DNA of 64,000 nucleotides from Phycisphaerae bacterium (GTDB taxonomy: Bacteria; Planctomycetota; Phycisphaerae; SM23-33): contig WRDM01000001.1 of NCBI GenBank assembly GCA_009783465.1, forward strand, positions 62,001 to 126,000. The letters are read 5' to 3'. How positions within the stretch are numbered: position 1 is the first letter of the stretch; each line of letters opens with the position of its first letter. Below, piece by piece: positions 1-64,000 of the stretch. The notes under the pieces were generated by a model that was not told where the DNA came from, searched no databases, and worked only from the letters and a program-made list of their open reading frames with translations. A program made the translations under genes and the position numbers.

Positions 1-315
1 CAGCGCCGACAGGCCTGGCAACTGCGGCTTGACGCGGTCCCAGATGTAACGGGCGATCAACTCGCTCGTGGAATTCTCCAAGCCGGCGATCTCGTTGAGC
101 AGCCGATGATCCAACTGCTCCATGAGCGGCTTGACGGCCGCGACGATCAAGCCGAAATCCATCACCATGCCGCTGGCCGCATCCACCTCGCCGGTGACGT
201 GCACGTCCACGCGATAACTATGCCCGTGCAGACGGCGACATTTGTGCGCCTCCGCCACGCCGACAAGATGATGAGCGGCCTCGAACCGGAACGTTTTAAT
301 TAACTCGGCTTGCAT
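1..315 (-). CDS. queD: 6-carboxytetrahydropterin synthase QueD, 3' end cut by window edge
   Basis: Reading leftward from the ATG at 313-315, the frame stays open to base 1 and gives 105 residues. The N-terminal half has the QueD/PTPS signature: EAAHHL supplies two zinc histidines, and CRRLHGHSY combines the catalytic cysteine with the third zinc-ligand region. QueD converts 7,8-dihydroneopterin triphosphate to 6-carboxytetrahydropterin in queuosine synthesis. The next gene on the same strand is queE, the following enzyme of the pathway, which supports the call. The family is about 120-140 residues long, so only a short C-terminal part is missing. Confidence 0.9.
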   Translation of the reverse strand, partial: MQAELIKTFRFEAAHHLVGVAEAHKCRRLHGHSYRVDVHVTGEVDAASGMVMDFGLIVAAVKPLMEQLDHRLLNEIAGLENSTSELIARYIWDRVKPQLPGLSAL

Positions 316-322
316 AGTTCAC

Positions 323-457
323 CGTAGCACGGGCGTCCCGCCCGTGAGTCGCACGGGCATCTTGCCCGTGCAAACGTTCCGAGGCGCCTTACGTGCGATT
401 CTATCCAAAACACGGCCAGACTAGGATACCTTGCATGGGCAAGATGCCCATGCTACG
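323..457. repeat. GCCCGC-family composite palindrome between queE and queD
   Basis: The outer arms begin CGTAGCACGGGCG and end CCCATGCTACG. Each arm folds on itself as a GC hairpin of the type CACGGGC-N-GCCCGTG. The same design recurs at 11101-11244, 28380-28511, 37693-37852 (inside hemB) and, weaker, near 60902-61035. It sits between the two queuosine genes. Confidence 0.75.
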
Positions 458-460
458 TTT

Positions 461-1093
461 CTACGGCACACCGATGAGTTTGTGCAGTTGCACACCCAGG
501 CGGACGTCGAGGCGGGCGTCGAGGATCCAGGCGGCCAGGTCGGCGCCGGCGAGGTGGTCCAGGACGGGCGAGAAAATCACCGCGCCGCATGCCAGCCCCG
601 CGTGCCGGTCGAGCATCGCGCGGGCGTAGTCAAAATCCGCCCGGTCGGCCAGCACGAATTTCACCTCGTCCCGCGGCGAGAGGTATTCGACGTTCGACAC
701 AAGGAACGACTCCGCCTCGCCGCTCGAGGGGCACTTGACGTCGACGATTTTCACGACGCGCCCATCCACGCGCGACACGTCCAGGCTGCCGTTGGTTTCC
801 AGCAGCGTTTCGAATCCCGCGTCGCACAGCCGGGCGAGCAGCTCCGGCGTGGCGGGCTGACACAGCGGCTCGCCGCCGGTGACCTCCACGCGCCGGCAGC
901 CCATCGCCGCCACCGCCCGCAACACGTCGCCCAGCGGCACGTCCCGCCCGCCGTCCCACGCACGGACGGTGTCGCACCAACGACACCGCAAGTTGCACCC
1001 AGCCAACCGAACAAACGCGCACGGCAACCCCGCCCGCGTGCCCTCGCCCTGCAAGCTCAAAAAAATCTCGCTAACCCGCATCCGAGCGTCCAT
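461..1093 (-). CDS. queE: 7-carboxy-7-deazaguanine synthase QueE (radical SAM)
   Basis: This 210-residue protein has the radical-SAM cluster motif CNLRCRWC at about residues 33-40 (CxxxCxxC). It is preceded by the family hallmark SLQGEGTRAG, and a GGEPL SAM-binding motif follows near residue 75. QueE rearranges 6-carboxytetrahydropterin to 7-carboxy-7-deazaguanine for tRNA queuosine. It lies upstream of queD on the same strand, in pathway partnership but separated by a palindromic repeat of about 145 bp. A second in-frame Met at residue 5 is an alternative start. The length is normal for the short QueE class. Confidence 0.95.
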   Translation of the reverse strand: MDARMRVSEIFLSLQGEGTRAGLPCAFVRLAGCNLRCRWCDTVRAWDGGRDVPLGDVLRAVAAMGCRRVEVTGGEPLCQPATPELLARLCDAGFETLLETNGSLDVSRVDGRVVKIVDVKCPSSGEAESFLVSNVEYLSPRDEVKFVLADRADFDYARAMLDRHAGLACGAVIFSPVLDHLAGADLAAWILDARLDVRLGVQLHKLIGVP

Positions 1094-1122
1094 GACGATA
1101 CTATAACGTCGGGAACGAACTC

Positions 1123-1151
1123 TTGACAGTGGAGGACGGTAGCAATATAGT
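1123..1151 (+). promoter_or_regulatory. sigma70-type promoter of tRNA-Arg
   Basis: TTGACA at 1123-1128 and TATAGT at 1146-1151 are separated by exactly 17 bp. The -10 box ends 16 bp before the tRNA 5' end. Confidence 0.85.
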
Positions 1152-1167
1152 CATACGTCTGTCGCGT

Positions 1168-1239
<72 letters not shown>

Positions 1240-1241
<2 letters not shown>

Positions 1242-1827
1242 GTTTCTGTTTTTCTTCAATTTCGCTACTGTTTTCACGATTTTTCACGTCCTCAACGACG
1301 AAATTTTTCTCGTTTTCTGCGGCTGATCTCATGCCTAACAAATTTGAAACAATAGGCAAGCTGATAGGCAAGCTTTTCGGTGGCGATATTAGGGTGTCAT
1401 CGCTAGTACCGGTACCGGTTTTCCTGGCTTGTTGTGAGATTGACAGCATATCAAGGCTCGGAAGTGCGGCGATAGCATCAGCTTCCTGCCCTACGAGAAC
1501 GTGGCTGTAAGTATCCATCGTCAGCCGAATGTCACCATGTCGCATGACAGACTGGGCGACCTTGGTAGCCGACAAATCGGACCAAAATTGCGTCTTGGTT
1601 CCCCTGAAAACCCGCTGGACCATCTTCACGTAGTCTTCTACGTGTTTAGTGGTGTTCCCTTTGGCGGCAAGGAACTGCTTCCAGCCAGGCGCGTCACTGG
1701 TGCCCTCAATATGCTCCACCAACGGACGCAGTACAGCAACACGAGTGACATCAAGAAGTCTGATACGCTCAAGGCCCCCCCTCAAGGCGGGACTCACCGT
1801 TTCCAGCCACTTCGAGGTCACAACGTC
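1240..1827 (-). pseudogene. Tyrosine recombinase (integrase) remnant, internally deleted, abutting tRNA-Arg
   Basis: One frame carries an N-terminal core-binding-like piece (RPLVEHIEG... [11 protein letters not shown], then [11 protein letters not shown]). It joins directly to the extreme C-terminal integrase motif [16 protein letters not shown], which contains the conserved histidine and catalytic tyrosine. The roughly 150 residues that should lie between, including the catalytic Arg and Lys region, are missing; the junction is near 1560 at the residues KVAQ. Downstream the frame runs without a stop straight into the antisense of tRNA-Arg (GLEPVTFGSVDR), as in integrases whose att site is that tRNA. 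No intact start is visible. I read it as the scar of a decayed integrated element. Confidence 0.8.
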
Positions 1828-1851
1828 GATGGCTTCGCCGCCCACGCGAAA

Positions 1852-2160
1852 CCGAACAAGCCGCTCAATCTGCCGCCCAACGACGCGTATTCGGCCATCC
1901 AGATCGCCGTGGCGTTGTCGAAGGCGTTCGGCGTGGGCGTGAACGACTTGCCGCTGTCGCTGGTGCTGTCGTGGTACGAGCAGAAGGCGGTGGCGATCCT
2001 TCTGACGTTGCTGCATCTGGGCATCCGAAACATCCGCCTTGGCCCGAGCCTGCCCGCCTTCCTGGAGCCCGAGGCCGTCGGAGTCCTGGTCGACAAATTC
2101 GCCATCAAGCCGACCACAACCGCCGAGGCCGACCTGCGGGAAATTCTTGCCGGTAAATGA
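1852..2160 (+). pseudogene. hcp: 3' fragment of hydroxylamine reductase / hybrid-cluster protein gene
   Basis: The last 100 or so residues before the TGA at 2158-2160 match the C-terminal end of Hcp: [39 protein letters not shown] and a closing VDKF-IKP segment. An intact Hcp is about 550 residues, and no upstream part with the cluster cysteines exists here. The frame upstream is antisense integrase sequence. A deletion has therefore joined the integrase remnant to the tail of hcp. No start or ribosome site is visible, so it is probably not expressed. Confidence 0.8.
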
Positions 2161-2185
2161 CGGGAGGCGGCACACCGCTTCTTCA

Positions 2186-2288
2186 CGACCTCCGGGTGAT
2201 CACAGGCTTGCCGTTTTGCGCTATAGAACGTTTCGAACAGCGCAAAACGGCAAGCCATGCGGTCGGCTCACGCCAAACCCGGAGGTCG
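2186..2288. repeat. TTTGCG-family palindrome (variant) upstream of bamA
   Basis: The inner stem GGCTTGCCGTTTTGCGC pairs with GCGCAAAACGGCAAGCC. A separate outer stem, CGACCTCCGGGT (2186-2197), pairs with ACCCGGAGGTCG (2277-2288). It lies between the hcp fragment and bamA. The inner arm is a diverged version of the family also seen at 58784. Confidence 0.7.
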
Positions 2289-2395
2289 CGCGAACCATTG
2301 GAATGCACATGCGTTTGCCCTGTACCATCCCTGTGGACGATTGACTTTCCGTCGCGCCATGATTACGCTCGATGGCACCTTGATTTGGAGCGACT

Positions 2396-4768
2396 GTGAG
2401 TCCAGCCAAATTTTCAGCGGTATCGGGTAAATCCCTGTTGTCGGCGGCCTTGGCCATGGCGGTTCTGTCGTCCGTGGCCGTGCCCGCGTTTGGACAGGCG
2501 GGCGCGGCGGCGCCGACGATTGTGGACATTCGCATCGACGGCAACGTGCAGATGTCCGACAACGCCGTGATGTCGCACATCCGCCTGCGCGCGGGGCAGC
2601 CGTACGATGAAACGCTCGTCAAGGCCGACGTGCAGCGGCTGTTGCAGACCCGTCGCTTCGACAGCGTGACCACCGTGCGGCAGAACACGCCGCAGGGCGT
2701 CGTGTTGATCTTCACCGTCGTCGAACGCCCGCTGGTGAAAACGCTCACCGTCGAAGGCGTCCGCGAATTCAAAATGTCGCGAATCCGGCAGGCGATCCCG
2801 TTTGGCCAAAACGATCCGCTCGACCGCCAGCACGTCGAAGCCGGCCGCGAGCGGCTGCTGGCCCTGTACCGCGAGCGAGGCTTCTTCGACGCGACCGTCA
2901 CGTTCGACGAGGACGCTCTCCGCAACCACGAAGTGATCTACCGCGTCGTCGAAGGCCCACAGTGCGCCGTGCAGGAAATCATTTTCGAAGGCAACGATTA
3001 TTTCAGTTCGTTCAAGCTCCGGCGGACGATCGGCACGGCCACGCGCGTCTGGATTTTCCGCCGCGGCCATCTCGACATCGAACAACTGCCGCGCGACGAG
3101 GACGCGCTGCGAAACCTGTATGTTTCCGAGGGATTTTTCGACGCCGAAGTCGGCCATGTGCTGGAATTCAGCCCCGACCGCTCGCGCGTGGCCGTGCGGT
3201 TCATCATTCGTCAAGGCCCGCGGTTCCGCGTGAATGAACTGAAATTCGTCGGCACGACGGTCTTCGCCGACCGCGAACTGATCGGCAGAATGGACCTCAA
3301 GACCGGCCAACATTTCACCAGCCTGAAGATGCAGCGGTCGGTCCGCGCGGTGCACAACGCGTACGGCGAGATCGGGTTTATCGAATCGGAAATTCGCCCG
3401 CAACGGCAATTCCTCCCGCCCGACGCGGACCTGCCCGAGTGGGCGGCCGACGTCGACGGCGGCAAGCCGGCCCTGCTGAACATCGTATTCACGGTCGTCG
3501 AACGGGACCCGTATCGCATCGGCGAAATCGACATTCGCGGCAACTCCATCACGCAGGACCGCGTGATCCGCCGCGAACTGCGGTTCTTCCCCAACCAACT
3601 GTTCAACACGGTGGCGATCGAGGAAAGCCGCCGCCGGCTCCAGGAGAGCGGCCTGTTCGAGGCGCAAAGCGTCGAGATCGTGCCCCTGACGCCCGACGAC
3701 GAAACCAGCCGGACCCGCGACGTGCTGGTGCAGGTCCGGGAAACTTCGACCGGGCGGCTTAGCGTGGGCATCGGCTATTCGACCACCGACGGCGCGCTGG
3801 GCGACATCATGTTCGTGCAGCGGAATTTTGATATCCTCAATCCGGGTGGCTGGGACGGGATCCGGCGGGGCGGGGCCTGGAAAGGCGCGGGGCAGACCTT
3901 CCGCGTCCGGCTCGAGCCGGGCACGGAACTCATGCGGGCGGGCATCGAATGGGAAAATCCGTACATCGGGACGTCGGAATATTCGTGGTTCAGCCGGGTG
4001 TACGCGTTCGACCGGGCTCGCGAGCGGTATGACGAACAGCGCATCGGCATGGTGCACGCGATCGGGCGGCGGTTCCCGAACGACTGGTACGCCCAATTGT
4101 CCAGCCGCGTGGAAGGCGTGAACCTGCGGAACGTGAAGACCGACGCGGCCCCGGAAGTCATCCACGACAAAGGCTCGCACCTGCTGACGGGCATCCGGGC
4201 CATGATCGTCCGCGACCGCACGGACAGCCGCATCCTGCCCAGCCGCGGCGACGTGTTGAGCCTCAGCGTCGAGCAGGTGCTTGGCGATCACACGTTCACG
4301 AGGGTGGAAGGCGATTACCGCCGATATTTCACGGTGTACATGGACGAGCTGGACCGCAAGCACATTCTGGCGCTTCGTGTAATGGGCGGGAAGATTTTCG
4401 GCGACGCGCCGGTGTTCGAGAAATATTACGGCGGCGGCCCCGGCTCGATCCGGGGCTTCCGCTACCGCGGCATCAGCCCACGCGGCGGGATCCACAGCGA
4501 CCCGATCGGCGGCGACGTGATTCTCCTTGCCGGCACGGAATACACATTCCCGCTGGTGGGCAACCAGCTTCGCGGCGTGGTGTTCGCGGACGCCGGCACG
4601 GTCGACGACAGCCTGACCCGCTTCCGCGTCTCCGTCGGGCCGGGCCTGCGATGGGTCATCCCGATCCTCGGCCAGATCCCCATGAACCTGTCGCTGGGCA
4701 TCCCGATCGTCTCGCAGGAAGGCGACAATAAACAGATTTTCCAATTCTCCATCGGTGTGTCGTTTTAG
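2396..4768 (+). CDS. bamA: Outer membrane protein assembly factor BamA
   Basis: This 790-residue protein starts at a GTG with GGAG five bases upstream. A signal peptide (hydrophobic core about 13-30, cleavage near AFGQ) is followed by about five POTRA domains (roughly 42-455). Typical beginnings are IVDIRIDGNVQMS and VKTLTVEGV. The C-terminal Omp85 beta-barrel (about 455-790) contains GGPGSIRGFRYRG, the lid-lock type motif, and ends in Phe as expected for BAM substrates. It is the core of the machinery that inserts outer-membrane proteins. The next gene is a SurA-like lipoprotein, a natural partner. This shows that the organism has an outer membrane with beta-barrel proteins. Confidence 0.95.
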   Translation: MSPAKFSAVSGKSLLSAALAMAVLSSVAVPAFGQAGAAAPTIVDIRIDGNVQMSDNAVMSHIRLRAGQPYDETLVKADVQRLLQTRRFDSVTTVRQNTPQGVVLIFTVVERPLVKTLTVEGVREFKMSRIRQAIPFGQNDPLDRQHVEAGRERLLALYRERGFFDATVTFDEDALRNHEVIYRVVEGPQCAVQEIIFEGNDYFSSFKLRRTIGTATRVWIFRRGHLDIEQLPRDEDALRNLYVSEGFFDAEVGHVLEFSPDRSRVAVRFIIRQGPRFRVNELKFVGTTVFADRELIGRMDLKTGQHFTSLKMQRSVRAVHNAYGEIGFIESEIRPQRQFLPPDADLPEWAADVDGGKPALLNIVFTVVERDPYRIGEIDIRGNSITQDRVIRRELRFFPNQLFNTVAIEESRRRLQESGLFEAQSVEIVPLTPDDETSRTRDVLVQVRETSTGRLSVGIGYSTTDGALGDIMFVQRNFDILNPGGWDGIRRGGAWKGAGQTFRVRLEPGTELMRAGIEWENPYIGTSEYSWFSRVYAFDRARERYDEQRIGMVHAIGRRFPNDWYAQLSSRVEGVNLRNVKTDAAPEVIHDKGSHLLTGIRAMIVRDRTDSRILPSRGDVLSLSVEQVLGDHTFTRVEGDYRRYFTVYMDELDRKHILALRVMGGKIFGDAPVFEKYYGGGPGSIRGFRYRGISPRGGIHSDPIGGDVILLAGTEYTFPLVGNQLRGVVFADAGTVDDSLTRFRVSVGPGLRWVIPILGQIPMNLSLGIPIVSQEGDNKQIFQFSIGVSF

Positions 4769-4806
4769 AAGAGACTGTCAGGTAGAATGACTGTCCTGAG
4801 GTTTGC

Positions 4807-5979
4807 ATGAAGCACGTTGTACTGATCATCACGATGTTGGCGGGTGGTTTTCTTGTGTCCTGCACGCGCAATGGTTCGGGCGGCATTCCCATCACGCAGT
4901 CCATGGCGGGCAATCCCGTGCTGCTGTCCGGCGATGTCGACACGCTGGCCGAGCCAACGGCCATCGACGTGGACGCGCCGACCGACACGCCGGCGACGCG
5001 AGGCCAGGAAACTGTCGCCGCCTCCGTCATGCAGGTCAACAGCACCTTCATCACCATCGACGACGTGATGCGACGAAAACACACGGAATTCCACGCCCTG
5101 CCCGCCGCCCTCGACGAAGCCAATTACCGCCAGCAAACCCAAACCATCGTGACCGAAGGCATCCGCGAACTCGTGCGACAGGCGCTGCTGTACGACCAGG
5201 CCGCCAACCGACTCTCCGACGACGAAAAAGAACAACTCGACGCCGAAATTGCCCAGGCCCGGCAGGACATGATCAACCGGGCCGGTGGCTCGCTCGGAAA
5301 ACTCCAGGAAGAACTCGCCGCGGAAAACCTCACGCTCGACGCCGCCCTGACCGACCACCGGAAAACCCTCGTCATCGAACTCTACATCCGCTGGACCATG
5401 CAGCCGTCCATCTACGTCAGCCGAAAAATGATGTGGGACTACTACCAGGCCAACGCCGACGAATTCACCGCGCCAAAACGCGTCGCCATGCAACTGATCG
5501 TCGTCGACGCCCGGACGCTCGCGGCGGCGGATCGGGAGGAGGCCATGGCGGCGGCAAAACAACGCATTCAGGACGCCCAGACGGAACTCCACGCCGGCGC
5601 CGCCTTCGACGACGTGGCCAAAAAATACTCCACCGACGCCCGCGCCGCCGACGGCGGACACTGGCCACTGATGCTCCAGGGCAGCCACCGGCTCTCCGCC
5701 GTGGAAGCCGCCGCGTTCGACCTGCCGCTCGGCCAGACCAGCGACATCATCGAGGACGGCGACTGCCTCGCCATCGTCCGCCCCGCCAACATCGAACCAG
5801 GCGGAAAAACCAGCTTCGAAAACGCCCAACAAACCATCGAAACCAAACTCCGCAACGAACAATACCGCGCCCTCCAGGACGAGTATTATCAAAAACTCCT
5901 GAAAACGGCCTACATTCAACAAAACGACGATTTCATCCCCCGCTGCGTGCAACACGCGATGGAAAAGTACCGGAAATAA
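4807..5979 (+). CDS. SurA-like peptidyl-prolyl isomerase lipoprotein
   Basis: This 390-residue protein has a lipoprotein signal (FLVSC, Cys19). A SurA N-like helical region covers about 78-210. A parvulin/PpiC-type rotamase domain at about 220-320 includes RVAMQLIVVD, AAFDDVAKKYSTDA and the tail LGQTSDIIEDGD. It probably chaperones unfolded outer-membrane proteins to BamA, encoded 38 bp upstream in the same direction. Anchoring as a lipoprotein differs from the soluble E. coli SurA and is closer to PrsA. It could equally be named PpiC or PrsA-like; the fold assignment is firm but the exact client role is inferred. Confidence 0.85.
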   Translation: MKHVVLIITMLAGGFLVSCTRNGSGGIPITQSMAGNPVLLSGDVDTLAEPTAIDVDAPTDTPATRGQETVAASVMQVNSTFITIDDVMRRKHTEFHALPAALDEANYRQQTQTIVTEGIRELVRQALLYDQAANRLSDDEKEQLDAEIAQARQDMINRAGGSLGKLQEELAAENLTLDAALTDHRKTLVIELYIRWTMQPSIYVSRKMMWDYYQANADEFTAPKRVAMQLIVVDARTLAAADREEAMAAAKQRIQDAQTELHAGAAFDDVAKKYSTDARAADGGHWPLMLQGSHRLSAVEAAAFDLPLGQTSDIIEDGDCLAIVRPANIEPGGKTSFENAQQTIETKLRNEQYRALQDEYYQKLLKTAYIQQNDDFIPRCVQHAMEKYRK

Positions 5980-5993
5980 CGCCGCCTCGCGTG

Positions 5994-6239
5994 CAACGGA
6001 AAATCCGAAGCACGAAATACGATATATGCAACAAATTGACGGCTGTAGCGTCATCCGTGTGTGATTTCGACATTGAAGGTATATTGAGCGGCCTCCCCGG
6101 CCCGGCGTGGAGAAGCCGGGAATAAGCCGCGACCAGGGAGGCCAACTCTGCTACCTTCAATGCCTGATCCACACGCCTGTAACGTTACAGTCACAATGTG
6201 TTTCGGATTTCGGGCTTCGGATTTCGGATTTTTCCGTTG
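5994..6239. repeat. Nested composite palindrome (ATCCGA outer, GGCCTCC inner)
   Basis: The gap 5980-6280 holds concentric inverted repeats. The outer arms CAACGGAAAATCCGAAG pair with CTTCGGATTTCGGATTTTTCCGTTG. Inside lie CTGTAGCG... / ...CGTTACAG and CATTGAAGGTA / TACCTTCAATG. The centre is GGCCTCCCCGG... / ...GGGAGGCC. The core family recurs at 15077-15375 and 38385-38460, and the outer family at 7797-7975 and 42690-42725. No gene is visible. Confidence 0.75.
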
Positions 6240-6280
6240 GCTCCGCCGGGCGCATACGATGAAGGAGGGGAGATCAGCGA

Positions 6281-7792
6281 ATGACGGCGCGCGGCGAGGA
6301 TGACATGTCGGCAAAGCGGGTGGTGGCTGCGGAGGGGCTGGCGTTGCGGCGGCTTGACATTCATCTCACCAGCGACGACCGTCGTGTGATCAATTTGCCA
6401 TTTCTGCCCGGCAATGAGGTTCGCGTGCGGTCGCTCTTTGACCGCCTGGAGCGGCTGGACGAAGCCACCGTCGAGCGGGCGTTGGCGGACGTGCTGACCG
6501 GGTACGCGGCGAGGCATCACGATCTGGCCGCGACGTTCGAGGAGAATTTCGTCACGAACTCGGCGTTGGCGGGATTGTCGCCGGCGTGGTCGGCGGCAAG
6601 GCGAAGTCTGGCCGGCGCGTACCTGACGATGGAATACTCGCTGGAGTCGACGGCGTTGTTCAATCCGTCGATCGTGGAGCACCCGGACCCGTCGGGCGTG
6701 CCCGCCGGCGGGGTGCGGTTTCTGATGAGTCTGCGGGCCACCGGCGAAGGCCACGTGTCGTCGATCGTCTTTCGCACAGGCCTGATCGCCGCCGACGGGA
6801 GCGTGAGCGTGGATCCGCCGGCGGCGTTGCTGTCGCGGGCGCGAATGGTGATGGACCGTCACTACGATCCGCCGCTGTTCGGGCGGAAGCTCAAGGAAAT
6901 CGGCATCGACGACGCGGTGATCGACGCGATCCTGCCGGGCCTGGGCGAGCGGTTCACGGTGGCGCAACTGACCGAGGCGGTGCGTTTTGCCCGCGTGTCG
7001 CTGGGGGACTCGGCCCGCGTGTCGCAGTTGGAAACGATCCTCTGGCTGGCCAACAGTAACTATCACATCGACCTCGGCCACAACTCGGCGTTGTCGGAGC
7101 TGGCGATTTACCCGATGAGCGATCTGGAGGCCCGCGGCGTGGAGGATTTGCGGCTGGTGCGGTTTACCGAGGACGACGGCGCGGCGGCGTATTACGGCAC
7201 CTACACGGCCTGGAACGGCGAGCGGATGCTGCCGATGCTGGTGCAGACGCGGCATTTTCGCCGGATCGAGGTTCACTCCCTCAATGGCCGCTGCTCGCGA
7301 AACAAGGGCATGGCGTTGTTTCCGCGTCGTGTGGGCGGGCATTATCTTATGTGCTCGCGGATTGACGGCGAAAATTTGTTCATCAGCTACAGCGATTACG
7401 TGCATTTCTGGGAGTCGGCCTCGCAATTGGTCTTGCCTCGCTCGACGTGGGATTTGATGCAGGTGGGCAACTGCGGCTCGCCGATCGAGACGAGCGAAGG
7501 CTGGCTGCTGTTGACGCACGGCGTGGGCCCGATGCGGTGCTACACGATTTCGGCGTTGCTGCTGGACCGCGACGACCCGCTGCGCGTCATCGGCCATCTG
7601 CGCCAACCGCTGCTCCAGGCCACGGGCACCGAACGCGAAGGCTACGTCCCGAACGTCGTCTACACCTGCGGCGCGATGATACACGGCGACAACCTATACA
7701 TCCCGTACAGCCTGGCGGACGAATCCACCACCATGGCGGTGGTGGGGCTGGATCCATTGGTGAATCGGTTACTGGACGGCGGAGGGGCGTGA
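6281..7792 (+). CDS. Glycoside hydrolase family 130 enzyme (mannoside phosphorylase/mannosidase type)
   Basis: This 503-residue protein resembles the long GH130 branch. It has NPSIVEHPD near 128-136 and the late GH130 signature GNCGSPIETSEGWLLL followed by HGVGP near 388-407, with several five-bladed-propeller-like repeats (YYGTYTAWNG, MALFPRRVGG, MCSRIDGEN). GH130 enzymes cleave or phosphorolyse beta-mannosides. The specific linkage cannot be read here. A strong AGGAGG site precedes the ATG at 6281; an internal Met at residue 9 is an alternative start. No transporter or mannan gene adjoins, so its substrate is unknown. Confidence 0.8.
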   Translation: MTARGEDDMSAKRVVAAEGLALRRLDIHLTSDDRRVINLPFLPGNEVRVRSLFDRLERLDEATVERALADVLTGYAARHHDLAATFEENFVTNSALAGLSPAWSAARRSLAGAYLTMEYSLESTALFNPSIVEHPDPSGVPAGGVRFLMSLRATGEGHVSSIVFRTGLIAADGSVSVDPPAALLSRARMVMDRHYDPPLFGRKLKEIGIDDAVIDAILPGLGERFTVAQLTEAVRFARVSLGDSARVSQLETILWLANSNYHIDLGHNSALSELAIYPMSDLEARGVEDLRLVRFTEDDGAAAYYGTYTAWNGERMLPMLVQTRHFRRIEVHSLNGRCSRNKGMALFPRRVGGHYLMCSRIDGENLFISYSDYVHFWESASQLVLPRSTWDLMQVGNCGSPIETSEGWLLLTHGVGPMRCYTISALLLDRDDPLRVIGHLRQPLLQATGTEREGYVPNVVYTCGAMIHGDNLYIPYSLADESTTMAVVGLDPLVNRLLDGGGA

Positions 7793-7796
7793 CGCG

Positions 7797-7975
7797 CGGA
7801 AATCCGAAATCCGAAGCACGAAATCCGAAATAAATTCCAACATTTCAAAGGAAGAAAATTCCAAACGTTCGCGCTCTTCATGCGCCTTGACGTATGACAT
7901 GTATAAGCGTTTGGAATTTTTCTTCTTTGGAAATTTGGAATTTGTTTCGGATTTCGAATTTAGGATTTCGAATTT
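7797..7975. repeat. ATCCGA-family palindrome before histidine kinase gene
   Basis: Two arms of about 65-70 bp are built from AAATCCGAA-like units (left) and TTCGGATTT-like units (right). They continue into AATTCC...CAAACG against CGTTTGGAATT, and enclose a loop of about 40 bp. Confidence 0.7.
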
Positions 7976-7980
7976 TACGT

Positions 7981-7986
7981 CACAAT
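7981..7986 (+). promoter_or_regulatory. Candidate -10 box of a leaderless transcript (histidine kinase)
   Basis: CACAAT lies 6 nt before the ATG at 7993, the spacing expected when transcription starts at the start codon. No Shine-Dalgarno sequence is present. Confidence 0.4.
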
Positions 7987-7992
7987 GGACGC

Positions 7993-9453
7993 ATGCGGAC
8001 GTCCATTCCAATCCGGCTTGCGTTGGTGGTCAATCTGGTGTTGGCTGCCCTTGGCGTGGCGGTGGCGTGGGTTGGGATCAGCGTGTCAGGGCAGGCGATT
8101 GAGCGGCGGCTGGTGGAGGAGGCGGTAGTTGGAGCGGCGTCGCTGGTGGGTCAGCGGGAGTTGCCGGTGACGGATTCGCTGATGCAACATTTGGAGATCA
8201 TTCTCGGTTCGCCGCTGGCGGCGGTGGAGTGGCGGGCGGCGGGGTCGGCACGGGTGACGGCGTCGTCGCTGCCGGATGCCCAGCGGAAGGAGTTGGAGGT
8301 GGCGTTGGCGGCGTCGGACGGGTTTCGCGCGGTTCGGCTTGGCGGGGCAGAGCATCGCGTCGGGCGGGCGGTGTTGAGGTCACACGAGCAGATCGGGCCT
8401 TCGTCGACGGGAGCGGCGAGGCGGAAACTGTTCCTGCTGGTGCGGGAAGATCGCATCGAAACCGCCCGGCGAGAGGTCAGCCAGACGATTGCGTTGTACA
8501 CGGTCGCGGCGACGCTGCTGGCGACGTTGATCACGCTGGGGTTGGCGATGACGGTCTCGAGGCCTTTGCGGAAATTGGCCGACCGCATCCATGGTTTGGC
8601 GGTTCAGGCGCGGGCGGGCGACGCGGATTGGCCCCCCCCTGCTTCGCTCTCCGAATTGCGCGGGGCGCGTCGCGGTCCGGCGGAGGTGATGGCCCTGGGC
8701 GAGGCCTTCGACGAACTGCTCTCCCGCCTGCACGACGCCCGGCGGCAGTTGGCGCGGTCGTCGAGGCTGGCGGCGTTGGGGCAGCTTTCGGCGTCCGTCG
8801 CCCACGAATTGCGGAACCCGCTCAGCGGCATCAAGATGAACGCCCGCGTGCTGGCCGACGAGATGGCCCGGCGAGGCATGCAGGACCAGAGCCTCGACCT
8901 CATCCTTCGCGAAATCGACCGCACGGACCGCTACCTCCAGGAACTGATGGATTTAACCAGCACGGAAACGACCGGCGACAACGAGTCCCCCGACACACCG
9001 CACGCGGACCTGGCCGCCATGGCGGAATCCGTGCTCCAGCTCCAGGGACCACGCATGAAGGCAACAGGCGTGCAGCCGGTCACGCGATTCGCCCCCCCCA
9101 CCGCGGTTCGCGCCGACGACGACCGCATCCGCCGCGTCATCCTCAACCTCGTCCTCAACGCCCTCGACGCCATGCCCAACGGCGGAACGCTCACCCTCGC
9201 CACCGACCCGCGGCCCGGCAACGCCATCCGATTCAGCGTTACTGACACCGGCGGCGGCATCCGCGTCCCCGAGGGCACGGACGTTTTCGAACCGTTCGTC
9301 ACCACCAAACCCCACGGCACAGGCCTGGGCCTCCACATCAGCCGCCGCGTCATCACCCGCTTCGGAGGCCGAATCGACTACGCCACCACCCCCGCCGGCA
9401 GCACGTTCTGGTTCGAACTGCCCGCGGAGAAGCCAATAGCCAATCGCCAGTAG
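7993..9453 (+). CDS. Membrane sensor histidine kinase
   Basis: This is a 486-residue kinase with a TM segment at about 8-27, a periplasmic sensor region, a second TM near 165-185 and a HAMP-like linker. The HisKA box VAHELRNPLSG has the phospho-acceptor His at about residue 271. A HATPase domain follows, with N box ILNLVLNALDA, DTGGGI and GTGLGL. I start it at the ATG at 7993, because the in-frame sequence upstream is translated palindrome. No response regulator lies beside it, so its partner is unknown. Its last codons (KPIANRQ, TAG) lie inside the palindrome at 9429-9503. Confidence 0.88.
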   Translation: MRTSIPIRLALVVNLVLAALGVAVAWVGISVSGQAIERRLVEEAVVGAASLVGQRELPVTDSLMQHLEIILGSPLAAVEWRAAGSARVTASSLPDAQRKELEVALAASDGFRAVRLGGAEHRVGRAVLRSHEQIGPSSTGAARRKLFLLVREDRIETARREVSQTIALYTVAATLLATLITLGLAMTVSRPLRKLADRIHGLAVQARAGDADWPPPASLSELRGARRGPAEVMALGEAFDELLSRLHDARRQLARSSRLAALGQLSASVAHELRNPLSGIKMNARVLADEMARRGMQDQSLDLILREIDRTDRYLQELMDLTSTETTGDNESPDTPHADLAAMAESVLQLQGPRMKATGVQPVTRFAPPTAVRADDDRIRRVILNLVLNALDAMPNGGTLTLATDPRPGNAIRFSVTDTGGGIRVPEGTDVFEPFVTTKPHGTGLGLHISRRVITRFGGRIDYATTPAGSTFWFELPAEKPIANRQ

Positions 9454-9503
9454 GTATGGCATATGCATGTGCCATACCTGATGGCTACTGGCTATTGGCT
9501 TTT
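9429..9503. repeat. TAGCCA-family palindrome between convergent genes
   Basis: The left arm GAAGCCAATAGCCAATCGCC, followed by AGTAGGTATGGCA, pairs with TGCCATACCTGATGGC, followed by TACTGGCTATTGGCTTTTC. The loop is about 6 nt. It supplies the stop codons of both flanking convergent genes. The same design occurs at 38279-38568. Confidence 0.85.
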
Positions 9504-9776
9504 CTTCCGACGTGCCCTGCGAAGGCGGAGCCGTGCGCGGACGCGGCGGAACCTGGCCAGCAGCCAGCGGCTGACACGATGCTCAGGCCCCAACAACAGC
9601 AGCACGCCCGGAATTACCAGAAGCCAAAACTGAAGCACCGGCAGAAAAATCCCTGGAATGCTCAACAGAATCAACGTAAGGCCGATGCCCCGCCGCAGCC
9701 ATACCGGCCAATGACGCGTCCGCCCGATAATACCGTGCTGTCGCTTTCTCACGAACCATTGTAGAAGCGTTGTCAC
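9492..9776 (-). CDS. Small two-helix membrane protein
   Basis: This 94-residue protein is very basic at both ends, with two adjacent hydrophobic stretches at about 32-62 (GIGLTLILLSIPGIFLP and FWLLVIPGVLLLLG). It resembles small PGPGW-type inner-membrane proteins of unknown function. The stop codon and final residues (RKKSQ) fall inside the palindrome shared with the convergent kinase gene. It is divergent from the URO-D-like gene at 9812 with only about 35 bp between starts. I cannot assign a function. Confidence 0.6.
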   Translation of the reverse strand: MTTLLQWFVRKRQHGIIGRTRHWPVWLRRGIGLTLILLSIPGIFLPVLQFWLLVIPGVLLLLGPEHRVSRWLLARFRRVRARLRLRRARRKKSQ

Positions 9777-9799
9777 TTGTCGCTGCCGTTATCCCGTGT

Positions 9800-9805
9800 T
9801 ACAGT
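9800..9805 (+). promoter_or_regulatory. Candidate -10 box, leaderless start of URO-D-like gene
   Basis: TACAGT ends 6 nt before the ATG at 9812. No ribosome-binding site is seen. Confidence 0.45.
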
Positions 9806-9811
9806 CTCGCC

Positions 9812-11056
9812 ATGACAACAACCATTTCAACCGTCGACCGAAACGTGATTCGTGACCTTGCCCGCCGGGTGGCTGACGTCGCCGCCATGCCGATTCAGCG
9901 CCAGCGCGTCGACGCGTGGAAGCGGCACAACGCCCTGCGAGGCGAGAGGCCGCTGATTCTGCTGTTCCCCGAGGGCGCGTGGCGGGAACTCCTGCCCGAG
10001 GAGACGCTCCTGTGCGAACACGCCGACGCGCGCGGCATCGAGTACGCCCTGCGAATCCGGCTGTACGAACACGAGCATTTCCGCCAGGATAAACCCATCG
10101 AAGCCGATTGGCCCGTGCAGAAACACGTCCGCTCGACCGGCTGGGGGCTGGAGGCGCAGTGGCACTACGCCGACGAGGCCACCGGCGCCCGCACGTTCAA
10201 CCCGATCCTCCACACGGCCGCGGATCTGAAAAAAATCCAGGCCCCACAACTGACCGTCGACGAAGCCTCCTCGCGGGCAGCGCTGGAGTTTGCCCAGGGC
10301 CTCTTCGGCGACCTGCTCACCGTGCGGCCGGTGGGCGTCACGCACATCTCCTTCCACGCCATGAACTGGTACACGGGCTGGCGAGGCCTGGAGCAGACGA
10401 TGATGGACATGTACGAAAACCCCGGCATGCTGCACGAGGCGATGGCCATCATGCAGGCGGGGTATGAGTCGATGCTGCGACAATACGAGCAGTTGGGCCT
10501 GCTGACGCTCAACAACGACGCCACGTACCACAACAGCGGCGGCGTGAGCTACAGCGACGAACTGCCGCAGAAGGATTTCACCGGCACGGTGCGGCTGTGC
10601 GACATGTGGGCGTCGGCTGAGACGCAGGAATTCGCCCAGGTCTCGCCCGAAATGCACGCGGAATTCGCGTTGCAGTACGAAAAGCCGCTGCTGGCGAAAT
10701 TCGGCCTCAACGGGTACGGCTGCTGCGAGGACCTCACGCGAAAACTCGACGACGTGCTGACGATCCCCAACATCCGCCGCGTGTCGATCTCCCCCTGGGC
10801 CGACGTCGACCGCTGCGCCGCCCAACTGAAAAACCAGGCCATCTTCTCCTGGAAACCCCATCCCGCCCAGGTCGCCGGCGGCTTCCACCCCGAAGCCGTC
10901 CGCGACAACATCCGCCACACGATCGACGTGTGCAAACAAAACGGCTGCACACTGGAAATGATCCTCAAAGACACCCACACCTGCGACGGCCAAACGGACC
11001 GCTTTGACCAATGGACGAAAATCGCGGAAGAGGAAATCGCCCGCGCGTACCCGTGA
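9812..11056 (+). CDS. Uroporphyrinogen decarboxylase-like (URO-D superfamily) enzyme
   Basis: This 414-residue protein belongs to the URO-D/cobamide methyltransferase fold family. Indicators are the N-terminal RPLILLFPEGAWRELLP, the central NWYTGWRGLEQTMMDMYENP, and the late segment LNGYGCCEDLTRK, where MtaA-type members carry their zinc cysteine. It is not HemE itself: the sequence is long and lacks typical HemE motifs. It may be a methyl- or demethyl-transferase on a small aromatic or corrinoid substrate, but this is inference. Two further members lie at 20850-21911 and 45358-46542. The start at 9812 fits a -10 box 6 nt upstream. Confidence 0.75.
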   Translation: MTTTISTVDRNVIRDLARRVADVAAMPIQRQRVDAWKRHNALRGERPLILLFPEGAWRELLPEETLLCEHADARGIEYALRIRLYEHEHFRQDKPIEADWPVQKHVRSTGWGLEAQWHYADEATGARTFNPILHTAADLKKIQAPQLTVDEASSRAALEFAQGLFGDLLTVRPVGVTHISFHAMNWYTGWRGLEQTMMDMYENPGMLHEAMAIMQAGYESMLRQYEQLGLLTLNNDATYHNSGGVSYSDELPQKDFTGTVRLCDMWASAETQEFAQVSPEMHAEFALQYEKPLLAKFGLNGYGCCEDLTRKLDDVLTIPNIRRVSISPWADVDRCAAQLKNQAIFSWKPHPAQVAGGFHPEAVRDNIRHTIDVCKQNGCTLEMILKDTHTCDGQTDRFDQWTKIAEEEIARAYP

Positions 11057-11100
11057 CGATATGAATATCACCGCGTTGCCGCGTCGTTGGTCAGGGCGAA

Positions 11101-11244
11101 CGCGTGGTATGTGACGAGGGCGTCTTGCCCTCGCGGACCGTTCCACACGGCAAATGCAGTAAAAAATCAAGGGTTTCTGAGGCCGGACGCGGGCATCTTG
11201 CCCGCGAGACACGCGGGCAAGATGCCCGCGTCACGTACCATGCG
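11101..11244. repeat. GCCCGC-family composite palindrome
   Basis: The outer arms CGCGTGGTATGTGACG and CGTCACGTACCATGCG enclose hairpins GAGGGCGTCTTGCCCTC and CGCGGGCATCTTGCCCGCG. The loop motif GTTCCACACGG recurs as GTTCCACATGG at about 60955. The arm supplies the stop codon of phoR. It fills the gap 11057-11230. Confidence 0.8.
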
Positions 11245-13066
11245 ATCGCCCCGCGTCGTTGGTTTCCTGCGGCAGCGTGACGGTCACGGTGGTGCCTTTG
11301 CCGACTTCGCTGTGCAGGGTAACGGCGGCGGCGAGGCGTTCGGTGGCGTGCTTGACGATGGCCAGGCCCAGGCCCGTGCCGCGCGATCGGCCGTCGCCGG
11401 TGCGGGAGGCGTCGCCCTGGAAGAAGCGGTCGAACACGCGCGGCTGATCGGCGGGCGCGATGCCGCAGCCGGTATCGCGGACGCGAAGGCAGGCGCGCGA
11501 ATCGTTCACGTCGATGGTGCATTCGACGTGGCCGCCGGCGGCGGTGAATTTCAGCGCGTTGTCCACCAGATTGCGGGCAATCATTTCCAACAGCTTGCGG
11601 TCCGAGCGGATGGTTTGAATGAAGGCGGTGGAGGTCGCCAGGGCCGGCGCCGAGGTGGACGTGGAAACGGTCATCGTCACGCCTTTTTCCTGTGCCTGCC
11701 ATGCGAATTGGCCCTGGAGCCATTCGGCGAACTCGTTGACGGGAATGTCCTGCCACTGCACGGCAAAGCGGGCGGACTCGACCCGGTGCAGATCCAGGAG
11801 GTCGTTGGTCATGTCTTCCAGCCGGGCGATGTGGCGGTCGAGGATGGACGCGAGTTTCTGGCGTTCGTCGTCGCTGTCGGCTTCGCCGAGGGAATCGACG
11901 GCGGCACGGAGGGTGGCGACGGGCGTGCGGAGTTCGTGGGAGGCGTTGGCGACGAACTGGGCCTTCATCGCGTTCATGGCGGCGGTGTCGGTGACGTCGC
12001 GGAGCACGAGCAGGCATACGATGTCGGACTCGCCGGGCGTCACCTTGATGCCGTGCACTTCGATGGTTCGCAGGCCCGTGGGGGTGTGGAGTTCCAGTTG
12101 GGTTCGGATCGGCGTGGTGGCGGTTCGCGCCCGTTCGTGAAAGGCAAGGAGTTCCAGAAGATTCTGCATCGGCAGCAGGGTCGAGAGCGGCTGGCTGGTC
12201 GCCTTGTGCGGATCGAGGCGGAGCATGTCGGCGGCGGCTGAGTTGGTGAGCACAACGGTTCCGTCGGCATCGGTGGCGATGACGCCCTCCTGCATGGCGG
12301 CCAGAACGGTCTGGAAATCCTGGTGCTGTGCGGCGATGCGGGCGAGGTATTTTCCGATGTTGTCGCGCATGCCGTTGAGGGCGTCGGTGAGATCGGCGAG
12401 TTGGCCGTCGGAACGTGTCGTCGCGCGCGACAGATCGCCGGAAGCGAGTTTTTTCGCCGTTTCCGTGACGCGGCGCAGCGGCGCGTACCACAGCCAGCTT
12501 GTCAGCAGCGCCAGGCCGACCGCGGCCGCCGCCACGGCCAGAGCCGACCCGAAGACCGCGCTGAAGAGGAGCGACTCCCCCTCGGCGATCGCTTTGACGG
12601 GCATCGCCACACGAACGGCGCCGACGACAGCGCCCTCGCGCGTCAACGGCACGGCCACGTAGCGGTAAGGTATCTGCCACGTCTCGCTGATCCGCTCGTG
12701 CCAGCCCTCCTGGCCGTCCAGGGCGGCGAGGATTTCCGGTCGGTCGTCGGTTTTGTGGTTGCTCAAATTTCGCGGGGCGTCGCGGCTGTCACCGAGCACC
12801 GTGCCGTCGGCGGCGATCACCGTCAGCCGCGACGCGGGATCATGAAGGAGCTTCTTGCAAATCGCGTCAACCTTCGCCGGTTCGAGCGGCCAGAGTTCGT
12901 GAAAGTGTTCCGCCGAGATCCGTGCCAGCCGCTGCTGGTCCTGCCGCGTCTGACGCTGATAATTCGCGTCCAACCGGTAATACGTAAACGTGCCCACCAA
13001 CGCCAGGATGACGAGCATCACCAGGAAATTGTTCAAGAACAGCTTTAGAAAAACACCGTGCCGCAT
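11231..13066 (-). CDS. phoR: PhoR-type phosphate sensor histidine kinase
   Basis: This is a 611-residue kinase. The N-terminal TM helix is FLNNFLVMLVILALVG, followed by an extracytoplasmic region and a second TM/HAMP near 155-215. A PAS domain (QEGVIATDADGTVVLTNSAA) precedes HisKA (NASHELRTPVATLRA) and a HATPase domain ending in GRSRGTGLGLAIVKH. The start at 13066 (MRHGVFLKL) excludes palindrome-derived codons upstream. It is transcribed after phoB and divergently from pstSCAB, which supports PhoR. The last residues RSHGT and the TGA come from the adjacent GCCCGC palindrome. Confidence 0.88.
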   Translation of the reverse strand: MRHGVFLKLFLNNFLVMLVILALVGTFTYYRLDANYQRQTRQDQQRLARISAEHFHELWPLEPAKVDAICKKLLHDPASRLTVIAADGTVLGDSRDAPRNLSNHKTDDRPEILAALDGQEGWHERISETWQIPYRYVAVPLTREGAVVGAVRVAMPVKAIAEGESLLFSAVFGSALAVAAAAVGLALLTSWLWYAPLRRVTETAKKLASGDLSRATTRSDGQLADLTDALNGMRDNIGKYLARIAAQHQDFQTVLAAMQEGVIATDADGTVVLTNSAAADMLRLDPHKATSQPLSTLLPMQNLLELLAFHERARTATTPIRTQLELHTPTGLRTIEVHGIKVTPGESDIVCLLVLRDVTDTAAMNAMKAQFVANASHELRTPVATLRAAVDSLGEADSDDERQKLASILDRHIARLEDMTNDLLDLHRVESARFAVQWQDIPVNEFAEWLQGQFAWQAQEKGVTMTVSTSTSAPALATSTAFIQTIRSDRKLLEMIARNLVDNALKFTAAGGHVECTIDVNDSRACLRVRDTGCGIAPADQPRVFDRFFQGDASRTGDGRSRGTGLGLAIVKHATERLAAAVTLHSEVGKGTTVTVTLPQETNDAGRSHGT

Positions 13067-13077
13067 TGGAACCTCGC

Positions 13078-13239
13078 AAAAAGCCACTAGCCACTAGCCA
13101 CTAGCCACAAGGTAGGTAAATCCTGCCACAAATCACACGATTCAGATCGCTCGTATTCATGTGTCCTTCCCGCTTTCACTATCTTTTTACAACCGACTCT
13201 CCATACCTTGTGGCTAGTGGCTTGTGGCTAGTGGCTTTC
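13078..13239. repeat. TAGCCA-family palindrome between phoB and phoR
   Basis: The arms are AAGCCACTAGCCACTAGCC, then ACAAGGTA, and TACCTTGTGGC, then TAGTGGCTTGTGGCTAGTGGCTT. The loop is about 95 bp. The inner pairing CCACAAGG/CCTTGTGG changes to CCACCAGG/CCTGGTGG in the copy at 24891-25072. It separates two genes expected to be co-transcribed. Confidence 0.85.
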
Positions 13240-13926
13240 CGATCTCACGAACTTATACCCAACGCCTCGCACGGTCTGGATCGTGTCGCGCGCGGGGCCT
13301 AGTTTTCGGCGGAGCATCGTGACGTGGACGTCGATATTGCGGTCGGTCACGATCACGTCCATGCCGATGCCCTGGTCGATCAACTGATTTCGCGAGAGCA
13401 CTCTGCCCTCGGCCGCCACCAGGGCCGTCAGGATGCGGAATTCCGTCCGCGTCAGCGCGAGGGCCTCGCCGTCGAGTGTAACCTCACATCGCGGCAGGTC
13501 GATCTCCAACAGTCCGATTTTCAGCACGTCCTTGTCGGGCGTCGTCGCCGACGCCAGCCGACGGAACAGGGCGTCCATCCGCGCCACCAACACCGACAGG
13601 CTGAAGGGTTTGGTGACGTAATCGTCCGCACCGAACTTCAAGCCGACGACGATGTCGCTCTCCTCGCTTTTCGCCGTCAGCATGATAATCGGCACGCGGG
13701 CGGTCCGTGCGTCGCTCCGCATGGCGGCGGCGATGTCTGTGCCAGACATTCCCGGCAGCATGACGTCCAGCAACACCATGTCCGGCGGGTTGGAGCGGAT
13801 GAGGTTCAATCCCTCCGTGCCGTCATGGGCGACGGCCACCGTGTAGCCCTCGCGCCGCAACCTGGCGGCCACCAGATCGGCGATGTCAGGCTCATCCTCG
13901 ACGATCACAATGCGTTTCTTCGACAT
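13228..13926 (-). CDS. phoB: PhoB-type response regulator
   Basis: This 232-residue regulator has a receiver domain: acidic pocket VEDEPD, phospho-acceptor Asp54 in LLDVMLPGMSG, and conserved Lys106 in YVTKPF. An OmpR/PhoB winged-helix domain (about 135-228) ends in TVRGVGYKFV. It is the first gene of phoB-phoR and faces the pst operon across about 215 bp that contain TTAACG direct repeats, its probable binding sites. The final residues SESH and the stop TAG lie in the TAGCCA palindrome, so the natural C-terminus has been remodelled slightly. Confidence 0.9.
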   Translation of the reverse strand: MSKKRIVIVEDEPDIADLVAARLRREGYTVAVAHDGTEGLNLIRSNPPDMVLLDVMLPGMSGTDIAAAMRSDARTARVPIIMLTAKSEESDIVVGLKFGADDYVTKPFSLSVLVARMDALFRRLASATTPDKDVLKIGLLEIDLPRCEVTLDGEALALTRTEFRILTALVAAEGRVLSRNQLIDQGIGMDVIVTDRNIDVHVTMLRRKLGPARDTIQTVRGVGYKFVRSESH

Positions 13927-13976
13927 GCCCGCATCGTACAGGTCGGTGTGGATTCTCGCAACGCGGGCGATGCGAA

Positions 13977-13993
13977 TTAACGCAGTCTTAATG
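13977..13993 (+). promoter_or_regulatory. Candidate Pho box 1 (phoB/pstS intergenic)
   Basis: TTAACG (13977-13982) and TTAATG (13988-13993) are 11 bp apart start to start. This is the spacing of PhoB/PhoP direct repeats. Confidence 0.65.
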
Positions 13994-14027
13994 GAACCAA
14001 TGGAGACGTGGGCATGGCTTCCGAAAA

Positions 14028-14044
14028 TTAACGATCTCTTAACG
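14028..14044 (+). promoter_or_regulatory. Candidate Pho box 2 upstream of pstS
   Basis: TTAACG at 14028-14033 is repeated perfectly at 14039-14044 (11-bp period), about 100 bp before the pstS start. The same pattern precedes the porin gene at 19180-19196. Confidence 0.7.
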
Positions 14045-14142
14045 TGTCAATCATCCGCGCTTAGCGTAGTCTTCCGACAATTCGTAACAAGTGCCGCGGG
14101 TGTCCGCGGTCGATGGCGTGAACACGAAATGAAGGAGAACGT

Positions 14143-14991
14143 ATGCGAAACTTGTTGCGGATGATCGGCTGGGGCGTGGCGGCGGTACTGTGTGGCGCGC
14201 TGGGCGTTTCGGCGATGGCGCAGGAGAAAACGACGCTGCAAATCGAGGGTTCCACCACGGTGGGGCCGATTGTCGATGAGTTTACCGAGGCCTTTAAAAA
14301 GTCGCCGGACTTCAAGGACGTCACGATCACCGTCAAGAAGACCGGCAGCGGCGACGGCATCGCGGCGTTGATCGACGGACGGTGCCAGATCGCCACGTCC
14401 AGCCGCTTTATGAAAATCGAAGAGTTCGAAAAGGCCGTGAAAAACGGCGTGATGCCAGTGGCCCATACCGTCGCGATGGACGGCGTGTGTGTCGTGGTGC
14501 ATCCGTCCAACCCGGTCAAGGGGCTGACCGTCGCGCAGCTCAAAGACATTTACACGGGCAAGACCACGAATTGGAAGGATCTCGGCGGGGCGGACCGGGC
14601 GATTGTTCTCATCAGCCGCGACACGTCGTCGGGCACGTATGAATCGTTCGTGGCGTTCGTGATGGGCAAGGACAAAATGTCCGACAAGGCCGAGTACGTC
14701 AACGCGAACCCGCAGGCGCACAGCCGTGTCGCGACCACCGAGGGCGCGATCGGCTACGTCGGGCTGGGATTCCTCGACAAGCAGGTCAAGGCGTTGGAAA
14801 TCGGCGGCATCATGCCCAGCCGGCGGACGATCCAGTCGGGCAAATACCCGCTCAGTCGCCCGCTGTTCCTGTTCACCAACGGCTACCCGGACCTCGGCAC
14901 GCCGATCCACGCGTTCTGCACACACTACCTGAGCGAAAAAGGCGAACGCATCATCGACGCCAAGGGGTTCATCCCGGTGACGAATTACTAA
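14143..14991 (+). CDS. pstS: Phosphate ABC transporter, periplasmic binding protein PstS
   Basis: This 282-residue protein has a signal peptide (cleavage near SAMAQ, about residue 26). It has the PstS phosphate-contact motifs GSTTVGP, TGSGDGI and SRDTSSGTYE. It captures inorganic phosphate for PstCAB. GAAGGAG precedes the ATG by about 8 nt. It is the first gene of pstSCAB-porin and is separated from pstC by a 390-bp palindrome cluster that may dampen read-through, so that the binding protein is made in excess. Confidence 0.93.
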   Translation: MRNLLRMIGWGVAAVLCGALGVSAMAQEKTTLQIEGSTTVGPIVDEFTEAFKKSPDFKDVTITVKKTGSGDGIAALIDGRCQIATSSRFMKIEEFEKAVKNGVMPVAHTVAMDGVCVVVHPSNPVKGLTVAQLKDIYTGKTTNWKDLGGADRAIVLISRDTSSGTYESFVAFVMGKDKMSDKAEYVNANPQAHSRVATTEGAIGYVGLGFLDKQVKALEIGGIMPSRRTIQSGKYPLSRPLFLFTNGYPDLGTPIHAFCTHYLSEKGERIIDAKGFIPVTNY

Positions 14992-15076
14992 CGCAGAGAG
15001 GGACAAGCGACCAGCGACAAGTGACAAGTGAAGGAAAATTGAGACTGTGCATGGTTGGTGTGGAAAACAATAGATT

Positions 15077-15375
15077 GGCCTCCCCGGACTCGCGCGGGGG
15101 TGCCGGGAATAAGCCGCGGAGCGGCGTCGTTTATAGCCCAGGGCGAGCCGTACTCGGCGAGCCCTGGGTTCGCGACTCTTTCATGGCCAAGCCCCATAGG
15201 GGCGTCTTATTGTGCCTTGCACGCCGACGGTCATCGTACGGTAAGACGCCCCTACGGGGCTTGAATGTTATAAAGAAACTTTCCCCAGGGCTCGCGGAGT
15301 ACCGCTCGCCCTGGGCTATAGACGACGCCGCTCCGCGGCTGTGGTCCGGCACTCCCACGCGCGACCGGGGAGGCC
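15077..15375. repeat. Triple-nested palindrome between pstS and pstC
   Basis: This 299-bp structure has concentric arms from three unrelated units. The outermost is GGCCTCCCCGG (15077-15087) with CCGGGGAGGCC (15365-15375). The middle is ATAGCCCAGGGCGAGC with GCTCGCCCTGGGCTAT. The innermost is AAGCCCCATAGGGGCGTCTT with AAGACGCCCCTACGGGGCTT. The arm GCCGCGGAGCGGCGTCGT also pairs with its partner before pstC. It fills the gap 14992-15382, where no gene is visible. Confidence 0.85.
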
Positions 15376-15382
15376 GCTCCAC

Positions 15383-16357
15383 ATGAGTACGGCAACACAG
15401 TCCGAAACGAAAATCGAATCACCGATGCTGGAGCGGCCACTGTTGTTGACGGCCTCTCAAAACCGTAGCGGCTGGCTGTTGAGTCACGCCGGACGGACGT
15501 TGTTCATGCTCGTCACGGCCGTGTCGGTCGTGGCGGTGGCGTTGATTTTCGTGTTCATCGTTCGCGAAGCCTGGCCGTTCTTCGCGTCGCGCGGGGTGGC
15601 CGAACCCTTGGGCTCCACCGCGTGGGAGCCACAGCCGCACGGGGGCAACGCCGATCAGTTCGGCATGGTCGCGATGATTTTCGGCTCGCTCTACGTGACG
15701 GCCGGCGCGATGATCCTGGCCGTGCCGGTGGGCATCCTGGCCGCCGTCGTCCTCAGCGACATCGTGCCCTTCCGCGTCCGCCAGGCCGTCAAACCCGTCG
15801 TCGAAATCCTCGCGGCCATTCCGTCGGTCGCGTACGGATTCTTCGCCGTCCTCATCCTCGCCCCGCTCATGCAGACTCACCTGGGACTGTCCAGCGGAAC
15901 CAACGCATTCAACTCCATGCTCATGCTGGCGGTCATGGCCATTCCGACCATCGTCAGCGTGGCCGAGGATTCACTCTCTGCCGTGGGGCGCGAACTTCGC
16001 GAAGCCTCCTACGCCTGCGGGGCCACGCGGGCCGAGACGCTGTGGAAGGTCGTCATTCCCGCCGCCCACAACGGCATCATCGCCGCGGTGGTGCTGGGCG
16101 TCATGCGGGCCGTCGGAGAGACAATGCTGGTCTGGATGGCCTCGGGCAACGCCAACCGCATCCCAGGCCCGTGGTGGAACATCACCGAGTCGGTCCGCAC
16201 CATGACGGCCACCATCGCCGGCGAAATGGGCGAAGCCGCCGTCGGCTCCATGCACCGCCACGCCCTGTTCGCGGTCGGCTTGATCCTGCTGCTGTTCTCG
16301 CTGGGATTGAATCTGATGACGGAATGGCTGTTGTCGAGATCAAGGAGGAAGGCGTGA
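15383..16357 (+). CDS. pstC: Phosphate ABC transporter permease PstC
   Basis: This 324-residue permease has about six TM helices, the first at about 35-60 (TLFMLVTAVSVVAVALIFVF). The binding-protein-dependent permease domain contains the EAA-type loop ELREASYACGATRAETLW. I place the start at 15383 (MSTATQSE), since in-frame sequence further upstream is palindrome. It pairs with PstA to form the inner-membrane phosphate channel. Confidence 0.92.
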   Translation: MSTATQSETKIESPMLERPLLLTASQNRSGWLLSHAGRTLFMLVTAVSVVAVALIFVFIVREAWPFFASRGVAEPLGSTAWEPQPHGGNADQFGMVAMIFGSLYVTAGAMILAVPVGILAAVVLSDIVPFRVRQAVKPVVEILAAIPSVAYGFFAVLILAPLMQTHLGLSSGTNAFNSMLMLAVMAIPTIVSVAEDSLSAVGRELREASYACGATRAETLWKVVIPAAHNGIIAAVVLGVMRAVGETMLVWMASGNANRIPGPWWNITESVRTMTATIAGEMGEAAVGSMHRHALFAVGLILLLFSLGLNLMTEWLLSRSRRKA

Positions 16358-16359
16358 TC

Positions 16360-16482
16360 ATTTTCACCACAGAGACACAGAGAATCACAGAGCGTTTTGA
16401 TCGTCTTCGAAATGCCCTTCGCAAAGGACACTCGAGTACGGCCCAAGCCCTCTGTGGTCTTCTGTGCCTCTGTGGTGAAAAT
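16360..16482. repeat. CACAGAG-type palindrome between pstC and pstA
   Basis: The left arm ATTTTCACCACAGAGACAC, continuing AGAGAATCACAGAG, pairs with CTCTGTGGTCTTCTGTGCC, continuing TCTGTGGTGAAAAT. The loop is about 60 bp. It begins two bases after the pstC stop. Confidence 0.8.
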
Positions 16483-16505
16483 AACCGCTCCCAAGGGGGA
16501 AACCG

Positions 16506-18134
16506 ATGAACATCCCCTGGCGGATGCGGGCCAATTCGGTGTTTACGGTGGTGGCGTTGCTGTCGGTGCTGCTGATCGTGGCGTCGTTGCTGGTGATTTT
16601 GTTGCCGATCTTGTGGCGGGGCGGCAGCGCGGTGGTGTTTCGCGGGACGGTCGAGTTTCGGCGGATGCAGTTGGAGCAGTTTCAGCGGGGCGACACCGCC
16701 GCCGTGCGGGCGGAGGTCGAACGGGCGGCTGGGGTTCGTCGCCATGCGTACGAAATCATTGACCGATTTTCCGCCGGACTGGACACGGCCGGGCTGGAAA
16801 CCAAGGCCCGGCAGTTGCACCGCGAGTTCGGCGCGCAGCTTCGCAACCGCAACCTGGACGACGACGACATTTTCGACCTCCGCGAGTTGTCCGGCGAGTT
16901 GCGAGACGAGTTTCTCGCCGCGTTGGAGTCGTCGGACAACGCGGAGGCGCTGGGCCATCTGGAGACGATTCTGTCGCGCACCGACGACGAGCGGCGGCTT
17001 CACGGCACGCTCGCCGCGGCGTTTTTCGACATGGCCCGCGAGTACCGCGACGTGGTGGGCCGTGTGGATTTATCGCATCGCGAGGAGTACCTCGATTCGC
17101 TCCAGCAGGTCAAAGAGGCTATGCAAAATCTGCTGGGGCCGCAGTCTAGCGAGCGGCTGCCTGCCATTGTAATGGAACAATACGGCGCGACGCGGTGGGA
17201 CCAGGCCCAGCAACACCTCGACCATCTGCTTTGGTCGGAGACCTGGGTGGCGGTCGTTCCCGGTCAGCCTCTGGTCAAAACCCGCGCGCCGATGGAGGAG
17301 CGTTTCGCCGGCACGGAATTGGCCGAGCTGTTCCCGTACGTTCGCGACAACGCCGAGGCGATGCTGCGTCCCGAATGGACGTTCTATTGGCGGTACTTTC
17401 TCGACGACAGCATGAGCGGGCACTACTTCGGCGGCGTGGGGCCTGAAATTCTCGGCACGCTGATGGTGACGGTGCTGGCGATTCTGCTCGCCTTGCCGGT
17501 GGGCGTCATCACGGCGGCGTACGTGGTGGAGTATGGCCGCGAGACGGTGATGATCAAGGCGTTGCGGATGTGCGTCAACACGCTGGCGGGCGTGCCCAGC
17601 ATCGTATTCGGCCTGTTCGGGCTTGCGTTTTTCGTCATTTATTTACAGCCGAAACTGGGCCTGCCGCAGGGATCGAGCATCCTCGCCGGCGGGCTGACGC
17701 TGTCGCTGCTGGTGCTGCCGGTGATCATCCGCGCCAGCGAGGAGGCCATCCGCTCCGTGCCGCCGTCGTACAAGGAAGCCGCCCTCGCGCTGGGCGCCAG
17801 CCGGTTTCGCTGTTTCGTCACCGTGACGCTGCCGGCTGCCATGCCAGGAATTTTGACCGGCCTGATTCTCAGCATGTCCCGTGCCGCCGGCGAGACCGCG
17901 CCCATCCTCTTCACCGCCGGCGTGGCCATGGGGCCGATTCCGACCTCCATCGCCCAACCGACGCGGACGCTCGCCTACAGCAGCTACGACATGGCCGTCG
18001 GCGACAAAATGGCCATGCTCGCCCCGCATAACCAGTTTGGCATGGTCATGACGCTGGTGGCCGTTGTATTGATCCTGAACATCACCGCCATCATCGTCCG
18101 GGGACGCATGGCGCGGAAACTGAGAGGCAGATGA
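16506..18134 (+). CDS. pstA: Phosphate ABC transporter permease PstA with large inserted extracytoplasmic domain
   Basis: This protein has 542 residues, against about 280-300 for ordinary PstA. TM1 is at about 13-37. An extra, largely helical and charged region (about 50-300) precedes the normal five-helix permease core (about 308-535). The core contains [12 protein letters not shown] and the EAA-type loop [16 protein letters not shown]. The insert is predicted to lie outside the inner membrane. The gene overlaps pstB by ATGA. What the insert binds is unknown. Confidence 0.9.
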
Positions 18135-19000
18135 GAATGCTGATGATGGAAGAACCCGTAAAAACAAAAACGACAACGCACACACCTGTTCCGATTCCAC
18201 AGGCAACCCCTCAGTCGGCGGTGCCGCATTCCGCGCCGAAGGAACTGCCCGCGCCGATCATCCGTTCCGAAGGCTTTTGCCTGTATTACGGAAAAAAAGC
18301 CGGTGTGAAGGACATCTCGATGGACATCTTCCCGCGGTCGGTGACGGCGATCATCGGCCCCAGCGGCTGCGGCAAGAGCACCTTCCTCCGCAGCATCAAC
18401 CGCATGAACGACCTCGTCCCCGACACGCGGGCCGAGGGCGTGCTCGCCGTCAACGGCGTGAACGTCTACGACCGCCGCATCAATCTGGTCAACCTTCGCC
18501 AGCAGGTGGGCATGGTCTTTCAAAAGCCCAACCCGTTTCCCAAGAGCATCTACGAAAACGTCGCCTACGGCGCCCGCCTGCTGGGCGTGCGCGGCGACAC
18601 GTTGGACGAACTGGTCGAGAACTCCCTCCGCCACGCCGCTCTGTGGGACGAGGTCAAGGACACGCTGGGCAAGTCGGCGCTCGCCCTCTCGGGCGGCCAA
18701 CAGCAACGGCTGTGCATCGCCCGCTCCCTGGCGACCAAACCGCAGGTGCTGCTCATGGACGAACCGTGCTCCGCGCTGGACCCGATCGCCACCGGCCGAA
18801 TCGAGGAACTCATCATCGGACTCAAAAACGAGTACACCATGGTCATCGTGACGCACAACATGCAGCAGGCCGCCCGCGTCAGCGACCGCACCGCGTTCTT
18901 CTGCATGGGCGACTTGATCGAGTGCGGCCTGACAAAAACCCTCTTCACCACACCCACGATAAAGCAAACCGAAGACTACATCACGGGGCGATTCGGGTAA
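18131..19000 (+). CDS. pstB: Phosphate ABC transporter ATPase PstB
   Basis: This 289-residue ATPase has Walker [10 protein letters not shown], a Q-loop in [15 protein letters not shown] (the PstB-specific form), signature LSGGQQQR and Walker B VLLMDEP. An unusual N-terminal tail of about 40 residues, rich in Thr and Pro, precedes the domain; a later start is possible. It overlaps the pstA stop by four bases, indicating coupled translation. phoU, which often follows pstB, is not in the window. Confidence 0.93.
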
Positions 19001-19023
19001 ACGACAGCTCTCCAGACTGTCGG

Positions 19024-19113
19024 ATGTTTTTACAGCCCCTGGCCGTTTGCGTTGCAGGACGAGTCCGGCGCCGGGCTCGTTCTACAGCGCAAACGGCCAG
19101 GGGCTGTAAACAT
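19024..19113. repeat. TTTGCG-family palindrome between pstB and porin gene
   Basis: The arms are ATGTTTTTACAGCCCCTGGC, then CGTTTGCGTTG, and CAGCGCAAACGGCC, then AGGGGCTGTAAACAT. The inner loop folds again (GACGAGTCCGGCGCCGGGCTCGT). Confidence 0.85.
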
Positions 19114-19179
19114 GTTTCGCCTACCCTTACGTCCTCAAGGAATCCCCGATGCGTATGTAGGGGAATTCATGTAGGGGAA

Positions 19180-19196
19180 TTAACGTAGCGTTAATC
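19180..19196 (+). promoter_or_regulatory. Candidate Pho box upstream of porin
   Basis: TTAACG (19180-19185) and TTAATC (19191-19196) have an 11-bp period. Just upstream the 13-mer ATGTAGGGGAATT is repeated in tandem. A possible -10 (TTTATC) follows at 19202-19207. Confidence 0.6.
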
Positions 19197-19299
19197 TTCT
19201 CTTTATCCTCCCTTTTCGGATGGACTGGACAATCCGTGCTCGAACGTTCGTTCCCGCCCGGCGTAGGGCGTCGAACGGCCGATACGGAAAGGACAGCTC

Positions 19300-20640
19300 A
19301 TGCGGAATTGGTTGACGTTGGGTTTGATCGTCGTGTTGGTTGCGGGTCTCGCAGGTCCGGTGCGAGCCCAGACGGCCGAAGAGATCTCCGACATGCGGGA
19401 AACCGTCGATGCTCTGAAGAAGAAACTTCGGGAACAGGAGCAGCGGCTGGAGGAGTTGGAGCAGGGCCAGCGCGAAGCGACGTCGCAGGCCAATGAGGCC
19501 CGGCAGTTGGCCGAGACGGCCAAGGCCACGGCGGAGAAGGCCCCGTCGGGCGACGGCAAGAAGCTGCCCGGCTGGCTGGACAACCTGAAGTTCTCCGGCG
19601 ACTTCCGGCTGCGGTATCAATTCGACGGCTTCAATTGGCCCGCGGGCAACGAGAACATGGACCGCCACCGCGCCCGCATCCGGCTGCGGTTTGGTTTCGT
19701 CAAGACGTGGGCGGACGACCAGGTGGAGATGGGCTTCCGCCTGGCCAGCGGCACCGACAACGCCGCCAACTCCACCAGCGAGACGCTGGGCGGAGGCTTC
19801 ACCAAGAAGCCACTCTGGATCGATCAGGCCTACGCCCGCTATACGCCCAGGAACGCCGACGGCAAGAGCTACGGCTTCTCCATCATCGGCGGTAAATTTT
19901 CCAAGCCCTGGGTCATGAACGAACTGTTCTGGAGTTCCAACGTGAACCCTGAAGGCGTCTGGGCGGAGTATCGCATGCCCAAGATCACCCTGTCGGATCC
20001 GGTGGCCATCGAGCCGTTCGTCGGCGCCGGCTGGTTCACGGTGATGGAACGCTCCGCCGCCAAGGACAGCCAGATGTACATCCTGGAAGCGGGCCTGCGG
20101 ACGAACATCACCAAGGACATCCGCTGGACGCTGGCGGCCAACTACCAGGAGTGGAAGCAATACGCCAATTCCGGCGTGGCTGCCGGCGGCAACAGCAGTC
20201 CGCTGAGCACCATCCCCGGCATGCGTGTTGGCAACCTGTCCAACCAGATCGACATCGCCGACGTGTTCGGCAAGCCGCTGAACCTCTTCGGCGACATCGC
20301 CTATAATTTCGGCGAGGATAGCAGCGTCGCCGGCTTCGAAGGCCAGAACACCGCCTACGCCGTTGGCGCCCGGTGGGGCCAGAACCGCAAGAAGGGCGAC
20401 TGGTCGCTCAAGTACCGCTACGCCTACATCGAGGCCAACTCGCTGCCGGGCGCGTTCGTGGAAAGCGACTTCCGCCAGGCCAACCACAAGGGCAACGTCA
20501 TCGGCGCCGAGTACAACCTGCTCGACAGCCTCACCATCGGCTTCGACGTATTCCTGCTCCATCCCGTTCGCAAGGTCGGTTCCAGCGCAAACGAGGACCG
20601 CACCGTCACCGCCATGGCCACGCTGCTGTGGAAGTTCTAA
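19300..20640 (+). CDS. Outer membrane porin, probably phosphate-regulated
   Basis: This 446-residue protein has a signal peptide (about 1-24, ending VRAQ). A coiled coil follows (about 28-85, heptads in EQEQRLEELEQGQREA) that probably anchors or trimerises it near peptidoglycan. The rest is beta-rich with alternating aromatic strands (DFRLRYQF, SLKYRYAY) and ends with Phe (TLLWKF). It fits the putative-porin family. Its position after pstSCAB and behind a Pho-box-like repeat suggests uptake of phosphate or an anion under phosphate limitation. Confidence 0.8.
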   Translation: MRNWLTLGLIVVLVAGLAGPVRAQTAEEISDMRETVDALKKKLREQEQRLEELEQGQREATSQANEARQLAETAKATAEKAPSGDGKKLPGWLDNLKFSGDFRLRYQFDGFNWPAGNENMDRHRARIRLRFGFVKTWADDQVEMGFRLASGTDNAANSTSETLGGGFTKKPLWIDQAYARYTPRNADGKSYGFSIIGGKFSKPWVMNELFWSSNVNPEGVWAEYRMPKITLSDPVAIEPFVGAGWFTVMERSAAKDSQMYILEAGLRTNITKDIRWTLAANYQEWKQYANSGVAAGGNSSPLSTIPGMRVGNLSNQIDIADVFGKPLNLFGDIAYNFGEDSSVAGFEGQNTAYAVGARWGQNRKKGDWSLKYRYAYIEANSLPGAFVESDFRQANHKGNVIGAEYNLLDSLTIGFDVFLLHPVRKVGSSANEDRTVTAMATLLWKF

Positions 20641-20684
20641 GCATCGGACACAACCGATACGTAGAAAAGAATGGGGATAGATAG

Positions 20685-20770
20685 GGCTCTGCCGGTTTGC
20701 GTTGTTGAACGTTGTGAACAAAAGAACGTGCTGTAGTTCACAACGCCCCGCAACGCAAACCGGCAGAGCC
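20685..20770. repeat. TTTGCG-family palindrome
   Basis: The stem GGCTCTGCCGGTTTGCGTTG pairs with CAACGCAAACCGGCAGAGCC, with a loop of about 46 bp. It lies between the convergent porin and URO-D-like genes (gap 20641-20849). Confidence 0.85.
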
Positions 20771-20849
20771 ATATTTGCATCAATTCCGTAATCCCTGAAT
20801 CCCCGCTAAAAAGAAATTCGCGGGAATTCGCGGTATTCGCGGCGGTTTT

Positions 20850-21911
20850 TTACCGCGTGCAGCTCGCTAAATAGCACTCGTGGTAGTAGATCGCCGCGTC
20901 GATCGGGGTGTTGTGCGGAATCATGTTGGTGCAGCCGAAGATGAAGCCAGGATGTTTTTTGCCGATGCTCATGACGCGCTGGACCATGGCTTTGATTTCA
21001 GCTTTGTCGTTTTTCAACAGGACGCGGGTGTCGCAGTTGCCGATGAACACCTTGTTTTTTCCGTGTTTTTCGGCGAACAAGGCCAGGTCGCAGTAGGGTT
21101 CCATGAAGAACCCGTGGGCGCCGGTCGCGACGAGGTCGTCGAAGAATTCCGTGTAGTCGCCGTCGCTGAGGAAGATGATTTTCTTGCCCGCGGCGATCAC
21201 CGGTTCGTAGAGCTTCTTGAGGTTCGGGAAGATGTACTTGCGGTAGAAGTCCGGGTGACAGAACGCGCCGGCGGACCAGACGATGTCGTCGTGGCTGTAG
21301 ATCACCTGGACGTCGCTTTCGGCGAGGGCGTCGTAGTATTGCTGCATCCACTGGCGATAGCGGTTGAGTTGGTCGCCGAAGCGGTCGGCATCGGTGCCCA
21401 TGACTTCCAGTAGCATCTCCCAGCCGAACATGTAGATGAAGCCCGTCAGCAGCGTGATGTAGGTGCCTGTGGTGGGCACGGTGTCGCCGCCGCAATAGGC
21501 CAACGTGCCATCGCGAGCTTCCTGGAAGCGGCGGATCAGGGCCTGCTTGTCCAGCCGGGGGAGCGACTCGAGCGGGTCGAACGCCATCGCCTGCTCAACG
21601 GTTTTGAAGAACGGCTCGCCGATGGCGGTCAGGTCGCTGCCACCCTGCTCGTACACGCCGTGGCCCATGTCGGTGCGGATGCTGCCGAGGTCCTGCACGT
21701 GAATGCACGCGCCAAGGGACAGGTCGTAATTCCACGCCTTGATAAAGGCCGTGCTCGCCTGCCGCTGCAACGCCGGCGGACTGTTCTCGTCCACGCGAAT
21801 GCCCGTGACGGCGCTGACCAGCGACCAGTGCCGATCGGCGTCGAACTCCTCCATCGCCACGCGCTTGGTCATCTCCAGATTCAACGCCGCCCAGCCGTTT
21901 TCATAGCTCAT
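20850..21911 (-). CDS. Uroporphyrinogen decarboxylase-like (URO-D superfamily) enzyme
   Basis: This 353-residue protein is the second URO-D-like enzyme in the window. It has GYEQGG-like strand/turn segments, FGWEMLLEVMGTDADRF, YSHDDIVWSAGAF, and a late IIFLSDGDYTEFFDDLVATGA segment characteristic of the superfamily (HSDG/LSDG turn). The start at 21911 is chosen for AGGAG nine bases upstream. The function may be a decarboxylase or methyltransferase on an unknown substrate; nothing adjacent defines a pathway. Confidence 0.75.
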   Translation of the reverse strand: MSYENGWAALNLEMTKRVAMEEFDADRHWSLVSAVTGIRVDENSPPALQRQASTAFIKAWNYDLSLGACIHVQDLGSIRTDMGHGVYEQGGSDLTAIGEPFFKTVEQAMAFDPLESLPRLDKQALIRRFQEARDGTLAYCGGDTVPTTGTYITLLTGFIYMFGWEMLLEVMGTDADRFGDQLNRYRQWMQQYYDALAESDVQVIYSHDDIVWSAGAFCHPDFYRKYIFPNLKKLYEPVIAAGKKIIFLSDGDYTEFFDDLVATGAHGFFMEPYCDLALFAEKHGKNKVFIGNCDTRVLLKNDKAEIKAMVQRVMSIGKKHPGFIFGCTNMIPHNTPIDAAIYYHECYLASCTR

Positions 21912-22068
21912 CACGCTCTCCTTAATCGAACAGGAATTTACCACAGAGTCGCGGGCAAAACATTAATTTTTCTATCCGTTTGATTTCCCTCGGTTTGTCG
22001 CCTATGATGCGGCACGCCGTCGTTGCGGGGAGGCGGCTGCACAAGGGCCGCTTTGGCATCGCGAGTTT

Positions 22069-22968
22069 ATGAAACAACGCCGGTTCATTCCGACGCCCCT
22101 TTTTTCCCGTCGCACCGACGCGCGTGAGCCGTTGCCCTGCGGGGAGCCCTGTTTGGCTTTTTCCGGCCCGGACGGCGCCAGCGGCTTCGACGCGCCTTCG
22201 GCGTGCGTGGGTGGCAAGGACGGAGGTTCACAGCGGCAGCGGGATTCGAAACCGCCGCCGGAGCCGAAAAAACGGCATGCGTATCCGTGGAAACAGCACC
22301 TGCTGCTTCTGCTTCCCGTGCTGGCGGGCATTGTGTTTTTTCACGTCTGGTTATCTTCGCACATTCACGAGCACAAGGCCCACTACGCGACGGTGACGAG
22401 CGCGCTCTTGTTCGTGACGAGCTACGGTGTGTATGTGTTCTACGCCACCTACGCGGTCCTGCTGATCGACGCGATTCGGACGCGGGACGCTCAGCGACTG
22501 CGACTGGTGTTGCGCGTCATTATCGTTCAGCTCGTCGTCGGCCTGCTGGTGGTTCATGCCCTGAAGAATACGTTCGGTTACCCGCGTCCTGGGGTCGAGG
22601 GCGTGCGTCCGGCCCATTTCAAAAGTCCACAAACTCCGGCGCCCGAGGGGTATCGCACCGTGCTGAATGTGCTGTGCCTTCCGAGGTCGCCGCATCAATC
22701 GTTTCCTTCGGGGCATACGACGGATATTCTGATCTCGACGCTGCCGTTGGCGTTGTTCTACTGGCGGCGGTATTGGCCTGTCGCCGTGCTGTGCGGGACG
22801 GTGGCGACATTGGTCGTGTTCTCCCGGCTATGGCTGTGCAACCATCACGTCGTGGACACGCTGGGGGGCGTGGTGTTGGCGAGTATCGGCGTGTATTTCA
22901 TCATCAGAAATCTCGGCCCTGCGGAGCCGAGGCCGGGAAGACGCGAACGGGATTCGGGTTTGGCTTGA
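22069..22968 (+). CDS. PAP2-family membrane phosphatase
   Basis: This 299-residue protein carries the three phosphatidic acid phosphatase motifs: K166-x6-RP (KNTFGYPRP), PSGH at 213-216, and SRLWLCNHHVVD at 252-263, where His260 and Asp263 are catalytic. About five TM helices begin at residue 76. The first 70 residues are polar and low-complexity and may be a mis-chosen start. It probably removes phosphate from a lipid such as undecaprenyl pyrophosphate or phosphatidic acid. It stands alone. Confidence 0.85.
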   Translation: MKQRRFIPTPLFSRRTDAREPLPCGEPCLAFSGPDGASGFDAPSACVGGKDGGSQRQRDSKPPPEPKKRHAYPWKQHLLLLLPVLAGIVFFHVWLSSHIHEHKAHYATVTSALLFVTSYGVYVFYATYAVLLIDAIRTRDAQRLRLVLRVIIVQLVVGLLVVHALKNTFGYPRPGVEGVRPAHFKSPQTPAPEGYRTVLNVLCLPRSPHQSFPSGHTTDILISTLPLALFYWRRYWPVAVLCGTVATLVVFSRLWLCNHHVVDTLGGVVLASIGVYFIIRNLGPAEPRPGRRERDSGLA

Positions 22969-23011
22969 GCGCAAACACATGTGTGTCCCCATTTTTCGCA
23001 CGAGGTTCCGG

Positions 23012-23135
23012 TTCAGCGCGCCTGGCCGCAGGCCCTGCCAGTTTGCGTTGTAAGACGTTATGGGCGACAAAGCGTTTTGTTTGTCACAACGATTTACAAC
23101 GCAAACTGGCAGGGCCTGCGGCCAGGCGCGCTGAA
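23012..23135. repeat. TTTGCG-family palindrome, long arms
   Basis: The arms of about 42 bp are perfect: TTCAGCGCGCCTGGCCGCAG, then GCCCTGCCAGTTTGCGTTG, then TAA, against the exact complement ending GGCCAGGCGCGCTGAA. It lies in the gap 22969-23217, which has no gene. Confidence 0.9.
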
Positions 23136-23217
23136 TACGAAGGTCACACGCAGAACCGGAAAACGTACACGCGTTCATTCTGGACGATTGGCTTGTTGCC
23201 CTCGTTGCGGTCGGTGC

Positions 23218-23409
23218 CTACTCCAGGATTTCCAACAGTTGTTCGGTCAGGCGGATGTGGCGTTGTTTTTCTTTGCCGAGTTGTTCGAGCTGCTCGCGGA
23301 GTTGGGGATTTTCGGTAGCCTCCATCAGGCGGGCGTACGCCTGATGGGTCTGGTTTTCCGTGGTGAGGAAGGCTTGGATCTGTTCGCGGAGCAGGGCCTG
23401 TTCGAGCAT
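23218..23409 (-). CDS. Small helical protein, ferritin-like half-bundle (uncertain)
   Basis: This 63-residue protein is almost all predicted helix in two segments split at NPQ. Glu and His are placed as in rubrerythrin/ferritin-like folds (ENQTHQAYARLMEA and LGKEKQRHIRLTEQLLEIL). GGAGG precedes the ATG, and the upstream small gene ends 4 nt before, so the two form a tight pair. It might make half of a four-helix di-iron bundle with its neighbour. The metal ligands are not confirmed by sequence alone; the function is unknown. Confidence 0.55.
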   Translation of the reverse strand: MLEQALLREQIQAFLTTENQTHQAYARLMEATENPQLREQLEQLGKEKQRHIRLTEQLLEILE

Positions 23410-23412
23410 GGG

Positions 23413-23655
23413 TCACTCCTCCCGCGCGGACGCGAACTGTCCGGCCGACTGGGCCTGGGCGAGGAAACTCAGGTGGGCCTGCGTGTCCTCCCGCAAGGCC
23501 TGCACAATGGTATAGATTTCCGCCCGCTGTTCGGGATCGAAACAATCCGTGTGATCGAGTTCATACTGAATTTTCGCGAGTTGGTCGGCCAAATGTTCTT
23601 CCAACTTGGCGAGCGCCGCGAGGTCCGACGGCTGGGAGGTTTGGGCTGTAGTCAT
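23413..23655 (-). CDS. Small helical protein, partner of the following 63-residue protein
   Basis: This 80-residue protein has two predicted helices, LAALAKLEEHLADQLAKIQY and QRAEIYTIVQALREDTQAHL, with acidic residues and histidines on repeated faces. The start at 23655 avoids palindrome-like or non-coding sequence upstream. It ends in TGA inside the ribosome site of the next gene. I do not recognise a family. The pairing and similar two-helix build suggest a complex. Confidence 0.5.
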   Translation of the reverse strand: MTTAQTSQPSDLAALAKLEEHLADQLAKIQYELDHTDCFDPEQRAEIYTIVQALREDTQAHLSFLAQAQSAGQFASAREE

Positions 23656-23805
23656 GATGCGCCTAATCGCTGAAAACGACGGGTCATTCCACTGCCTCGC
23701 ATTATCGCACGGAATCGCGCGGTATGCAAGAGGTATCGCCAGAAGAAACGCAAACCGGCAAGCCCTCGCGAAGCATTTTTCGAAATCGAGTGGTCGTTCC
23801 ATAGT

Positions 23806-23864
23806 CTGACTCAAAATGAAAAGCGGACCGCGTTGTTGGCGGCCCGCTTTTCGTTTTGTGTCAG
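23806..23864. terminator. Bidirectional hairpin terminator
   Basis: GAAAAGCGG-A-CCGC pairs with GCGG-C-CCGCTTTTC, followed by GTTTTG on the + strand and by CATTTTG on the - strand. An outer TCTGAC/GTCAGA extends it. It follows the sugar isomerase gene (23877-24839, minus). Confidence 0.75.
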
Positions 23865-23876
23865 ACCCCCGCGAAC

Positions 23877-24839
23877 TCAGAACCACCACGCCGCGCCGGT
23901 TTTTTGCGTGAGCATGATGCCCTTGAGGTACGTGACGGCTTTTTCGAAGCCTTCGTTGAGGCTCATGAGGCTGTCTTCATGCTCGATGCTCAGCACGCCG
24001 TCGTAGTCGTACAGGCGGAGCATGGAGATGAACGGTTTCCAGAAGTCGTCGCCGTGGCCGTAGCCAACGGTGCGGAAGACCCACGCGCGGTTTTTGACGT
24101 CGCCGTAGCTCTTGATGTCGAGGTTGCCGATGATGCGGCTGTTGCGGGGGTCGATGGCGCAGTCCTTGGCGTGCACGTGGAAGATGCACTTGTTTTCGCC
24201 GAGGAATCGGGCGGCTTCGACGGGGTCGATGCCCTGCCAGAAGAAGTGGCTGGGGTCGAGGTTGGCGCCGAGGTTCGCGCCGGCGGCCTTGCGGAGGCGG
24301 ACGATGTCCTCGGGGTTATGCAGCGTCATGCCGGGATGGGCTTCGAAGGCGATTTTTACGCCGTGTTTCTTGGCGAAATCGTTTTCCTTCGACCAGAACG
24401 GAATGAGCACGTCGTTCCACTGGTAGTCGGCGGCCTTGGAGAAATCATCCGGCCAGGGGCAGGTGACGAAGTTGGGGCACTTGTCGCCGGGCGCGCCGCC
24501 GGGGCAGCCGCTGAAGTTGATGACCACCGTTTTCAACTCGGCCGCCAGCAGCACGGCGTTGCGATGGGCTTCGACGTGCGGGGCGGAGATTTTCTTGTCC
24601 GGGTGAACCGGGTTGCCGTGCACCGCGATGCCGGCGATCTCCATGCCCCGAGCGGCCACCTTCTTCTTCAGTTCCGCGACGGCCTTCTTGTCCTTGGCGA
24701 TGCCGTTGAGTTTCCACGGGTCGCCCGGGTACGCGCCCGCCGGCAACTCGATCGCCTGCAAACCAACCTTCTGGCAATAATCCAACGCATCGTCAAGCTT
24801 CATCTGACTGAACAACGCAGACATCACACCGAGTTTCAT
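23877..24839 (-). CDS. Sugar phosphate isomerase/epimerase (xylose isomerase-like TIM barrel)
   Basis: This 320-residue TIM barrel has an AP_endonuc_2 pattern. MKLGVMSALF opens strand 1. VGLQAIELPAGAYPG, IAFEAHPGM, NLGANLDPSHFFWQGIDP, CIFHVHAKDC and LSIEHED supply the expected metal-ligand Glu/Asp/His residues at strand ends. GGAGAG precedes the ATG. Such enzymes interconvert keto sugars or inositols. It stands in a neighbourhood with URO-D-like and glycosidase-like genes typical of carbohydrate catabolism. The exact substrate is unknown. Confidence 0.82.
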   Translation of the reverse strand: MKLGVMSALFSQMKLDDALDYCQKVGLQAIELPAGAYPGDPWKLNGIAKDKKAVAELKKKVAARGMEIAGIAVHGNPVHPDKKISAPHVEAHRNAVLLAAELKTVVINFSGCPGGAPGDKCPNFVTCPWPDDFSKAADYQWNDVLIPFWSKENDFAKKHGVKIAFEAHPGMTLHNPEDIVRLRKAAGANLGANLDPSHFFWQGIDPVEAARFLGENKCIFHVHAKDCAIDPRNSRIIGNLDIKSYGDVKNRAWVFRTVGYGHGDDFWKPFISMLRLYDYDGVLSIEHEDSLMSLNEGFEKAVTYLKGIMLTQKTGAAWWF

Positions 24840-24890
24840 GGTCTCTCCTTTCTGAGAGGTTGTACGTTATGGGAGAATGTAGCTTATACC

Positions 24891-25072
24891 AGCCACTAGC
24901 CACAAGCCACTAACCACCAGGTATGGCGAAACTTGTCCTGATTCAGACCTCATTGTTCTGTTCACCGAACGTCGAGTCTGCGAAGCCACAAGACCACTCT
25001 CTCGAACGTCTGGAACGCTTTTACCGAAACACACCGCAAACCCTGGTGGCTAATGGCTTGTGGCTAGTGGCT
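24891..25072. repeat. TAGCCA-family palindrome
   Basis: The arms are AGCCACTAGCCACAAGCC, then ACTAACCACCAGG, and CCTGGTGGCTAATGGC, then TTGTGGCTAGTGGCT. The loop is about 125 bp. The inner pair CCACCAGG/CCTGGTGG is a compensated variant of the copy at 13078. Confidence 0.85.
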
Positions 25073-25076
25073 GCCG

Positions 25077-27326
25077 TTACTTCTCCCTCCAAAACCATCC
25101 AAAATCGTTTCGCAGCCACAGGGCCGCGCCGCGGGTGAGGTCAATGTCTTCAACCTTGCTCTGCACCAGCGGGATGTGCAGCAGCCAATCGTAGTCGCAT
25201 CCGCCGTAGTCGGCGCTGCGCTCGCTGTCGCGATAGAGATTGTTCGTCCACGCGTTGACGTAGACCCAGCCCTTGCCGACGGGATGCCGCCAGACAAACG
25301 GGCGGCTGCCGGCGGGGAACTTCGCCACGGCGATCACCTCGGCCTTGTCCACCAGGCCTTCGACCACGGTGAACGTGTCGCCGTCGGTGGAGCGGAAGCC
25401 CAGGAACTGGTTGCGAATCGGATACGTCGCGAAGTGGCGGAATTCCGGCGTAACGCCCCAAATGACACGTGGAAAAGCGAGTGCGTCGGCGTTGGGTTCC
25501 CAGGCCGCGTCGCCGCTGGCGGGCCAATTCACGCACCGCTTACCCGCGCCGGGCCAATCCTTCCGCCCGTTGGCATCGACGCCGCTCAGCGTCCGCAGCG
25601 CGGGCGAGTCGATCTCGTTGCCGTGCTCGTCCTCGAAACGGTCGGGCCTGCTCATCGCGAAAACCAATGTGCCGCCCTGCTGGACATACGCCAGCAATTT
25701 GTCCGGCGTGTCGCGGAAATCGCGGCTGAACATGTTGTCCGCCATCACGACGAGCTTATAACTGTCGAGCATCTCCTGCGTGATGCGGTCGTCGTCCTGG
25801 GCGGTCCAGAGATAATCGCACTCCACGCCCAGCCGCGTGAGCGCACCGGACATCGCCGCGGCCGTCGGATACGCCAGCCGACGAAACAAATTGTACATGC
25901 GGGCGGCCGACGAGAGCAGCAGCACCTCGCCCTTCTTGGGCGGCGGATTTTTCGCGGCGATCCGCTGCAACTGCTCGCCGTACCGCAGAATCGTCGAAAA
26001 CGCGGGCTTGAAATTGCAGTCGGGAAAATCCATGTAGCCGGTCGTCTCGCCGTGGAAGTAGTAATCGGTGGTATCCCGCAACTGCTCGGCCTGGTGCGAG
26101 CCGCCCGACTGCCAGTCGTCGTGCCAGCACCACGAGTGCCACCCGTCGCCGTCGCCGGCGATGAGGGCGGCATTCACGCGGTCGATCACGGCAGCCGCCT
26201 GCTCGTTGTTCTCGATGCCGTGGGCGGGGCTGACCATCGAGCCGTGACACATGACCACGGGAATCTGCGTCGCGCGTTTGAGATACCGCACCATCATGTA
26301 CGCGGCGTTGTAGACGATCGGCAGCTCGTGCGCCATGCGGTGATGGAGCATTTCCGGCGTGTGGGCCCACTCTTCCACCGGCTGAACCAGGCTCGGGCGG
26401 GTGTTCTCGAAATAGTAATACTCCATCCAGATCGCCTGGAGTTTTTTGAGCACCGGGCTGAAGCCGTCGAGCATCGCCCAGGTGTGCGTGTTGCCCTCGA
26501 AGGGCGTCCAGCAGAACTGGTTCGGCGCGATCTTATTGATGGCCGCGTCGAACCGCGCGTGGGCGTCGCCGACGTTGGACTTCTGCATGAGAATGAAATC
26601 GTACGCCAGCGGATTCTTCATCGACGCGTTCCATTTGCTCTCCTGCGGCAGGAGCACGTCCTTCCAGTCCTGTGGATGATTCTCCAGCCGCCCGGGCCCG
26701 CCGACGGCCTCCATCAGATTCGCAAAACGGCCGTACCGCGTGCGGAGCCAGTCGTGCCACTCGTCCTTGAGGTTGAAGGGGATGGAGACGTTGTCGAATC
26801 CCTTGTAGTAGCGGTCGATGCGGTCGGTGTAGGCCATCACCGTCGGTTCGTCGCGGTACCGCTCGGCGAAGGGTTTGATTTGCAGGACGTAGGCTTCGTG
26901 CAGGTGCGGATTGAACGTCGGCAGCCAGCGGTTATCGTACTGCCACTCCAGGCCGGTGACTCGCTTATAGATGGCCGGGTTGTCGATGAAAGGCCCGACG
27001 AAAATGCTGATCCGCACGCCGGATTTTTTGGCGGCCTCGACCACGCGGTCCATCTTCGCCCAGGCCTTGGGCGTGACCAGGCCGTTGTCGAAGAGTTCGT
27101 CGCACGGGAAAAAAATGGCCGCGTGATTGACGTTCGCTTTGGCCATGGTGGCGAAATCCCAGTCGAGCATCGCCTCGTTTTTCGACCACCAGGTATCCGC
27201 CAGCCAGTTGTTATGGCACGCGCCGGGCCATCGGCCGAAATAGATCGTCGAGCTGCACATCCACCGCTTGCCCGCCAGCGAAAACTGCCCTTGCGGCGTG
27301 ATACGAACGAAGTCGTCCATCGGCAT
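25077..27326 (-). CDS. Large glycosidase-like protein (GH42/beta-galactosidase-type organisation)
   Basis: This is a 749-residue protein. The N-terminal half is TIM-barrel-like (NWLADTWWSKNEAMLDWDF, GVRISIFVGPFIDNP, ...WCWHDDW...). It is followed near 500-620 by a Rossmann/amidotransferase-like trimerisation segment (GVECDYLWTAQDDD, YKLVVMADNMF, LLAYVQQGGTLVFAM) as in GH42 enzymes, and by a beta-rich tail. There is no signal peptide. The start at 27326 has AAAGGAAA upstream. Catalytic glutamates could not be assigned with confidence, so substrate and activity remain open. Confidence 0.6.
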   Translation of the reverse strand: MPMDDFVRITPQGQFSLAGKRWMCSSTIYFGRWPGACHNNWLADTWWSKNEAMLDWDFATMAKANVNHAAIFFPCDELFDNGLVTPKAWAKMDRVVEAAKKSGVRISIFVGPFIDNPAIYKRVTGLEWQYDNRWLPTFNPHLHEAYVLQIKPFAERYRDEPTVMAYTDRIDRYYKGFDNVSIPFNLKDEWHDWLRTRYGRFANLMEAVGGPGRLENHPQDWKDVLLPQESKWNASMKNPLAYDFILMQKSNVGDAHARFDAAINKIAPNQFCWTPFEGNTHTWAMLDGFSPVLKKLQAIWMEYYYFENTRPSLVQPVEEWAHTPEMLHHRMAHELPIVYNAAYMMVRYLKRATQIPVVMCHGSMVSPAHGIENNEQAAAVIDRVNAALIAGDGDGWHSWCWHDDWQSGGSHQAEQLRDTTDYYFHGETTGYMDFPDCNFKPAFSTILRYGEQLQRIAAKNPPPKKGEVLLLSSAARMYNLFRRLAYPTAAAMSGALTRLGVECDYLWTAQDDDRITQEMLDSYKLVVMADNMFSRDFRDTPDKLLAYVQQGGTLVFAMSRPDRFEDEHGNEIDSPALRTLSGVDANGRKDWPGAGKRCVNWPASGDAAWEPNADALAFPRVIWGVTPEFRHFATYPIRNQFLGFRSTDGDTFTVVEGLVDKAEVIAVAKFPAGSRPFVWRHPVGKGWVYVNAWTNNLYRDSERSADYGGCDYDWLLHIPLVQSKVEDIDLTRGAALWLRNDFGWFWREK

Positions 27327-27393
27327 AACCGTTTCCTTTGCAATTGAGATGCCCAATGCAGGCAGTATCCCGCCACAACGCCGCGCCAGCAAG

Positions 27394-27574
27394 AGGTTTT
27401 TCCAGGGCGATCGCATCTAAATTTCCGCGTTTTTTCGCGAAAACGGCTGTGGGCTGTAGGCTGTAGGAGGCATGCCTTTGCGACAGATGTTTCGCAAAGG
27501 AAAATCAACCTACAGTCTACAGCCCACAGCCGAAAAATGGGCCTTTTTAGATGCGATCGCCCTGGAGGTTTTTC
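27394..27574. mobile_element. CTGTAG palindromic element, copy A, with 9-bp direct repeats
   Basis: The element spans 27403-27565 (163 bp) and is flanked by AGGTTTTTC at 27394-27402 and again at 27566-27574. The outer arms GGGCGATCGCATCTAAA and TTTAGATGCGATCGCCC enclose CGGCTGTGGGCTGTAGGC against CTACAGCCCACAGCCG. The core hairpin is CCTTTGCG...CGCAAAGG. A second copy, also with 9-bp flanking repeats, lies at 47790-47983. It occupies most of the gap 27327-27628, ten bases before the tRNA-Leu -35 box. Confidence 0.8.
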
Positions 27575-27583
27575 GTTGGACTC

Positions 27584-27612
27584 TTGACAGAATCGGCCGC
27601 ATAGAATAATGT
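27584..27612 (+). promoter_or_regulatory. Promoter of tRNA-Leu
   Basis: TTGACA (27584-27589), a 17-bp spacer and TAATGT (27607-27612) precede the tRNA at 27629. The context CTCTTGACA is nearly identical to the tRNA-Arg promoter. Confidence 0.75.
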
Positions 27613-27628
27613 GGCTGTCGTTCGGCAT

Positions 27629-27712
27629 GCCCGGGTGGCGGAATTGGCAGACGCGCCAGCTTGAGGTGCTGGTGGGAGATTTCCCTTGCAGGTTCAAATC
27701 CTGTCTCGGGCA
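27629..27712 (+). tRNA. tRNA-Leu (anticodon GAG)
   Basis: This is a class II tRNA. The acceptor GCCCGGG pairs CTCGGGC, the anticodon stem is CCAGC/GCTGG with loop TTGAGGT (anticodon GAG), there is a long variable arm, and the T arm is CAGG-TTCAAAT-CCTG. The discriminator is A and no CCA is encoded. Confidence 0.95.
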
Positions 27713-27721
27713 CGTGAAACG

Positions 27722-27755
27722 AAAACCCTTCGACAATGACGTCGGAGGGTTTTTT
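27722..27755 (+). terminator. Rho-independent terminator after tRNA-Leu
   Basis: AAAACCCTTCGAC pairs with GTCGGAGGGTTTT and is followed by a T run. Confidence 0.85.
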
Positions 27756-27771
27756 GTTGCGCCCGCATGGT

Positions 27772-28368
27772 ATGATGGTTCGTATGACATGGCGACAAGG
27801 ACATTGGGTAGCTGCGATGGGACTGGCCTTGGCGGTGGCATTTTCCGCGGCGGGCGGGGCAGCTCCGACTCCGCGCGAGGCGGCGGGGGTGATCGACCGG
27901 CCTGGCTTCGAGAGCGTGCTCGAACAACTCGGCCCGGACGGCATTGCGGTCATGAAACACCTCGATGAGCAACGTGTTGTTCAACTGGGCGTGATGGTCG
28001 AACGCGGCGAATTGGCGGCGATCGGGCGGACGAGCGAACTGCTGGCCGTGATCGGCAAATACGGCAACCGGGGCATGGAGTTCGTCTGGCAGCACAAGGC
28101 TTCGCTGGCGGAGTCGGCGACGCTGGCGCTTTTCCTGGCCAATCCCGAGCCGTTCGTCAACGGCACGCTCGAACTGGTGGAGCCAGCGGAGTCGTCGACC
28201 CGCCCCACGACCGTCGCGACCATTCGGACCACCCAACCCGCCGCCCGGACGCCGGAAAAAAACAATTGGCCCTTCGTGGTCGCCCTGTGCATCGCCGTGA
28301 CGGCCGTCTGGCTGTGCCTGCGAATCTGGCTGATGATCCGCCGAAACCGACGACGCCAACGGCGGTGA
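27772..28368 (+). CDS. Hypothetical exported/membrane-anchored protein
   Basis: This protein has about 198 residues. An N-terminal hydrophobic segment (GHWVAAMGLALAVAFSAAGG) looks like a signal peptide, the middle is an alpha-helical soluble region, and a C-terminal TM (WPFVVALCIAVTAVWLCLRI) is followed by a basic tail. The start could be 27772 or the Met at 27784; there is no clear ribosome site. It follows the tRNA-Leu terminator directly. I do not recognise a family. Confidence 0.55.
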   Translation: MMVRMTWRQGHWVAAMGLALAVAFSAAGGAAPTPREAAGVIDRPGFESVLEQLGPDGIAVMKHLDEQRVVQLGVMVERGELAAIGRTSELLAVIGKYGNRGMEFVWQHKASLAESATLALFLANPEPFVNGTLELVEPAESSTRPTTVATIRTTQPAARTPEKNNWPFVVALCIAVTAVWLCLRIWLMIRRNRRRQRR

Positions 28369-28379
28369 ACGTGGCACAT

Positions 28380-28511
28380 AACGTGACGCGGGCGTCTCGC
28401 CCGCGTTGTGTGTTCCATGAATCCAGTCGCAATGAACGTGAAATCGTTCCCTCGTCCGCCGCGGACTTGCCCAAAGGAGCGCACACGTGGGCGGGACGCC
28501 CGCGTCACGTT
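28380..28511. repeat. GCCCGC-family composite palindrome
   Basis: AACGTGACGCG (28381-) pairs with CGCGTCACGTT (-28511). Internal hairpins are CGGGCGTCTCGCCCG and GTGGGCGGGACGCCCGC. It separates the convergent hypothetical gene and truD and ends 4 bp from the truD stop. Confidence 0.75.
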
Positions 28512-28514
28512 GGC

Positions 28515-29912
28515 TCACTCAGCCTTCATGATCTCCCGCAGCACGACAGTCGCGTAGCAGCCGCTGGGGGCGAAGAAACTTATCTCGACGTAATCGCCGC
28601 GCGTGTCGCTGCCGGCCTGAAGATCAACCTCCGTAATCGCGAACCGCAACGGCCTGCGCGTGCCCTTGACCTTCAACGTACCGACGTGGCGGAAATCGTC
28701 GCTCGTCACGCGATGCCTCGCCAACACGTCGCGCTCGATCTGCCCAGGATTCACCTCGCCCGGCGCGACGGAAACCGCCGCAACGGCCTCGCCAACTTCA
28801 CCGGAAGAATCAACGATATCCGTTGCCTCACTCGTCTCGTTGGTCTCATCCGTTTCGATTGTCTCGTCGATCGCCGCGTCGTCGCCCGGCGGATTTTCCA
28901 CGGTGTCGCGAGGCCGAAACGCCGACGCGGGCATCGCCTCGGGACCGGCTAAGTGCGAGCGGAAGCCGAGGATCGGCCCGGTGGGGTGAATCTCCATCGC
29001 GTCGGCCCGAGGCGTTTCGGCGGCCGCGTCGATCACGTAAAACACCGCGCCGTTGGCCTTCATCGCCATGTCGCCGGGAAACACGCGGTCGATCGTCGCC
29101 AGCCGCTCAACCAGCACCTCGTTGAACATCTCGCTCTGAAAGGCCGACACGTACAGCCGCTTGATCCGCTTGTCGATGGCGCCCACCGCGGGCCCGGCGT
29201 GCTTGCGCTTTTTGTAAGCCGACAGCGCCCGCCGCTCGTTAGCATAATGCCTCGGCCAGCGGTCCAGCGCCCGATGGAAATTGCCGAGGTCAAACGCCTC
29301 GCGGGCAGCCTTGCAGTCGCGAGGATCGCCCGGCAACGGCCCGCCAAGATACGCCTTGATGAACGCGTCCAGATCGTTGCGAACGAGGAGTTCGCCCAGC
29401 CGGGCCGTGTCGCCCCGGGCGCCGAACCGCTGCTCGCCAAAATAATTCGGAACGCCGCGACGCCGCAATACGTCCAGCACCGCCGACGCCCGACCCACCG
29501 CGCCCGCACCCACGCCACGCACGCGAATGCGAAACCGGTTGCCCAGCAGATGACCCGTCCGCAGCTTGTTGCCGTGCCGCCCGACCAGCTCCACGCTCAC
29601 CTGGCCGTCGCGGAAGTTCTTGAGCCGCTCCACGTCGGCGTGCTCGAGACTCATCCATTGTCGCGTGACGCCCTGGGCATCCTTCAGGCCCGCGAAACCG
29701 ATCGCCACCGGCGGCACGTTCATGTGGTGCGCGATGCGTTCGAGAGCCGCCGGCGTCGGCACGCCGCGCTTGGTCACCTGCATGTACACATGCGTCCCCT
29801 CGCCGCTGAGGGCGTAGAGAGGCACTTCCTCGACGACGAAATCCGACACATCATCCTTGATCCGCCCGCCGATGCCCGGCAGGAGGCCTGTAAAATATGG
29901 CAGTGAATTCAT
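28515..29912 (-). CDS. truD: tRNA pseudouridine(13) synthase TruD
   Basis: This 465-residue synthase has the TruD catalytic motif GLKDAQGVTRQW; Asp78 is the nucleophile. It also has the N-terminal DFVVEEV element and NRFRIRVR. TruD isomerises U13 in tRNA-Glu. An acidic, Thr-rich low-complexity insertion (about 345-390; IDETIETDETNETSE) is not part of normal TruD and probably forms a surface loop. It is somewhat longer than the E. coli enzyme (349 residues). Confidence 0.93.
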   Translation of the reverse strand: MNSLPYFTGLLPGIGGRIKDDVSDFVVEEVPLYALSGEGTHVYMQVTKRGVPTPAALERIAHHMNVPPVAIGFAGLKDAQGVTRQWMSLEHADVERLKNFRDGQVSVELVGRHGNKLRTGHLLGNRFRIRVRGVGAGAVGRASAVLDVLRRRGVPNYFGEQRFGARGDTARLGELLVRNDLDAFIKAYLGGPLPGDPRDCKAAREAFDLGNFHRALDRWPRHYANERRALSAYKKRKHAGPAVGAIDKRIKRLYVSAFQSEMFNEVLVERLATIDRVFPGDMAMKANGAVFYVIDAAAETPRADAMEIHPTGPILGFRSHLAGPEAMPASAFRPRDTVENPPGDDAAIDETIETDETNETSEATDIVDSSGEVGEAVAAVSVAPGEVNPGQIERDVLARHRVTSDDFRHVGTLKVKGTRRPLRFAITEVDLQAGSDTRGDYVEISFFAPSGCYATVVLREIMKAE

Positions 29913-29998
29913 GCCGCATTTCTATAACGAAAACCAAATGAAAGCAAGGCCGACAGGCTCGCCGCGACAAGTTTCACCGCGGTTTTCCACTTGACCTT

Positions 29999-30130
29999 GT
30001 ATTCAGGCGCGACCGGCCACAGGCCCTGCCAGTTTGCGTTGTGAGACGGTGTGAGCGACGGAACGCTTCGCCTGTCACAACGACCTACAACGCAAACTGG
30101 CGGGGCCTGTGGCCGGTCGCGCCTGAATAC
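29999..30130. repeat. TTTGCG-family palindrome, long arms
   Basis: The arms GTATTCAGGCGCGACCGGCC, then ACAGGCCCTGCCAGTTTGCG, are followed by a loop and the complement ending GGCCGGTCGCGCCTGAATAC. The flanking part of the arm is unlike other copies yet complementary. The rest of the gap 29913-30337 shows only a possible -10 (TACAAT near 30217) for transketolase. Confidence 0.9.
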
Positions 30131-30337
30131 GAATCCCAATGGCGGTCATGCGAACACGCGGAAAATTTTGATGGCCGCGTCGGGAATTTGCAGTTTCCCG
30201 GCGGGTGGGGACTGACTACAATGCTCCGAATGTCGGATCGGCGGAACTGCCGTCGGCGACGGGCACCTGTCAAGGCCCGTGCCGTGCGCGGCGGCCGACG
30301 CGGTAAGTTGAATAAGGTTTTGGAGACGGAGACAACG

Positions 30338-32281
30338 ATGGGACAATATTCCGACCTGGATCGTAAGGTCATCAAACTGGGTAAGATGGTGGTTCGTATG
30401 TGCACGGCCGCCGGGAGCGGGCATCCCTCGAGCGCCCTGTCGATTCTGCATCTGACGACCGCGTTGATGTACCGCGTGATGCGGTACGATCCGAAAAACC
30501 CGTGGAACACGGGCGCCGATCGGCTGGTGCTTTCCGAAGGCCATGCCGTACCCGCCGTCTACGCGTGCTACGCCGAGTTGGGCGGCGTCGCGGGCAGGCA
30601 GGACGCGCCGCTGACGCTGACGTTCGACGACTGCCTCACGCTTCGCGAGTCCGCCAGCGTGCTCGACGGCCATCCCAACCCCCCGCAGGGTTTCCCGTTC
30701 TTCGACGCCGCCACCGGCAGCCTCGGCCAGGGCGTCTCCGCGGCCGCGGGCCTGGCGTGCGCCGCCCGCGTGCAGGGCAGCGATAAACAGATCTACGTCA
30801 TCGTCGGCGACGGCGAGAGCCGCGAAGGGCAGATCTACGAAGCCCTCGACTTCATCATCGACCACAAACTCACCGCCGTCCGCGTGATCTTCAACGCCAA
30901 CGGCCAGGCGCAGAGCGACTACGTCTCCCCGCAGCAGTCCGCCGAGGCGCTGACGAAAAAACTCGAAGCCTTCGGGTTCGACGTGAAGGTGATCGACGGC
31001 CATAACTTCGACGAGATCATGCCCGCCCTGACCGCGCCGGCGACGGATAAACCCATCGCCATCGTCGCGAAAACCGTCAAGGGCTGGGGCGTCAACGAGT
31101 TCCTCACCAGCAACTATCACGGCAAGACGCTGGAGGAGTCGCAAGTGGCCGCCGCCCTGGCGGACCTCGACGCCAAAGGCGCCGAACTCGGCGGCGACGC
31201 CGATGCCGATGTGGCCCAACTCACCACGCCGCAGGCCCGCGAAGCCGACGCCTACGCGGAAGTCTCCGCCGGCACATTCGAGGAAGCCTGCCAGTACACC
31301 GGCAACGACAAGGCGTTCGCCGCGAAGAAGATGTCCACGCGAAAAGCGTACGGTGTGGCCTTGGCGGCCCTGGGCCGCGACCGCCGCGTGACCGCGATGG
31401 ACGGCGATGTGCGAGGCTCCACGTTCGCCGAATACTTCTTCAAGAAGCACCCCGAACGGTTCTTCGAAGCCCGCATCGCCGAACAGAACATGATCTCCGC
31501 CGGCGCGGGGCTGGCAGCGGGTGGCACAATCCCGTTCGTGTCGTCGTTCGCCAAGTTCATCGTCCGCGGATACGACCAGATCGAGATGGCCGCCATCAGC
31601 GAAGCCAACCTGAAAATCTCCGGCAGCCACGCGGGCATCAGCCTGGCCGCCGACGGCCCCAGCCAAATGGCCATCACCGACCTGGCCTTCTTCCGCTCGA
31701 TGGCCCACGCCAAACGCACCGACGGCGCGCCGATCTGCCGCTTCTTCCAGCCCTCCGACGCGATCAGCGCCTTCAAGCTCACCGAACTGATGGCCAATGT
31801 CGAGGGCATGTGCTACATCCGTACCGCCCGCCCTGACGTGCCCTTCATCTACGACGAAAACGAAGAGTTCACCGTCGGCGGATACAAGCACCTCATCGAC
31901 GGTGAAGATTTGGCCATCGTCACCAGCGGCTACATGGTGCACGTGGCGATGAAGGCGGCGGCGCTGATCGAGGAACGCAGCGGGCTTCGCGTCAGCCTGA
32001 TCGACGCGTACTCGATGCCGCTGGCGACGGACGAGATTCTGCAAATCGGCGACGATTGCCGCGGGCAGATCCTCGTCGTCGAGGACAACTACGCCGGCGG
32101 CATCGTGGACGAAATCGCCCAGGCCGCCGCCGCCAGCGACATGGGCGTGATGGTCCATCCGCTCTACCTCAAGAAAATGCCCAAAAGCGCCAAAACGCCC
32201 GAAGACATCCTCGCCCAGGTCGGCCTGACCGCCGAAGACATCGCGGCGGCCGCGCAGAGGATTTTCGATATGAGCGAGTAA
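30338..32281 (+). CDS. tkt: Transketolase
   Basis: This is a 647-residue protein. The thiamine-diphosphate half has AGSGHPSSALS, DRLVLSEGHAVPA and GDGESREGQIYEALDF (the GDG...N-type Mg/ThDP motif). The pyrimidine-binding half has RFFEARIAEQNMISAGAGL. The C-terminal domain is complete. It exchanges two-carbon ketol units in the pentose phosphate pathway and would act with zwf and pgl at 48-50.5 kb. The start at 30338 is chosen because the sequence upstream is a palindrome and a weak leader. TruD is divergent upstream. Confidence 0.92.
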   Translation: MGQYSDLDRKVIKLGKMVVRMCTAAGSGHPSSALSILHLTTALMYRVMRYDPKNPWNTGADRLVLSEGHAVPAVYACYAELGGVAGRQDAPLTLTFDDCLTLRESASVLDGHPNPPQGFPFFDAATGSLGQGVSAAAGLACAARVQGSDKQIYVIVGDGESREGQIYEALDFIIDHKLTAVRVIFNANGQAQSDYVSPQQSAEALTKKLEAFGFDVKVIDGHNFDEIMPALTAPATDKPIAIVAKTVKGWGVNEFLTSNYHGKTLEESQVAAALADLDAKGAELGGDADADVAQLTTPQAREADAYAEVSAGTFEEACQYTGNDKAFAAKKMSTRKAYGVALAALGRDRRVTAMDGDVRGSTFAEYFFKKHPERFFEARIAEQNMISAGAGLAAGGTIPFVSSFAKFIVRGYDQIEMAAISEANLKISGSHAGISLAADGPSQMAITDLAFFRSMAHAKRTDGAPICRFFQPSDAISAFKLTELMANVEGMCYIRTARPDVPFIYDENEEFTVGGYKHLIDGEDLAIVTSGYMVHVAMKAAALIEERSGLRVSLIDAYSMPLATDEILQIGDDCRGQILVVEDNYAGGIVDEIAQAAAASDMGVMVHPLYLKKMPKSAKTPEDILAQVGLTAEDIAAAAQRIFDMSE

Positions 32282-32316
32282 CGTATAGCGACGTTTCGCC
32301 GTCAGGAACGCTTCGC

Positions 32317-32380
32317 AACGCAAACTGGCAGGGCCTGTGAAAACGTGAGAATGTTTTCACAGGCCCTGCCAGTTTGCGTT
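32317..32380. repeat. TTTGCG-family hairpin, tail-to-head, before RAYT gene
   Basis: AACGCAAACTGGCAGGGCCT, then GTGAAAAC, folds on an 8-base loop to GTTTTCACAGGCCCTGCC, then AGTTTGCGTT. The right half doubles as the left end of the transposase-bearing unit at 32353-33090. Confidence 0.85.
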
Positions 32381-33090
32381 GTAAATCATTATAGTACGAA
32401 GCATCTTGACTCTCGTAGAAAAGGACCTGACCACATGATCCTCGCGACGCATGTCATCCTGACCGGGTATGGCCATTGGCTGCCCAACGACGTGCGGGGA
32501 AGTTATTCAGAAACCGTTTTTATCCCCCCGATCGCCGAACTCGGACCGCTCCATCATGGGCGAAAACCCGTTCAGCCATCCACGCCAGAACTGCGAAAAT
32601 TCCACAATCAGGCCCAAGCGGTGCTGACCCACTCCGTCCATTGGTTTTCGACCGAAGAGCGGAACGCAATCCGCGACGCATTCGCCCGGCTGTGTCAGGA
32701 ACGACGGTTCGTCTGTTACGCTGGTGCCATTCTATCAAACCATATTCATGTCCTGATTGAACGAAACTACCTGCCCCCACCGACAATCCATGACCTGCTT
32801 AAGCAATACGCAACCCAGGCTGTCCGAGCGTTTGGCTTCGTGCCTGTGAAACACCCCGTGTTCAACGCTGGCATCGCAACCGTGTATAAATACACCCCCG
32901 CGGAAATACGTCAATGCGCGAAATACATTACGGACAATTTCGCGAAACACAAATTCCCGACAGAACGCTACGAATTCGTCAGTGATTACAAGGAAAAATG
33001 GATGCAGCGGCGAATAACCTACGAATGAACCGTAGGCCGCTTCGTTGTCTGGAGTGTTCGACAACGCAAACGGGCAGGGCCTGTGAACAC
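32353..33090 (+). mobile_element. REP-type autonomous unit: RAYT gene between palindromic arms
   Basis: The left arm (32353-32382, GTTTTCACAGGCCCTGCC, then AGTTTGCGTTGT) and right arm (33061-33090, ACAACGCAAACGGGCAGG, then GCCTGTGAACAC) are inverted repeats with 2-3 mismatches. They carry the same core as about ten gene-less palindromes in the window. Next to the arms, TACGAAGC and GCTTCGT also pair. The transposase gene sits where the other copies have a short loop. Confidence 0.8.
32435..33028 (+). CDS. REP-associated tyrosine transposase (RAYT, Y1/HUH family)
   Basis: This 197-residue protein has the HUH motif HIH at residues 103-105 (ILSNHIHVLIERN). A downstream helix carries a candidate catalytic tyrosine (Tyr164, QCAKYITDNF). 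The N-terminus HVILTGYGHWLPNDVRG resembles Y1_Tnp transposases of the RAYT group. Such single-copy enzymes nick single-stranded REP hairpins, and they are thought to have spread REP sequences. The start at 32435 excludes palindrome-derived codons. It sits between arms of the hairpin family scattered through this window. Confidence 0.8.
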   Translation: MILATHVILTGYGHWLPNDVRGSYSETVFIPPIAELGPLHHGRKPVQPSTPELRKFHNQAQAVLTHSVHWFSTEERNAIRDAFARLCQERRFVCYAGAILSNHIHVLIERNYLPPPTIHDLLKQYATQAVRAFGFVPVKHPVFNAGIATVYKYTPAEIRQCAKYITDNFAKHKFPTERYEFVSDYKEKWMQRRITYE

Positions 33091-33106
33091 AAAGGGAAAC
33101 TGAACC

Positions 33107-34090
33107 ATGAACGTGCTTCTGACTGGTGGCGCGGGATATATCGGATCGCACGTGGTGCGGGCGTTGGCGGAGGCGGGGCATTGCTGTGTGGTGTATGACA
33201 ACTTGTCCAACGGGCACGCCCAGGCCGTCGCGGGGACGAAATTGATCGTCGGCGACGTGGGCGATTCACGCACGCTGGAGGCGACCCTGCGGGAGAACGG
33301 CATCGAGGCGGTCATTCATCTGGCCGCGTTTATCGAGGTCGCCCAAAGCGTCCGCGAGCCGGGCATGTATTTCCGCAACAACACCACCAACGGCCTGGTG
33401 CTGCTGGAGGCGATGCGGGCCGTCGGCGTGCGACGGCTGGTGTTCAGTTCCACCGCGGCGGTGTATGGCATGCCGCCGGTCGTGCCGATTCCCGAGGACT
33501 CGCCTCTTCGTCCAATCAATCCGTACGGCGCCAGTAAGCTCTGCGTGGAATACATGCTACAGGCCTACGCGGCGGCGCACGGCATGGGGTTTGTCTCGCT
33601 GCGGTATTTCAACGTGGCCGGCGCGCATCCGGGCGGCGAAATCGGCGAGGCGCACTCGCCCGAGTCGCATTTGGTTCCGCTGGTGTTGCAGGTGGCGCTG
33701 GGGCAGCGGGAGCGGGTGATGATGTTCGGCGACGATTACGACACGCCCGACGGCACGTGCGTTCGCGACTACATTCACGTGTGCGACCTGGCCGACGCCC
33801 ACGTGCTGGCGGTCGACGCGACCGAGCCGGGCGCCGCAAAAGTGTACAATCTCGGAAACGGCGAGGGGTTCAGCGTCCGGCAGGTGATACAGACGTGCCG
33901 CGAGGTGGCCGCCCATTCGATCCCCGCCGACCTCGCGCCGCGCCGCGCGGGCGACCCGGCGAGACTGGTGGCCTCCAGCCTGCGGGCGCAACAGGAACTG
34001 GGCTGGCGGCCGAAATTCCCACACCTCAAGGATATCGTTACCCACGCATGGAACTGGCACCGCGCCCACCCGCGCGGATACGGCGTGTGA
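33107..34090 (+). CDS. galE: UDP-glucose 4-epimerase
   Basis: This 327-residue extended short-chain dehydrogenase has the NAD motif GGAGYIGS (7-14), Ser at FSSTAAVYG (113-121) and the catalytic pair Tyr140/Lys144 in NPYGASK. The C-terminal substrate domain has YNLGNGEGFSVRQV and RRAGDPARLVASS, as in GalE. It interconverts UDP-glucose and UDP-galactose for polysaccharide synthesis. It begins 17 bp after the right arm of the RAYT unit, whose end may lie in its 5' leader. Confidence 0.92.
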   Translation: MNVLLTGGAGYIGSHVVRALAEAGHCCVVYDNLSNGHAQAVAGTKLIVGDVGDSRTLEATLRENGIEAVIHLAAFIEVAQSVREPGMYFRNNTTNGLVLLEAMRAVGVRRLVFSSTAAVYGMPPVVPIPEDSPLRPINPYGASKLCVEYMLQAYAAAHGMGFVSLRYFNVAGAHPGGEIGEAHSPESHLVPLVLQVALGQRERVMMFGDDYDTPDGTCVRDYIHVCDLADAHVLAVDATEPGAAKVYNLGNGEGFSVRQVIQTCREVAAHSIPADLAPRRAGDPARLVASSLRAQQELGWRPKFPHLKDIVTHAWNWHRAHPRGYGV

Positions 34091-34113
34091 AATCCTTCGA
34101 TCCGTTGGCGTGG

Positions 34114-35832
34114 TTACTCGACGCGTGTGAGCTTCGCCTTGACCCGCTTGAGCCGCGCGAGTTCGAGCATCATCATCGCGACCAGTATCGCCGGATACAA
34201 GTAGATGTACTTCGACGAGACGAGGGCGCGGCCGAATTGGAAGAAGCTGTCGTTGTTGAAAAACTCGGCTGCGGCGCTTTTGGTAACCTTCGCGACGGCT
34301 CGGATGCCCCACGCGTATTCGCCCGCGATGGCCAGCACGCTCGCGGCCGCGCTGTGCCACGCCAACGCGCAGAGGCCGGATGCCTTCCATCCGATCGCCA
34401 CCAGGCCCATCGCCCAGATGCCCACGCCCACAGCGCCCCAGGGCAACGCGCCCATCGCCAGGCCCCCCACGGCCAGCAGGCCGACGGCGACGCCCCCGCA
34501 ACTGATCGCGCCAACCGCGACGCCGCCGAACGCGAACAGCACGCCGTACGCCACGCCGCCCATCGCGATCCATCCTTTGGCCACGCTGTACCGGCCGTCG
34601 GGCGACTTCGTCCAGTTCACGTGAATCAGCGGCAGGCCCAGGAACGTCCAGCGCGATTTGTACTCCTTGTTTTCCGCGTTCCAGCGGGAGCAAAACTCCT
34701 GCACCTTCGCCAGCGCCTGCGGGTCTCTCGCGAAGGCGGCGGTTTGCATGCCTCGCCGCAGCCGCTGGTATCGGACAACCCGTAACGCGATCCAGGCGAC
34801 GTATAGCAGGAACAGGCCGGCGATAGGAAGCCCGAACATCGGGTTCGTCGGCCTGAACTCATCGGCCCAGACGAGCACACCAAACAGGAGCACCGAAAAA
34901 CCGCCGGCCCAGGCGACAAGGCCCCAATAGGCCCGCCGGACGAATCGCCGCTGGGTATCCGTCGCCGTGGAGGCCGTCGCCACCTTGTAGCCGTAAAAGG
35001 CGCCGAATATGCCGGCGAAGGCGCTGACGAACAACCCAAGCCACGCCGTCCAGCCGGCCGCCGCGACGGCCTTGGCGGCGGCCCCTTTCGCTGTCGCATC
35101 CGCCGTGGCGATGGTGGCCGCCGTCGCGGAAAACGTCGCCGCCGTGGCAGCGACAACCACCGCGCCCGGCAAAGCCGCCAAAACGGCGAGGGTGAACACC
35201 TTGGTAGGCCCCGTGGTTCGCAGGCCTCGATGGACGATGTGCTCCAGTCGTTTGGCGAGCATGGCCCGGCCTCGGGATAACCGCTGCCGGGCGGCGTCCT
35301 CGGACAACTCCAGCGCTTCCGCCACCGCGGCCACCGACTCCTCGTGACGGTAAAACAACACCAGCGGCTCGCGATACTCCGCCGGCAACCGCTCCAGCGC
35401 ACCCCACAGCAGCGCCCCTTCCTCGCGACGGCTGGCCTCCTCCGGCGGCGCCAACTCCGTCGACACGGCGGACCCATCGAACGCCCCGCCGCCAATACCG
35501 TCTCTGCCGCCACCACCGGCCGCAGCCCTGGCGCGCCGACGCTGTTCCCCCGCCGTCAGGTTCCGCGCGATCCCGCACAGCCACGACCGCAGCCGGCCGG
35601 CCTCCTTGAGGTCGCCCAGATGCTTCCACGCCTGCAAAAACGTCTCTTGCGCAACGTCCTCGCTACGATGCACGTCGCCGCAGCCGGCGTAGGTCAACGC
35701 GCAAATGAGCGACTGATACCGCGACACCACAACCCCAAAGGCGTCCCGATCCCCGCCGCGACACAACGCGACCAACTGCTCATCCGACGGACCAACCTGA
35801 TGTTCATGCGGATATTCTGAATGAATTGCCAT
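34114..35832 (-). CDS. ECF sigma-70 factor fused to a multi-span membrane domain
   Basis: This is a 572-residue protein. Sigma region 2 lies at about 15-85 (LVALCRGGDRDAFGVVVSRY, EDVAQETFLQAWKHL). Region 4 lies at about 140-190 (LSEDAARQRLSRGRAML). After residue 205 come at least four TM helices and a glycine/alanine-rich hydrophobic stretch with tandem AxGGVAxG-type repeats. The sigma part would therefore be tethered to the inner membrane, with no separate anti-sigma factor nearby. The start at 35832 has no ribosome site but follows the stop of a possible upstream ORF by one base. Confidence 0.85.
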   Translation of the reverse strand: MAIHSEYPHEHQVGPSDEQLVALCRGGDRDAFGVVVSRYQSLICALTYAGCGDVHRSEDVAQETFLQAWKHLGDLKEAGRLRSWLCGIARNLTAGEQRRRARAAAGGGGRDGIGGGAFDGSAVSTELAPPEEASRREEGALLWGALERLPAEYREPLVLFYRHEESVAAVAEALELSEDAARQRLSRGRAMLAKRLEHIVHRGLRTTGPTKVFTLAVLAALPGAVVVAATAATFSATAATIATADATAKGAAAKAVAAAGWTAWLGLFVSAFAGIFGAFYGYKVATASTATDTQRRFVRRAYWGLVAWAGGFSVLLFGVLVWADEFRPTNPMFGLPIAGLFLLYVAWIALRVVRYQRLRRGMQTAAFARDPQALAKVQEFCSRWNAENKEYKSRWTFLGLPLIHVNWTKSPDGRYSVAKGWIAMGGVAYGVLFAFGGVAVGAISCGGVAVGLLAVGGLAMGALPWGAVGVGIWAMGLVAIGWKASGLCALAWHSAAASVLAIAGEYAWGIRAVAKVTKSAAAEFFNNDSFFQFGRALVSSKYIYLYPAILVAMMMLELARLKRVKAKLTRVE

Positions 35833-35833
35833 A

Positions 35834-36073
35834 TTACCCATACGTCGCCACAGCAGGGTTGAATGTGACAACAAATGACGTAAGGGGCAGGAGAAGGCAG
35901 ATATCCATCTCGCGCCGCACCAAGACCTTGGGGTCGTCGCGTCGGATCAATTCCATCAAAATGTCCGTATGAATGTCCGCATGAGTGTCCACTTTCTCTA
36001 TTGCATTACTTATTGCCCATACGCCATTTACAAAATGTACATCGTCGTTTTGTCCGAAGTTTTGTCCAGCCAT
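35834..36073 (-). CDS. Possible small ORF overlapping 12-bp repeats, upstream of sigma gene
   Basis: This 79-codon frame (MAGQNFGQNDDV...) ends TAA one base before the ATG of the sigma factor, which would allow coupled translation. It spans two blocks of 12-bp tandem repeats, one of which it reads as VDTHADIHTDIL. There is no ribosome site and no recognisable family; it may be chance. Confidence 0.25.
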   Translation of the reverse strand: MAGQNFGQNDDVHFVNGVWAISNAIEKVDTHADIHTDILMELIRRDDPKVLVRREMDICLLLPLTSFVVTFNPAVATYG

Positions 36074-36103
36074 TTGTCCACACGTTTGTCCACGACTTTG
36101 TCT
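35962..36103. repeat. 12-bp-period TGTCC direct repeats upstream of ECF sigma gene
   Basis: TGTCC recurs at 35962, 35974 and 35986 (block 1), and at 36051, 36063, 36075 and 36087, with a TGTCT at 36099 (block 2). Within blocks the spacing is exactly 12 bp. On the minus strand block 2 reads as a DKxx tetrapeptide repeat. The gap 35833-36141 otherwise holds a half arm of the TAGCCA family at 36120-36140. Confidence 0.7.
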
Positions 36104-36141
36104 TCGCCATCGTCGTGCCTTACCTTGTGGCTAGTGGCTCT

Positions 36142-37002
36142 TCACACCACTTTCCGCAGGTAGCCTCGCGCGGCGGTGAACCAGCCGCTGCCCCAGGTGT
36201 GTTGGCCATGTAACAGCAAGGTGGCCAGGGCGAGCGGGGTAAGGTCGTCGTGGCGGTTTTGGATGAACTCGATGACGCTGGTGGCATCGCTGCGGATGGC
36301 GACGAAGTCGGTGTGCTCGTGGGCGTCGTGGGCGTGGGGCCAGCGGGCGCGGACGTCGCTGGCGGCCGCGGAGGCCCGCAGCCAGAAGACCAGTTCCGGC
36401 TGCACGATCTTGCGGTCGCGCACGATACCCAGGCACAGCGGCGAGATCAGGTCGGTTCGCTGGAGGCCGGTTTCCTGTTCGATTTCGTCGAGGACGGCCT
36501 GGAAGGGCTCGGTCGGCGTGCCGTCGGCGGTCAGTTCGAGCATGCCGCCCACCGGATGTACCCGCCCGGCGTGGAAGGCGACCGTCTCGCTCCGCAGACC
36601 GAGCAGGATGTAATTGTCCGCGGTGAGGATGGCCGCACTGACGCCCAGCGGATCGCCCAGCACGTCGCCGCCGTACGTGTACCGCAGGGCGGCATTGTAT
36701 AGATTCGTCCCGAGAAACTCGCGGTAGGTCGTCTGCCCGAGCGTCAGCTCAAGCCGATGCGGCAGCGGCTCGTAGCACACCAGCCGGGCCAGTCGACCGT
36801 CGAACAGCCGCCGCCCCTCCCGCTGCGCCCGCGCCATCTGCTCCTGCCAGGTTCGCTCGATAGCTTCCTCGATCTTCGGATCCGACTCCCGCGCCCGCGG
36901 ACTGGGCAGCAACACCACCTCGCCCGGCGCATACCGCCCCACGACGTCCAGAAAGAACGTCCCGCAGTCGCAACTGTTGTTGTTGCCTTGCGTGTGAGGC
37001 AT
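36142..37002 (-). CDS. NUDIX hydrolase-domain protein
   Basis: This 286-residue protein has a NUDIX box in slightly degenerate form near 150-180 (GGMLELTADG...EPFQAVLDEIEQETGL), keeping the metal-binding EI-x-QE-x-G part. The upstream segment YREFLGTNLYNAALRY resembles the substrate-side domain of larger NUDIX proteins. It probably hydrolyses a nucleoside diphosphate derivative. GGAG precedes the ATG at 37002. It lies downstream of hemB on the same strand, separated by a palindrome. Confidence 0.75.
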   Translation of the reverse strand: MPHTQGNNNSCDCGTFFLDVVGRYAPGEVVLLPSPRARESDPKIEEAIERTWQEQMARAQREGRRLFDGRLARLVCYEPLPHRLELTLGQTTYREFLGTNLYNAALRYTYGGDVLGDPLGVSAAILTADNYILLGLRSETVAFHAGRVHPVGGMLELTADGTPTEPFQAVLDEIEQETGLQRTDLISPLCLGIVRDRKIVQPELVFWLRASAAASDVRARWPHAHDAHEHTDFVAIRSDATSVIEFIQNRHDDLTPLALATLLLHGQHTWGSGWFTAARGYLRKVV

Positions 37003-37017
37003 CGTCGCTCCGCTCCG

Positions 37018-37115
37018 AGACTGTTAGGCTGTTAGACTTGTAGACTGTTAGGTGCGGGCTTATGAGGCTTTGGGCCTACATTTTCATAAGCCTCTCCCTA
37101 ACAGCCGAACAGTCT
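37018..37115. repeat. TGTTAG-family palindrome between hemB and NUDIX gene
   Basis: The left arm AGACTGTTAGGCTGTTAGAC pairs with CCCTAACAGCCGAACAGTCT. The inner segment GGGCTTATGAGGC pairs with GCCTCTCC-like and CATAAGCCT sequence. The stop TAG of hemB is inside the right arm. Confidence 0.8.
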
Positions 37116-38259
37116 ATTCCGCCAGCCACGCCGCCAGTTGCGGCGCGAAGTAGGTAATGATCAGGTCCGCGCCGGCGCGGGCGATGGCCGCGGTAACTTC
37201 CATGGCGGCGGCTTTTTCGTCCAGCCAGCCGAGCCGGGCGGCCGCCTTGATCGCGCTGTATTCGCCGCTGACGTGATAGGCCGCCAGCGGCGCGTCGAAC
37301 TGTCGGCGAATCTCCGCGATCACGTCCAGATACGTCGCCGCCGGCTTGACCATCAAGATATCCGCGCCCTGCTCGATGTCCTGCCTGGCCTCCGAGGCCG
37401 CCTGGCGGGGCGAACGCGGATCCATCTGATACGTCCGCCGGTCGCCCGACGACGGGACACTCGTCACCGCCTCGCGGAAAGGCCCATACAGACACGACGC
37501 GAATTTCACCGCGTACGACATGATCGCCGTCTGCACAAACGCCACGTCGTCCAACGCGGCCCGAATCGCCGCCACCTGGCCGTCCATCATCGCCGACGGC
37601 GCAACGACGTCCGCGCCCGCCCGCGCGTGCGACACCGCCACCCGCGACAACAACGGCAACGTCGCGTCGTTGTCGACGTCCATCGCCATTTCACATGACG
37701 AGGGCGTCTCGCCCTCGTGTCCCGCGGGCATCCTTGCCACGACGGAGCGCAGCAAAGACGGGTTGCCCGCGCCGGTCGGCGAAGACGATTCGGCGTCTTC
37801 CATTGACCCGGCCAATGGAACGCACAACGCGGGCGGGACGCCCGCGTCACGTTGCGACAGCACGCCGCAATGGCCGTGATCGGTGTACTCGCAGAGGCAC
37901 ACGTCCGTCATGACGATCATCGCCGGCCACCGCCGTTTGATCCGCCGCGTCAACTCCTGCACCGCACCACCGTCGTCCCACGCGGAGCTGCCCTGGGCAT
38001 CCTTGCGGTCCGGCACGCCGAACAACAGCACCGCCCCAAGCCCCGCGTCCGACCAGGCCGACACCGTCTCCAGGGCAACGTCCACCGACTGCCTCGCGAC
38101 GCCGGGCATCGACGCGATCTCCCGCCGCACGCCCGATCCGCCGCACACGAACAACGGCGACACCAACTGCCGGCGATCCACACGAACCGCCGCCAGCATC
38201 TCCCGCATCGCCGCCGACGCCCGCAACCGCCGCAACCGTGTTGTCGGAAATTCCGTCAT
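37114..38259 (-). CDS. hemB: Delta-aminolevulinic acid dehydratase (porphobilinogen synthase) with palindrome-derived insertion
   Basis: This is a 381-residue protein. It has the zinc cysteines (CLCEYTDHGHC, residues 121-131), Lys252 in YAVKFASCLYGPFRE and the Schiff-base Lys305 in LMVKPA. HemB condenses two aminolevulinates to porphobilinogen. Ordinary HemB runs from GHCGVL to DNDATL with only a few residues between; here about 59 residues (135-193) intervene, encoded by a GCCCGC-family palindrome (37693-37852), and the frame stays open. The rest aligns end to end with HemB. A TATACT box lies 8 nt upstream of the ATG. Confidence 0.93.
   Translation of the reverse strand: MTEFPTTRLRRLRASAAMREMLAAVRVDRRQLVSPLFVCGGSGVRREIASMPGVARQSVDVALETVSAWSDAGLGAVLLFGVPDRKDAQGSSAWDDGGAVQELTRRIKRRWPAMIVMTDVCLCEYTDHGHCGVLSQRDAGVPPALCVPLAGSMEDAESSSPTGAGNPSLLRSVVARMPAGHEGETPSSCEMAMDVDNDATLPLLSRVAVSHARAGADVVAPSAMMDGQVAAIRAALDDVAFVQTAIMSYAVKFASCLYGPFREAVTSVPSSGDRRTYQMDPRSPRQAASEARQDIEQGADILMVKPAATYLDVIAEIRRQFDAPLAAYHVSGEYSAIKAAARLGWLDEKAAAMEVTAAIARAGADLIITYFAPQLAAWLAE
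37693..37852. mobile_element. GCCCGC-family palindrome inserted in frame inside hemB
   Basis: ACATGACGAGGGCGTCTCGC, then CCTCGTGTC, at the left and CGCGGGCGGGACGCCCGCG, then TCACGT, at the right form the same double-hairpin composite as at 11101 and 28380, with outer ACATGACG/CGTCACGT pairing. It is read through on the minus strand as part of HemB residues about 136-189. Confidence 0.85.
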
Positions 38260-38278
38260 CAGGAGTCAGTATACCAGA

Positions 38279-38568
38279 TCAGAACGGAAAGCCAGTAGCC
38301 AATAGCCGATAGCCAGTAGGTATGGAAAGTTGGTCGCGAATCGAAACATCCACATGGTTATTGTTGATATGGTAACGAATGATTCAGCCTCCCCGGTCTC
38401 GTGTTGGATCGCTGGCACATAGCCGGTTTTTCCACGCGGGGCTTGGGAGGCCAATCGGTTGTTTTCAACGGAAAACCAAGTACTCTCGCAACAAACATTC
38501 ATCGCGAAAAATGTGTTCCACGTGCCACAATTTTCCATACCTACTGGCTACTGGCTATTGGTTTTCTG
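38279..38568. repeat. TAGCCA palindrome with GGCCTCC palindrome nested in its loop
   Basis: The outer arms CAGAACGGAAAGCCAGTAGC, then CAATAGCC and GGTATGGAAA, pair with TTTTCCATACC, then TACTGGCTACTGGC and TATTGGTTTTCTG. Inside, CCTCCCCGGTCTCGTG pairs with CACGCGGGGCTTGGGAGG. It fills the gap 38260-38554 and overlaps the 3' end of the metallophosphatase gene, providing its TAG stop. Confidence 0.8.
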
Positions 38569-39805
38569 TCTTGAATCGCAGGATCGCCACTTCCGGGTTG
38601 GCGAAGAGTCGCAGTGGCGGGCCCCAGGTGCCGGCGCCGGGGGTGACGTACACGTAGCGGCGAGGCAAGTGGGTGGCGCTGGGCGATTCGGTCTTCGGCG
38701 CGGCCGGAGAGAGATCATACAAGCCTTGGAGCAGCGGGTACTGCACTTTGGAGATGTAATGCCACGGCCAGATTTGTCCGCCGTGCGTGTGGCCTGAGAG
38801 TTGGATCATCGTGCGGCCGGCCCAGTACTCGCCGATCAGCGGCTGATGTTTGAGGAACAGCACAAAGTCGCCGGGCCTTGCCCCGGCCAGCGCGGCGCGT
38901 TCGTTGTGGTGTGTCCCCGGGGCTCCTCGGGCGGGATCATCCACGCCGGCGATAAACAGCCCCGGCACGGGTCGGACGGCGTCCTGCCGCAACAGCCGAA
39001 ACCCCGCCGCCTGGAACCACGCCTCCACGCCCGCCAGCGAACCGTCCAGCCGGGCCACGTAGAACTCGTGATTGCCCAGGATCGCGTACTTGCCCATCGG
39101 GGCCTGGAGATGCGTGAACGCCGACGCGAACTGGTTGACGTGCGCCAGCGGGCTGTCGATGTTGTCGCCGGTGAACACGATCACGTCGGGCTTGGCCTGC
39201 TCCAGAATGTCGATCACCTGCCGCATGCGTCCGCCCCGCTCGTTGAGGCCCAGGTGCAAATCGCTGACCTGTGCGACGACCAGTTCGCTCCGCCCGGCCG
39301 GCAGGTGCGGCACGGAGATCACCACCTCGTTCGCCCGCACGCGAAAGGCGCGGTCGATGCCCACCGCCATGCCGATCAGCACCACGACGGAAATGACAAC
39401 CACCGTCCACGCCGGCGAAAGAATCGCCCACTGTAAAGGCCTCCAGACAGCAGACGTCGACGCGTCGCCCGACGCCGCGGTATGCTTCGCCTGCCACCGC
39501 ACAAGCGCCGAACCGATCAGCCGAATGATCCCGTTCCACAAATCCGTCAACAACGACAACCCGAAAAACCAACCCGCCGCAACGAGACTGACGAATCCGA
39601 TCGACGCCACAGGCCAGGAAATGTCGAAATGCCCGTTCTGCTCCAGCCACATGCCCGCAAACGGCATCCCCATCAGCACCAGCGCCACCACCGCCAGCGC
39701 CACCTTTAGCGCAACGCAGCCTCGGAACGCGCGGATGATCTTCACATAGCTGTATCCGTAGAACAGCACACAGACCGACAACACGACCATGAAGAAAATG
39801 CCCAT
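38555..39805 (-). CDS. Membrane-anchored metallophosphoesterase
   Basis: This is a 416-residue protein. Several TM helices (about 1-130, then 150-172) are followed by a calcineurin-type domain with DLHLG, GDNIDS, GNHEF, and the late GHTHGGQIWPW that supplies metal-binding histidines. It resembles YkuE/YaeI-like phosphoesterases that act at the outer face of the membrane on lipids. GAGGA precedes the ATG. The last residues KTENQ and the stop lie in the TAGCCA palindrome. Confidence 0.85.
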   Translation of the reverse strand: MGIFFMVVLSVCVLFYGYSYVKIIRAFRGCVALKVALAVVALVLMGMPFAGMWLEQNGHFDISWPVASIGFVSLVAAGWFFGLSLLTDLWNGIIRLIGSALVRWQAKHTAASGDASTSAVWRPLQWAILSPAWTVVVISVVVLIGMAVGIDRAFRVRANEVVISVPHLPAGRSELVVAQVSDLHLGLNERGGRMRQVIDILEQAKPDVIVFTGDNIDSPLAHVNQFASAFTHLQAPMGKYAILGNHEFYVARLDGSLAGVEAWFQAAGFRLLRQDAVRPVPGLFIAGVDDPARGAPGTHHNERAALAGARPGDFVLFLKHQPLIGEYWAGRTMIQLSGHTHGGQIWPWHYISKVQYPLLQGLYDLSPAAPKTESPSATHLPRRYVYVTPGAGTWGPPLRLFANPEVAILRFKTENQ

Positions 39806-39888
39806 AAGTTCCTCGTGTCAGTGCCACAGCATCGACACATTTTCATCCGCATCCGAAAAGCATACCGCCAAACTCTAGGCCGCCATGT

Positions 39889-39894
39889 TACACT
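39889..39894 (+). promoter_or_regulatory. Candidate -10 box, leaderless start of PHP gene
   Basis: TACACT ends 6 nt before the ATG at 39901. No ribosome-binding site is seen. Confidence 0.45.
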
Positions 39895-39900
39895 AAACGC

Positions 39901-40506
39901 ATGAAAGTGGAACTTCATTCGCACACGATGCGGTACAGCGGCTGCGCGACCGTCACACCGGCGAAGCTGATGGCGGCGGCGATCAAGCTCCGCTACGACG
40001 CCGTATTCATCACCGAACACGATGCTGTCTGGGACGACTGGGAGTTGGACAACCTGCGGCGGGATTTCCCGGGGATTCGTATTTTTCCGGGCGTGGAAAT
40101 CACGCTGCCCAATACGGATCATCTGTTGGTGCTGGGCACGAACGACCGCGAGTATCTCAAACTAGGCCAGCCGGAATTGATTATCGCGCGGGCCCGGCAG
40201 GCGGGCCATTTGACGGTGCTGGCCCATCCGTTCCGCTGGGAAAAACCGTATTCGCTGCTGGACGCGGGCCCGCTGCCCGACGCCGTGGAGTTCCGCACGC
40301 TCAACAGCGACGCCCGCGCCGGCGAGCAGGCCCAGGTCGCCGCCGCCCGCCTGCGGCTGCCGCTGGTCAACGCCGGCGATACGCACGCCACCGACATGCT
40401 GGGCCACTTCTGGATCGAAACCCACGCCGACCTCGTCACCGGCAGGGAGATTTACGACATCGTGCGAAGCGGCTTGTATGAGAATGGGATGAAAAAGAGA
40501 AAATAA
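39901..40506 (+). CDS. PHP-domain metal-dependent phosphoesterase
   Basis: This 201-residue protein begins ELHSHT, the PHP metal motif. TEHDAVWDD, FPGVEIT, VLAHPFRWEK and AGDTHATD follow as the remaining metal-binding motifs in canonical order. It is a compact single-domain PHP enzyme, likely a phosphoesterase on a small nucleotide or sugar phosphate. It is convergent with the cdaA-cdaR operon, with 4 bp between stops. Confidence 0.85.
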   Translation: MKVELHSHTMRYSGCATVTPAKLMAAAIKLRYDAVFITEHDAVWDDWELDNLRRDFPGIRIFPGVEITLPNTDHLLVLGTNDREYLKLGQPELIIARARQAGHLTVLAHPFRWEKPYSLLDAGPLPDAVEFRTLNSDARAGEQAQVAAARLRLPLVNAGDTHATDMLGHFWIETHADLVTGREIYDIVRSGLYENGMKKRK

Positions 40507-40510
40507 CGCC

Positions 40511-41566
40511 TCACCGTTTCGCCAGCTTGAACATCACCTTCGGGGATTCGCCCTCGAGTTCGACGTTGAGGTCGCTGGGGAACCGCACGATTACCGTGCG
40601 CGTGATCCAGCTGTCCACGCGCGATTTGTCGTCGTCGGTCAGCCTGATGAACGCCTCAATCTCGTTGCCGCGGGAGAGCAGTTGCTCCAGGGCTTCGGGC
40701 GAGCCGGTCACGTTCACCTTCGGCTGCCATTCGACCTGGTTGAATTTCTCGAACCGATACTCCTTCCACGTGTCGTCTTCGGCCCAGATCCGCGGGATCA
40801 GCAGCCAGACGTTCAGCGTGATCTCCCGGGAAGACGTCACGCGTTCGATCTGGAACGTTACGGTCACCGTCGTCTGCCCGTTGATGTCCACGTCCACCCC
40901 GCCGATTTGCGGCAGCAGCGGCACTTTCGTGGAGTGCTCCTTGCCGGGAGCGAATTCCCGCAGATTGATTTCCCGCGTCCGAATCACCGGCGCGTTGGGC
41001 TTGGCCTTTTCGACAATCTCCGCCCATCGCCCCTTGGGGCAGCGGACATCCACTTTCGGAGGATCAATGGTTTCCTCCGTCAGCAGTTCCGCCCCGGTGT
41101 AGCGAAACTGAACCTCCACGGTGTGGGTCACGACGCTGTCCAGCTCGAACCGCTGATCCATCGTGTTGTCGGACACCACCGACAGCCCGCTGCGCTGAAA
41201 CTCGTCGTTGCGGGCCAGCAGATCGTCCACCGACATCCGGTGCCGCCCCGTCGTCAGGTCGCTGATGTCCACGGGAAGCCGGTCGCCGCGGGCCTTGAGC
41301 ATTCGCTTGAACCGGTCGATCCCGTTGCTGTTGCCCTGCACCTTGAGGGGCAGGTGGATCTCGCGGTTACCCAGCAGCAAGGCCATGTTCGGGCCCGTCT
41401 GCAAGTCGATGATGACGTTGACTTCCTGCGTCTGCTTCAACTCCATGTCGGCGTAGACCCAGATCAGGATCGTCACCGCGGCCACCCAGAGAGGCGTCTG
41501 GCATTTATCGAGCCACCACCTCCGGGAAAATCGCCTGGGGATCGGGTTGTATTCGTCGGAAGCCAT
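40511..41566 (-). CDS. YbbR-domain protein (CdaR-like regulator of diadenylate cyclase)
   Basis: This 351-residue protein has one N-terminal TM (PLWVAAVTILIWVYADMEL). An extracytoplasmic region follows with repeated YbbR-type beta modules, for example NVIIDLQTGPNMALL and IPRIWAEDD...VNVTGSPEAL. The start codon overlaps the stop of the upstream cyclase gene (TGATG), the arrangement found for cdaA-cdaR. By analogy it modulates c-di-AMP synthesis at the membrane. Confidence 0.85.
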   Translation of the reverse strand: MASDEYNPIPRRFSRRWWLDKCQTPLWVAAVTILIWVYADMELKQTQEVNVIIDLQTGPNMALLLGNREIHLPLKVQGNSNGIDRFKRMLKARGDRLPVDISDLTTGRHRMSVDDLLARNDEFQRSGLSVVSDNTMDQRFELDSVVTHTVEVQFRYTGAELLTEETIDPPKVDVRCPKGRWAEIVEKAKPNAPVIRTREINLREFAPGKEHSTKVPLLPQIGGVDVDINGQTTVTVTFQIERVTSSREITLNVWLLIPRIWAEDDTWKEYRFEKFNQVEWQPKVNVTGSPEALEQLLSRGNEIEAFIRLTDDDKSRVDSWITRTVIVRFPSDLNVELEGESPKVMFKLAKR

Positions 41567-42447
41567 CAGGGGACCTCCCGCGATTCGGGCAGTTCCGGAG
41601 AGAGCTCCTCATCGCGCCGGGAGCGGCGAGGCAGCAGCGGGCCTGGCTTGAGTAAACCCGTGAGCATCTCGCGAAGCCCGTCCAGTTCCAGCCCGACGTA
41701 CAGTTGCCCTTCCACGGCGATCGACACGCGGCCGGTCTCCTCGCTGATGACCAGCACCACCGCGTCGGTGTCCTGCGACAGCCCCAACGCCGCCCGATGC
41801 CGGCTGCCAAGCGACGCGTCCACTTCCTCGCTCTCAGCCAGCGGAAACTGACACCCCGCCGCCGCGACCCGCGAATTGCGAATGATCACGCCCATGTCGT
41901 GCAGCGGGCTTCCCGGATAAAAAATCGTGTTCAACAGGCTGCTTGTGACCCGCCCGTCGATCGTCGTGCCCGTCGCAGACAGCGTCGCCAGGCCCACCGA
42001 CCGCTCGATCGCCATCACCGCGCCGATCTTGTTCCGCGACAAAAACGCCGCCGAGTCCACCAGCGAATCGATCATCGCCTCCAACTCGCCGCGAACCGTG
42101 CGGAACAGACTCGTCTGGCCAATCTGAATCAGCGCCCGGCGAAGTTCCGGCTGAAACGCCACGATTAACGCCGCGAACGCCACCACCAGAAAATGGCCAT
42201 ACAGAAACTGAATGCGTTCGAACCCGTAACTTTTCGGCAGCAGTTGCACGCCGACGTGCAGCGTCACCAGCAGCAACGCCGCCCCCTTGACCAACCGCGC
42301 CCCACGCGTGCCACGAAGAAACCGGATCACCCACCACACCACCAGGCCGATCAGCAGCATCTCGATAACGACCACCCACGGCGTGTACGACGACAGCCGA
42401 TGCAGGTAGCCTTCAAGATATCGGTAAATGCTTTGAAAAATGCCCAT
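41566..42447 (-). CDS. cdaA: Membrane diadenylate cyclase (CdaA/DisA_N)
   Basis: This 293-residue protein has three TM helices (about 25-43, 52-70, 78-97) followed by the DAC domain (about 100-250). The RHR motif (Arg216-His217-Arg218, GSRHRAALG) is intact. The DGA motif, which normally reads PLHDGAVII, is PLHDMGVII here (Asp184-Met185-Gly186), keeping Asp but changing the next two residues. It makes c-di-AMP from two ATP if active. It is the first gene of cdaA-cdaR. The C-terminal tail of about 35 residues is polar. Confidence 0.9.
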   Translation of the reverse strand: MGIFQSIYRYLEGYLHRLSSYTPWVVVIEMLLIGLVVWWVIRFLRGTRGARLVKGAALLLVTLHVGVQLLPKSYGFERIQFLYGHFLVVAFAALIVAFQPELRRALIQIGQTSLFRTVRGELEAMIDSLVDSAAFLSRNKIGAVMAIERSVGLATLSATGTTIDGRVTSSLLNTIFYPGSPLHDMGVIIRNSRVAAAGCQFPLAESEEVDASLGSRHRAALGLSQDTDAVVLVISEETGRVSIAVEGQLYVGLELDGLREMLTGLLKPGPLLPRRSRRDEELSPELPESREVP

Positions 42448-42616
42448 GGGGTTCCGTCAACGATTCACAACAGACGAACACAAAACCGTCCCGAGGCGCG
42501 CAATCACACCACGCACGCGCCTATATTGCAGTCTACTGTGCATATCGACCAGCAGGAAGGGGGGAAGGTTAGTCAAAAGAGATTTTTTTCATGAATTACG
42601 AAAAAATTCTAAACCA

Positions 42617-42658
42617 AAACGGCGACACTACGCGTCAAGTCGCGTGGCGTCGCCGTTT
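42617..42658 (-). terminator. Terminator hairpin downstream of DUF4159 gene
   Basis: AAACGGCGAC...CGCG pairs with CGCG...GTCGCCGTTT around TCAAGT. On the minus strand it is followed by T-rich sequence. The rest of the gap 42448-42726 carries ATCCGA-family units near 42690-42725. Confidence 0.6.
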
Positions 42659-42726
42659 GGGGTTTGTCGTTTTCCGCTTTTGAAATTTGTTTCGGATTTC
42701 GAACTTCGTGCTTCGGATTTCTCCGT

Positions 42727-44220
42727 CTAGTGCGTCATCACGTAGGAGAAGATGTTCACGCCCAGGCGGAGGGCGTCTTCGTCGCCGTAGCCGCGGTTGT
42801 AGGCGAAGTTCAGTTGCTCCCAGCCATTGGAAAGGCTGTGCGGCGAATAGATGATCTGCAACTGCCCGTCCACGGTCACGCCCTCAAGCCGCGGCGTGTC
42901 GAGTCTGGGGTCCTGCGCGCGGGCGAGCTTGGAATACGACACCCGGCGAATCTGGTACGGGTTCTGATAGACGGCGTTGTCCATTTCGATGAGCTTGAGC
43001 TTGCCCTCGCCGATCACGCGGGCCAGCTCGCGGCGGAAGGCCTGATCAAACGCGTAGCTGCCGGCGGCGGCATCGGCCACCAGCACGCCGCCCGACCGAA
43101 AGTACTTCTTGAGCAGTTCGACCTGTTCGGGGGTGAATTTGAAATCCCGCAGGCCGGTCATGTACAGCACGGGGTGCTTGAACACGTCGGCATTAGACAG
43201 GTCCACGACTTCGCGTTTGAACATCACGTTGAGCGTGGTGTTCTTGGAGACGTACTTCATCAGGTTGGGCAGGGCGTGGGGCGTGGGGTCCCAGTCGCCG
43301 TTATGCACGATCTGGGCAATCACCAACTCGTCGCGACCCTGTTTTTCCTGCTCGTGATACACCTTTTCCGTGCCCCACGACTGGGCGTACTGGAAATTGG
43401 CCAACGCCGACGTGAGAATGTTCACGCCCAACTTCATCCCGTCGTCCTGATGATACAACACGCCGCCGGCGATCGGATATTTCTCCACGTCCCAGCCGCA
43501 ATTGAGGTCGATCGGGCTGAAAATAATCGCAGGCCGGCAGCCGAGATACACCGCCTCCATCAGCGGGGGCGTGACCTTGAAATCCTCCGTACCAGTGCGA
43601 ACACGCATCCGGTCGATCTTGTAATACGCGTGGTAAATGAAACTGTCGCTGTCCAGCAGCGTCAGCGGGCGGTTGGGCAGAATCCGCGCGATCGCCTCGC
43701 GGGCGGTGTCGGTGAATTCCTTTCGGCCGCACTGGGCGTGCAACACGAGCGTGCCGCCGTCATAGAGGTACCGGCGAAGTTTTTCGATCGCATCGTCGTT
43801 GAGGCGCGGCATCGGCGTCCAGCCGGTCAGGTACAGCACGGACAGCTCGTTCGGATCGTACGAGAAGTCGTTCAGCGAGGTCGCGACGTAGCGGTAGTGA
43901 ATGTCCAACTGTTCGTTGGCAAATTTCATCAGCCGCTCGATGTCGATCTGCGTGGTCGGGAAGGCTTCCCGGTTTTGACCGGTGACGGAGAAGTTGATCA
44001 TGCCCACCAGGGCCGGCGGCGCGGGCGGATGCTTTTTCTCCGTGCGTCGCAGCGTCGTGCCCGGCAGCGGCAGCGGCACCAGCGACTCGCCGCCCGTCAT
44101 GAATTGCGGCTTCTGCTCAGGAGGCTTCTCCGCCTTGGGATTCTTAAACGCCTGCGCACCCGACGGCAATGCGATACAAGCCACCAACGCCGCCACGATA
44201 ACCCGCGTCCATTGACTCAT
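42727..44220 (-). CDS. Exported protein with two DUF4159 domains
   Basis: This 497-residue protein has a signal peptide (VAALVACIALPSGAQA). Two tandem copies of a DUF4159-type domain (about 71-275 and 281-497) share paired motifs: YDGGTLVLHA with FRSGGVLVADA, VLYLTGW with VLYMTGL, and LGVNILT with LGVNIFS. DUF4159 proteins are common in planctomycetes and have a glutamine-amidotransferase-like fold; their role is unknown. A promoter with TTTACT and TATAAT 16 bp apart lies 40-70 bp upstream. Confidence 0.8.
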   Translation of the reverse strand: MSQWTRVIVAALVACIALPSGAQAFKNPKAEKPPEQKPQFMTGGESLVPLPLPGTTLRRTEKKHPPAPPALVGMINFSVTGQNREAFPTTQIDIERLMKFANEQLDIHYRYVATSLNDFSYDPNELSVLYLTGWTPMPRLNDDAIEKLRRYLYDGGTLVLHAQCGRKEFTDTAREAIARILPNRPLTLLDSDSFIYHAYYKIDRMRVRTGTEDFKVTPPLMEAVYLGCRPAIIFSPIDLNCGWDVEKYPIAGGVLYHQDDGMKLGVNILTSALANFQYAQSWGTEKVYHEQEKQGRDELVIAQIVHNGDWDPTPHALPNLMKYVSKNTTLNVMFKREVVDLSNADVFKHPVLYMTGLRDFKFTPEQVELLKKYFRSGGVLVADAAAGSYAFDQAFRRELARVIGEGKLKLIEMDNAVYQNPYQIRRVSYSKLARAQDPRLDTPRLEGVTVDGQLQIIYSPHSLSNGWEQLNFAYNRGYGDEDALRLGVNIFSYVMTH

Positions 44221-44261
44221 GGCCTTCTCTCCCGTCCTAATCAGGATTACACAACCCCGTC

Positions 44262-44289
44262 ATTATATCGACACTTACTCCATAGTAAA
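44262..44289 (-). promoter_or_regulatory. Promoter of DUF4159 gene
   Basis: On the minus strand TTTACT (44289-44284) and TATAAT (44267-44262) are 16 bp apart. Confidence 0.6.
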
Positions 44290-44344
44290 TGTAGATAAGT
44301 GTGTTTTTTACCAATTCCAGAAAAACTCCGCAAGAGGGTAAAAA

Positions 44345-45184
44345 CTATTTCCGTTTCAGCCCCAGCCGCTCCATGACTTGCTTCAAATCGCTCCAGACCA
44401 TGCCCCGCACTTCGGGGGTGTAGGATCGCAGGATGTAGGAGGGATGGAAGGTTGGCATGACGGGGGTGCCGCCCAGGCCGGGTGCGATGTCGGGGAGGGA
44501 TTGCCATTGCCCTCGCAGCTTCGTGATGCCGATGGACGTGTTGAGGAGCGTCTGGGTGGCTGGGTTGCCGAGGGTGACGATGACCTTCGGGCGGATGACG
44601 GCGAGTTGTCGCACCAGGAACGGCCAGCACTGGACGACCTCGGCCGGCTGGGGGGTTCGGTTGCCTGGCGGGCGACATTTGAGCACGTTGCAGATGTAGA
44701 CCTGGTCGCGTCGCAACCCCATGGCGGCGATCATGTCGGTGAGTTTTTGGCCCGCCCTGCCGACGAACGGGCGGCCGCTGGCGTCTTCGTCGGCCCCGGG
44801 GGCTTCGCCGACGAAGACCAGTTCCGCGTTGGGGTCGCCCTCGCCGAAGACGAGATTCATTCGCGACTGCCCCAGCGGGCAGCCCCGGCAGGCGACGGCC
44901 TGCTCACGCATCGCGTCCAACGCGGCGGCCTTGTCGGTGGGCGAGAGGTTCTGCGGCAAATCTTCCACCGGCGGCAGGTCGACACGCCGCCCCATCGCCG
45001 CCGGCGCGGGAGCGACGGGCGACTGTGTTGCCGCCGGCACGGGGACAGCCGCTGCCGGTGCGGAAGCCGCTACCGCCGGCCCGGCCAACGGATTCCGCCT
45101 TGCCGGCAAAAATCCGCCGCCCAGCATTAACTCGCCCTCAAGCAACTGCCTCGCGATCGTTCGCAATTCCTCTGTAACCATCAT
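44345..45184 (-). CDS. Type 4 uracil-DNA glycosylase (4Fe-4S)
   Basis: This 279-residue protein has family-4 UDG features: CRGCPLG and CNVLKCRPPGNRTP...VQC give four cluster cysteines, GEAPGADED is motif A, and HPSYIL is the late catalytic motif. An Ala/Pro-rich linker (about 28-65) precedes the domain. It removes uracil from DNA. The start at 45184 is chosen because TACAAT lies 7 nt upstream, suggesting a leaderless mRNA. Confidence 0.9.
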   Translation of the reverse strand: MMVTEELRTIARQLLEGELMLGGGFLPARRNPLAGPAVAASAPAAAVPVPAATQSPVAPAPAAMGRRVDLPPVEDLPQNLSPTDKAAALDAMREQAVACRGCPLGQSRMNLVFGEGDPNAELVFVGEAPGADEDASGRPFVGRAGQKLTDMIAAMGLRRDQVYICNVLKCRPPGNRTPQPAEVVQCWPFLVRQLAVIRPKVIVTLGNPATQTLLNTSIGITKLRGQWQSLPDIAPGLGGTPVMPTFHPSYILRSYTPEVRGMVWSDLKQVMERLGLKRK

Positions 45185-45191
45185 GCCGGGC

Positions 45192-45197
45192 ATTGTA
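45192..45197 (-). promoter_or_regulatory. Candidate -10 box, leaderless start of UDG gene
   Basis: On the minus strand TACAAT lies 7 nt before the ATG at 45184. Confidence 0.45.
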
Positions 45198-45248
45198 CGA
45201 AATCGCCCGACGCGGAGAAAGCGTTGGGGAGTCGAAAAATCTTCTGCG

Positions 45249-45338
45249 ATGGCTCCGCCTGTTTGCGTTGTAGGACGGTGTGGACTACAAAACGTTTTGC
45301 ATTGCACAACGTTCTACAACGCAAACAGGCGGAGCCAT
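45249..45338. repeat. TTTGCG-family palindrome
   Basis: ATGGCTCCGCCTGTTTGCGT, then TGTAGGACG, pairs with CGTTCTACAACGCAAAC, then AGGCGGAGCCAT. The core is shared but the outer arm GGCTCCGCC is unique to this copy. Confidence 0.85.
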
Positions 45339-45357
45339 AGCCGCATCGTAAATCGCT

Positions 45358-46542
45358 CTAGCCGAAATATTCCTCCACCGCCGGCAGGCGGCCGTCTTTG
45401 TCGTACACCCCGTATTGTTTGGCGGTTTCCACGAGGGTGAAGAGATTTTCCTCGGGCGTGTCGCGGCCGCACTGGTCGCCGGTGGAGAGGATGAAGCCGC
45501 CCCCCCTCCCTGCGTCGCGCATCGCTTCGAGGGCTTTTTGTTTCACCAGCGCGGGGTTGCCGTAGAGCATCACGTCGGTGGTGTGCAGGTTGCCCATGAG
45601 GGCAATGTCCCGGCCTCGGGCTGCTTTGACTTCGGCCAGGTCGACGTCGCCCATGGGCGCTATTTCGAGGGGGTTGATGCAGTCGATATCGGTTTCGTCG
45701 GCGAGCAGGTCGACGAGGAGTCGGCTTTTGCCACAGGAGTGCAGGTTGGTGGGGATGTTGGCTTGTTTGGTCATGGCGGAGAATTTCGCCAGAGCGGGGA
45801 TCGCGTAGCGGCGGGCGAGTTCCGGAGAGGCCAGCGTGATCGTGCCCGACCCGCCGAACGTGATGTAGTCCGGTTTGGCGGCGATGGCGAGTTCCATGAC
45901 TTTCAGGCCTCGCTCGATGTCCATCTCCATCCACCGGTCGAGCAGTTCGGGCGCGTCCATCAGCGCGTACGCCAGCGGCTCGACGCCGCCCTGCGCGAAA
46001 CTCGACCACATGTGGAAGCCGGGATAGCTGATGGAAAAGCCGTACCCGTGGTCGCGGCGGTGGCACTCGGCGCGGCATTCCTCGACGGTTTCCATGTCGA
46101 CACCGGTGGGCATCGGGAACAGCCACGCGAATTTCTTGAGGTCTTTGGCGATATCCTTGACGGGTTTTTCGACGGGGCTTGGCGGGTCGAACCGCGCGCA
46201 GACATTGGTGGCGGTCAACTCGCCGTCGGGCGTGCGGAAGCGGAGGTGTTGAACCATCGCGTCGCGGGAGGTGTCGAAGGTGTAGTGCGTGTCCACTTCG
46301 AAGGGGTTGTTGTCGTACGTCAGCGGCGGGCCCATCGTGCTGGCGACCCAGGCTTCGCCGCCGTAGTAGTCGATCGCGTTGAGGTAGGCTTTCCACAGCG
46401 GAATGTGGTGGAAGAAGTAGATGTCCCAGAACGGCAGGCCTGTGCGTTTGCAGGGGATGTAGTTGGACATGTCCGGCGCGGCGGGCACGCGGTCGGGCAC
46501 GAGGTTCCGCGTCGCGGCGAGAAAACGTTCACGCTTGTTCAT
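45358..46542 (-). CDS. URO-D superfamily enzyme, MtaA/CmuA-like
   Basis: This 394-residue protein is the third URO-D-like member in the window. It retains HSCGKSRLLVDLLADETDIDC, matching the His/Cys zinc motif of corrinoid methyltransferases (MtaA/CmuA type), which is weaker in the other two. The start MNKRERFLAATRN is typical, with AAAGGA upstream of 46542. It may transfer a methyl group to or from a cobamide or thiol, but no corrinoid protein is encoded nearby. Confidence 0.78.
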   Translation of the reverse strand: MNKRERFLAATRNLVPDRVPAAPDMSNYIPCKRTGLPFWDIYFFHHIPLWKAYLNAIDYYGGEAWVASTMGPPLTYDNNPFEVDTHYTFDTSRDAMVQHLRFRTPDGELTATNVCARFDPPSPVEKPVKDIAKDLKKFAWLFPMPTGVDMETVEECRAECHRRDHGYGFSISYPGFHMWSSFAQGGVEPLAYALMDAPELLDRWMEMDIERGLKVMELAIAAKPDYITFGGSGTITLASPELARRYAIPALAKFSAMTKQANIPTNLHSCGKSRLLVDLLADETDIDCINPLEIAPMGDVDLAEVKAARGRDIALMGNLHTTDVMLYGNPALVKQKALEAMRDAGRGGGFILSTGDQCGRDTPEENLFTLVETAKQYGVYDKDGRLPAVEEYFG

Positions 46543-46593
46543 GGGCGTCCTTTGTGTTGAGGATGACGTAAAGGGTAGCACGGGGACGGCGAT

Positions 46594-46711
46594 GCGACAA
46601 GACTGTTAGGCTATTAGGCTGTTAGACTGTTAGACGCAGGCTTATGTATATTTTGGCCTAATGATGTATAAGCCTGCGTCTAACAGCCTAATAGCCTAAC
46701 AGTCTTGTCAC
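46594..46711. repeat. TGTTAG-family palindrome
   Basis: CGACAAGACTGTTAGGC, then TATTAGGCTGTTAGACTG, pairs with CTAACAGCC, then TAATAGCCTAACAGTCTTGTC. The inner segment GACGCAGGCTTATG pairs with CATAAGCCTGCGTC-like sequence. The TPR gene stop lies in its right end. Confidence 0.8.
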
Positions 46712-47688
46712 TTGTCGCTGGTTTGGCGGAGTTCTCGATGCAGTTCGTCCAGGCGTTCCCGGACGTCGGGATCTTGGGGGTCGAGGTTTTCGGCGCGTTG
46801 GCAGGCGGCCAGGGCGGTGCCGTGTCGTCCGACGGCGTGGGCGGCGGCGGCGAGGTTCAGCCAGGCGACGGCGTCGTTGGGCTGGGTTTTGGCGGCTTCG
46901 GCGAAGGCGGTCATCGCGGCCTCGGGTTCGCGCAGGTCTAACAGCAAGTGGGCGTAGCTTGCCCACGCGGCAGCGGCGTCGGCAGGGGCGAGGCGAGCTG
47001 CGTCGTCCAGCAGCAGGCGGTAGTGTTTGTCGGCTTCGTTGAGATGGTTCCGCGTGTGCAGGAGCGAGGCGAGGTTGAACCGCGCGCGAAGGTTCGTCGC
47101 GTCGGCGTCGAGGAGGGCTTCGTACTGCGCGCGGGCCTGATCGTGCCGCCCGCATTGCGAGAGCGTGACGGCATAGTTGAATCGGACGGCCACGTCGTCG
47201 GGGGACAGTGCGAGCAAGGCTTCGAGCGCCGGCAAGGCCTGCTCGTATCGGCCTATCGAGATCAAGGCTATGGCTTGCCCCATGAGCGCGTCGGCGCTGG
47301 CGGGATTCAGCCGCGCGGCCTGGGCGAACCGTTCGGCCGCTCGTTCGGCGCGGCCTTCGGCGAGGGCACGGTCGGCGGCCCGGATCAACGCGTCGGGGTT
47401 TTCCGTAGCGTCTTCGGCGCCGGCGAGCATGGCCAGTTCCAACGCACGGGCGTGAGTTCTCACTACATCCACCGCATCATGCCACCGCCGCGGCCAGTCG
47501 GGCTTCCACACGTCGGCGGGCGATTGGGTCGCTAGATTTTCATTCGCCGGCGACACGATCGTTCCGTTGGTTGTTGGTGCAACATTCGTGGAGGATGTTT
47601 CGACCGGCGCGTCGCTTTGGGCCGAGCGACGACATCCGCCGACGGCGACCATGGCAAGGATCAACAGAATGCAGCCCATTCGACACAT
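46708..47688 (-). CDS. TPR-repeat lipoprotein
   Basis: This 326-residue protein has a lipoprotein signal (MVAVGGC) and at least five tetratricopeptide-like repeats from about 110 (AERFAQAARLNPASADALMGQ, ALPALEALLALSPDDVAVRFN, ARAQYEALLDADATNLRARFN and so on). It is probably an outer- or inner-membrane-anchored scaffold. The start at 47688 is the Met before the lipobox. The partner is unknown. Confidence 0.78.
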   Translation of the reverse strand: MCRMGCILLILAMVAVGGCRRSAQSDAPVETSSTNVAPTTNGTIVSPANENLATQSPADVWKPDWPRRWHDAVDVVRTHARALELAMLAGAEDATENPDALIRAADRALAEGRAERAAERFAQAARLNPASADALMGQAIALISIGRYEQALPALEALLALSPDDVAVRFNYAVTLSQCGRHDQARAQYEALLDADATNLRARFNLASLLHTRNHLNEADKHYRLLLDDAARLAPADAAAAWASYAHLLLDLREPEAAMTAFAEAAKTQPNDAVAWLNLAAAAHAVGRHGTALAACQRAENLDPQDPDVRERLDELHRELRQTSDK

Positions 47689-47789
47689 GGTGAATACTGT
47701 AACGGGACTTGCGAAAAACAGCCACGTAGAAACATTCACGGAAGTTCGAGACCATAGCACCGTTGCATGGAAACGGGGAGGCCGATCGG

Positions 47790-47983
47790 ATGTTTTCACA
47801 AGGCCATCGCATCTAAAAAGGCCCATTTTTAGGCTGTGGGCTGTGGGCTGTAGGCTGTAGGAGACATGCCTTTGCGACAGATGTTTCGCAAAGGAAAATC
47901 AACCTACAGCCTACAGCCCACAGCTTACAGCCTTTTCGCGAAAAAACGCGGAAATTTAGATGCGATGGCCCTGGATGTTTTCA
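47790..47983. mobile_element. CTGTAG palindromic element, copy B, with 9-bp direct repeats
   Basis: The element 47799-47974 (176 bp) is flanked by ATGTTTTCA at 47790-47798 and 47975-47983. The outer arms AGGCCATCGCATCTAAA and TTTAGATGCGATGGCCC pair. The core CCTTTGCGACAGATGTTTCG matches copy A in the same orientation, but the intermediate blocks (GGCCCATTTTT and TTCGCGAAAAAACGCGG) are on opposite sides compared with copy A. A half arm of the TTTGCG family (TTCTACAACGCAAA) follows at 47987-48010. Together these fill the gap 47689-48078. Confidence 0.8.
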
Positions 47984-48078
47984 TTGTTCTACAACGCAAA
48001 GAGGCAAGCCATTTCGAGCGGTTTGTTCCAATCGCCCGCTTTACGGGTAGAATGAGAGAAGGTAATCGTGGAGTTCGC

Positions 48079-49620
48079 ATGGCGGGTATTGACGGCAACG
48101 TGACGGCGCGGGACGGTGGTGGGCGGGCGGCGTGTTTGTTTGTGCTGTTTGGCGTCACGGGGGATCTGGCGGCCAGGAAGATCGCGCCGGCGTTGTACAA
48201 TCTTCAGGCCGACGGGCTGCTGGCGGAAAATTTCGCGGTGCTGGGCGTGGCGCGAAAGGCCAAAAGCAACGACGAAATGCGCGATGAGATGCGGGCGGCA
48301 ATTGTCGCCAACAGTCGACAGCCGCTCGACGAAACGATGTGGCGCCGCTTCGCCGCGCGGTGGCACTATGCCCAGACCGAGGCCGGCGACGCGGGGGCCT
48401 ATCGGCAACTCGCAGCCAGGATCGACGAACTGGATCGGCAGTATCACCTTCGCGGTAACCGGCTGTTTTATTTGGCGATGACGCCCGACACGTTCGGCGG
48501 GATCGCGGAAAATCTTGGCCTGGCGGGGCTGGCGGGCCGCGACAACAGCGGCGGTAGCGGGTTCACGCGGATCGTCGTGGAGAAGCCGTTCGGCCGGGAT
48601 TTGGCGTCGGCGGGCGAGTTGAATCGGCAGTTGCTGTCGGCCTTCGACGAATCGCAGGTGTATCGCATCGACCATTATCTCGGCAAGGAGACGGTGCTGA
48701 ACATTCTGGCGATGCGGTTCGCCAACGCGATTTTCGAGCCGCTACTGAACAATAAATACGTCGAGCAGGTGCAGATTACGGTGGCGGAGTCCGGCGGCAT
48801 GGAGGGCCGGCGCGGGCCTTACTACGAGCAGACCGGCGCGTTGCGGGACATGGTGCAGAATCATCTGATGCAACTGCTGGCCCTGACGGCGATGGACGTG
48901 CCGCTTCGCATGCGGGCGGCGGACATTCGCGACGAAAAACTCAAGGTGCTCCGCGCCCTGGAGCCAATGACGCCCGAGCAGGTGGCCCAGCGGACGGTTC
49001 GCGGGCAGTACGCGGCGGGGCTGTCGGAGTCAGGCGAGTCGGCGTGCGGGTATCGTCAGGAGGCCGGCGTGGACGCCCGCAGCGAGGTGGAGACATTCGT
49101 CGCGATGCGGTTGAGCATCGACAACTGGCGGTGGGCGGGCGTGCCGTTTTTGCTGCGGACGGGCAAGCGGATGGCGGGCAAGCTCAGCCAGATCACGATC
49201 GTATTCCGCCGCGAGCCGATCCGTTTGTTCCAGAACGCCGGGCTGTGCGATCTTCGCGGCAGCAACCGGTTGATTTTCCGCGTGCAGCCGCACGAGGGCG
49301 GCTGTCTGATCTGCGACGCGAAGGTGCCGGGCCCGGAGATGCTGCTTCGGCCGATTCGAATGGAGTTCGACTACAAATCCAGTTTCGACTCGGCCAGCCC
49401 GGAGGCGTACGAGCACCTGCTGCTGGACGCGATGGCGGGCGACTCGACGTTGTTCATTCGTAACGACGAGGTCGAGGCCAGTTGGCGGTTCATCGACTCG
49501 ATCCGCCACGCGTGGCGCGTCGGCGGCCTGCCCGTGGTCGAGCCGTACCCGGCCTTCTCGTGGGGCCCGGACGCCGCGCGGCGACTGCTGCCCACGCCGC
49601 ATGAATCGTGGTATGTGTAA
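48079..49620 (+). CDS. zwf: Glucose-6-phosphate 1-dehydrogenase
   Basis: This 513-residue protein has the NADP motif GVTGDLAARKIAPALY, the active-site RIDHYLGKE with catalytic His, and a normal C-terminal domain (LRTGKRMAGKLSQI, FRVQPHEGG). It is the first step of the oxidative pentose phosphate pathway. The start at 48079 (MAGIDG) has GTGGAG upstream; a TAGAAT box lies at 48048-48053. pgl follows 135 bp downstream across a palindrome. Confidence 0.93.
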   Translation: MAGIDGNVTARDGGGRAACLFVLFGVTGDLAARKIAPALYNLQADGLLAENFAVLGVARKAKSNDEMRDEMRAAIVANSRQPLDETMWRRFAARWHYAQTEAGDAGAYRQLAARIDELDRQYHLRGNRLFYLAMTPDTFGGIAENLGLAGLAGRDNSGGSGFTRIVVEKPFGRDLASAGELNRQLLSAFDESQVYRIDHYLGKETVLNILAMRFANAIFEPLLNNKYVEQVQITVAESGGMEGRRGPYYEQTGALRDMVQNHLMQLLALTAMDVPLRMRAADIRDEKLKVLRALEPMTPEQVAQRTVRGQYAAGLSESGESACGYRQEAGVDARSEVETFVAMRLSIDNWRWAGVPFLLRTGKRMAGKLSQITIVFRREPIRLFQNAGLCDLRGSNRLIFRVQPHEGGCLICDAKVPGPEMLLRPIRMEFDYKSSFDSASPEAYEHLLLDAMAGDSTLFIRNDEVEASWRFIDSIRHAWRVGGLPVVEPYPAFSWGPDAARRLLPTPHESWYV

Positions 49621-49627
49621 TAGAAGA

Positions 49628-49742
49628 AGACTGTTAGACTATTAGGCTATTAGACTGCTAGGCGCAGGCTAATGAAGCCCTTGGCCTAATGATTCATAAG
49701 CCTCTCCCTAACAGTCTAACAGCCTAATAGTCTAACAGTCTA
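49628..49742. repeat. TGTTAG-family palindrome between zwf and pgl
   Basis: AGACTGTTAGACTATTAGGC, then TATTAGAC, pairs with CTAACAGCCTAATAG, then TCTAACAGTCT. The pgl ribosome site AGGAGG lies immediately after the right arm. Confidence 0.8.
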
Positions 49743-49755
49743 ATAGGAGGACGCC

Positions 49756-50511
49756 ATGTCCACAAATCGTCGTGTTGTCGTCGAGCCGTCGGCGGAGCAG
49801 TTGATTTCGGTGGTGGCCACGATGGTGGAGTCGGTCATTTGCGAGGCGGTGGCGCGGTCGGGGACGTGCAGTCTGGCGCTGTCGGGCGGGACGACGCCAC
49901 GGGGCGTGTATCAGCACATTGCCCAGACCGCGGTGCAGGCCCAGACGCCCTGGTCGGCGGTGAGCATTTTCTGGGGCGACGAACGCGACGTGCCGCACGA
50001 CAACGTGGAGAGCAATTATCACATGGCCACGCGGCTGCTGCTGGATCACCTGCCGCTGGACCCGCATCGCATTTATCCCATGCCCGCCGACCGCGAGGAC
50101 CTCGACGACGGGGCGGCGGAGTATGAGGAGACCATTCGGCAGGTCGTGCCCGCCAACGACGACGGCGTGCCCGCGTTCGATCTGATTCTCCTGGGCATGG
50201 GAGCCGACGGACACATGGCCAGTCTGTTTCCCGGCAGTTCGGCCGTGGAGGAGACGCAGCGGCTCGTCGTCGCGCCGTTCGTGCCCGTGCTGGGGAGGCG
50301 ACGCATGACGTTCACCGTGCCGCTGCTCAACGCCGCCCGCTGCGCGATCGTGCTCGTCACCGGCGAGGACAAGGCCCAGGTCATGCACGAGGTCTTCACC
50401 GACCCCGCCGCCAAGGCCACCCGACCCGCCGCACGCATCCAACTGACCGACGGCACGCTCATTTACGCCCTCGACGCCGCCGCGGCCAGGCAAACCGCGT
50501 ACGCGCATTAG
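49756..50511 (+). CDS. pgl: 6-phosphogluconolactonase
   Basis: This 251-residue protein has SLALSGGTTPRGVY, FWGDERDVP, SNYHMATRLLL and LILLGMGADGHMASLFPG, the standard DevB/Pgl motifs. It hydrolyses the lactone made by zwf. AGGAGG lies 7 nt before the ATG. It is convergent with the RND efflux gene. Confidence 0.93.
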   Translation: MSTNRRVVVEPSAEQLISVVATMVESVICEAVARSGTCSLALSGGTTPRGVYQHIAQTAVQAQTPWSAVSIFWGDERDVPHDNVESNYHMATRLLLDHLPLDPHRIYPMPADREDLDDGAAEYEETIRQVVPANDDGVPAFDLILLGMGADGHMASLFPGSSAVEETQRLVVAPFVPVLGRRRMTFTVPLLNAARCAIVLVTGEDKAQVMHEVFTDPAAKATRPAARIQLTDGTLIYALDAAAARQTAYAH

Positions 50512-50542
50512 AGCGATTCACGAACGCCCTGCGGAAAACCCG

Positions 50543-53500
50543 TCACGCCTTCGCCGAGGCCTCTGCTGTCTCGGCCAGCGACGCTTCCTCTTCCTCGTCG
50601 CCCTTCTTCAGGCCGCCCAGGCCTAGTTTGGCGGCCATTTTGTAGAGGATGATGTACAGGCAGGGCACGACGACCAGGGTGAGAATGGTCGCGAACGTCA
50701 GGCCGAAAATCACCGCCACGGCCATGCCCATCCACCATTCGCTGGCTTCGCTTTCCCAGACCATGCGGAGCTGGTGGAAGTCGTAACTCCACCCCAGGGC
50801 GATGGGCACGAGTCCCAGCGAGGTGCAGGCGGCCACCAGCAGCACAGGCCGCAGACGGATCGCGCCCGCTTCGACGCACGCTTCGACAACGTCCATGCCC
50901 TGCCGCTGCAACTGCCGCGTGTAATCCATCAACACGATGCCGTTACGCACGACGATGCCCGTCAAACTCAACACGCCGATGCCCGTCATCATCACGCCAA
51001 ACGGAATGCCCGTCACCAGCAGCCCCAGCAGCACGCCGATCCACGAGAACACCACCGTGATCATGATCACGAACGGCACCGACAGCGTGTTAAACTGCGC
51101 GACCATGATCAGCACGATCAGCACCGCCGACACGATGCCCGCCTTGATGAGGAAGCTGATGGCCTTCTGCATTTCCTCGTCCTGCCCGGCGTAGACGACC
51201 TTGTAATTCATCGGCAGGTCGAGTTTGACCGTCGGCGTCAGCGCGGCTCCGACGAGATTATCCAACGCGATGCGGTTCCGCCGCACCACCTGTCCGTCGT
51301 ACTCCTGCCTGGTGTTCGGCGACGAGAGGAGGCCCGGCGGTTTTGCCGCGATCATCGCGGCGGCCTCGGCGCCCAGCGCCATCTGCTGGGCCAATTTCGC
51401 GTCCACCAGTTTCGGATCGGCCAGGGCCACGTTCAGGCCTCGCAGCAGGGCGTTCTTGAGTTCGGCGGACGGATTGGCGTCGCCGGATTTGAGCATCGCC
51501 TTGACGGCACGGCCGTCCTTGTCCTGCGCGAGGTGTTTGCCGATGCGTTTGGCCAATTCGCTGTCGCCGCGCAGCCCCGCCAGCAGGGCCGGCCAATCGG
51601 TCACGTCGGACTCGATCACGCGGTTTCGGCCATATTTACTGAGGATTTCCTGCACGTCGGCAAGGACGGCGGGAGCGAGTCGCCCCTCGGCGTCGCCGGT
51701 GAGCGTCACCACGCGATTCTGATCCACGCGGTTAATCGTGCCCAGCCCGCCGCTGTAATCGAAGCTGCCGACGGTCGACAGCGGCACCGCCTGGCCGTAC
51801 ATGTTCGGCACGCGAAGCCGGAGAATATCCGGGATGTTCTCGCGCTGGGCCTCGGGCAAACGCACGGTGATGTCGTACTCGTCGTTATACAAGTGGTACG
51901 TGCCCACCGTGGTGCCGTAAATCGACGTCTTCAAGAAGTTGCCGATCGTCGCCGTGTCCACGCCCGCCATTCGCGCGCGGTCGCGGTCGACGCGGAACAC
52001 CAGCTCCGGACGGGTCAACTCCATGTCACTGCGTAGATTCACCAGGCCGGGCACGTTCAGAATCATCGCGCGGGCCCGGTTGTTGAGTTTTTCGAGTTCC
52101 TTGAGATCCTCGCCGATCAGGCGGACAGTGACGGCGGCGCCGGTGGGCGGTCCCATGGCCTGTTTTTCCACCTTGATCTCGGCGCCGGTAATGTCGGTCA
52201 GCTCGGCGCGAATCTCCGCGACCGTGTCCGAGGAGGACTTGCTGCGGTGCTCGAATTCCGGGAAGACCAGCGAGATGTTGCCTTCGTGAGGCCCGCCAAG
52301 CCCGCCGCCGAACATGATCACGTCGCCGCCGCCCGTGGTCGCGCCAAGGTTCGACACGACGTTCTCCATCTCGCCGCCAGGATTGTCCTTCGTGATCAGC
52401 CGGCCCATCAGCCGACGCTCGATGTCCATGGCGATCGCGTCGGTCTGCGCCAACGTCGTGCCCTGAGGCCCGCGAATGTTAATCACCGCGTTCTTGGGAT
52501 CCAGGTCCGGGAAGAATTCCACACCGTGGCCCTTCTTGCCGTACAGCATGCCCATGCCCATCAACAGCAGCACGCACAGCCCCAACGCCGTCCATCGATG
52601 ATTGATCGCCAGCCGAAGGAACCGCCGATAACTGCGAAGGATCGGGCCGTTGCCGTGACCCTCCTCCGCCCTGCCGGGAATGACCGTGCAAATCACCGGA
52701 CTGACCACCAGCGCCACGAACAAACTCGACAGCAGCGCGATGATGATCGTGATGGGAATGTACTTGAAGAAGCTGCCCACGATGCCCGGCCAGAAGACCA
52801 TCGGGAAGAACGCGGCGCAGATCGTCAGCGTGGAGGTGATGACCGGCCAGGCGACTTCCTCGCAGGCTTCCCGGGCGGCCTGGAAGCGTTTCTTGCCCAT
52901 TTGCATGTGCCGGTAGATGTTTTCGACGATGACGACGGCGTCGTCGACGAGCATGCCCACCGACAGGATCAGGCTGAAGAGCACCACCATGTTCAGCGTG
53001 ATGCCCATCAGTTCCAACACGGCGAAGGTCATGAACAGCGACAGCGGCACGGCCAGGGCGGCCACCAGACTCGCACGCACGCCGATCGCGACCAGCATGA
53101 CCAGGATGACCAGGATCAAGGCCGTGATGATGTGGTTTTCCAGCTCCGCGACCATCTCCCGGATGTCGTCGGAGCGGTCCATCGTGTAGGTGAAGCTCAC
53201 GGCCTGCGGGACGTATTGTTTGCCTTCCTCGACCACCATCTTGACGCCGTCGATGATGTCGATGATGTTCGCGCCCACGCGTTTCTGCACGGCGATGGTG
53301 AGGCTGGACTCGCCGTTGAGTCGGCTGACCGTCTCGCGGTCCTTGAACGTGTCCACCACGCGAGCAACGTCCAGGAGGAAAATCTGCCGCCCGTTGCGGT
53401 TGGCGATTGGGATGTTGGTGATGTCCTTGGCGTCCTTGAACTCGGCCGGGATGCGGACGTTGAACTTCGTGCCAGGCGTCGCCAGCCCGCCGGCGGAGAT

Positions 53501-54136
53501 GTTCACGTGCTCGCTGGGGATCAGCGACATGACCTCCGGGATCGTCAGCCCGTAGAAGGCCAGCCGGTCGGGATCGACCTCGATGCGGATTTCCGGCTCC
53601 AGCCCGCCCAGCACACTGACGCTGAGCACGCCGGGCACGTTCTGTTCGATGGCATCCTTGAGCCGGTCGCCGATGTCCTTGAGCATCACCGGCGAAATCG
53701 GCCCGGAGATGTTCATGTAGAGGATCGGGAATTCCGACACGTTGATTTCGCGCACGATGGGGCTTTCGGCGTCGAAGGGCAGGTCGCCCTTGGCCTGATC
53801 CACCTTGTCGCGCACGTATTGAAGGGCGTCCTCGATGCGGATGTCCGGGTTGAATTCCACCTGGACCATCGACATGCCTTCGGCGCTGGTGGAGCGAACC
53901 TCCTTGACGCCTTTGATGCCGGTGAGCTTCTTCTCGATCTTCTGCGTGACGGAGCTTTCAATGTCCGCCGGCGAAACGCCGTGATGGGGCGTCATCACCA
54001 GCACCAGCGGAATCGGCACGTCCGGCGCGCTCTCGCGAGGCAGCGTCACATAACTGAACACGCCCGCCAGCGAAATCAACAGCACCAGCACAGCCACCGT
54101 GATACGGTTCTTCAGACTATAGGTGGATACAATCAT
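50543..54136 (-). CDS. RND-family efflux transporter
   Basis: This 1197-residue protein has twelve predicted TM helices, an N-terminal LKNRITVAVLVLLISLAGV, two porter regions, and the proton-relay motif GMLVDDAVVIVENIY in TM4. It is about 150 residues longer than usual, with an Ala/Lys-rich helical insertion in the second periplasmic region (about 855-960; KHLAQDKDGRAVKAML). It exports hydrophobic compounds together with the membrane-fusion protein encoded upstream. No outer-membrane channel gene is present in the window. Confidence 0.92.
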   Translation of the reverse strand: MIVSTYSLKNRITVAVLVLLISLAGVFSYVTLPRESAPDVPIPLVLVMTPHHGVSPADIESSVTQKIEKKLTGIKGVKEVRSTSAEGMSMVQVEFNPDIRIEDALQYVRDKVDQAKGDLPFDAESPIVREINVSEFPILYMNISGPISPVMLKDIGDRLKDAIEQNVPGVLSVSVLGGLEPEIRIEVDPDRLAFYGLTIPEVMSLIPSEHVNISAGGLATPGTKFNVRIPAEFKDAKDITNIPIANRNGRQIFLLDVARVVDTFKDRETVSRLNGESSLTIAVQKRVGANIIDIIDGVKMVVEEGKQYVPQAVSFTYTMDRSDDIREMVAELENHIITALILVILVMLVAIGVRASLVAALAVPLSLFMTFAVLELMGITLNMVVLFSLILSVGMLVDDAVVIVENIYRHMQMGKKRFQAAREACEEVAWPVITSTLTICAAFFPMVFWPGIVGSFFKYIPITIIIALLSSLFVALVVSPVICTVIPGRAEEGHGNGPILRSYRRFLRLAINHRWTALGLCVLLLMGMGMLYGKKGHGVEFFPDLDPKNAVINIRGPQGTTLAQTDAIAMDIERRLMGRLITKDNPGGEMENVVSNLGATTGGGDVIMFGGGLGGPHEGNISLVFPEFEHRSKSSSDTVAEIRAELTDITGAEIKVEKQAMGPPTGAAVTVRLIGEDLKELEKLNNRARAMILNVPGLVNLRSDMELTRPELVFRVDRDRARMAGVDTATIGNFLKTSIYGTTVGTYHLYNDEYDITVRLPEAQRENIPDILRLRVPNMYGQAVPLSTVGSFDYSGGLGTINRVDQNRVVTLTGDAEGRLAPAVLADVQEILSKYGRNRVIESDVTDWPALLAGLRGDSELAKRIGKHLAQDKDGRAVKAMLKSGDANPSAELKNALLRGLNVALADPKLVDAKLAQQMALGAEAAAMIAAKPPGLLSSPNTRQEYDGQVVRRNRIALDNLVGAALTPTVKLDLPMNYKVVYAGQDEEMQKAISFLIKAGIVSAVLIVLIMVAQFNTLSVPFVIMITVVFSWIGVLLGLLVTGIPFGVMMTGIGVLSLTGIVVRNGIVLMDYTRQLQRQGMDVVEACVEAGAIRLRPVLLVAACTSLGLVPIALGWSYDFHQLRMVWESEASEWWMGMAVAVIFGLTFATILTLVVVPCLYIILYKMAAKLGLGGLKKGDEEEEASLAETAEASAKA

Positions 54137-54193
54137 CGTATTTTCTCGGAAACAGGGTAAAAACTTACCGTTCGTTCGAGGGAACCGCTTTTC

Positions 54194-54231
54194 GTTAACT
54201 GGTTGACTAGTTAACTAGTCAACCAGTTAAC
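54194..54231. repeat. Perfect 38-bp palindrome between MFP and RND genes
   Basis: GTTAACTGGTTGACTAGTTA followed by its exact continuation forms a perfect palindrome centred on TTAA. The arms are made of TTAACTNG-like 8-mers. It ends five bases from the MFP stop. Confidence 0.85.
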
Positions 54232-54235
54232 TAAG

Positions 54236-55654
54236 CTACGGCTTTATGCCGCCCGTGATGCGGATTTCCTGGCCATCGGAGACATAGCGGTTGCCTTGCG
54301 GCAGGATCAGCATGTCGCCGTCTGACAGGCCGCTGAGAACCTGAACGTCCTTTTGCCCGCTGAACATGCCCAGTGTGACGACCCGCTGCCGGGCCGTCGC
54401 GATCAGGTGGCCGTCGGCGTTTTTGCGGACGCCCTCCGCCACGAACACCGCCTTGGCGCTCTCCATGGGGATCACGGCGTCGAGCGGGATGCGGATGAGT
54501 TGGTCCAGCACGCGTCGCGTCAGCCGGACCGTGACCATCTGCCCGCTGTAGAGATCGCTGTCGGTGTTGGGGATGGACAATTCCATCCGCGTCGTGTGGG
54601 CGTTGCTGTCGGCAATGCGACTGATGTAGGTAATGGTGGCCTCAATCCGCCGCGGCTGAGGCGAGCCGAACGTGTTGATCAGCACTTCGTGCTTCTGTCC
54701 GACGGCGTAGGCGGGCACGTCCTGTTCGGGGATGTCGATGGCCACCTTGACCGTCGAGAGGTCGACGATGGTGCACAGCGACATGCCCGGCGAGAGCAGG
54801 TCGCCCACGACGATGTCGCGCCCGACGCCGGCCTCGCTCAGCGGCCCGTCCACGATGCCGTCCACCGGCGCCTTGATGACCGCCCGCGCCAGCCGCGCCC
54901 GCAACGCGATCAGCCCCGCGTTGGCTTTGTCCACGGCCGCCTTGCTGGCCTCCAGACCCGCCTTGCCGCCCTCCAAGGCCGCCTTGCCGCCCTGAACGGC
55001 CGCCTCGCTGGCCTCCAAGGCCGTCTCCGACGCGTTCACCTCGAAAATCCGCGCCGCGTTCTTGCTGTGCAACTCCTTCACCCGCTCCAGATCCAGCCGG
55101 TCGAACGCAACCTTCGCCTCCAGCCCGCGAACGTTCGCCTCGTACCCGCCGATGGCGGCCTCCTGAACCTTAATGCCCGCCTCCAACGCCCGGATGTCCG
55201 CCTCGAGGGCGAGAATCTCCGCGTCGATAAACTCCGTGTCCAGCGTGGCTAACGGCTCGCCCGCCTTCACGGTGTCGCCTTTTTTCTTCGGCAGCGTCAC
55301 CACCGTGCCGGAAACCTCCGCGGCGATACTCACCATCGCGTTGGGCGTCACCGTGCCGCTCTGCTCGTACACGTCGCGAAGCTCGCCCGCGTCGGGGCCG
55401 CCCGGAAGAATCGTCCGAATGGCCGACACCTCGACATTCACCGGCGGCAACGGAATCAACTTCATGTCGCTGTCCCGGTCCGGGATGAGGCTGATGCCAT
55501 ACACCCCCCCCGCCGCCGCGCACAGAATGAGCAGCGGCAACAATTTCCTGACCATCGGCCAAAACCCGCGCTTCGGCGGGGCCTGGAATGGAACTTTCTC
55601 CGATCGCACGGGAGGAACATTCTTCGGGACATCCGTTTCCACTGTCTGACTCAT
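54236..55654 (-). CDS. RND efflux membrane-fusion protein (AcrA/HlyD type)
   Basis: This 472-residue protein has a cytoplasmic N-terminus, one TM (KLLPLLILCAAAGGVYGI), a lipoyl/barrel half-domain (EVSGTVVTLPKKKGDTVKAG), a long coiled coil (about 145-250, with tandem Glu/Ala/Lys repeats such as EASEAAVQGGKAALEGGKAG), and the matching second half-domain. It bridges the RND pump to an outer-membrane channel. It lies between tetR and the pump in one operon. Confidence 0.9.
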   Translation of the reverse strand: MSQTVETDVPKNVPPVRSEKVPFQAPPKRGFWPMVRKLLPLLILCAAAGGVYGISLIPDRDSDMKLIPLPPVNVEVSAIRTILPGGPDAGELRDVYEQSGTVTPNAMVSIAAEVSGTVVTLPKKKGDTVKAGEPLATLDTEFIDAEILALEADIRALEAGIKVQEAAIGGYEANVRGLEAKVAFDRLDLERVKELHSKNAARIFEVNASETALEASEAAVQGGKAALEGGKAGLEASKAAVDKANAGLIALRARLARAVIKAPVDGIVDGPLSEAGVGRDIVVGDLLSPGMSLCTIVDLSTVKVAIDIPEQDVPAYAVGQKHEVLINTFGSPQPRRIEATITYISRIADSNAHTTRMELSIPNTDSDLYSGQMVTVRLTRRVLDQLIRIPLDAVIPMESAKAVFVAEGVRKNADGHLIATARQRVVTLGMFSGQKDVQVLSGLSDGDMLILPQGNRYVSDGQEIRITGGIKP

Positions 55655-55736
55655 ACCATACCTCGTTGAAACCCCGCCGATACCGGCCAGGGCAATCGCG
55701 TTTACGTTTCGCAGCCTTTTCGCAAAAAACCGTTTG

Positions 55737-55842
55737 AGACGGTTAGGCTGTTAGACTGTTAGGGAGAGGCTTATGATGCCTTCGGCCCAATGATGCATAA
55801 GCCGGCGCCTAACCGTCTAATCGTCTAACAGCCTAACAGTCT
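55737..55842. repeat. TGTTAG-family palindrome between TetR and MFP genes
   Basis: AGACGGTTAGGCTGTTAGAC pairs with GTCTAACAGCCTAACAGTCT-type sequence; inner GAGAGGCTTATG pairs with CATAAGCCGGC. The end of the TetR frame (LLGC, TAG) is encoded by the right arm. Confidence 0.8.
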
Positions 55843-56499
55843 TTCTTCTCTCGGCGACGTCAGGCCGGCCATCACGGCCTTTTTTAGTCCTGCCACAAAG
55901 GATTCATCCACCGTCATCCGTGCGTCCAGAAGCGCCTGGAGCATGATGCCGTCAAATACCGCCAATATCAGCGACGATGCCGCCCGTGACTGCACCTGCG
56001 GCTGAAAATCGCCCGAAGCCACCCCTTCCTCAATCACCGCCGCGATCTTGGTCCGCCAATGGCTGTACGTCGCGCCGAAATCCTCAGCCAGGTCGTCCTG
56101 CTCGCCACGGGCCGCCGTCGCCCAGAACTCCAGGATCAACTTGCCCATCCGCGTGCGCTCGTGAAGCTGGGAATACCACAAATCCAGTATCTTCTGGATC
56201 TTGTCCGGCGCCGAACCCTGGCAGTCCAGCTCCGCCTCGGCGTCCGCATAACTCTTCGGCATATCCTCAAGAAAAACTGCACGAAACAACTCGTGCTTGC
56301 TTTTAAAATAGTTGTAAATGCTCCCTTTAGCGATGCGGGCCTCCTCCGCCACCGCCTCCATGGTGGCCGCGGCAAACCCGTGCGCCTCAAACACCTTCTT
56401 GGCGGCGTCGAGAATCTCCTTCCGCCTCGTCGCCAGCCGCTCACTCACCGCCACAGCCGCTTTCATACGTCGCTCCAGTGGTATATCGTCATCATCCAC
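55825..56499 (-). CDS. TetR-family transcriptional regulator
   Basis: This 224-residue protein has an N-terminal HTH (ILDAAKKVFEAHGFAAATM, then EARIAKGSIYNYFKSKHEL) and a C-terminal ligand-binding domain. It is the first gene of the efflux operon, with a palindromic operator overlapping its own promoter at 56505-56533, so it probably represses the operon until an exported compound binds. The last four residues LLGC and the stop come from the TGTTAG palindrome. Confidence 0.88.
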   Translation of the reverse strand: MDDDDIPLERRMKAAVAVSERLATRRKEILDAAKKVFEAHGFAAATMEAVAEEARIAKGSIYNYFKSKHELFRAVFLEDMPKSYADAEAELDCQGSAPDKIQKILDLWYSQLHERTRMGKLILEFWATAARGEQDDLAEDFGATYSHWRTKIAAVIEEGVASGDFQPQVQSRAASSLILAVFDGIMLQALLDARMTVDESFVAGLKKAVMAGLTSPREERLLGC

Positions 56500-56504
56500 G
56501 GCAC

Positions 56505-56533
56505 ATATTACATATGACTGACCAGTCAGTCAA
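56505..56533 (-). promoter_or_regulatory. Efflux operon promoter with TetR operator
   Basis: On the minus strand TTGACT (56533-56528) and TAATAT (56510-56505) are 17 bp apart. The 18-bp inverted repeat TGACTGAC-CA-GTCAGTCA (56515-56532) covers the spacer and -35 box. Confidence 0.8.
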
Positions 56534-56960
56534 TAAAATTTATGATAAGAAAATCATGACGGGGTGAACGCCCTGCCGGAATGCCCAAGGCCATCGCTCC
56601 CATGTCTTCCTGCCATCATCGTGCCTTTTCGCGTACGGCGACGTTGCATCGCAGGGGCTGACCGCCCCCGCAAGCGCGATGTATCCTTCGCGAATGACCG
56701 AATGCACAGATAAATTTGGCGAGATGGCTTGCATGTCCAATCATTTTCTCCGAACAGCCCGCCTATAATGCGGCATCCGAAAGGGAGTTTCACGCGTCGG
56801 GGTGCAAACGTCGGCCGAGGTTCGGGCCAGCGGGGCGGTCATGCTCGCGGTGATGCTTTCCGTGCGCGCGTTCGCGCGACACGGGGGCGTCTTTCGTCAT
56901 GTTTCCGGGATTTTATGAAGCGTTTTCGGGGAATTTGCCTTGGAATTTTCAGGGGGCGAT
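56534..56960 (+). other. Gene-free region upstream of sugar transferase
   Basis: No convincing gene is seen. A TATAAT at 56764-56769 may be the -10 of the sugar transferase transcript, which would have a leader of about 190 nt. No palindrome of the common families was found here. Confidence 0.5.
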
Positions 56961-57614
56961 ATGCCGGATCCGGTCACGTTGGTTGCGGTGGGTGGGCTGT
57001 TGGGTCTGACGGCCCATTTGGCCCGGCGGTATTTTGAGTTCGCCAAGGCCGTCGTGGACGTCGTGCTGGGCGTGGTGGCGTTGGTGTTGTTCGGGCCTCT
57101 GATGGGGCTATGCGCCGTGCTCATCAAATGGTCCGACGGCGGTCCGGTGATTTACACGCAGATTCGTGTCGGCAAGGGCGGGCGGCTGTTTCGGCTGTAC
57201 AAGATGCGGACCATGTACGTCGACGCCGAGAGCCGCACCGGCGCCGTCTGGGCCCGCCATCGCGACCCGCGCATCCTGCCGATGTGCCGCTGGATGCGGC
57301 TAAGCCACGTCGACGAGTTGCCGCAACTGATCAACGTGATCAAAGGCGAAATGTCGCTGGTGGGTCCCAGGCCCGAGCGGCCTGAAATACTGGACGAACT
57401 GGAAAAGGTTTACCCCGACGTGCGTCGTCGCCTGGCGGTTCGGCCTGGAATCACGGGCCTGGCGCAGGTCACCAACGGGTACGACACGAGCGTTGAGGGG
57501 TTTCGTCACAAGCTGCGCTGCGACCTGGAATACATCGAGCGCCGGCGGTGGAGCCTGGAGATACGGATCCTGGCGGCTACGTTATCCAAGTTCCACGATC
57601 GTTCGGCCAAGTGA
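56961..57614 (+). CDS. Undecaprenyl-phosphate sugar transferase (bacterial sugar transferase family)
   Basis: This 217-residue protein has one N-terminal TM (VVDVVLGVVALVLFGP) and then the conserved catalytic core: KWSDGGPVIYTQIRVGKGG, LYKMRTMY, LSHVDELPQLINVIKGEMSLVGPRPERPE and RPGITGLAQV. Such enzymes place the first sugar phosphate of an exopolysaccharide repeat on the lipid carrier. The start at 56961 follows a GGGGG site. It precedes a PEP-CTERM protein, a common association in exopolysaccharide loci. Confidence 0.88.
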   Translation: MPDPVTLVAVGGLLGLTAHLARRYFEFAKAVVDVVLGVVALVLFGPLMGLCAVLIKWSDGGPVIYTQIRVGKGGRLFRLYKMRTMYVDAESRTGAVWARHRDPRILPMCRWMRLSHVDELPQLINVIKGEMSLVGPRPERPEILDELEKVYPDVRRRLAVRPGITGLAQVTNGYDTSVEGFRHKLRCDLEYIERRRWSLEIRILAATLSKFHDRSAK

Positions 57615-57788
57615 CGGAGTTCGCGGTGCACGCGTGCAAAGGAGGTGCGGTCATGAAATGTTTCCGCGGGGGTTTCGGGAACTGGCTCGCCGCCGGCGCC
57701 CGCGCGGAATGTCGCCCATATGGGGCGGTATCGTCATCAGGGCAACGGCAGCCAACAGCTTCCCCAGGAAGGAAAGGACGGAATCATC

Positions 57789-58772
57789 ATGAAGTGCCTC
57801 ACATGGGTTCTTGTGACTGGCCTGGCGCTGACGACGGCGGGCGCGGGCGCGGTGACGTTCAATGAGCCGTACACAGGCCCGCTGAAATTCAAATTCGCCA
57901 ACTACGAGTCCAGCCGGATTTACTTCGGCCCGGACGGCACGTACACGGCCACGAGCGGCCCGGACGGCCTGACGCTGACGGATCTCAAGGAGACGGCCTG
58001 GGTGCCGGGCGTGACAAGCTTTGGTTCGATCGCCCCGCCGGGCGGCATACCCGGTGAAGACACGTGGGGGCTTTTCGAATGCACCTCGATTTACGGTCAG
58101 GACCCGGTCACGGGGCAGTACAACGTCGTGCTGTGGGAGAAGGGCAATCCGGGCCCGGACATTGTCGCGATGTTCTACGGCGTCGTGGACATGCAGGTGA
58201 CGTTGACGACTCGCCCGGACGGGCTTGTCCAGCAGGAGATCTGGGCGGCGGGCGATTTGAAGATGGACATGTACGAGGTGCCCAACGCGTCGGCGATTTT
58301 AAACGCTCCGACGGCCCGCACGGCGGCAGACCAGTATCCGCTGTGGACGGTGGGCGAGCCGATCCTTCGCGGCGCGGCCATCGAAAATCAGATTGATTTT
58401 CCGACGCCGCCCGAATCGGGCATGAAGTATTGGTCCAAGGTCATTCTGGACCCGCAGGCTGGCAGCGTGGTCAGCCGGTCGGCCATCGAGGGCACCGCCA
58501 AGCTGTTCGTCGAATGGTACGGCGGCTCGGCGTTCCAGCAGTTTTCGATCTCGGGGCCTGACCTGGAATTCACCACGCATCTGTATGGAAACGACACGAA
58601 GTTCGACTGGACGATGAGTTCGGACGACCCGGCCTTCGGCGGGGCCAATCCGCCGCCGACACCGCCGCAACCACCCCAGCCGACCGTGATCCCTGAACCG
58701 ATCACGATGATGGGCCTGCTCCTGGCGGCCGCCGGCGCAGGCAACTACCTCCGCCGGCGCACGGCGACGTAG
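57789..58772 (+). CDS. PEP-CTERM anchored extracellular protein
   Basis: This 327-residue protein has a signal peptide (MKCLTWVLVTGLALTTAGAG). The body is beta-rich with no enzyme motif. A proline-rich linker (NPPPTPPQPPQPTV) leads to a PEP-CTERM tail: VIPEPIT, hydrophobic GLLLAAAGAG and terminal RRRTAT. It should be processed by an exosortase, which is not in the window. AAGGACGG precedes the start. Another ATG with AAGGAGG lies upstream at 57653 but opens only a short frame overlapping this gene. Confidence 0.85.
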   Translation: MKCLTWVLVTGLALTTAGAGAVTFNEPYTGPLKFKFANYESSRIYFGPDGTYTATSGPDGLTLTDLKETAWVPGVTSFGSIAPPGGIPGEDTWGLFECTSIYGQDPVTGQYNVVLWEKGNPGPDIVAMFYGVVDMQVTLTTRPDGLVQQEIWAAGDLKMDMYEVPNASAILNAPTARTAADQYPLWTVGEPILRGAAIENQIDFPTPPESGMKYWSKVILDPQAGSVVSRSAIEGTAKLFVEWYGGSAFQQFSISGPDLEFTTHLYGNDTKFDWTMSSDDPAFGGANPPPTPPQPPQPTVIPEPITMMGLLLAAAGAGNYLRRRTAT

Positions 58773-58783
58773 TCGAAATGACG

Positions 58784-58884
58784 TGGATGTGGCTTGCCGG
58801 TTTGCGCTGCAAAACGCTCCTGACGACAAGACTACGTTTTGTCGTCAGGAGCGTTTTGCAGCGCAAACCGGCAAGCCACATCCA
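58784..58884. repeat. TTTGCG-family palindrome with perfect 46-bp stem
   Basis: TGGATGTGGCTTGCCGGTTT, then GCGCTGCAAAACGC and TCCTGACGACAA, is followed by a 9-base loop and the exact complement. It sits between the convergent PEP-CTERM and ffh genes. It is the longest uninterrupted stem in the window. Confidence 0.92.
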
Positions 58885-58900
58885 TGTCAACCGTTTGTCG

Positions 58901-60340
58901 TTACCGTTTGCCTTTTTTCTTTTTATTTTTTTCGCGTTCTTTTTTGGTCAGACGGTGGGAGCGTTGTTTGAGTTTTTTCGGCATGGCGCCGGACATGCCC
59001 ATTTGGCCCATTTGCTGGGCGAATTTCATGCGGTCGCGGATGCCCATGCCGGACATTTGTTTCATCATGCCCGCGGCCATGTTGAAGCTCTTGATCATGC
59101 CGCTGACGTCTTCGGGTTCGGTGCCGCTGCCTCGGGCGATTCGGCGGCGGCGGTTGGCTTCGATGAGGTCGGGATTTTCGCGTTCCTTGGGCGTCATCGA
59201 GTGGATGATCGCTTCCATTCGCTCCATCTCGCCGTCGTCGATGCCCATGTCCTCCATCGAGCCGGCCATCGACCCCATGCCCGGCAGCAGTTTGAGGATG
59301 TCCTTCATCGAGCCGAGTTTTTTCATCTGCTTCATCTGCCCGAGGAAGTCGTTGAGCGTGAAGCGGCCCTTGGCCATTTTTTCCTGCAACTTGGCGGCCT
59401 GTTCCTGGTCGAATTCTTCCTGGGCTTTTTTGACCAAGGCCACCACGTCGCCCATGCCGAGGATTCGGCTGGCCATGCCGTCGGGGCGGAATTCCTCGAG
59501 CTTGTCGAGTTTTTCGCCGACGCCGATGAATTTGATCGGCTTGCCCGTGACGGATTTGACGGACAAGGCGGCGCCGCCGCGGGCGTCGGAGTCGAATTTG
59601 GTGAGGATCACGCCGTCGAGTTCCAGCCGTTCGTTGAAGGCCTTGGCGGAATTGACGGCGTCCTGGCCTGTCATGGCGTCGCAGACGAGATAGATCTGGT
59701 GCGGGCGGACGGCGGAGGCGATTTCCTGCGCCTGCTTCATCATTTCTTCATCGACGTGCAGCCGGCCTGCCGTGTCGATGATGACGACGTCGCATCCCTT
59801 TTGGGCGGCCCAGTCGAGGCTTTGCCGGGCGACCTTGACGGGGTTTTTCTCGCCGTCCATTCGGAAGCACGGCGCGCCGATCTGGTCGGCGATGACGTTG
59901 AGCTGGTCGATGGCGGCCGGACGCTGCAAGTCGCACGCGACCAGCCCCGGCCGTTTGCCCTGGGCCATGATCAGCCGCGAGAGCTTGCCGCAGGTGGTGG
60001 TTTTGCCGCTGCCCTGGAGGCCCGCCATCATGATGATCGTCGGCGCGGGCGTAACGTAATAGATGCGGCTGTCCACGGGCCCCATCAGGCCGACGAGTTC
60101 GTCGTGGACAATCTTGATCATCAGTTGGCCGGGGTGGAGACTTTTGATGACCTCCTGCCCCATCGCCTTTTCGCGGACGCGGTCGCAGAAATCGCGGACG
60201 ACCTTGTAATTGACGTCGGCTTCGAGCAACGCCTGCCGCACGTCCTTCATCGCGTCCTTGACGTTGTCCTCGGTCAGCCTCCCGCGGCCTGACATTTTGC
60301 GAAAGACGTCACTGAGTTTTTCGGTAAGTGATTCAAACAT
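58901..60340 (-). CDS. ffh: Signal recognition particle protein Ffh (SRP54)
   Basis: This 479-residue protein has an N domain, a G domain with P-loop GLQGSGKTTTCGKL, DTAGRLHVDEEMM, TKFDSDARGG and GVGEKLDKLEEF, and a methionine-rich M domain (MKQMKKLGSMKDIL, GTEPEDVSGMIKSFNMAAGMMKQM). It binds signal sequences on ribosomes with 4.5S RNA. The lysine-rich tail KKEREKNKKKKGKR is typical. The downstream 58784 palindrome probably separates it from the convergent gene. Confidence 0.95.
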   Translation of the reverse strand: MFESLTEKLSDVFRKMSGRGRLTEDNVKDAMKDVRQALLEADVNYKVVRDFCDRVREKAMGQEVIKSLHPGQLMIKIVHDELVGLMGPVDSRIYYVTPAPTIIMMAGLQGSGKTTTCGKLSRLIMAQGKRPGLVACDLQRPAAIDQLNVIADQIGAPCFRMDGEKNPVKVARQSLDWAAQKGCDVVIIDTAGRLHVDEEMMKQAQEIASAVRPHQIYLVCDAMTGQDAVNSAKAFNERLELDGVILTKFDSDARGGAALSVKSVTGKPIKFIGVGEKLDKLEEFRPDGMASRILGMGDVVALVKKAQEEFDQEQAAKLQEKMAKGRFTLNDFLGQMKQMKKLGSMKDILKLLPGMGSMAGSMEDMGIDDGEMERMEAIIHSMTPKERENPDLIEANRRRRIARGSGTEPEDVSGMIKSFNMAAGMMKQMSGMGIRDRMKFAQQMGQMGMSGAMPKKLKQRSHRLTKKEREKNKKKKGKR

Positions 60341-60539
60341 CGGTTTCTCGTTGACGGGGTAACTCGTGGATTCGTTAACTCGTTACCTGGTGAACTCGTT
60401 TTCCTGCGTCAGGCCCCCGCAGCGCGCAGGGTGCCCCTCATGATATTCGCATAAGGATAATCCGCCGGACGAGGAAAACCAAGAGTGAAACGAAGATGAC
60501 GGGGCAAACGCATGGACAATCCTCTTCTTTGTACGGGAT
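60341..60539. other. Gene-free segment with AACTCGT repeats upstream of ffh
   Basis: GTAACTCGTGG, GTTAACTCGTTACC and GTGAACTCG occur within 60358-60400 as degenerate direct and inverted units. No gene is seen in the remainder up to the palindrome at 60540. Confidence 0.45.
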
Positions 60540-60675
60540 TCCTGTTCCGGCGCCACTGGCCGCAGGCCCTGCCAGTTTGCGTTGCGAAACGTTGTGAGCG
60601 ACGGAACGCTTCGCTTGCCACAATGATCTACAACGCAAACTGGCAGGGCCTGTGGCCAGTGGCGCCGAAACAGGA
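60540..60675. repeat. TTTGCG-family palindrome, long arms
   Basis: TCCTGTTCCGGCGCCACTGG, then CCGCAGGCCCTGCC and AGTTTGCGTTG, pairs with CAACGCAAACTGGC, then AGGGCCTGTGGCC and AGTGGCGCCGAAACAGGA. The loop core (GTTGTGAGCGACGGAACGCT) nearly matches that at 30040-30065. Confidence 0.9.
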
Positions 60676-60700
60676 GGGTCACACGAAAAAGTTGGCACGA

Positions 60701-60734
60701 AAAAAGCCTTCCTCGCGGACGCGGAAGGCTTTTC
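60701..60734 (-). terminator. Terminator after tRNA-Val
   Basis: On the minus strand AAAAGCCTTCC pairs with GGAAGGCTTTTT and a T run follows. Confidence 0.8.
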
Positions 60735-60750
60735 TCCATAACTCATGCGA

Positions 60751-60824
60751 TGGGCGATACAGGATTCGAACCTGTGACCTTGCGGGTGTGATCCGCACGC
60801 TCTAGCCAACTGAGCTAATCGCCC
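60751..60824 (-). tRNA. tRNA-Val (anticodon CAC)
   Basis: On the minus strand the acceptor GGGCGAT pairs ATCGCCC. The anticodon stem TGCGG/CCGCA encloses loop ATCACAC (anticodon CAC), and the T arm is ACAGG-TTCGAAT-CCTGT. The discriminator is A and no CCA is encoded. Confidence 0.95.
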
Positions 60825-60837
60825 GGGCAAGCGGCTT

Positions 60838-60865
60838 ATTATACGCCCGCCGCCAGAGGATGCAA
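60838..60865 (-). promoter_or_regulatory. Promoter of tRNA-Val
   Basis: On the minus strand TTGCAT (60865-60860) and TATAAT (60843-60838) are 16 bp apart. Confidence 0.7.
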
Positions 60866-60901
60866 TCACTTCTTCGCCGTTTTCCAGAGCCATCGCATTC
60901 T

Positions 60902-61035
60902 CGTGACGCGGGCGTCTCGCCCGCGTGTGGCGAGGGCATCTTGCCCTCGCGGACTGTTCCACATGGCTGATATCATGCAAAAACCAAGGCGTTTCACCTC
61001 CGGACGCGGGCGGGACGCCCGCGAGAAACGGGAAC
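60902..61035. repeat. GCCCGC-family composite palindrome (partial)
   Basis: The hairpins CGCGGGCGTCTCGCCCGCG, GAGGGCATCTTGCCCTC and CGCGGGCGGGACGCCCGCG occur in series. The loop GTTCCACATGG matches the copy at 11101-11244. The outer arms do not pair as well as in other copies. Confidence 0.65.
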
Positions 61036-61046
61036 ATTCGACGCCA

Positions 61047-64000
61047 TCACTTCTTCTCTTCCTCCGCCGGTTTTGTTTCCGCCGCCGACAGGTTGATTTG
61101 ACGGAGGGCTTTGCGGACTTCCTTGGCTTTTTCCTCCGACAGTTGTCGCGGGACGAATTCCAGCAGGGTCGTGCCGTTCAGTTGGATGACGTTCTCCTGG
61201 TCGCCGCGGTGGATAGCAATGAGCGTGTTCTTCAAGGTGTCGATCTTGCCTGCGTCTTCCGGGACAATCACGTTGATCTGGGCGTCGCCCCCTTCGTCGC
61301 CGGTCAGGTGAAGATTCCAGAGAACAGCCAACCGGCAGCTCAACTTCGTGTTGATGAGGTCCAGGATCTTCTGATCTGTGGTGTGCCACGCCTTGGTGCC
61401 CACGCCCTTAACCTCGCGCTGGAGTTGCTCCACCACAGCGCAGACGAAATCGGGCATGGCTCCGGTGGCCGGCTTGGTGTCCAGGGTGACATGACTGACA
61501 TATTCGCCCGATCTGTTGAACGTGAACCGCTGTTCGACGACCCGTCTGCCCGTATTCAGGATCGTGGCTTCGTAGGTGTACTCCAGAGAATACGTGCCGT
61601 TGTCGTGCCGGGTAAAGTCGCCGTACCGGATGCTCCTGCGGGCCGTGATGTCGTAAAAGATTTCGTTTTCCTCGATGAATTTCTGGAGCCACTTTTGCAC
61701 GGTTCCCCGCGTGATCTGCGTCGTCTCGGCCGGGGCAGGCTTGGCGTTGCCGTCCGCTGCGTCATCCTTCGCCTCGGTCGGAACGTCCAGTTTGCGGATG
61801 AGTTCGCCGATGCGATCCAGGTAGACGGCCTTGGCGGCTATGATGAGAGAGTTGGACCGCGATTCGGGCATGATCTTCACGGAATCCGACTCCGACTCGA
61901 CGATCTTGCCGACAAGCCCGCCCAGCCGGTTCATCATCTCCCCCGCGGTGGTGTGGGACAGCCTGAACACGCGCACGCCGATTTCCGACTGATCGGGGGA
62001 CGCGTCGGCCTCGATCCGCTTCCGCGCAATCCGCTCCAGCTCCAGCCGCTGCTCGGCGATGGTGACCTCCTGCTCCGCGAGCTTCAACTCCATGCCCGTG
62101 GCACCGTGGCCGGTAGCCTCGTAGGCCACTTTCAATCGCTCGTACACGACCTTCTTCTGTTCGAGCGTCGCTTCGGCGATCTTGATTTTCGCGTCGCTTT
62201 CGGCCAGGGCGAACCCCAGTTTCGCCAGTTCCGCCGTGGATCTCCCGTCGGCGGGCGAGAGCTTGGGGTTGACCTGCTGCTGGTACAAACGGGCCGACTC
62301 CGCCTGGGCGGCGCGAAAGGAGGGATCGTCGAGGTTGATCTTTTGCAGGTGCTCGCGGACCGCCTTGGTCTGCTCGGGCGTCAGTTGTCGCGGAATGAAT
62401 TCCAGCAGGGTCGTGTCATCCACCTGGATGAGGTTCTCCTTGTTCACGCCGAGGGGAGCGAACTTTTTCTTCAGGGCCTCCATGATGATCGGGTCGGCAT
62501 TTTCCGGGATGATGATGTTGATCTGAACGTGGAACCCTTTGCCGCGAAAATGGACGTTGGCAAGCACCGCCAGCGGACAGCCCAGCCGTGTGCCGACGGT
62601 TTCGAGATCGGCGCCCTTGACGTCCGTGCTCTGGAGCGACATGCCATCCTCAGACAGCGGGAATTTGTACGAGATGGCCTGGAGAACGGCGACGGCGTGA
62701 GCGGCGGGTTGTGTTTTCGCTGCCGGTTTTTCATCCACCGGGACGTCCAGTTTGCGGATGAGTTCCTTGACGCGTTCGATGTCGGCGGCGGTACACGTCA
62801 CGATGACGGAGTTGGTCCGCGCGTCGGCCTGAACACTACCACCGACGGTATGGATCTGGTAGGTCAACAGTGGCGCCATCTCTTTCGCGTCGGCGTGAGA
62901 TAACTTAATAATGGTTACCGTCAGTTGGGATTTTGGGTCGGCGTACGACGATGCGGCCTTCGCCACCGGGACGTCCAGTTGGCGGATGAGTTCCTTGACA
63001 CGTTCGGTGTCGGCGGCATTGGCCGTCAACAGGACGGAGTTGGTCCGCGCATCAAACTGCAATTTGGCCTCCCCCTGGATATGGTGTCCCACCAGCGAGA
63101 CCATCTCGATCGCCTTGGCGTGGGAGAGCGCGATAATGCTCACCCTCGGCTCGTCGGGCCCGATGACGGCCGCCGAGTCCGTCCCCGCATCCGCCGGTGC
63201 GACGTCCAGTTTGCGGACTGCCACCTCGATGAGTTCGAGGTCCGCCTCGACGCCCGTCACTAGAACGGAGTTGGTCCGCTCGTCGGCCGCGATGATGACG
63301 ATGCCATTCGTCGTTCCGGGCTTGAAGGTCTCCATCAGCACCCGCCGCATCGTCGCCGCCTTTGAGTTGGCCAGCGGGAAAATCTTGACCGCGACGGGAG
63401 CCTCGGACCTGTCCGCCTCAGGCGCGGCCCGCGGTGTGACTTTGAACTGTCGCAGGCGCTTGCGGAGCGTATCGGCTTGTTCGGGCGTCAGTTCGCGCGG
63501 AACGAGTTCCAGCAGGATCGCGTCGTCCACCTGGATGACATTCTCCTCACGGGTGCCAAGGGAGATGATCTCTTTTTTCAGGGCATCCATTTGGTTCGCA
63601 TTTTCCGGGACGATGATGTTGATTTGTGCATCGCCCTCGCGTACACGCACATCGAGAAGAACGGCTAGCGGACACTCCAGTTTCTCACTGAATGGAGGCA
63701 TCGCGGTTGAGCGTATGCTTACAGGAGCGAATTCAGCCCCTCGGAGCAGAATCCATATGGACTTAGCCAGATCGTCGGGAAACGGCTTGGCTTTCGCCGC
63801 CGGCGCAACGTCCAGTTTGCGGATCATCTCCGCGATACGCAAGATGTTGGCCGCACTGGCCGTCGCCGCGATAGTATTATTCTTCTCGACCGGAAAAATC
63901 CTGACGACCTCCCCGCTCTTGCCCGGATGCCACTGCTCGAACTGGTCCCGCACGGCCTTCACCACATCGTCCGCCTTGGCGTGGGACAACTCGAACGTGA
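61047..64000 (-). CDS. Very large modular protein with secretin-N-like repeats and three copies of an unrecognised module; 5' end beyond window
   Basis: There are at least 984 residues, open to the right edge. Numbered from the TTG at 63989, five secretin-N/NolW-like modules lie at about 1-62, 200-263, 283-341, 356-416 and 671-736 (repeated DARTNSVLL/IV, then RVKELIRKLDV). Between them an 85-90-residue module occurs at about 99-182, 463-552 and 876-967: CPLAVL or CRLAVL, QINIIVPENA, NVIQVDD, LLEFVPRQLTPEQ. A coiled coil spans 590-660. No secretin pore domain is visible, so it is probably an envelope scaffold rather than a secretin; this is inference. Confidence 0.7.
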   Translation of the reverse strand, partial: TFELSHAKADDVVKAVRDQFEQWHPGKSGEVVRIFPVEKNNTIAATASAANILRIAEMIRKLDVAPAAKAKPFPDDLAKSIWILLRGAEFAPVSIRSTAMPPFSEKLECPLAVLLDVRVREGDAQINIIVPENANQMDALKKEIISLGTREENVIQVDDAILLELVPRELTPEQADTLRKRLRQFKVTPRAAPEADRSEAPVAVKIFPLANSKAATMRRVLMETFKPGTTNGIVIIAADERTNSVLVTGVEADLELIEVAVRKLDVAPADAGTDSAAVIGPDEPRVSIIALSHAKAIEMVSLVGHHIQGEAKLQFDARTNSVLLTANAADTERVKELIRQLDVPVAKAASSYADPKSQLTVTIIKLSHADAKEMAPLLTYQIHTVGGSVQADARTNSVIVTCTAADIERVKELIRKLDVPVDEKPAAKTQPAAHAVAVLQAISYKFPLSEDGMSLQSTDVKGADLETVGTRLGCPLAVLANVHFRGKGFHVQINIIIPENADPIIMEALKKKFAPLGVNKENLIQVDDTTLLEFIPRQLTPEQTKAVREHLQKINLDDPSFRAAQAESARLYQQQVNPKLSPADGRSTAELAKLGFALAESDAKIKIAEATLEQKKVVYERLKVAYEATGHGATGMELKLAEQEVTIAEQRLELERIARKRIEADASPDQSEIGVRVFRLSHTTAGEMMNRLGGLVGKIVESESDSVKIMPESRSNSLIIAAKAVYLDRIGELIRKLDVPTEAKDDAADGNAKPAPAETTQITRGTVQKWLQKFIEENEIFYDITARRSIRYGDFTRHDNGTYSLEYTYEATILNTGRRVVEQRFTFNRSGEYVSHVTLDTKPATGAMPDFVCAVVEQLQREVKGVGTKAWHTTDQKILDLINTKLSCRLAVLWNLHLTGDEGGDAQINVIVPEDAGKIDTLKNTLIAIHRGDQENVIQLNGTTLLEFVPRQLSEEKAKEVRKALRQINLSAAETKPAEEEKK

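Follow-up and report, generated by a model that had tools for sequence, protein, structure and literature searches.

A nested hairpin between pstS and pstC in a Phycisphaerae bacterium, read as a putative transposase-less derivative of a Y1 transposon

The 64,000-nt stretch of Phycisphaerae DNA analysed here (the window) carries a giant nested hairpin between pstS and pstC, which is probably explained as a miniature of a Y1 transposon that gained an extra palindrome, A, and was inserted at pst, while other A-bearing copies came to lie in further palindromic shells, E. The full element has the order B-C-D-transposase-D'-C'-B'; each end carries three hairpins, mirrored between the ends, of which C resembles a REP and has a (G)TAG foot. 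The source would be a single-strand (Y1/HUH, IS200-like) transposon, the transposase gene of which would have shrunk to a 32-nt loop in the pst copy. We infer that the transposase acts catalytically on the B/C/D hairpins, which it would recognise on single-stranded DNA, and that it would mobilise deleted copies in trans. The unit would have gained the outer palindrome A in this lineage. Elements bearing A would then have entered palindromes of other families, the E shells, at the dyad centre (hairpin tip), or the shells would have been exchanged otherwise; either route would lead to a Russian-doll structure. At pst, the right edge of the element, inserted between the two genes, would supply the Shine-Dalgarno sequence of pstC, and the predicted hairpin would sequester it.

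Architecture of the hairpin

An inverted-repeat search returned one giant hairpin at window positions 15077-15375, composed of 92-nt outer arms (I1, 15077-15168 and 15284-15375; 87% complementary) and, inside these, 22-nt inner arms (I2, 15188-15209 and 15242-15263; 95%). The corresponding 401-nt RNA was predicted to fold into a single hairpin of -274.7 kcal/mol, compared to -159.7 +/- 6.3 kcal/mol for dinucleotide shuffles (z = -18.25), and none of 100 shuffles matched this energy. The arms of about 100 bp with all layers paired, which an initial annotation of this DNA had described, were thereby borne out. The same annotation had counted three concentric palindromes between pstS and pstC; the nesting was confirmed, but the number of layers is four, A (15080-15099), B (15112-15126), C (15135-15148) and D (15189-15209), each with a mirrored partner (Table 1), B (AGCCGCGGAGCGGCG) having been overlooked. 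B, C and D are individually palindromic, which makes either arm a row of small hairpins as well. The foot of C reads ATAG in the pst copy, and the right counterpart of the end sequence GTGTGGAAAACAATAGATTG is shortened.

Table 1. Features of the pst site and free palindromes of one family (positions in the window).
Feature	Position	Strand	Basis or remark
pstS, upstream neighbour	14143..14991	+	orthologues at 56-74% identity in relatives
Left end sequence of the A element (GTGTGGAAAACAATAGATTG)	15057..15076	+	fits GTGGAAAACAACCGATTGG consensus outside A in other copies
Layer A, left arm (GGCCTCCCCGG...GTGCCGG)	15077..15106	+	inverted repeat; genome-wide pattern
Layer B, left (AGCCGCGGAGCGGCG, self-palindromic)	15112..15126	+	AGCCCCAACGGGGCGTCT stands instead in most copies
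Layer C, left, TAG-footed REP-like hairpin (AGCCCAGGGCGAGCCGTACTCGGCGAGCCCTGGGTT)	15134..15170	+	sequence; genome-wide pattern
Layer D, left (CAAGCCCCATAGGGGCGTCTTA)	15188..15209	+	inverted repeat
D-D' loop, 32 nt	15210..15241	.	equivalent interval in L093 (G000:C23) ~600 bp, with Y1 transposase gene
Layer D', right	15242..15263	+	inverted repeat
Layer C', right, ending GCCCTGGGCTA (mirrored TAG foot)	15282..15318	+	sequence
Layer B', right	15326..15340	+	sequence
Layer A', right	15346..15375	+	contains GGGGAGG 15367-15373
pstC, downstream neighbour	15383..16357	+	start codon at hairpin foot
Free palindromes of the GTTTGCGTTGTAGGACG family	19029-19110, 20681-20774, 22983-23164, 29999-30130, 32307-32390, 45246-45341, 58779-58889, 60540-60675

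The inner layers as transposon ends

The element L093 (G000:C23) has the order b-C-D-[~560 bp]-D'-C'-b', and its insert encodes a 176-aa Y1 transposase (Pfam Y1_Tnp, 1.3e-24, 87 bits; NCBIfam transpos_IS200, 76.6 bits at a cut-off of 55), which is related to solved IS608-type transposases. By its motifs DHIH (HUH) and YIRGQQMHH (Y---Q--HH) the protein is assigned to TnpA_Y1 subclass 1.2; D/NH[IV]H and Y---Q--HH motifs are present in most of the 45 homologues. The genome holding the window (2.48 Mb, 70 contigs, 70% complete) yielded just one copy of an intact subclass-1.2 transposase, located inside an element without A; both points count against the explanation as a whole.

Homologues of the transposase were found in Planctomycetota, Verrucomicrobia, Acidobacteria and Hydrogenedentota, and in 26 of the 35 genomes of the window's own family (this genome itself counted). 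Most of the homologue loci have, by eye, a layout like that of L093, with B-C-D around the transposase in at least four phyla. The mirrored arms at these loci are mostly 50-145 nt long; flanking inverted arms exceeded the 99th percentile of shuffled sequences at 36 of 40 homologous loci from several phyla, and the 99th percentile of arms swapped between loci at 26 of 40. Where TAG-footed hairpins stood on both sides of a locus, the end hairpins matched their own partner in 23 of 24 cases, compared to a mean of 2.8 (maximum 7) after swapping. In a search which did not require this foot, TAG preceded 44 of the 63 best flanking hairpins in relatives.

Furthermore, miniature B-C-D-D'-C'-B' units, ~210-240 bp long and devoid of A, were recovered from further genera of the family and from another family belonging to the class, and a search of Adhaeretor mobilis for miniatures returned nothing beyond the transposon's own two C hairpins. 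Since the order of B, C and D is constant within this genome, in other genera, in another family and around the transposase gene, their arrangement identifies them as one unit rather than three successive insertions. The pst copy has the B-C-D ends in common with L093 and the transposase ORF is absent from it; as is characteristic of a MITE, ends are shared with an autonomous element in a copy with no transposase. We read the pst copy, on this sequence evidence, as a non-autonomous, REPIN/MITE-like derivative of the Y1 transposon. A second, weaker Y1_Tnp match (40 bits) was observed at G000:C1:1556-1828 (L134), inside a 942-aa open frame.

The element family in the genome

The pst element gave 105 BLAST matches in its own 2.48-Mb genome, where, itself included, the related elements number roughly 80 or more. 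Genome-wide pattern searches located layer A at 69 + 67 sites with at most 2 mismatches (control 0/1), 173 half-sites of the C module (91 + 82; control 1/0) and 75 + 68 sites of the D/b-type pattern (control 3/11). In a module map built from loci fetched around the A, C and D/b sites, two types of core lie between C and C': type I (D-loop-D'), which the pst copy shares with about eleven more elements, and type II, a different palindrome (CGTGCCTGACGCCACTGGCC...), found in the majority of copies, most of which carry b (AGCCCCAACGGGGCGTCT) in place of B. A stands on both sides, at a spacing of 250-560 bp, in 60 elements. The foot of the C module is GTAG in 111 of 143 cases in this genome and mostly ATAG or TTAG in the remainder. 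At L104 (816-3966, G000:C29), A-b-C on one side is separated by ~3 kb from D'-C'-B'-A', with a coding start between the halves that is kdpD-like by eye; this locus is possibly an element with gene cargo or a pair of half elements.

Outer layers and hairpin tips

Layer A and several of the outer palindromes are separable from the inner unit, as judged from their distribution. A is absent on both sides of eleven elements, namely L034, L042, L077, L102, L108 and L093 (with the transposase) and, among those of type II, L043, L049, L075, L078 and L097; it is present on one side only in three others (L052, L060, L080). No match to A was obtained in 59 other relatives searched with the pst element, and BLAST with A against 298 genomes of the class gave just 26-31-nt central matches in three other genomes. 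Whether the layers always occur together, as the initial annotation had asked, thus has a divided answer: C (AGCCCAGGGCGAGC) and D (AAGCCCC..GGGGCGTCTT) recur jointly with B, while A (GGCCTCCCCGG...GTGCCGG) is separable.

Beyond A, the left and right flanks matched each other above the 95th percentile of cross pairs in 22 of 67 A-elements (3.4 expected) and above the 99th percentile in 12 of 67 (0.7 expected). Several flank families were recognised (GTGCACGTCACG..., GGTGTGGTTGAATTTTCC..., ATCCGAAACACGAAATCC..., GTTTGCGTTGTAGGACG...), some of which recur as free palindromes. One empty palindrome with a clear filled counterpart was found, and no more: at L182 the palindrome GGGTGTGGTTGG... (E2) has just GT at its centre (GGTTTTCC-GT-GGAAAACC), and at L071, L114 and L120 E2 is broken at the dyad centre by an A-element starting GTGGAAAACAACCG. 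The exact joint is ambiguous, the A-element's own ends resembling the palindrome tip, and no target duplication was resolved. This pair fits the prediction of insertion at a hairpin tip and a precise loss would look identical; we infer that insertion is the likelier direction. A-less units are not obviously located in palindrome loops, a point against our explanation, and their left flanks are pyrimidine-rich before AGCCCC. Nesting by hairpin-tip insertion is supported for the outer shells only. Repeated insertion into loops, which had been suggested for all layers, is the best reading for layer A and the shells (A-less units, varied outer palindromes, the empty E2) and fails for B, C and D as one unit.

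Left and right arms from the same element resemble each other more closely than arms paired at random do, in A, in B+C and in the adjoining 50 nt outside (this likeness was reached by 0 of 2000 permutations in each case and by 1781 of 2000 for a distal control). Because the likeness does not persist at a distance, the arms are either homogenised or young. The likeness of same-element arms could also reflect templated correction if the shells had grown outwards through template switching or inverted duplication at a replicating hairpin, without insertion, an explanation that we consider unlikely. Elements with different E shells on the left and right (L076, L041) favour this alternative and are not predicted by simple loop insertion, which tells against our own explanation. 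However, the same shells recur at loci unrelated to each other, and they exist as free palindromes around other contents too; since local duplication would give locus-specific arms, this recurrence argues against inverted duplication.

Free palindromes of the GTTTGCGTTGTAGGACG family in the window (Table 1) have short variable tips, and their arms recur around A-elements at other places in the genome. Palindromes of repeated GCCACTAGCCACAAGGTATGG units were observed at window positions 9427-9504, 13080-13238, 24890-25073 and 38299-38561, the last enclosing a reduced A-element, and another family, with GACTGTTAGGCTATTAG repeats, at 46596-46709 and 49628-49741. L184 (200-464, G000:C10) has 120-nt arms, in which GCCACTAGCCAC and ATCCGAAACACGAAATCC shells are combined around a different core.

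Copies with fewer layers

Copies with fewer layers had been proposed as a guide to the order of insertion. Several of them in this genome are, by their content, deletion remnants rather than early stages: L050, L038 and the window copies at 6090 and 38389 retain pieces of the missing layers (b or C). Consequently, layer counts give no direct insertion order and this approach was rejected. L063, the sole clean A-only palindrome found, can be explained by recombination between GCCGG repeats.

The fragments retained in these four copies, which point to deletion, also bear on the view that every layer stems from repeated independent insertions of separate palindromes into each other's loops. The separable outer shells, the empty E2 dyad and other nests such as L190 (135-383, G000:C18), where a GTTTGCGTTG palindrome lies within the loop of a GTGCACGTCACG palindrome in a nest without an A-element, agree with it. 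But from genus to genus, family to family and phylum to phylum, and around the transposase too, B, C and D keep their order and mirror pairing, which makes this view quite improbable; for B, C and D, as a conserved unit, the full model was rejected.

Comparison with known systems

IS200/IS605 insertion sequences carry subterminal hairpins at their ends and no terminal inverted repeats. The elements described here likewise have a Y1 HUH transposase, whereas their ends are mirrored arms, so that the lack of inverted repeats does not apply to them. PATEs of Haloquadratum are miniature, transposase-less palindrome elements tied to IS200/IS605-type elements; likened by description only, they resemble the pst-type elements as miniatures and belong to a different domain of life.

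TnpA_Y1 subclass 1.2 is characterised by DH[IV]H and Y---Q--HH motifs, a conserved C-terminal tail and low gene copy number, is found mostly in Cyanobacteria and Bacteroidetes, and is generally without terminal secondary structures and IS properties (Quentin et al. 2018, PMC6006769). The two motifs, the conserved tail and the low copy number recur here; in contrast to the described members, the present transposases come from other phyla and have three-hairpin mirrored ends, with a large miniature family in this genome. In REPINs/REPtrons, a RAYT occurs with GTAG-tagged REP pairs (PMC3116915, PMC2817692, PMC3733652). Both systems have one Y1 transposase gene flanked by (G)TAG-footed hairpins in inverted pairs, along with many dispersed short copies, and the GTAG/GTGG foot is present here as well. 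However, the transposase is IS200-like and not of the RAYT class (NCBIfam RAYT model NF047646, 29 bits against a cut-off of 80), C is accompanied by B and D hairpins, and the elements measure about 210-390 bp.

TIRtrons have a Y1 transposase between long, partly self-palindromic inverted repeats, some of which combine a degenerate REP with an unrelated stem-loop (PMC3733652). The same flanking arrangement is seen here, but TIRYTs have been placed in subclasses 2.1, 2.2 and 2.5 (Quentin et al., PMC6006769) and multi-shell nesting is not described for TIRtrons in PMC3733652. REP dimers inside long palindromes and IS elements targeting REPs are known (PMC3733652, PMC1525189) and resemble the present case in having palindromic elements within other palindromes and palindromes as insertion targets. 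For neither A. variabilis nor H. neapolitanus was a target palindrome free of an insert found (PMC3733652), whereas here one empty E2 palindrome was found and several shell types are combined.

Taken together, the elements could represent an undescribed REPIN-like system, in which subclass-1.2 Y1 transposases outside Cyanobacteria and Bacteroidetes have mirrored three-hairpin ends and miniatures of this lineage nest by insertion at the dyad centres of other palindromes, the multi-shell hairpins making up ~1% of the genome; this reading has nearly as much for it as against it. The poorly understood subclass 1.2 would gain a likely DNA partner, and IS200-like elements would be linked to REPIN-like miniatures in phyla without an earlier report. 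The empty/filled E2 pair offers a direct test system for preferential insertion into hairpin tips.

The pst site

The pstC start codon, ATG at 15383, agrees with the start position in relatives. The gap between pstS and pstC measures 395 bp here compared to 13-163 bp, with the element absent, in 13 relatives, and these short gaps indicate that the element at pst is an insertion. The nearest strong Shine-Dalgarno candidate for pstC, GGGGAGG, lies in layer A', 9 nt before the ATG, and the predicted RNA stem pairs it and touches the start codon. It is very unlikely that the hairpin is instead a structured RNA or an attenuator under selection for adjusting the expression of pstS relative to pstC: the very stable predicted hairpin pairing the Shine-Dalgarno sequence would fit, but roughly 80 or more copies lie at unrelated places, the element is missing from the same gap in the 13 relatives, and an Rfam search of the window matched tRNAs only, for which reason a known RNA family was rejected as well.

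As a transposon-derived insertion, the element may still have a secondary effect on pst, and the predicted pairing suggests an effect of the hairpin on pstC. A large hairpin is located within a phosphate-uptake operon and bears the candidate ribosome-binding site of the next gene.

Follow-up and report, generated by a model that had tools for sequence, protein, structure and literature searches.

A RAYT-like transposase gene framed by the arms of a REPIN-type hairpin family in a Phycisphaerae genome

Introduction

How is a Y1-type transposase gene related to the hairpins scattered around it, and could one have given rise to the other? The question is raised by a 64,000-nt stretch of DNA from a Phycisphaerae bacterium (contig WRDM01000001.1, positions 62,001 to 126,000; hereafter the window), in which such a gene lies at 32.3-33.1 kb between inverted arms whose core recurs elsewhere.

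RAYT genes were described as always flanked by two inverted REPs (Nunvar and co-workers, PMC2817692). Inverted REP doublets that fold as one hairpin were defined as REPINs by Bertels and Rainey (2011; PMC3116915), who suggested an IS200-like ancestor whose ends may have given rise to REPINs; the origin of REPINs and their degree of dependence on one enzyme were raised in the same paper as open questions. A 2013 survey described TIRtrons, RAYT-like genes between long TIRs with TIR dimers elsewhere, and also REP dimers within longer palindromes (PMC3733652). Single-stranded REPs are cleaved and joined by TnpA-REP (PMC8266576). An earlier note on this DNA had regarded paired arms as unusual for REPs, a contrast that is not supported: REPINs (PMC3116915) and TIRtrons (PMC3733652) already have them.

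Our results indicate that the locus is a RAYT/REPIN (REPtron/TIRtron) system from a clade without the GTAG tag; the kind is already known and the lineage is new. The unit at 32.3-33.1 kb is quite probably a REPtron/TIRtron in which the RAYT-type Y1 gene stands between the arms that its product recognizes, with the scattered hairpins as its REPINs.

The gene and its predicted protein

The 197-aa protein carries the motif NHIH (H103, H105) and Tyr164, the HUH and single-Tyr Y1 residues of a RAYT, as the earlier note had read; its position between inverted arms was likewise confirmed (Table 1). H103 and Y164 were invariant in an alignment of 22 relatives, and an N-terminal signature, GYGHWLPNDPRGS, is common to them. 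The Tyr motif is YITDNF in the window protein, and the relatives' consensus is YIExNP (YI..NP). An enzyme match was found in 29 of the 60 genomes searched, this one included.

Family models recognized the protein below their thresholds. Pfam Y1_Tnp scored it at 18.5 bits (cut-off 23) and matched 12 of the 22 family members. NCBIfam REP_Tyr_transpos (NF047646) gave 25.2 bits (cut-off 80); it is the best and almost the sole family for the enzyme's relatives, of which 21 of 22 match. The AlphaFold model (pLDDT 86) was matched by Foldseek to ISDra2 (2xma), IS200 (2f4f), and the E. coli RAYT-REP complex (4er8), with E values from 1.7e-4 to 2.6e-4, and the predicted structure thus has the IS200/TnpA-REP fold.

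The enzyme resembles E. coli TnpA-REP in its predicted fold, in its HUH/Tyr residues, and in the inverted REPs that flank the gene (REPtron; 4er8; PMC8266576), whereas the GTAG guide and the C|T cleavage site are not recognisable here and identity in the structural match is about 12%. With TnpA-Y1 class 3 and subclass 2.6 (PMC6006769) it shares an occurrence in Planctomycetes (class 3) and atypical secondary structures in many copies; the Tyr motif YI..NP/NF differs from the YV..EQ (YV[VI][AENY]EQ) of class 3. With this locus the RAYT/REPIN pattern reaches a clade of Planctomycetota that goes undetected at current family cut-offs.

Structure and number of the hairpins

The genome is a planctomycete-type MAG of 2.48 Mb in 70 contigs; it is 70% complete, so further RAYTs may be missing from the assembly. 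The named relatives of its RAYT point to Phycisphaerae or a nearby group. With up to three mismatches, the core CTGCCAGTTTGCGTTGT had 16 matches in the window against 0.12 expected from shuffles. Every hairpin that the earlier note had listed is present, and so is the half arm near 47987 (Table 1). The window copies are all intergenic, save for overlaps with over-long or doubtful ORF starts. In a search of the whole genome with the arm core, which the earlier note had proposed as a check, 323 arms were found against 8 in a reversed-pattern control. The genome has three copies of the gene, one of them intact.

Table 1. Gene, arms, and hairpins located in the window
Feature	Position	Strand	Remarks
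Gene-less hairpin	2186..2274	.	12-nt short spacer, diverged core
Gene-less hairpin	19029..19110	.	28-nt spacer, GCC..GGC variant
Gene-less REPIN, subfamily B	20681..20774	.	44-nt spacer
Gene-less REPIN, subfamily A	22983..23164	.	44-nt spacer, long outer stem
Gene-less REPIN, subfamily A	29999..30130	.	44-nt spacer
31-bp hairpin upstream of gene	32316..32381	.	minus arm plus the unit's left arm
Left arm of gene-bearing unit, GTTTTCACAGGCCCTGCCAGTTTGCGTTGT	32353..32382	+	
RAYT-like Y1/HUH transposase gene	32435..33028	+	197 aa, NHIH and Tyr164
Right arm of gene-bearing unit	33061..33090	-	ends 16 nt before galE-like ORF at 33107
Gene-less REPIN, subfamily B	45246..45341	.	44-nt spacer
Solitary right arm	47987..48015	-	within another repeat (GATGCGATGGCC family)
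Gene-less hairpin	58779..58889	.	47-nt spacer, 54-bp palindrome, almost perfect
Gene-less REPIN, subfamily A	60540..60675	.	44-nt spacer

The hairpin census covered 1.24 Mb, half of the genome, read as stretches. It yielded 99 hairpins with a 39-47 nt spacer, exactly 44 nt in 64 of them. Shorter spacer forms also occurred, as did a long class with spacers of about 182-195 nt; extrapolation from this half gives a whole-genome total of about 200 hairpins. What is repeated thus has the make-up of a REPIN, a pair of inverted REPs that are separated by a short spacer and fold together into a single hairpin. In the long class, a second palindrome (GACTTCGCGAAGACCGAGCGGGATTACACGG...) occupies the loop (L091 10788-11001, L092 10642-10853, L120 5691-6025, and similar copies), and in L120 5691-6025 a third palindrome is nested within the second.

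Among 61 aligned copies, the 27-bp stem was 91% paired. The covariation score, calculated on the whole structure, was 0.263 against 0.098 for shuffled alignments, and none of 500 shuffles scored as high; in the structure given this score, the inner-stem portion was misregistered by a gap column, and the 91% figure refers to the 27-bp stem. The least symmetrical positions lie in the spacer, which is conserved and self-complementary only in part, so the element has an orientation. The consensus tails are TTTGCGTTGT and CGCAAA, and the GT[AG]G tetranucleotide of the classical REP is absent from the foot.

These hairpins agree with RAYT/REPIN systems (PMC3116915) in that two inverted REPs and the spacer between them form a single hairpin, in lying between genes in hundreds of copies, in the compensatory changes of their stems, and in having one cognate transposase gene. 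They differ in lacking the GT[AG]G tag, in their arms of 30-46 bp (outer stem included), in the gene's location in the loop position of one doublet, and in their planctomycetotal host. As in TIRtrons (TIRYT; PMC3733652), a RAYT-like gene lies between TIRs unrelated to GTAG REPs and dimers of the TIR are found elsewhere; there the TIR families were moderately sized, while about 200 dimers are estimated here, and within this one genome each subfamily has an intact or a broken gene to which it can be assigned.

A reading of the hairpins as host transcription terminators or RNA processing signals, their likeness to the gene flanks being incidental, is very improbable: they are intergenic and very stable, as it would have them, but a 15-nt core and an asymmetric, conserved spacer are common to them, they are specific to a single genome, near-identical copies stand at unrelated places, and no Rfam family matches them.

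The gene in the loop position

The unit lies between the end of a transketolase-like ORF and the galE-like ORF (names by reading the sequence), and its gene has on either side, as RAYT genes do, an inverted palindrome of REP type that is found in many copies across the genome. The earlier note had both arms carrying the same core; that of the downstream arm is in fact CTGCCCGTTTGCGTTGT, with one mismatch. The two arms do bracket the gene, and a third one, at 32315, had been overlooked. It pairs with the left arm to form a 31-bp hairpin directly 5' of the gene, with a polarity opposite to that of the scattered hairpins.

The 99 hairpins were split by their outer arm into subfamily A (GGCCCTGCC, as flanking the intact gene) and subfamily B (GGCTNNGCC or GGCTTGCC, as flanking the broken genes). 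The 22 nt that lie just inward of each arm of the gene unit resembled the corresponding spacer half in gene-less hairpins more closely than shuffled controls did. This likeness was found for the intact unit and for the unit with a frameshifted gene on contig C48, the former being nearer to subfamily A and the latter to B. Given this likeness to the hairpin spacer, the gene sits where a hairpin has its loop, as had been proposed.

Enzyme state and recent copying

The two broken genes are only 56-61% identical to the intact one in protein sequence. The copy on C12 has an internal TAG and adjoins a complete TC-type hairpin; the frameshifted copy on C48 lies between TG-type arms. A unit that transposes in the manner of IS200/IS605 would leave near-identical gene-bearing copies, and one intact gene with two diverged, broken ones was found instead.

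The two subfamilies differed in age. A sibling at least 90% identical was present for 37 of the 59 A hairpins (maximum 98.6%) and for 0 of the 40 B hairpins (orientation-aware comparison; Fisher p 4e-12, which is only a guide since hairpin copies are non-independent events). When A was downsampled to 40, an average of 23 hairpins had such a sibling, and never fewer than 13 in 500 draws. The closest A pairs were on different contigs with almost unrelated flanks. Of the two subfamilies, only the one matching the intact enzyme thus shows recent copying, a correlation in which subfamilies are assigned to genes by their flanking arms only. Such a contrast in age would be expected if a REPIN were coupled to an active enzyme of its own.

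An intact enzyme and two broken ones, each beside its own hairpin subfamily in one genome, make a natural comparison in which recent copying tracks enzyme state. This matched set within a single genome is what the locus adds to the known systems.

Related genomes

The core was not above background in 34 other genomes of the family. Terminal inverted repeats exceeded shuffles at 23 of 55 RAYT loci (that of the window and those of relatives), and most of the 23 carry a related core, GCTTGC-TTTNGCG (GCTTGC[CG]-NTTTNGCG). In G030, whose enzyme is among the closest, this looser core had about 100 matches against 9 in the control. The REPINs of this genome are tight doublets of opposite polarity, CGCCAAACGGCAAGCC and GGCTTGCCGTTTGGCG with 12 nt between them, and their spacing is very uniform (L146-L159). 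Its RAYT gene, on C126, lies between two complete REPINs, which means that the loop position is not universal. Related enzymes thus accompany related but differently assembled hairpins.

Hairpins in strains that lack a RAYT of this subgroup would, according to the earlier note, speak against its reading. G021, of the same genus as G030, touches on this in part: no RAYT of this type was found there, and a related REP core showed a modest excess (25 matches against 4 in the control). Relic REPs left after the loss of a RAYT would also account for this excess.

Origin and spread of the hairpins

The spread of the hairpins likely depended on the window enzyme, because the gene is in the loop position, its inner ends are spacer-like, and recent copies occur only in the matching subfamily. 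In the mechanism that we propose, REPINs would be inverted doublets of the unit's arm around a conserved 44-nt spacer. Where DNA is single-stranded, as on the lagging-strand template, the enzyme would bind the small GGC-NNN-GCC hairpin together with the TTTGCGTTGT tail; Tyr164 would nick next to the arm, and the excised hairpin strand would be transferred to a new single-stranded site. Binding, nicking, and transfer are modelled on the biochemistry of the E. coli and S. maltophilia TnpA-REP. Gene-less REPINs would have arisen when such a unit lost its gene, their later spread being in trans, and the gene unit itself, with one intact and two broken, diverged copies, would hardly move.

We tentatively extend this to a general scheme, to which we give somewhat less than even chances: REPINs may be internal-deletion derivatives of RAYT units, a subfamily may stop spreading once its own enzyme breaks, and related lineages may have amplified either the doublet with the gene in its loop, as here, or the opposite-polarity flanking doublet, as in G030.

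The opposite order of events, in which REPINs are older and one of them took up the gene into its loop, is less likely, though it has a share of the evidence. Palindromes of this genome, REPINs included, may have further palindromes nested in the loop, and the arrangement in G030, with complete opposite-polarity REPINs on both sides of the gene, would suit it. The split spacer beside the gene is expected from either direction. Capture agrees poorly with the intact unit and its frameshifted counterpart on C48, whose proteins are only about 61% identical and whose genes have the same placement between arms, and with the inverted arms that lie close to the gene in the enzyme's relatives too; it is simpler to assume that gene and arms became associated once, long ago, and that the gene was later lost.

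It is unlikely that a different enzyme, or errors of copying such as template switching and gene conversion, spread the hairpins and that the RAYT-like protein is a domesticated host factor. The genome does have two other Y1 genes, but that on C23 is flanked by a different repeat, and the arms of the intact RAYT match the sole subfamily with recent copies. Across elements, the outward extension of stems by complementary sequence private to each copy exceeds expectation, as from template switching, and some copies resemble slippage deletions (L106 11110-11230, L115 15270-15400); copies at unrelated flanks, however, could not be produced by gene conversion.

According to the earlier note, the gene-less copies look like non-autonomous derivatives moved by this enzyme. 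The link to the enzyme is supported, since the matching subfamily alone has recent copies; transposition itself we infer, no clean empty site having been found either by joining flanks within the genome or at orthologous sites of G030 and G021. The within-genome search yielded palindromes of a CACAGAG family with and without a REPIN, but divergence of the arms prevented a clean junction from being read. In the comparison of G030 with G021, the REPIN was missing from G021 at one orthologous spacer, with intergenic DNA too diverged to align, and the other orthologous sites fell at synteny breaks. No target-site rule was found for the hairpins, and a scan of viral contigs for the arm gave no match. 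That REPINs sit mostly at the tip of foreign palindromes was considered and rejected, as the excess pairing of the outer flanks was only about twofold and would account for a minority only.

Within the CACAGAG family, the REPIN is exactly central in L105 1047-1300 and L118 10708-10961 (REPIN sites L105 1137 and L118 10798), and palindromes without an insert are L099 16080-16280, L098 8340-8530, and L123 9150-9340; the window has a palindrome of this type at 16351-16491. Outer palindromes of subfamily A from which the REPIN is missing occur at L106 11110-11230, L115 15270-15400, and L082 5680-5800. Half-arm remnants are kept in L106 and L115, possibly as deletion scars or from imprecise excision.

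Other repeats in the genome and the window

The Y1 transposase gene on C23 (L013, 13560-13904) has the flanking repeats CCCTGGGCTACCC and CGCCCCTTCGGGGC. Across 1.24 Mb the motif CCCTGGGCTACCCAA was matched 55 times, with no match in the control; gene and repeats are therefore probably a second RAYT/REP system in this genome.

Several other repeats were observed in the window. Facing arms of tandem GCCACTAGCCACTA units lie at 13080-13238 and 24890-25073, and this unit had 202 matches in 1.24 Mb and 0 in the control. Palindromes of TTAGGC / GTTAGAC units lie at 46596-46709 and 49628-49741, with 59 unit matches in the sample. Two large unrelated inverted repeats are located at 15077-15375 (92-nt arms, 87% complementary, 115 nt apart) and at 7800-7975 (68-nt arms, 82% complementary, 40 nt apart).
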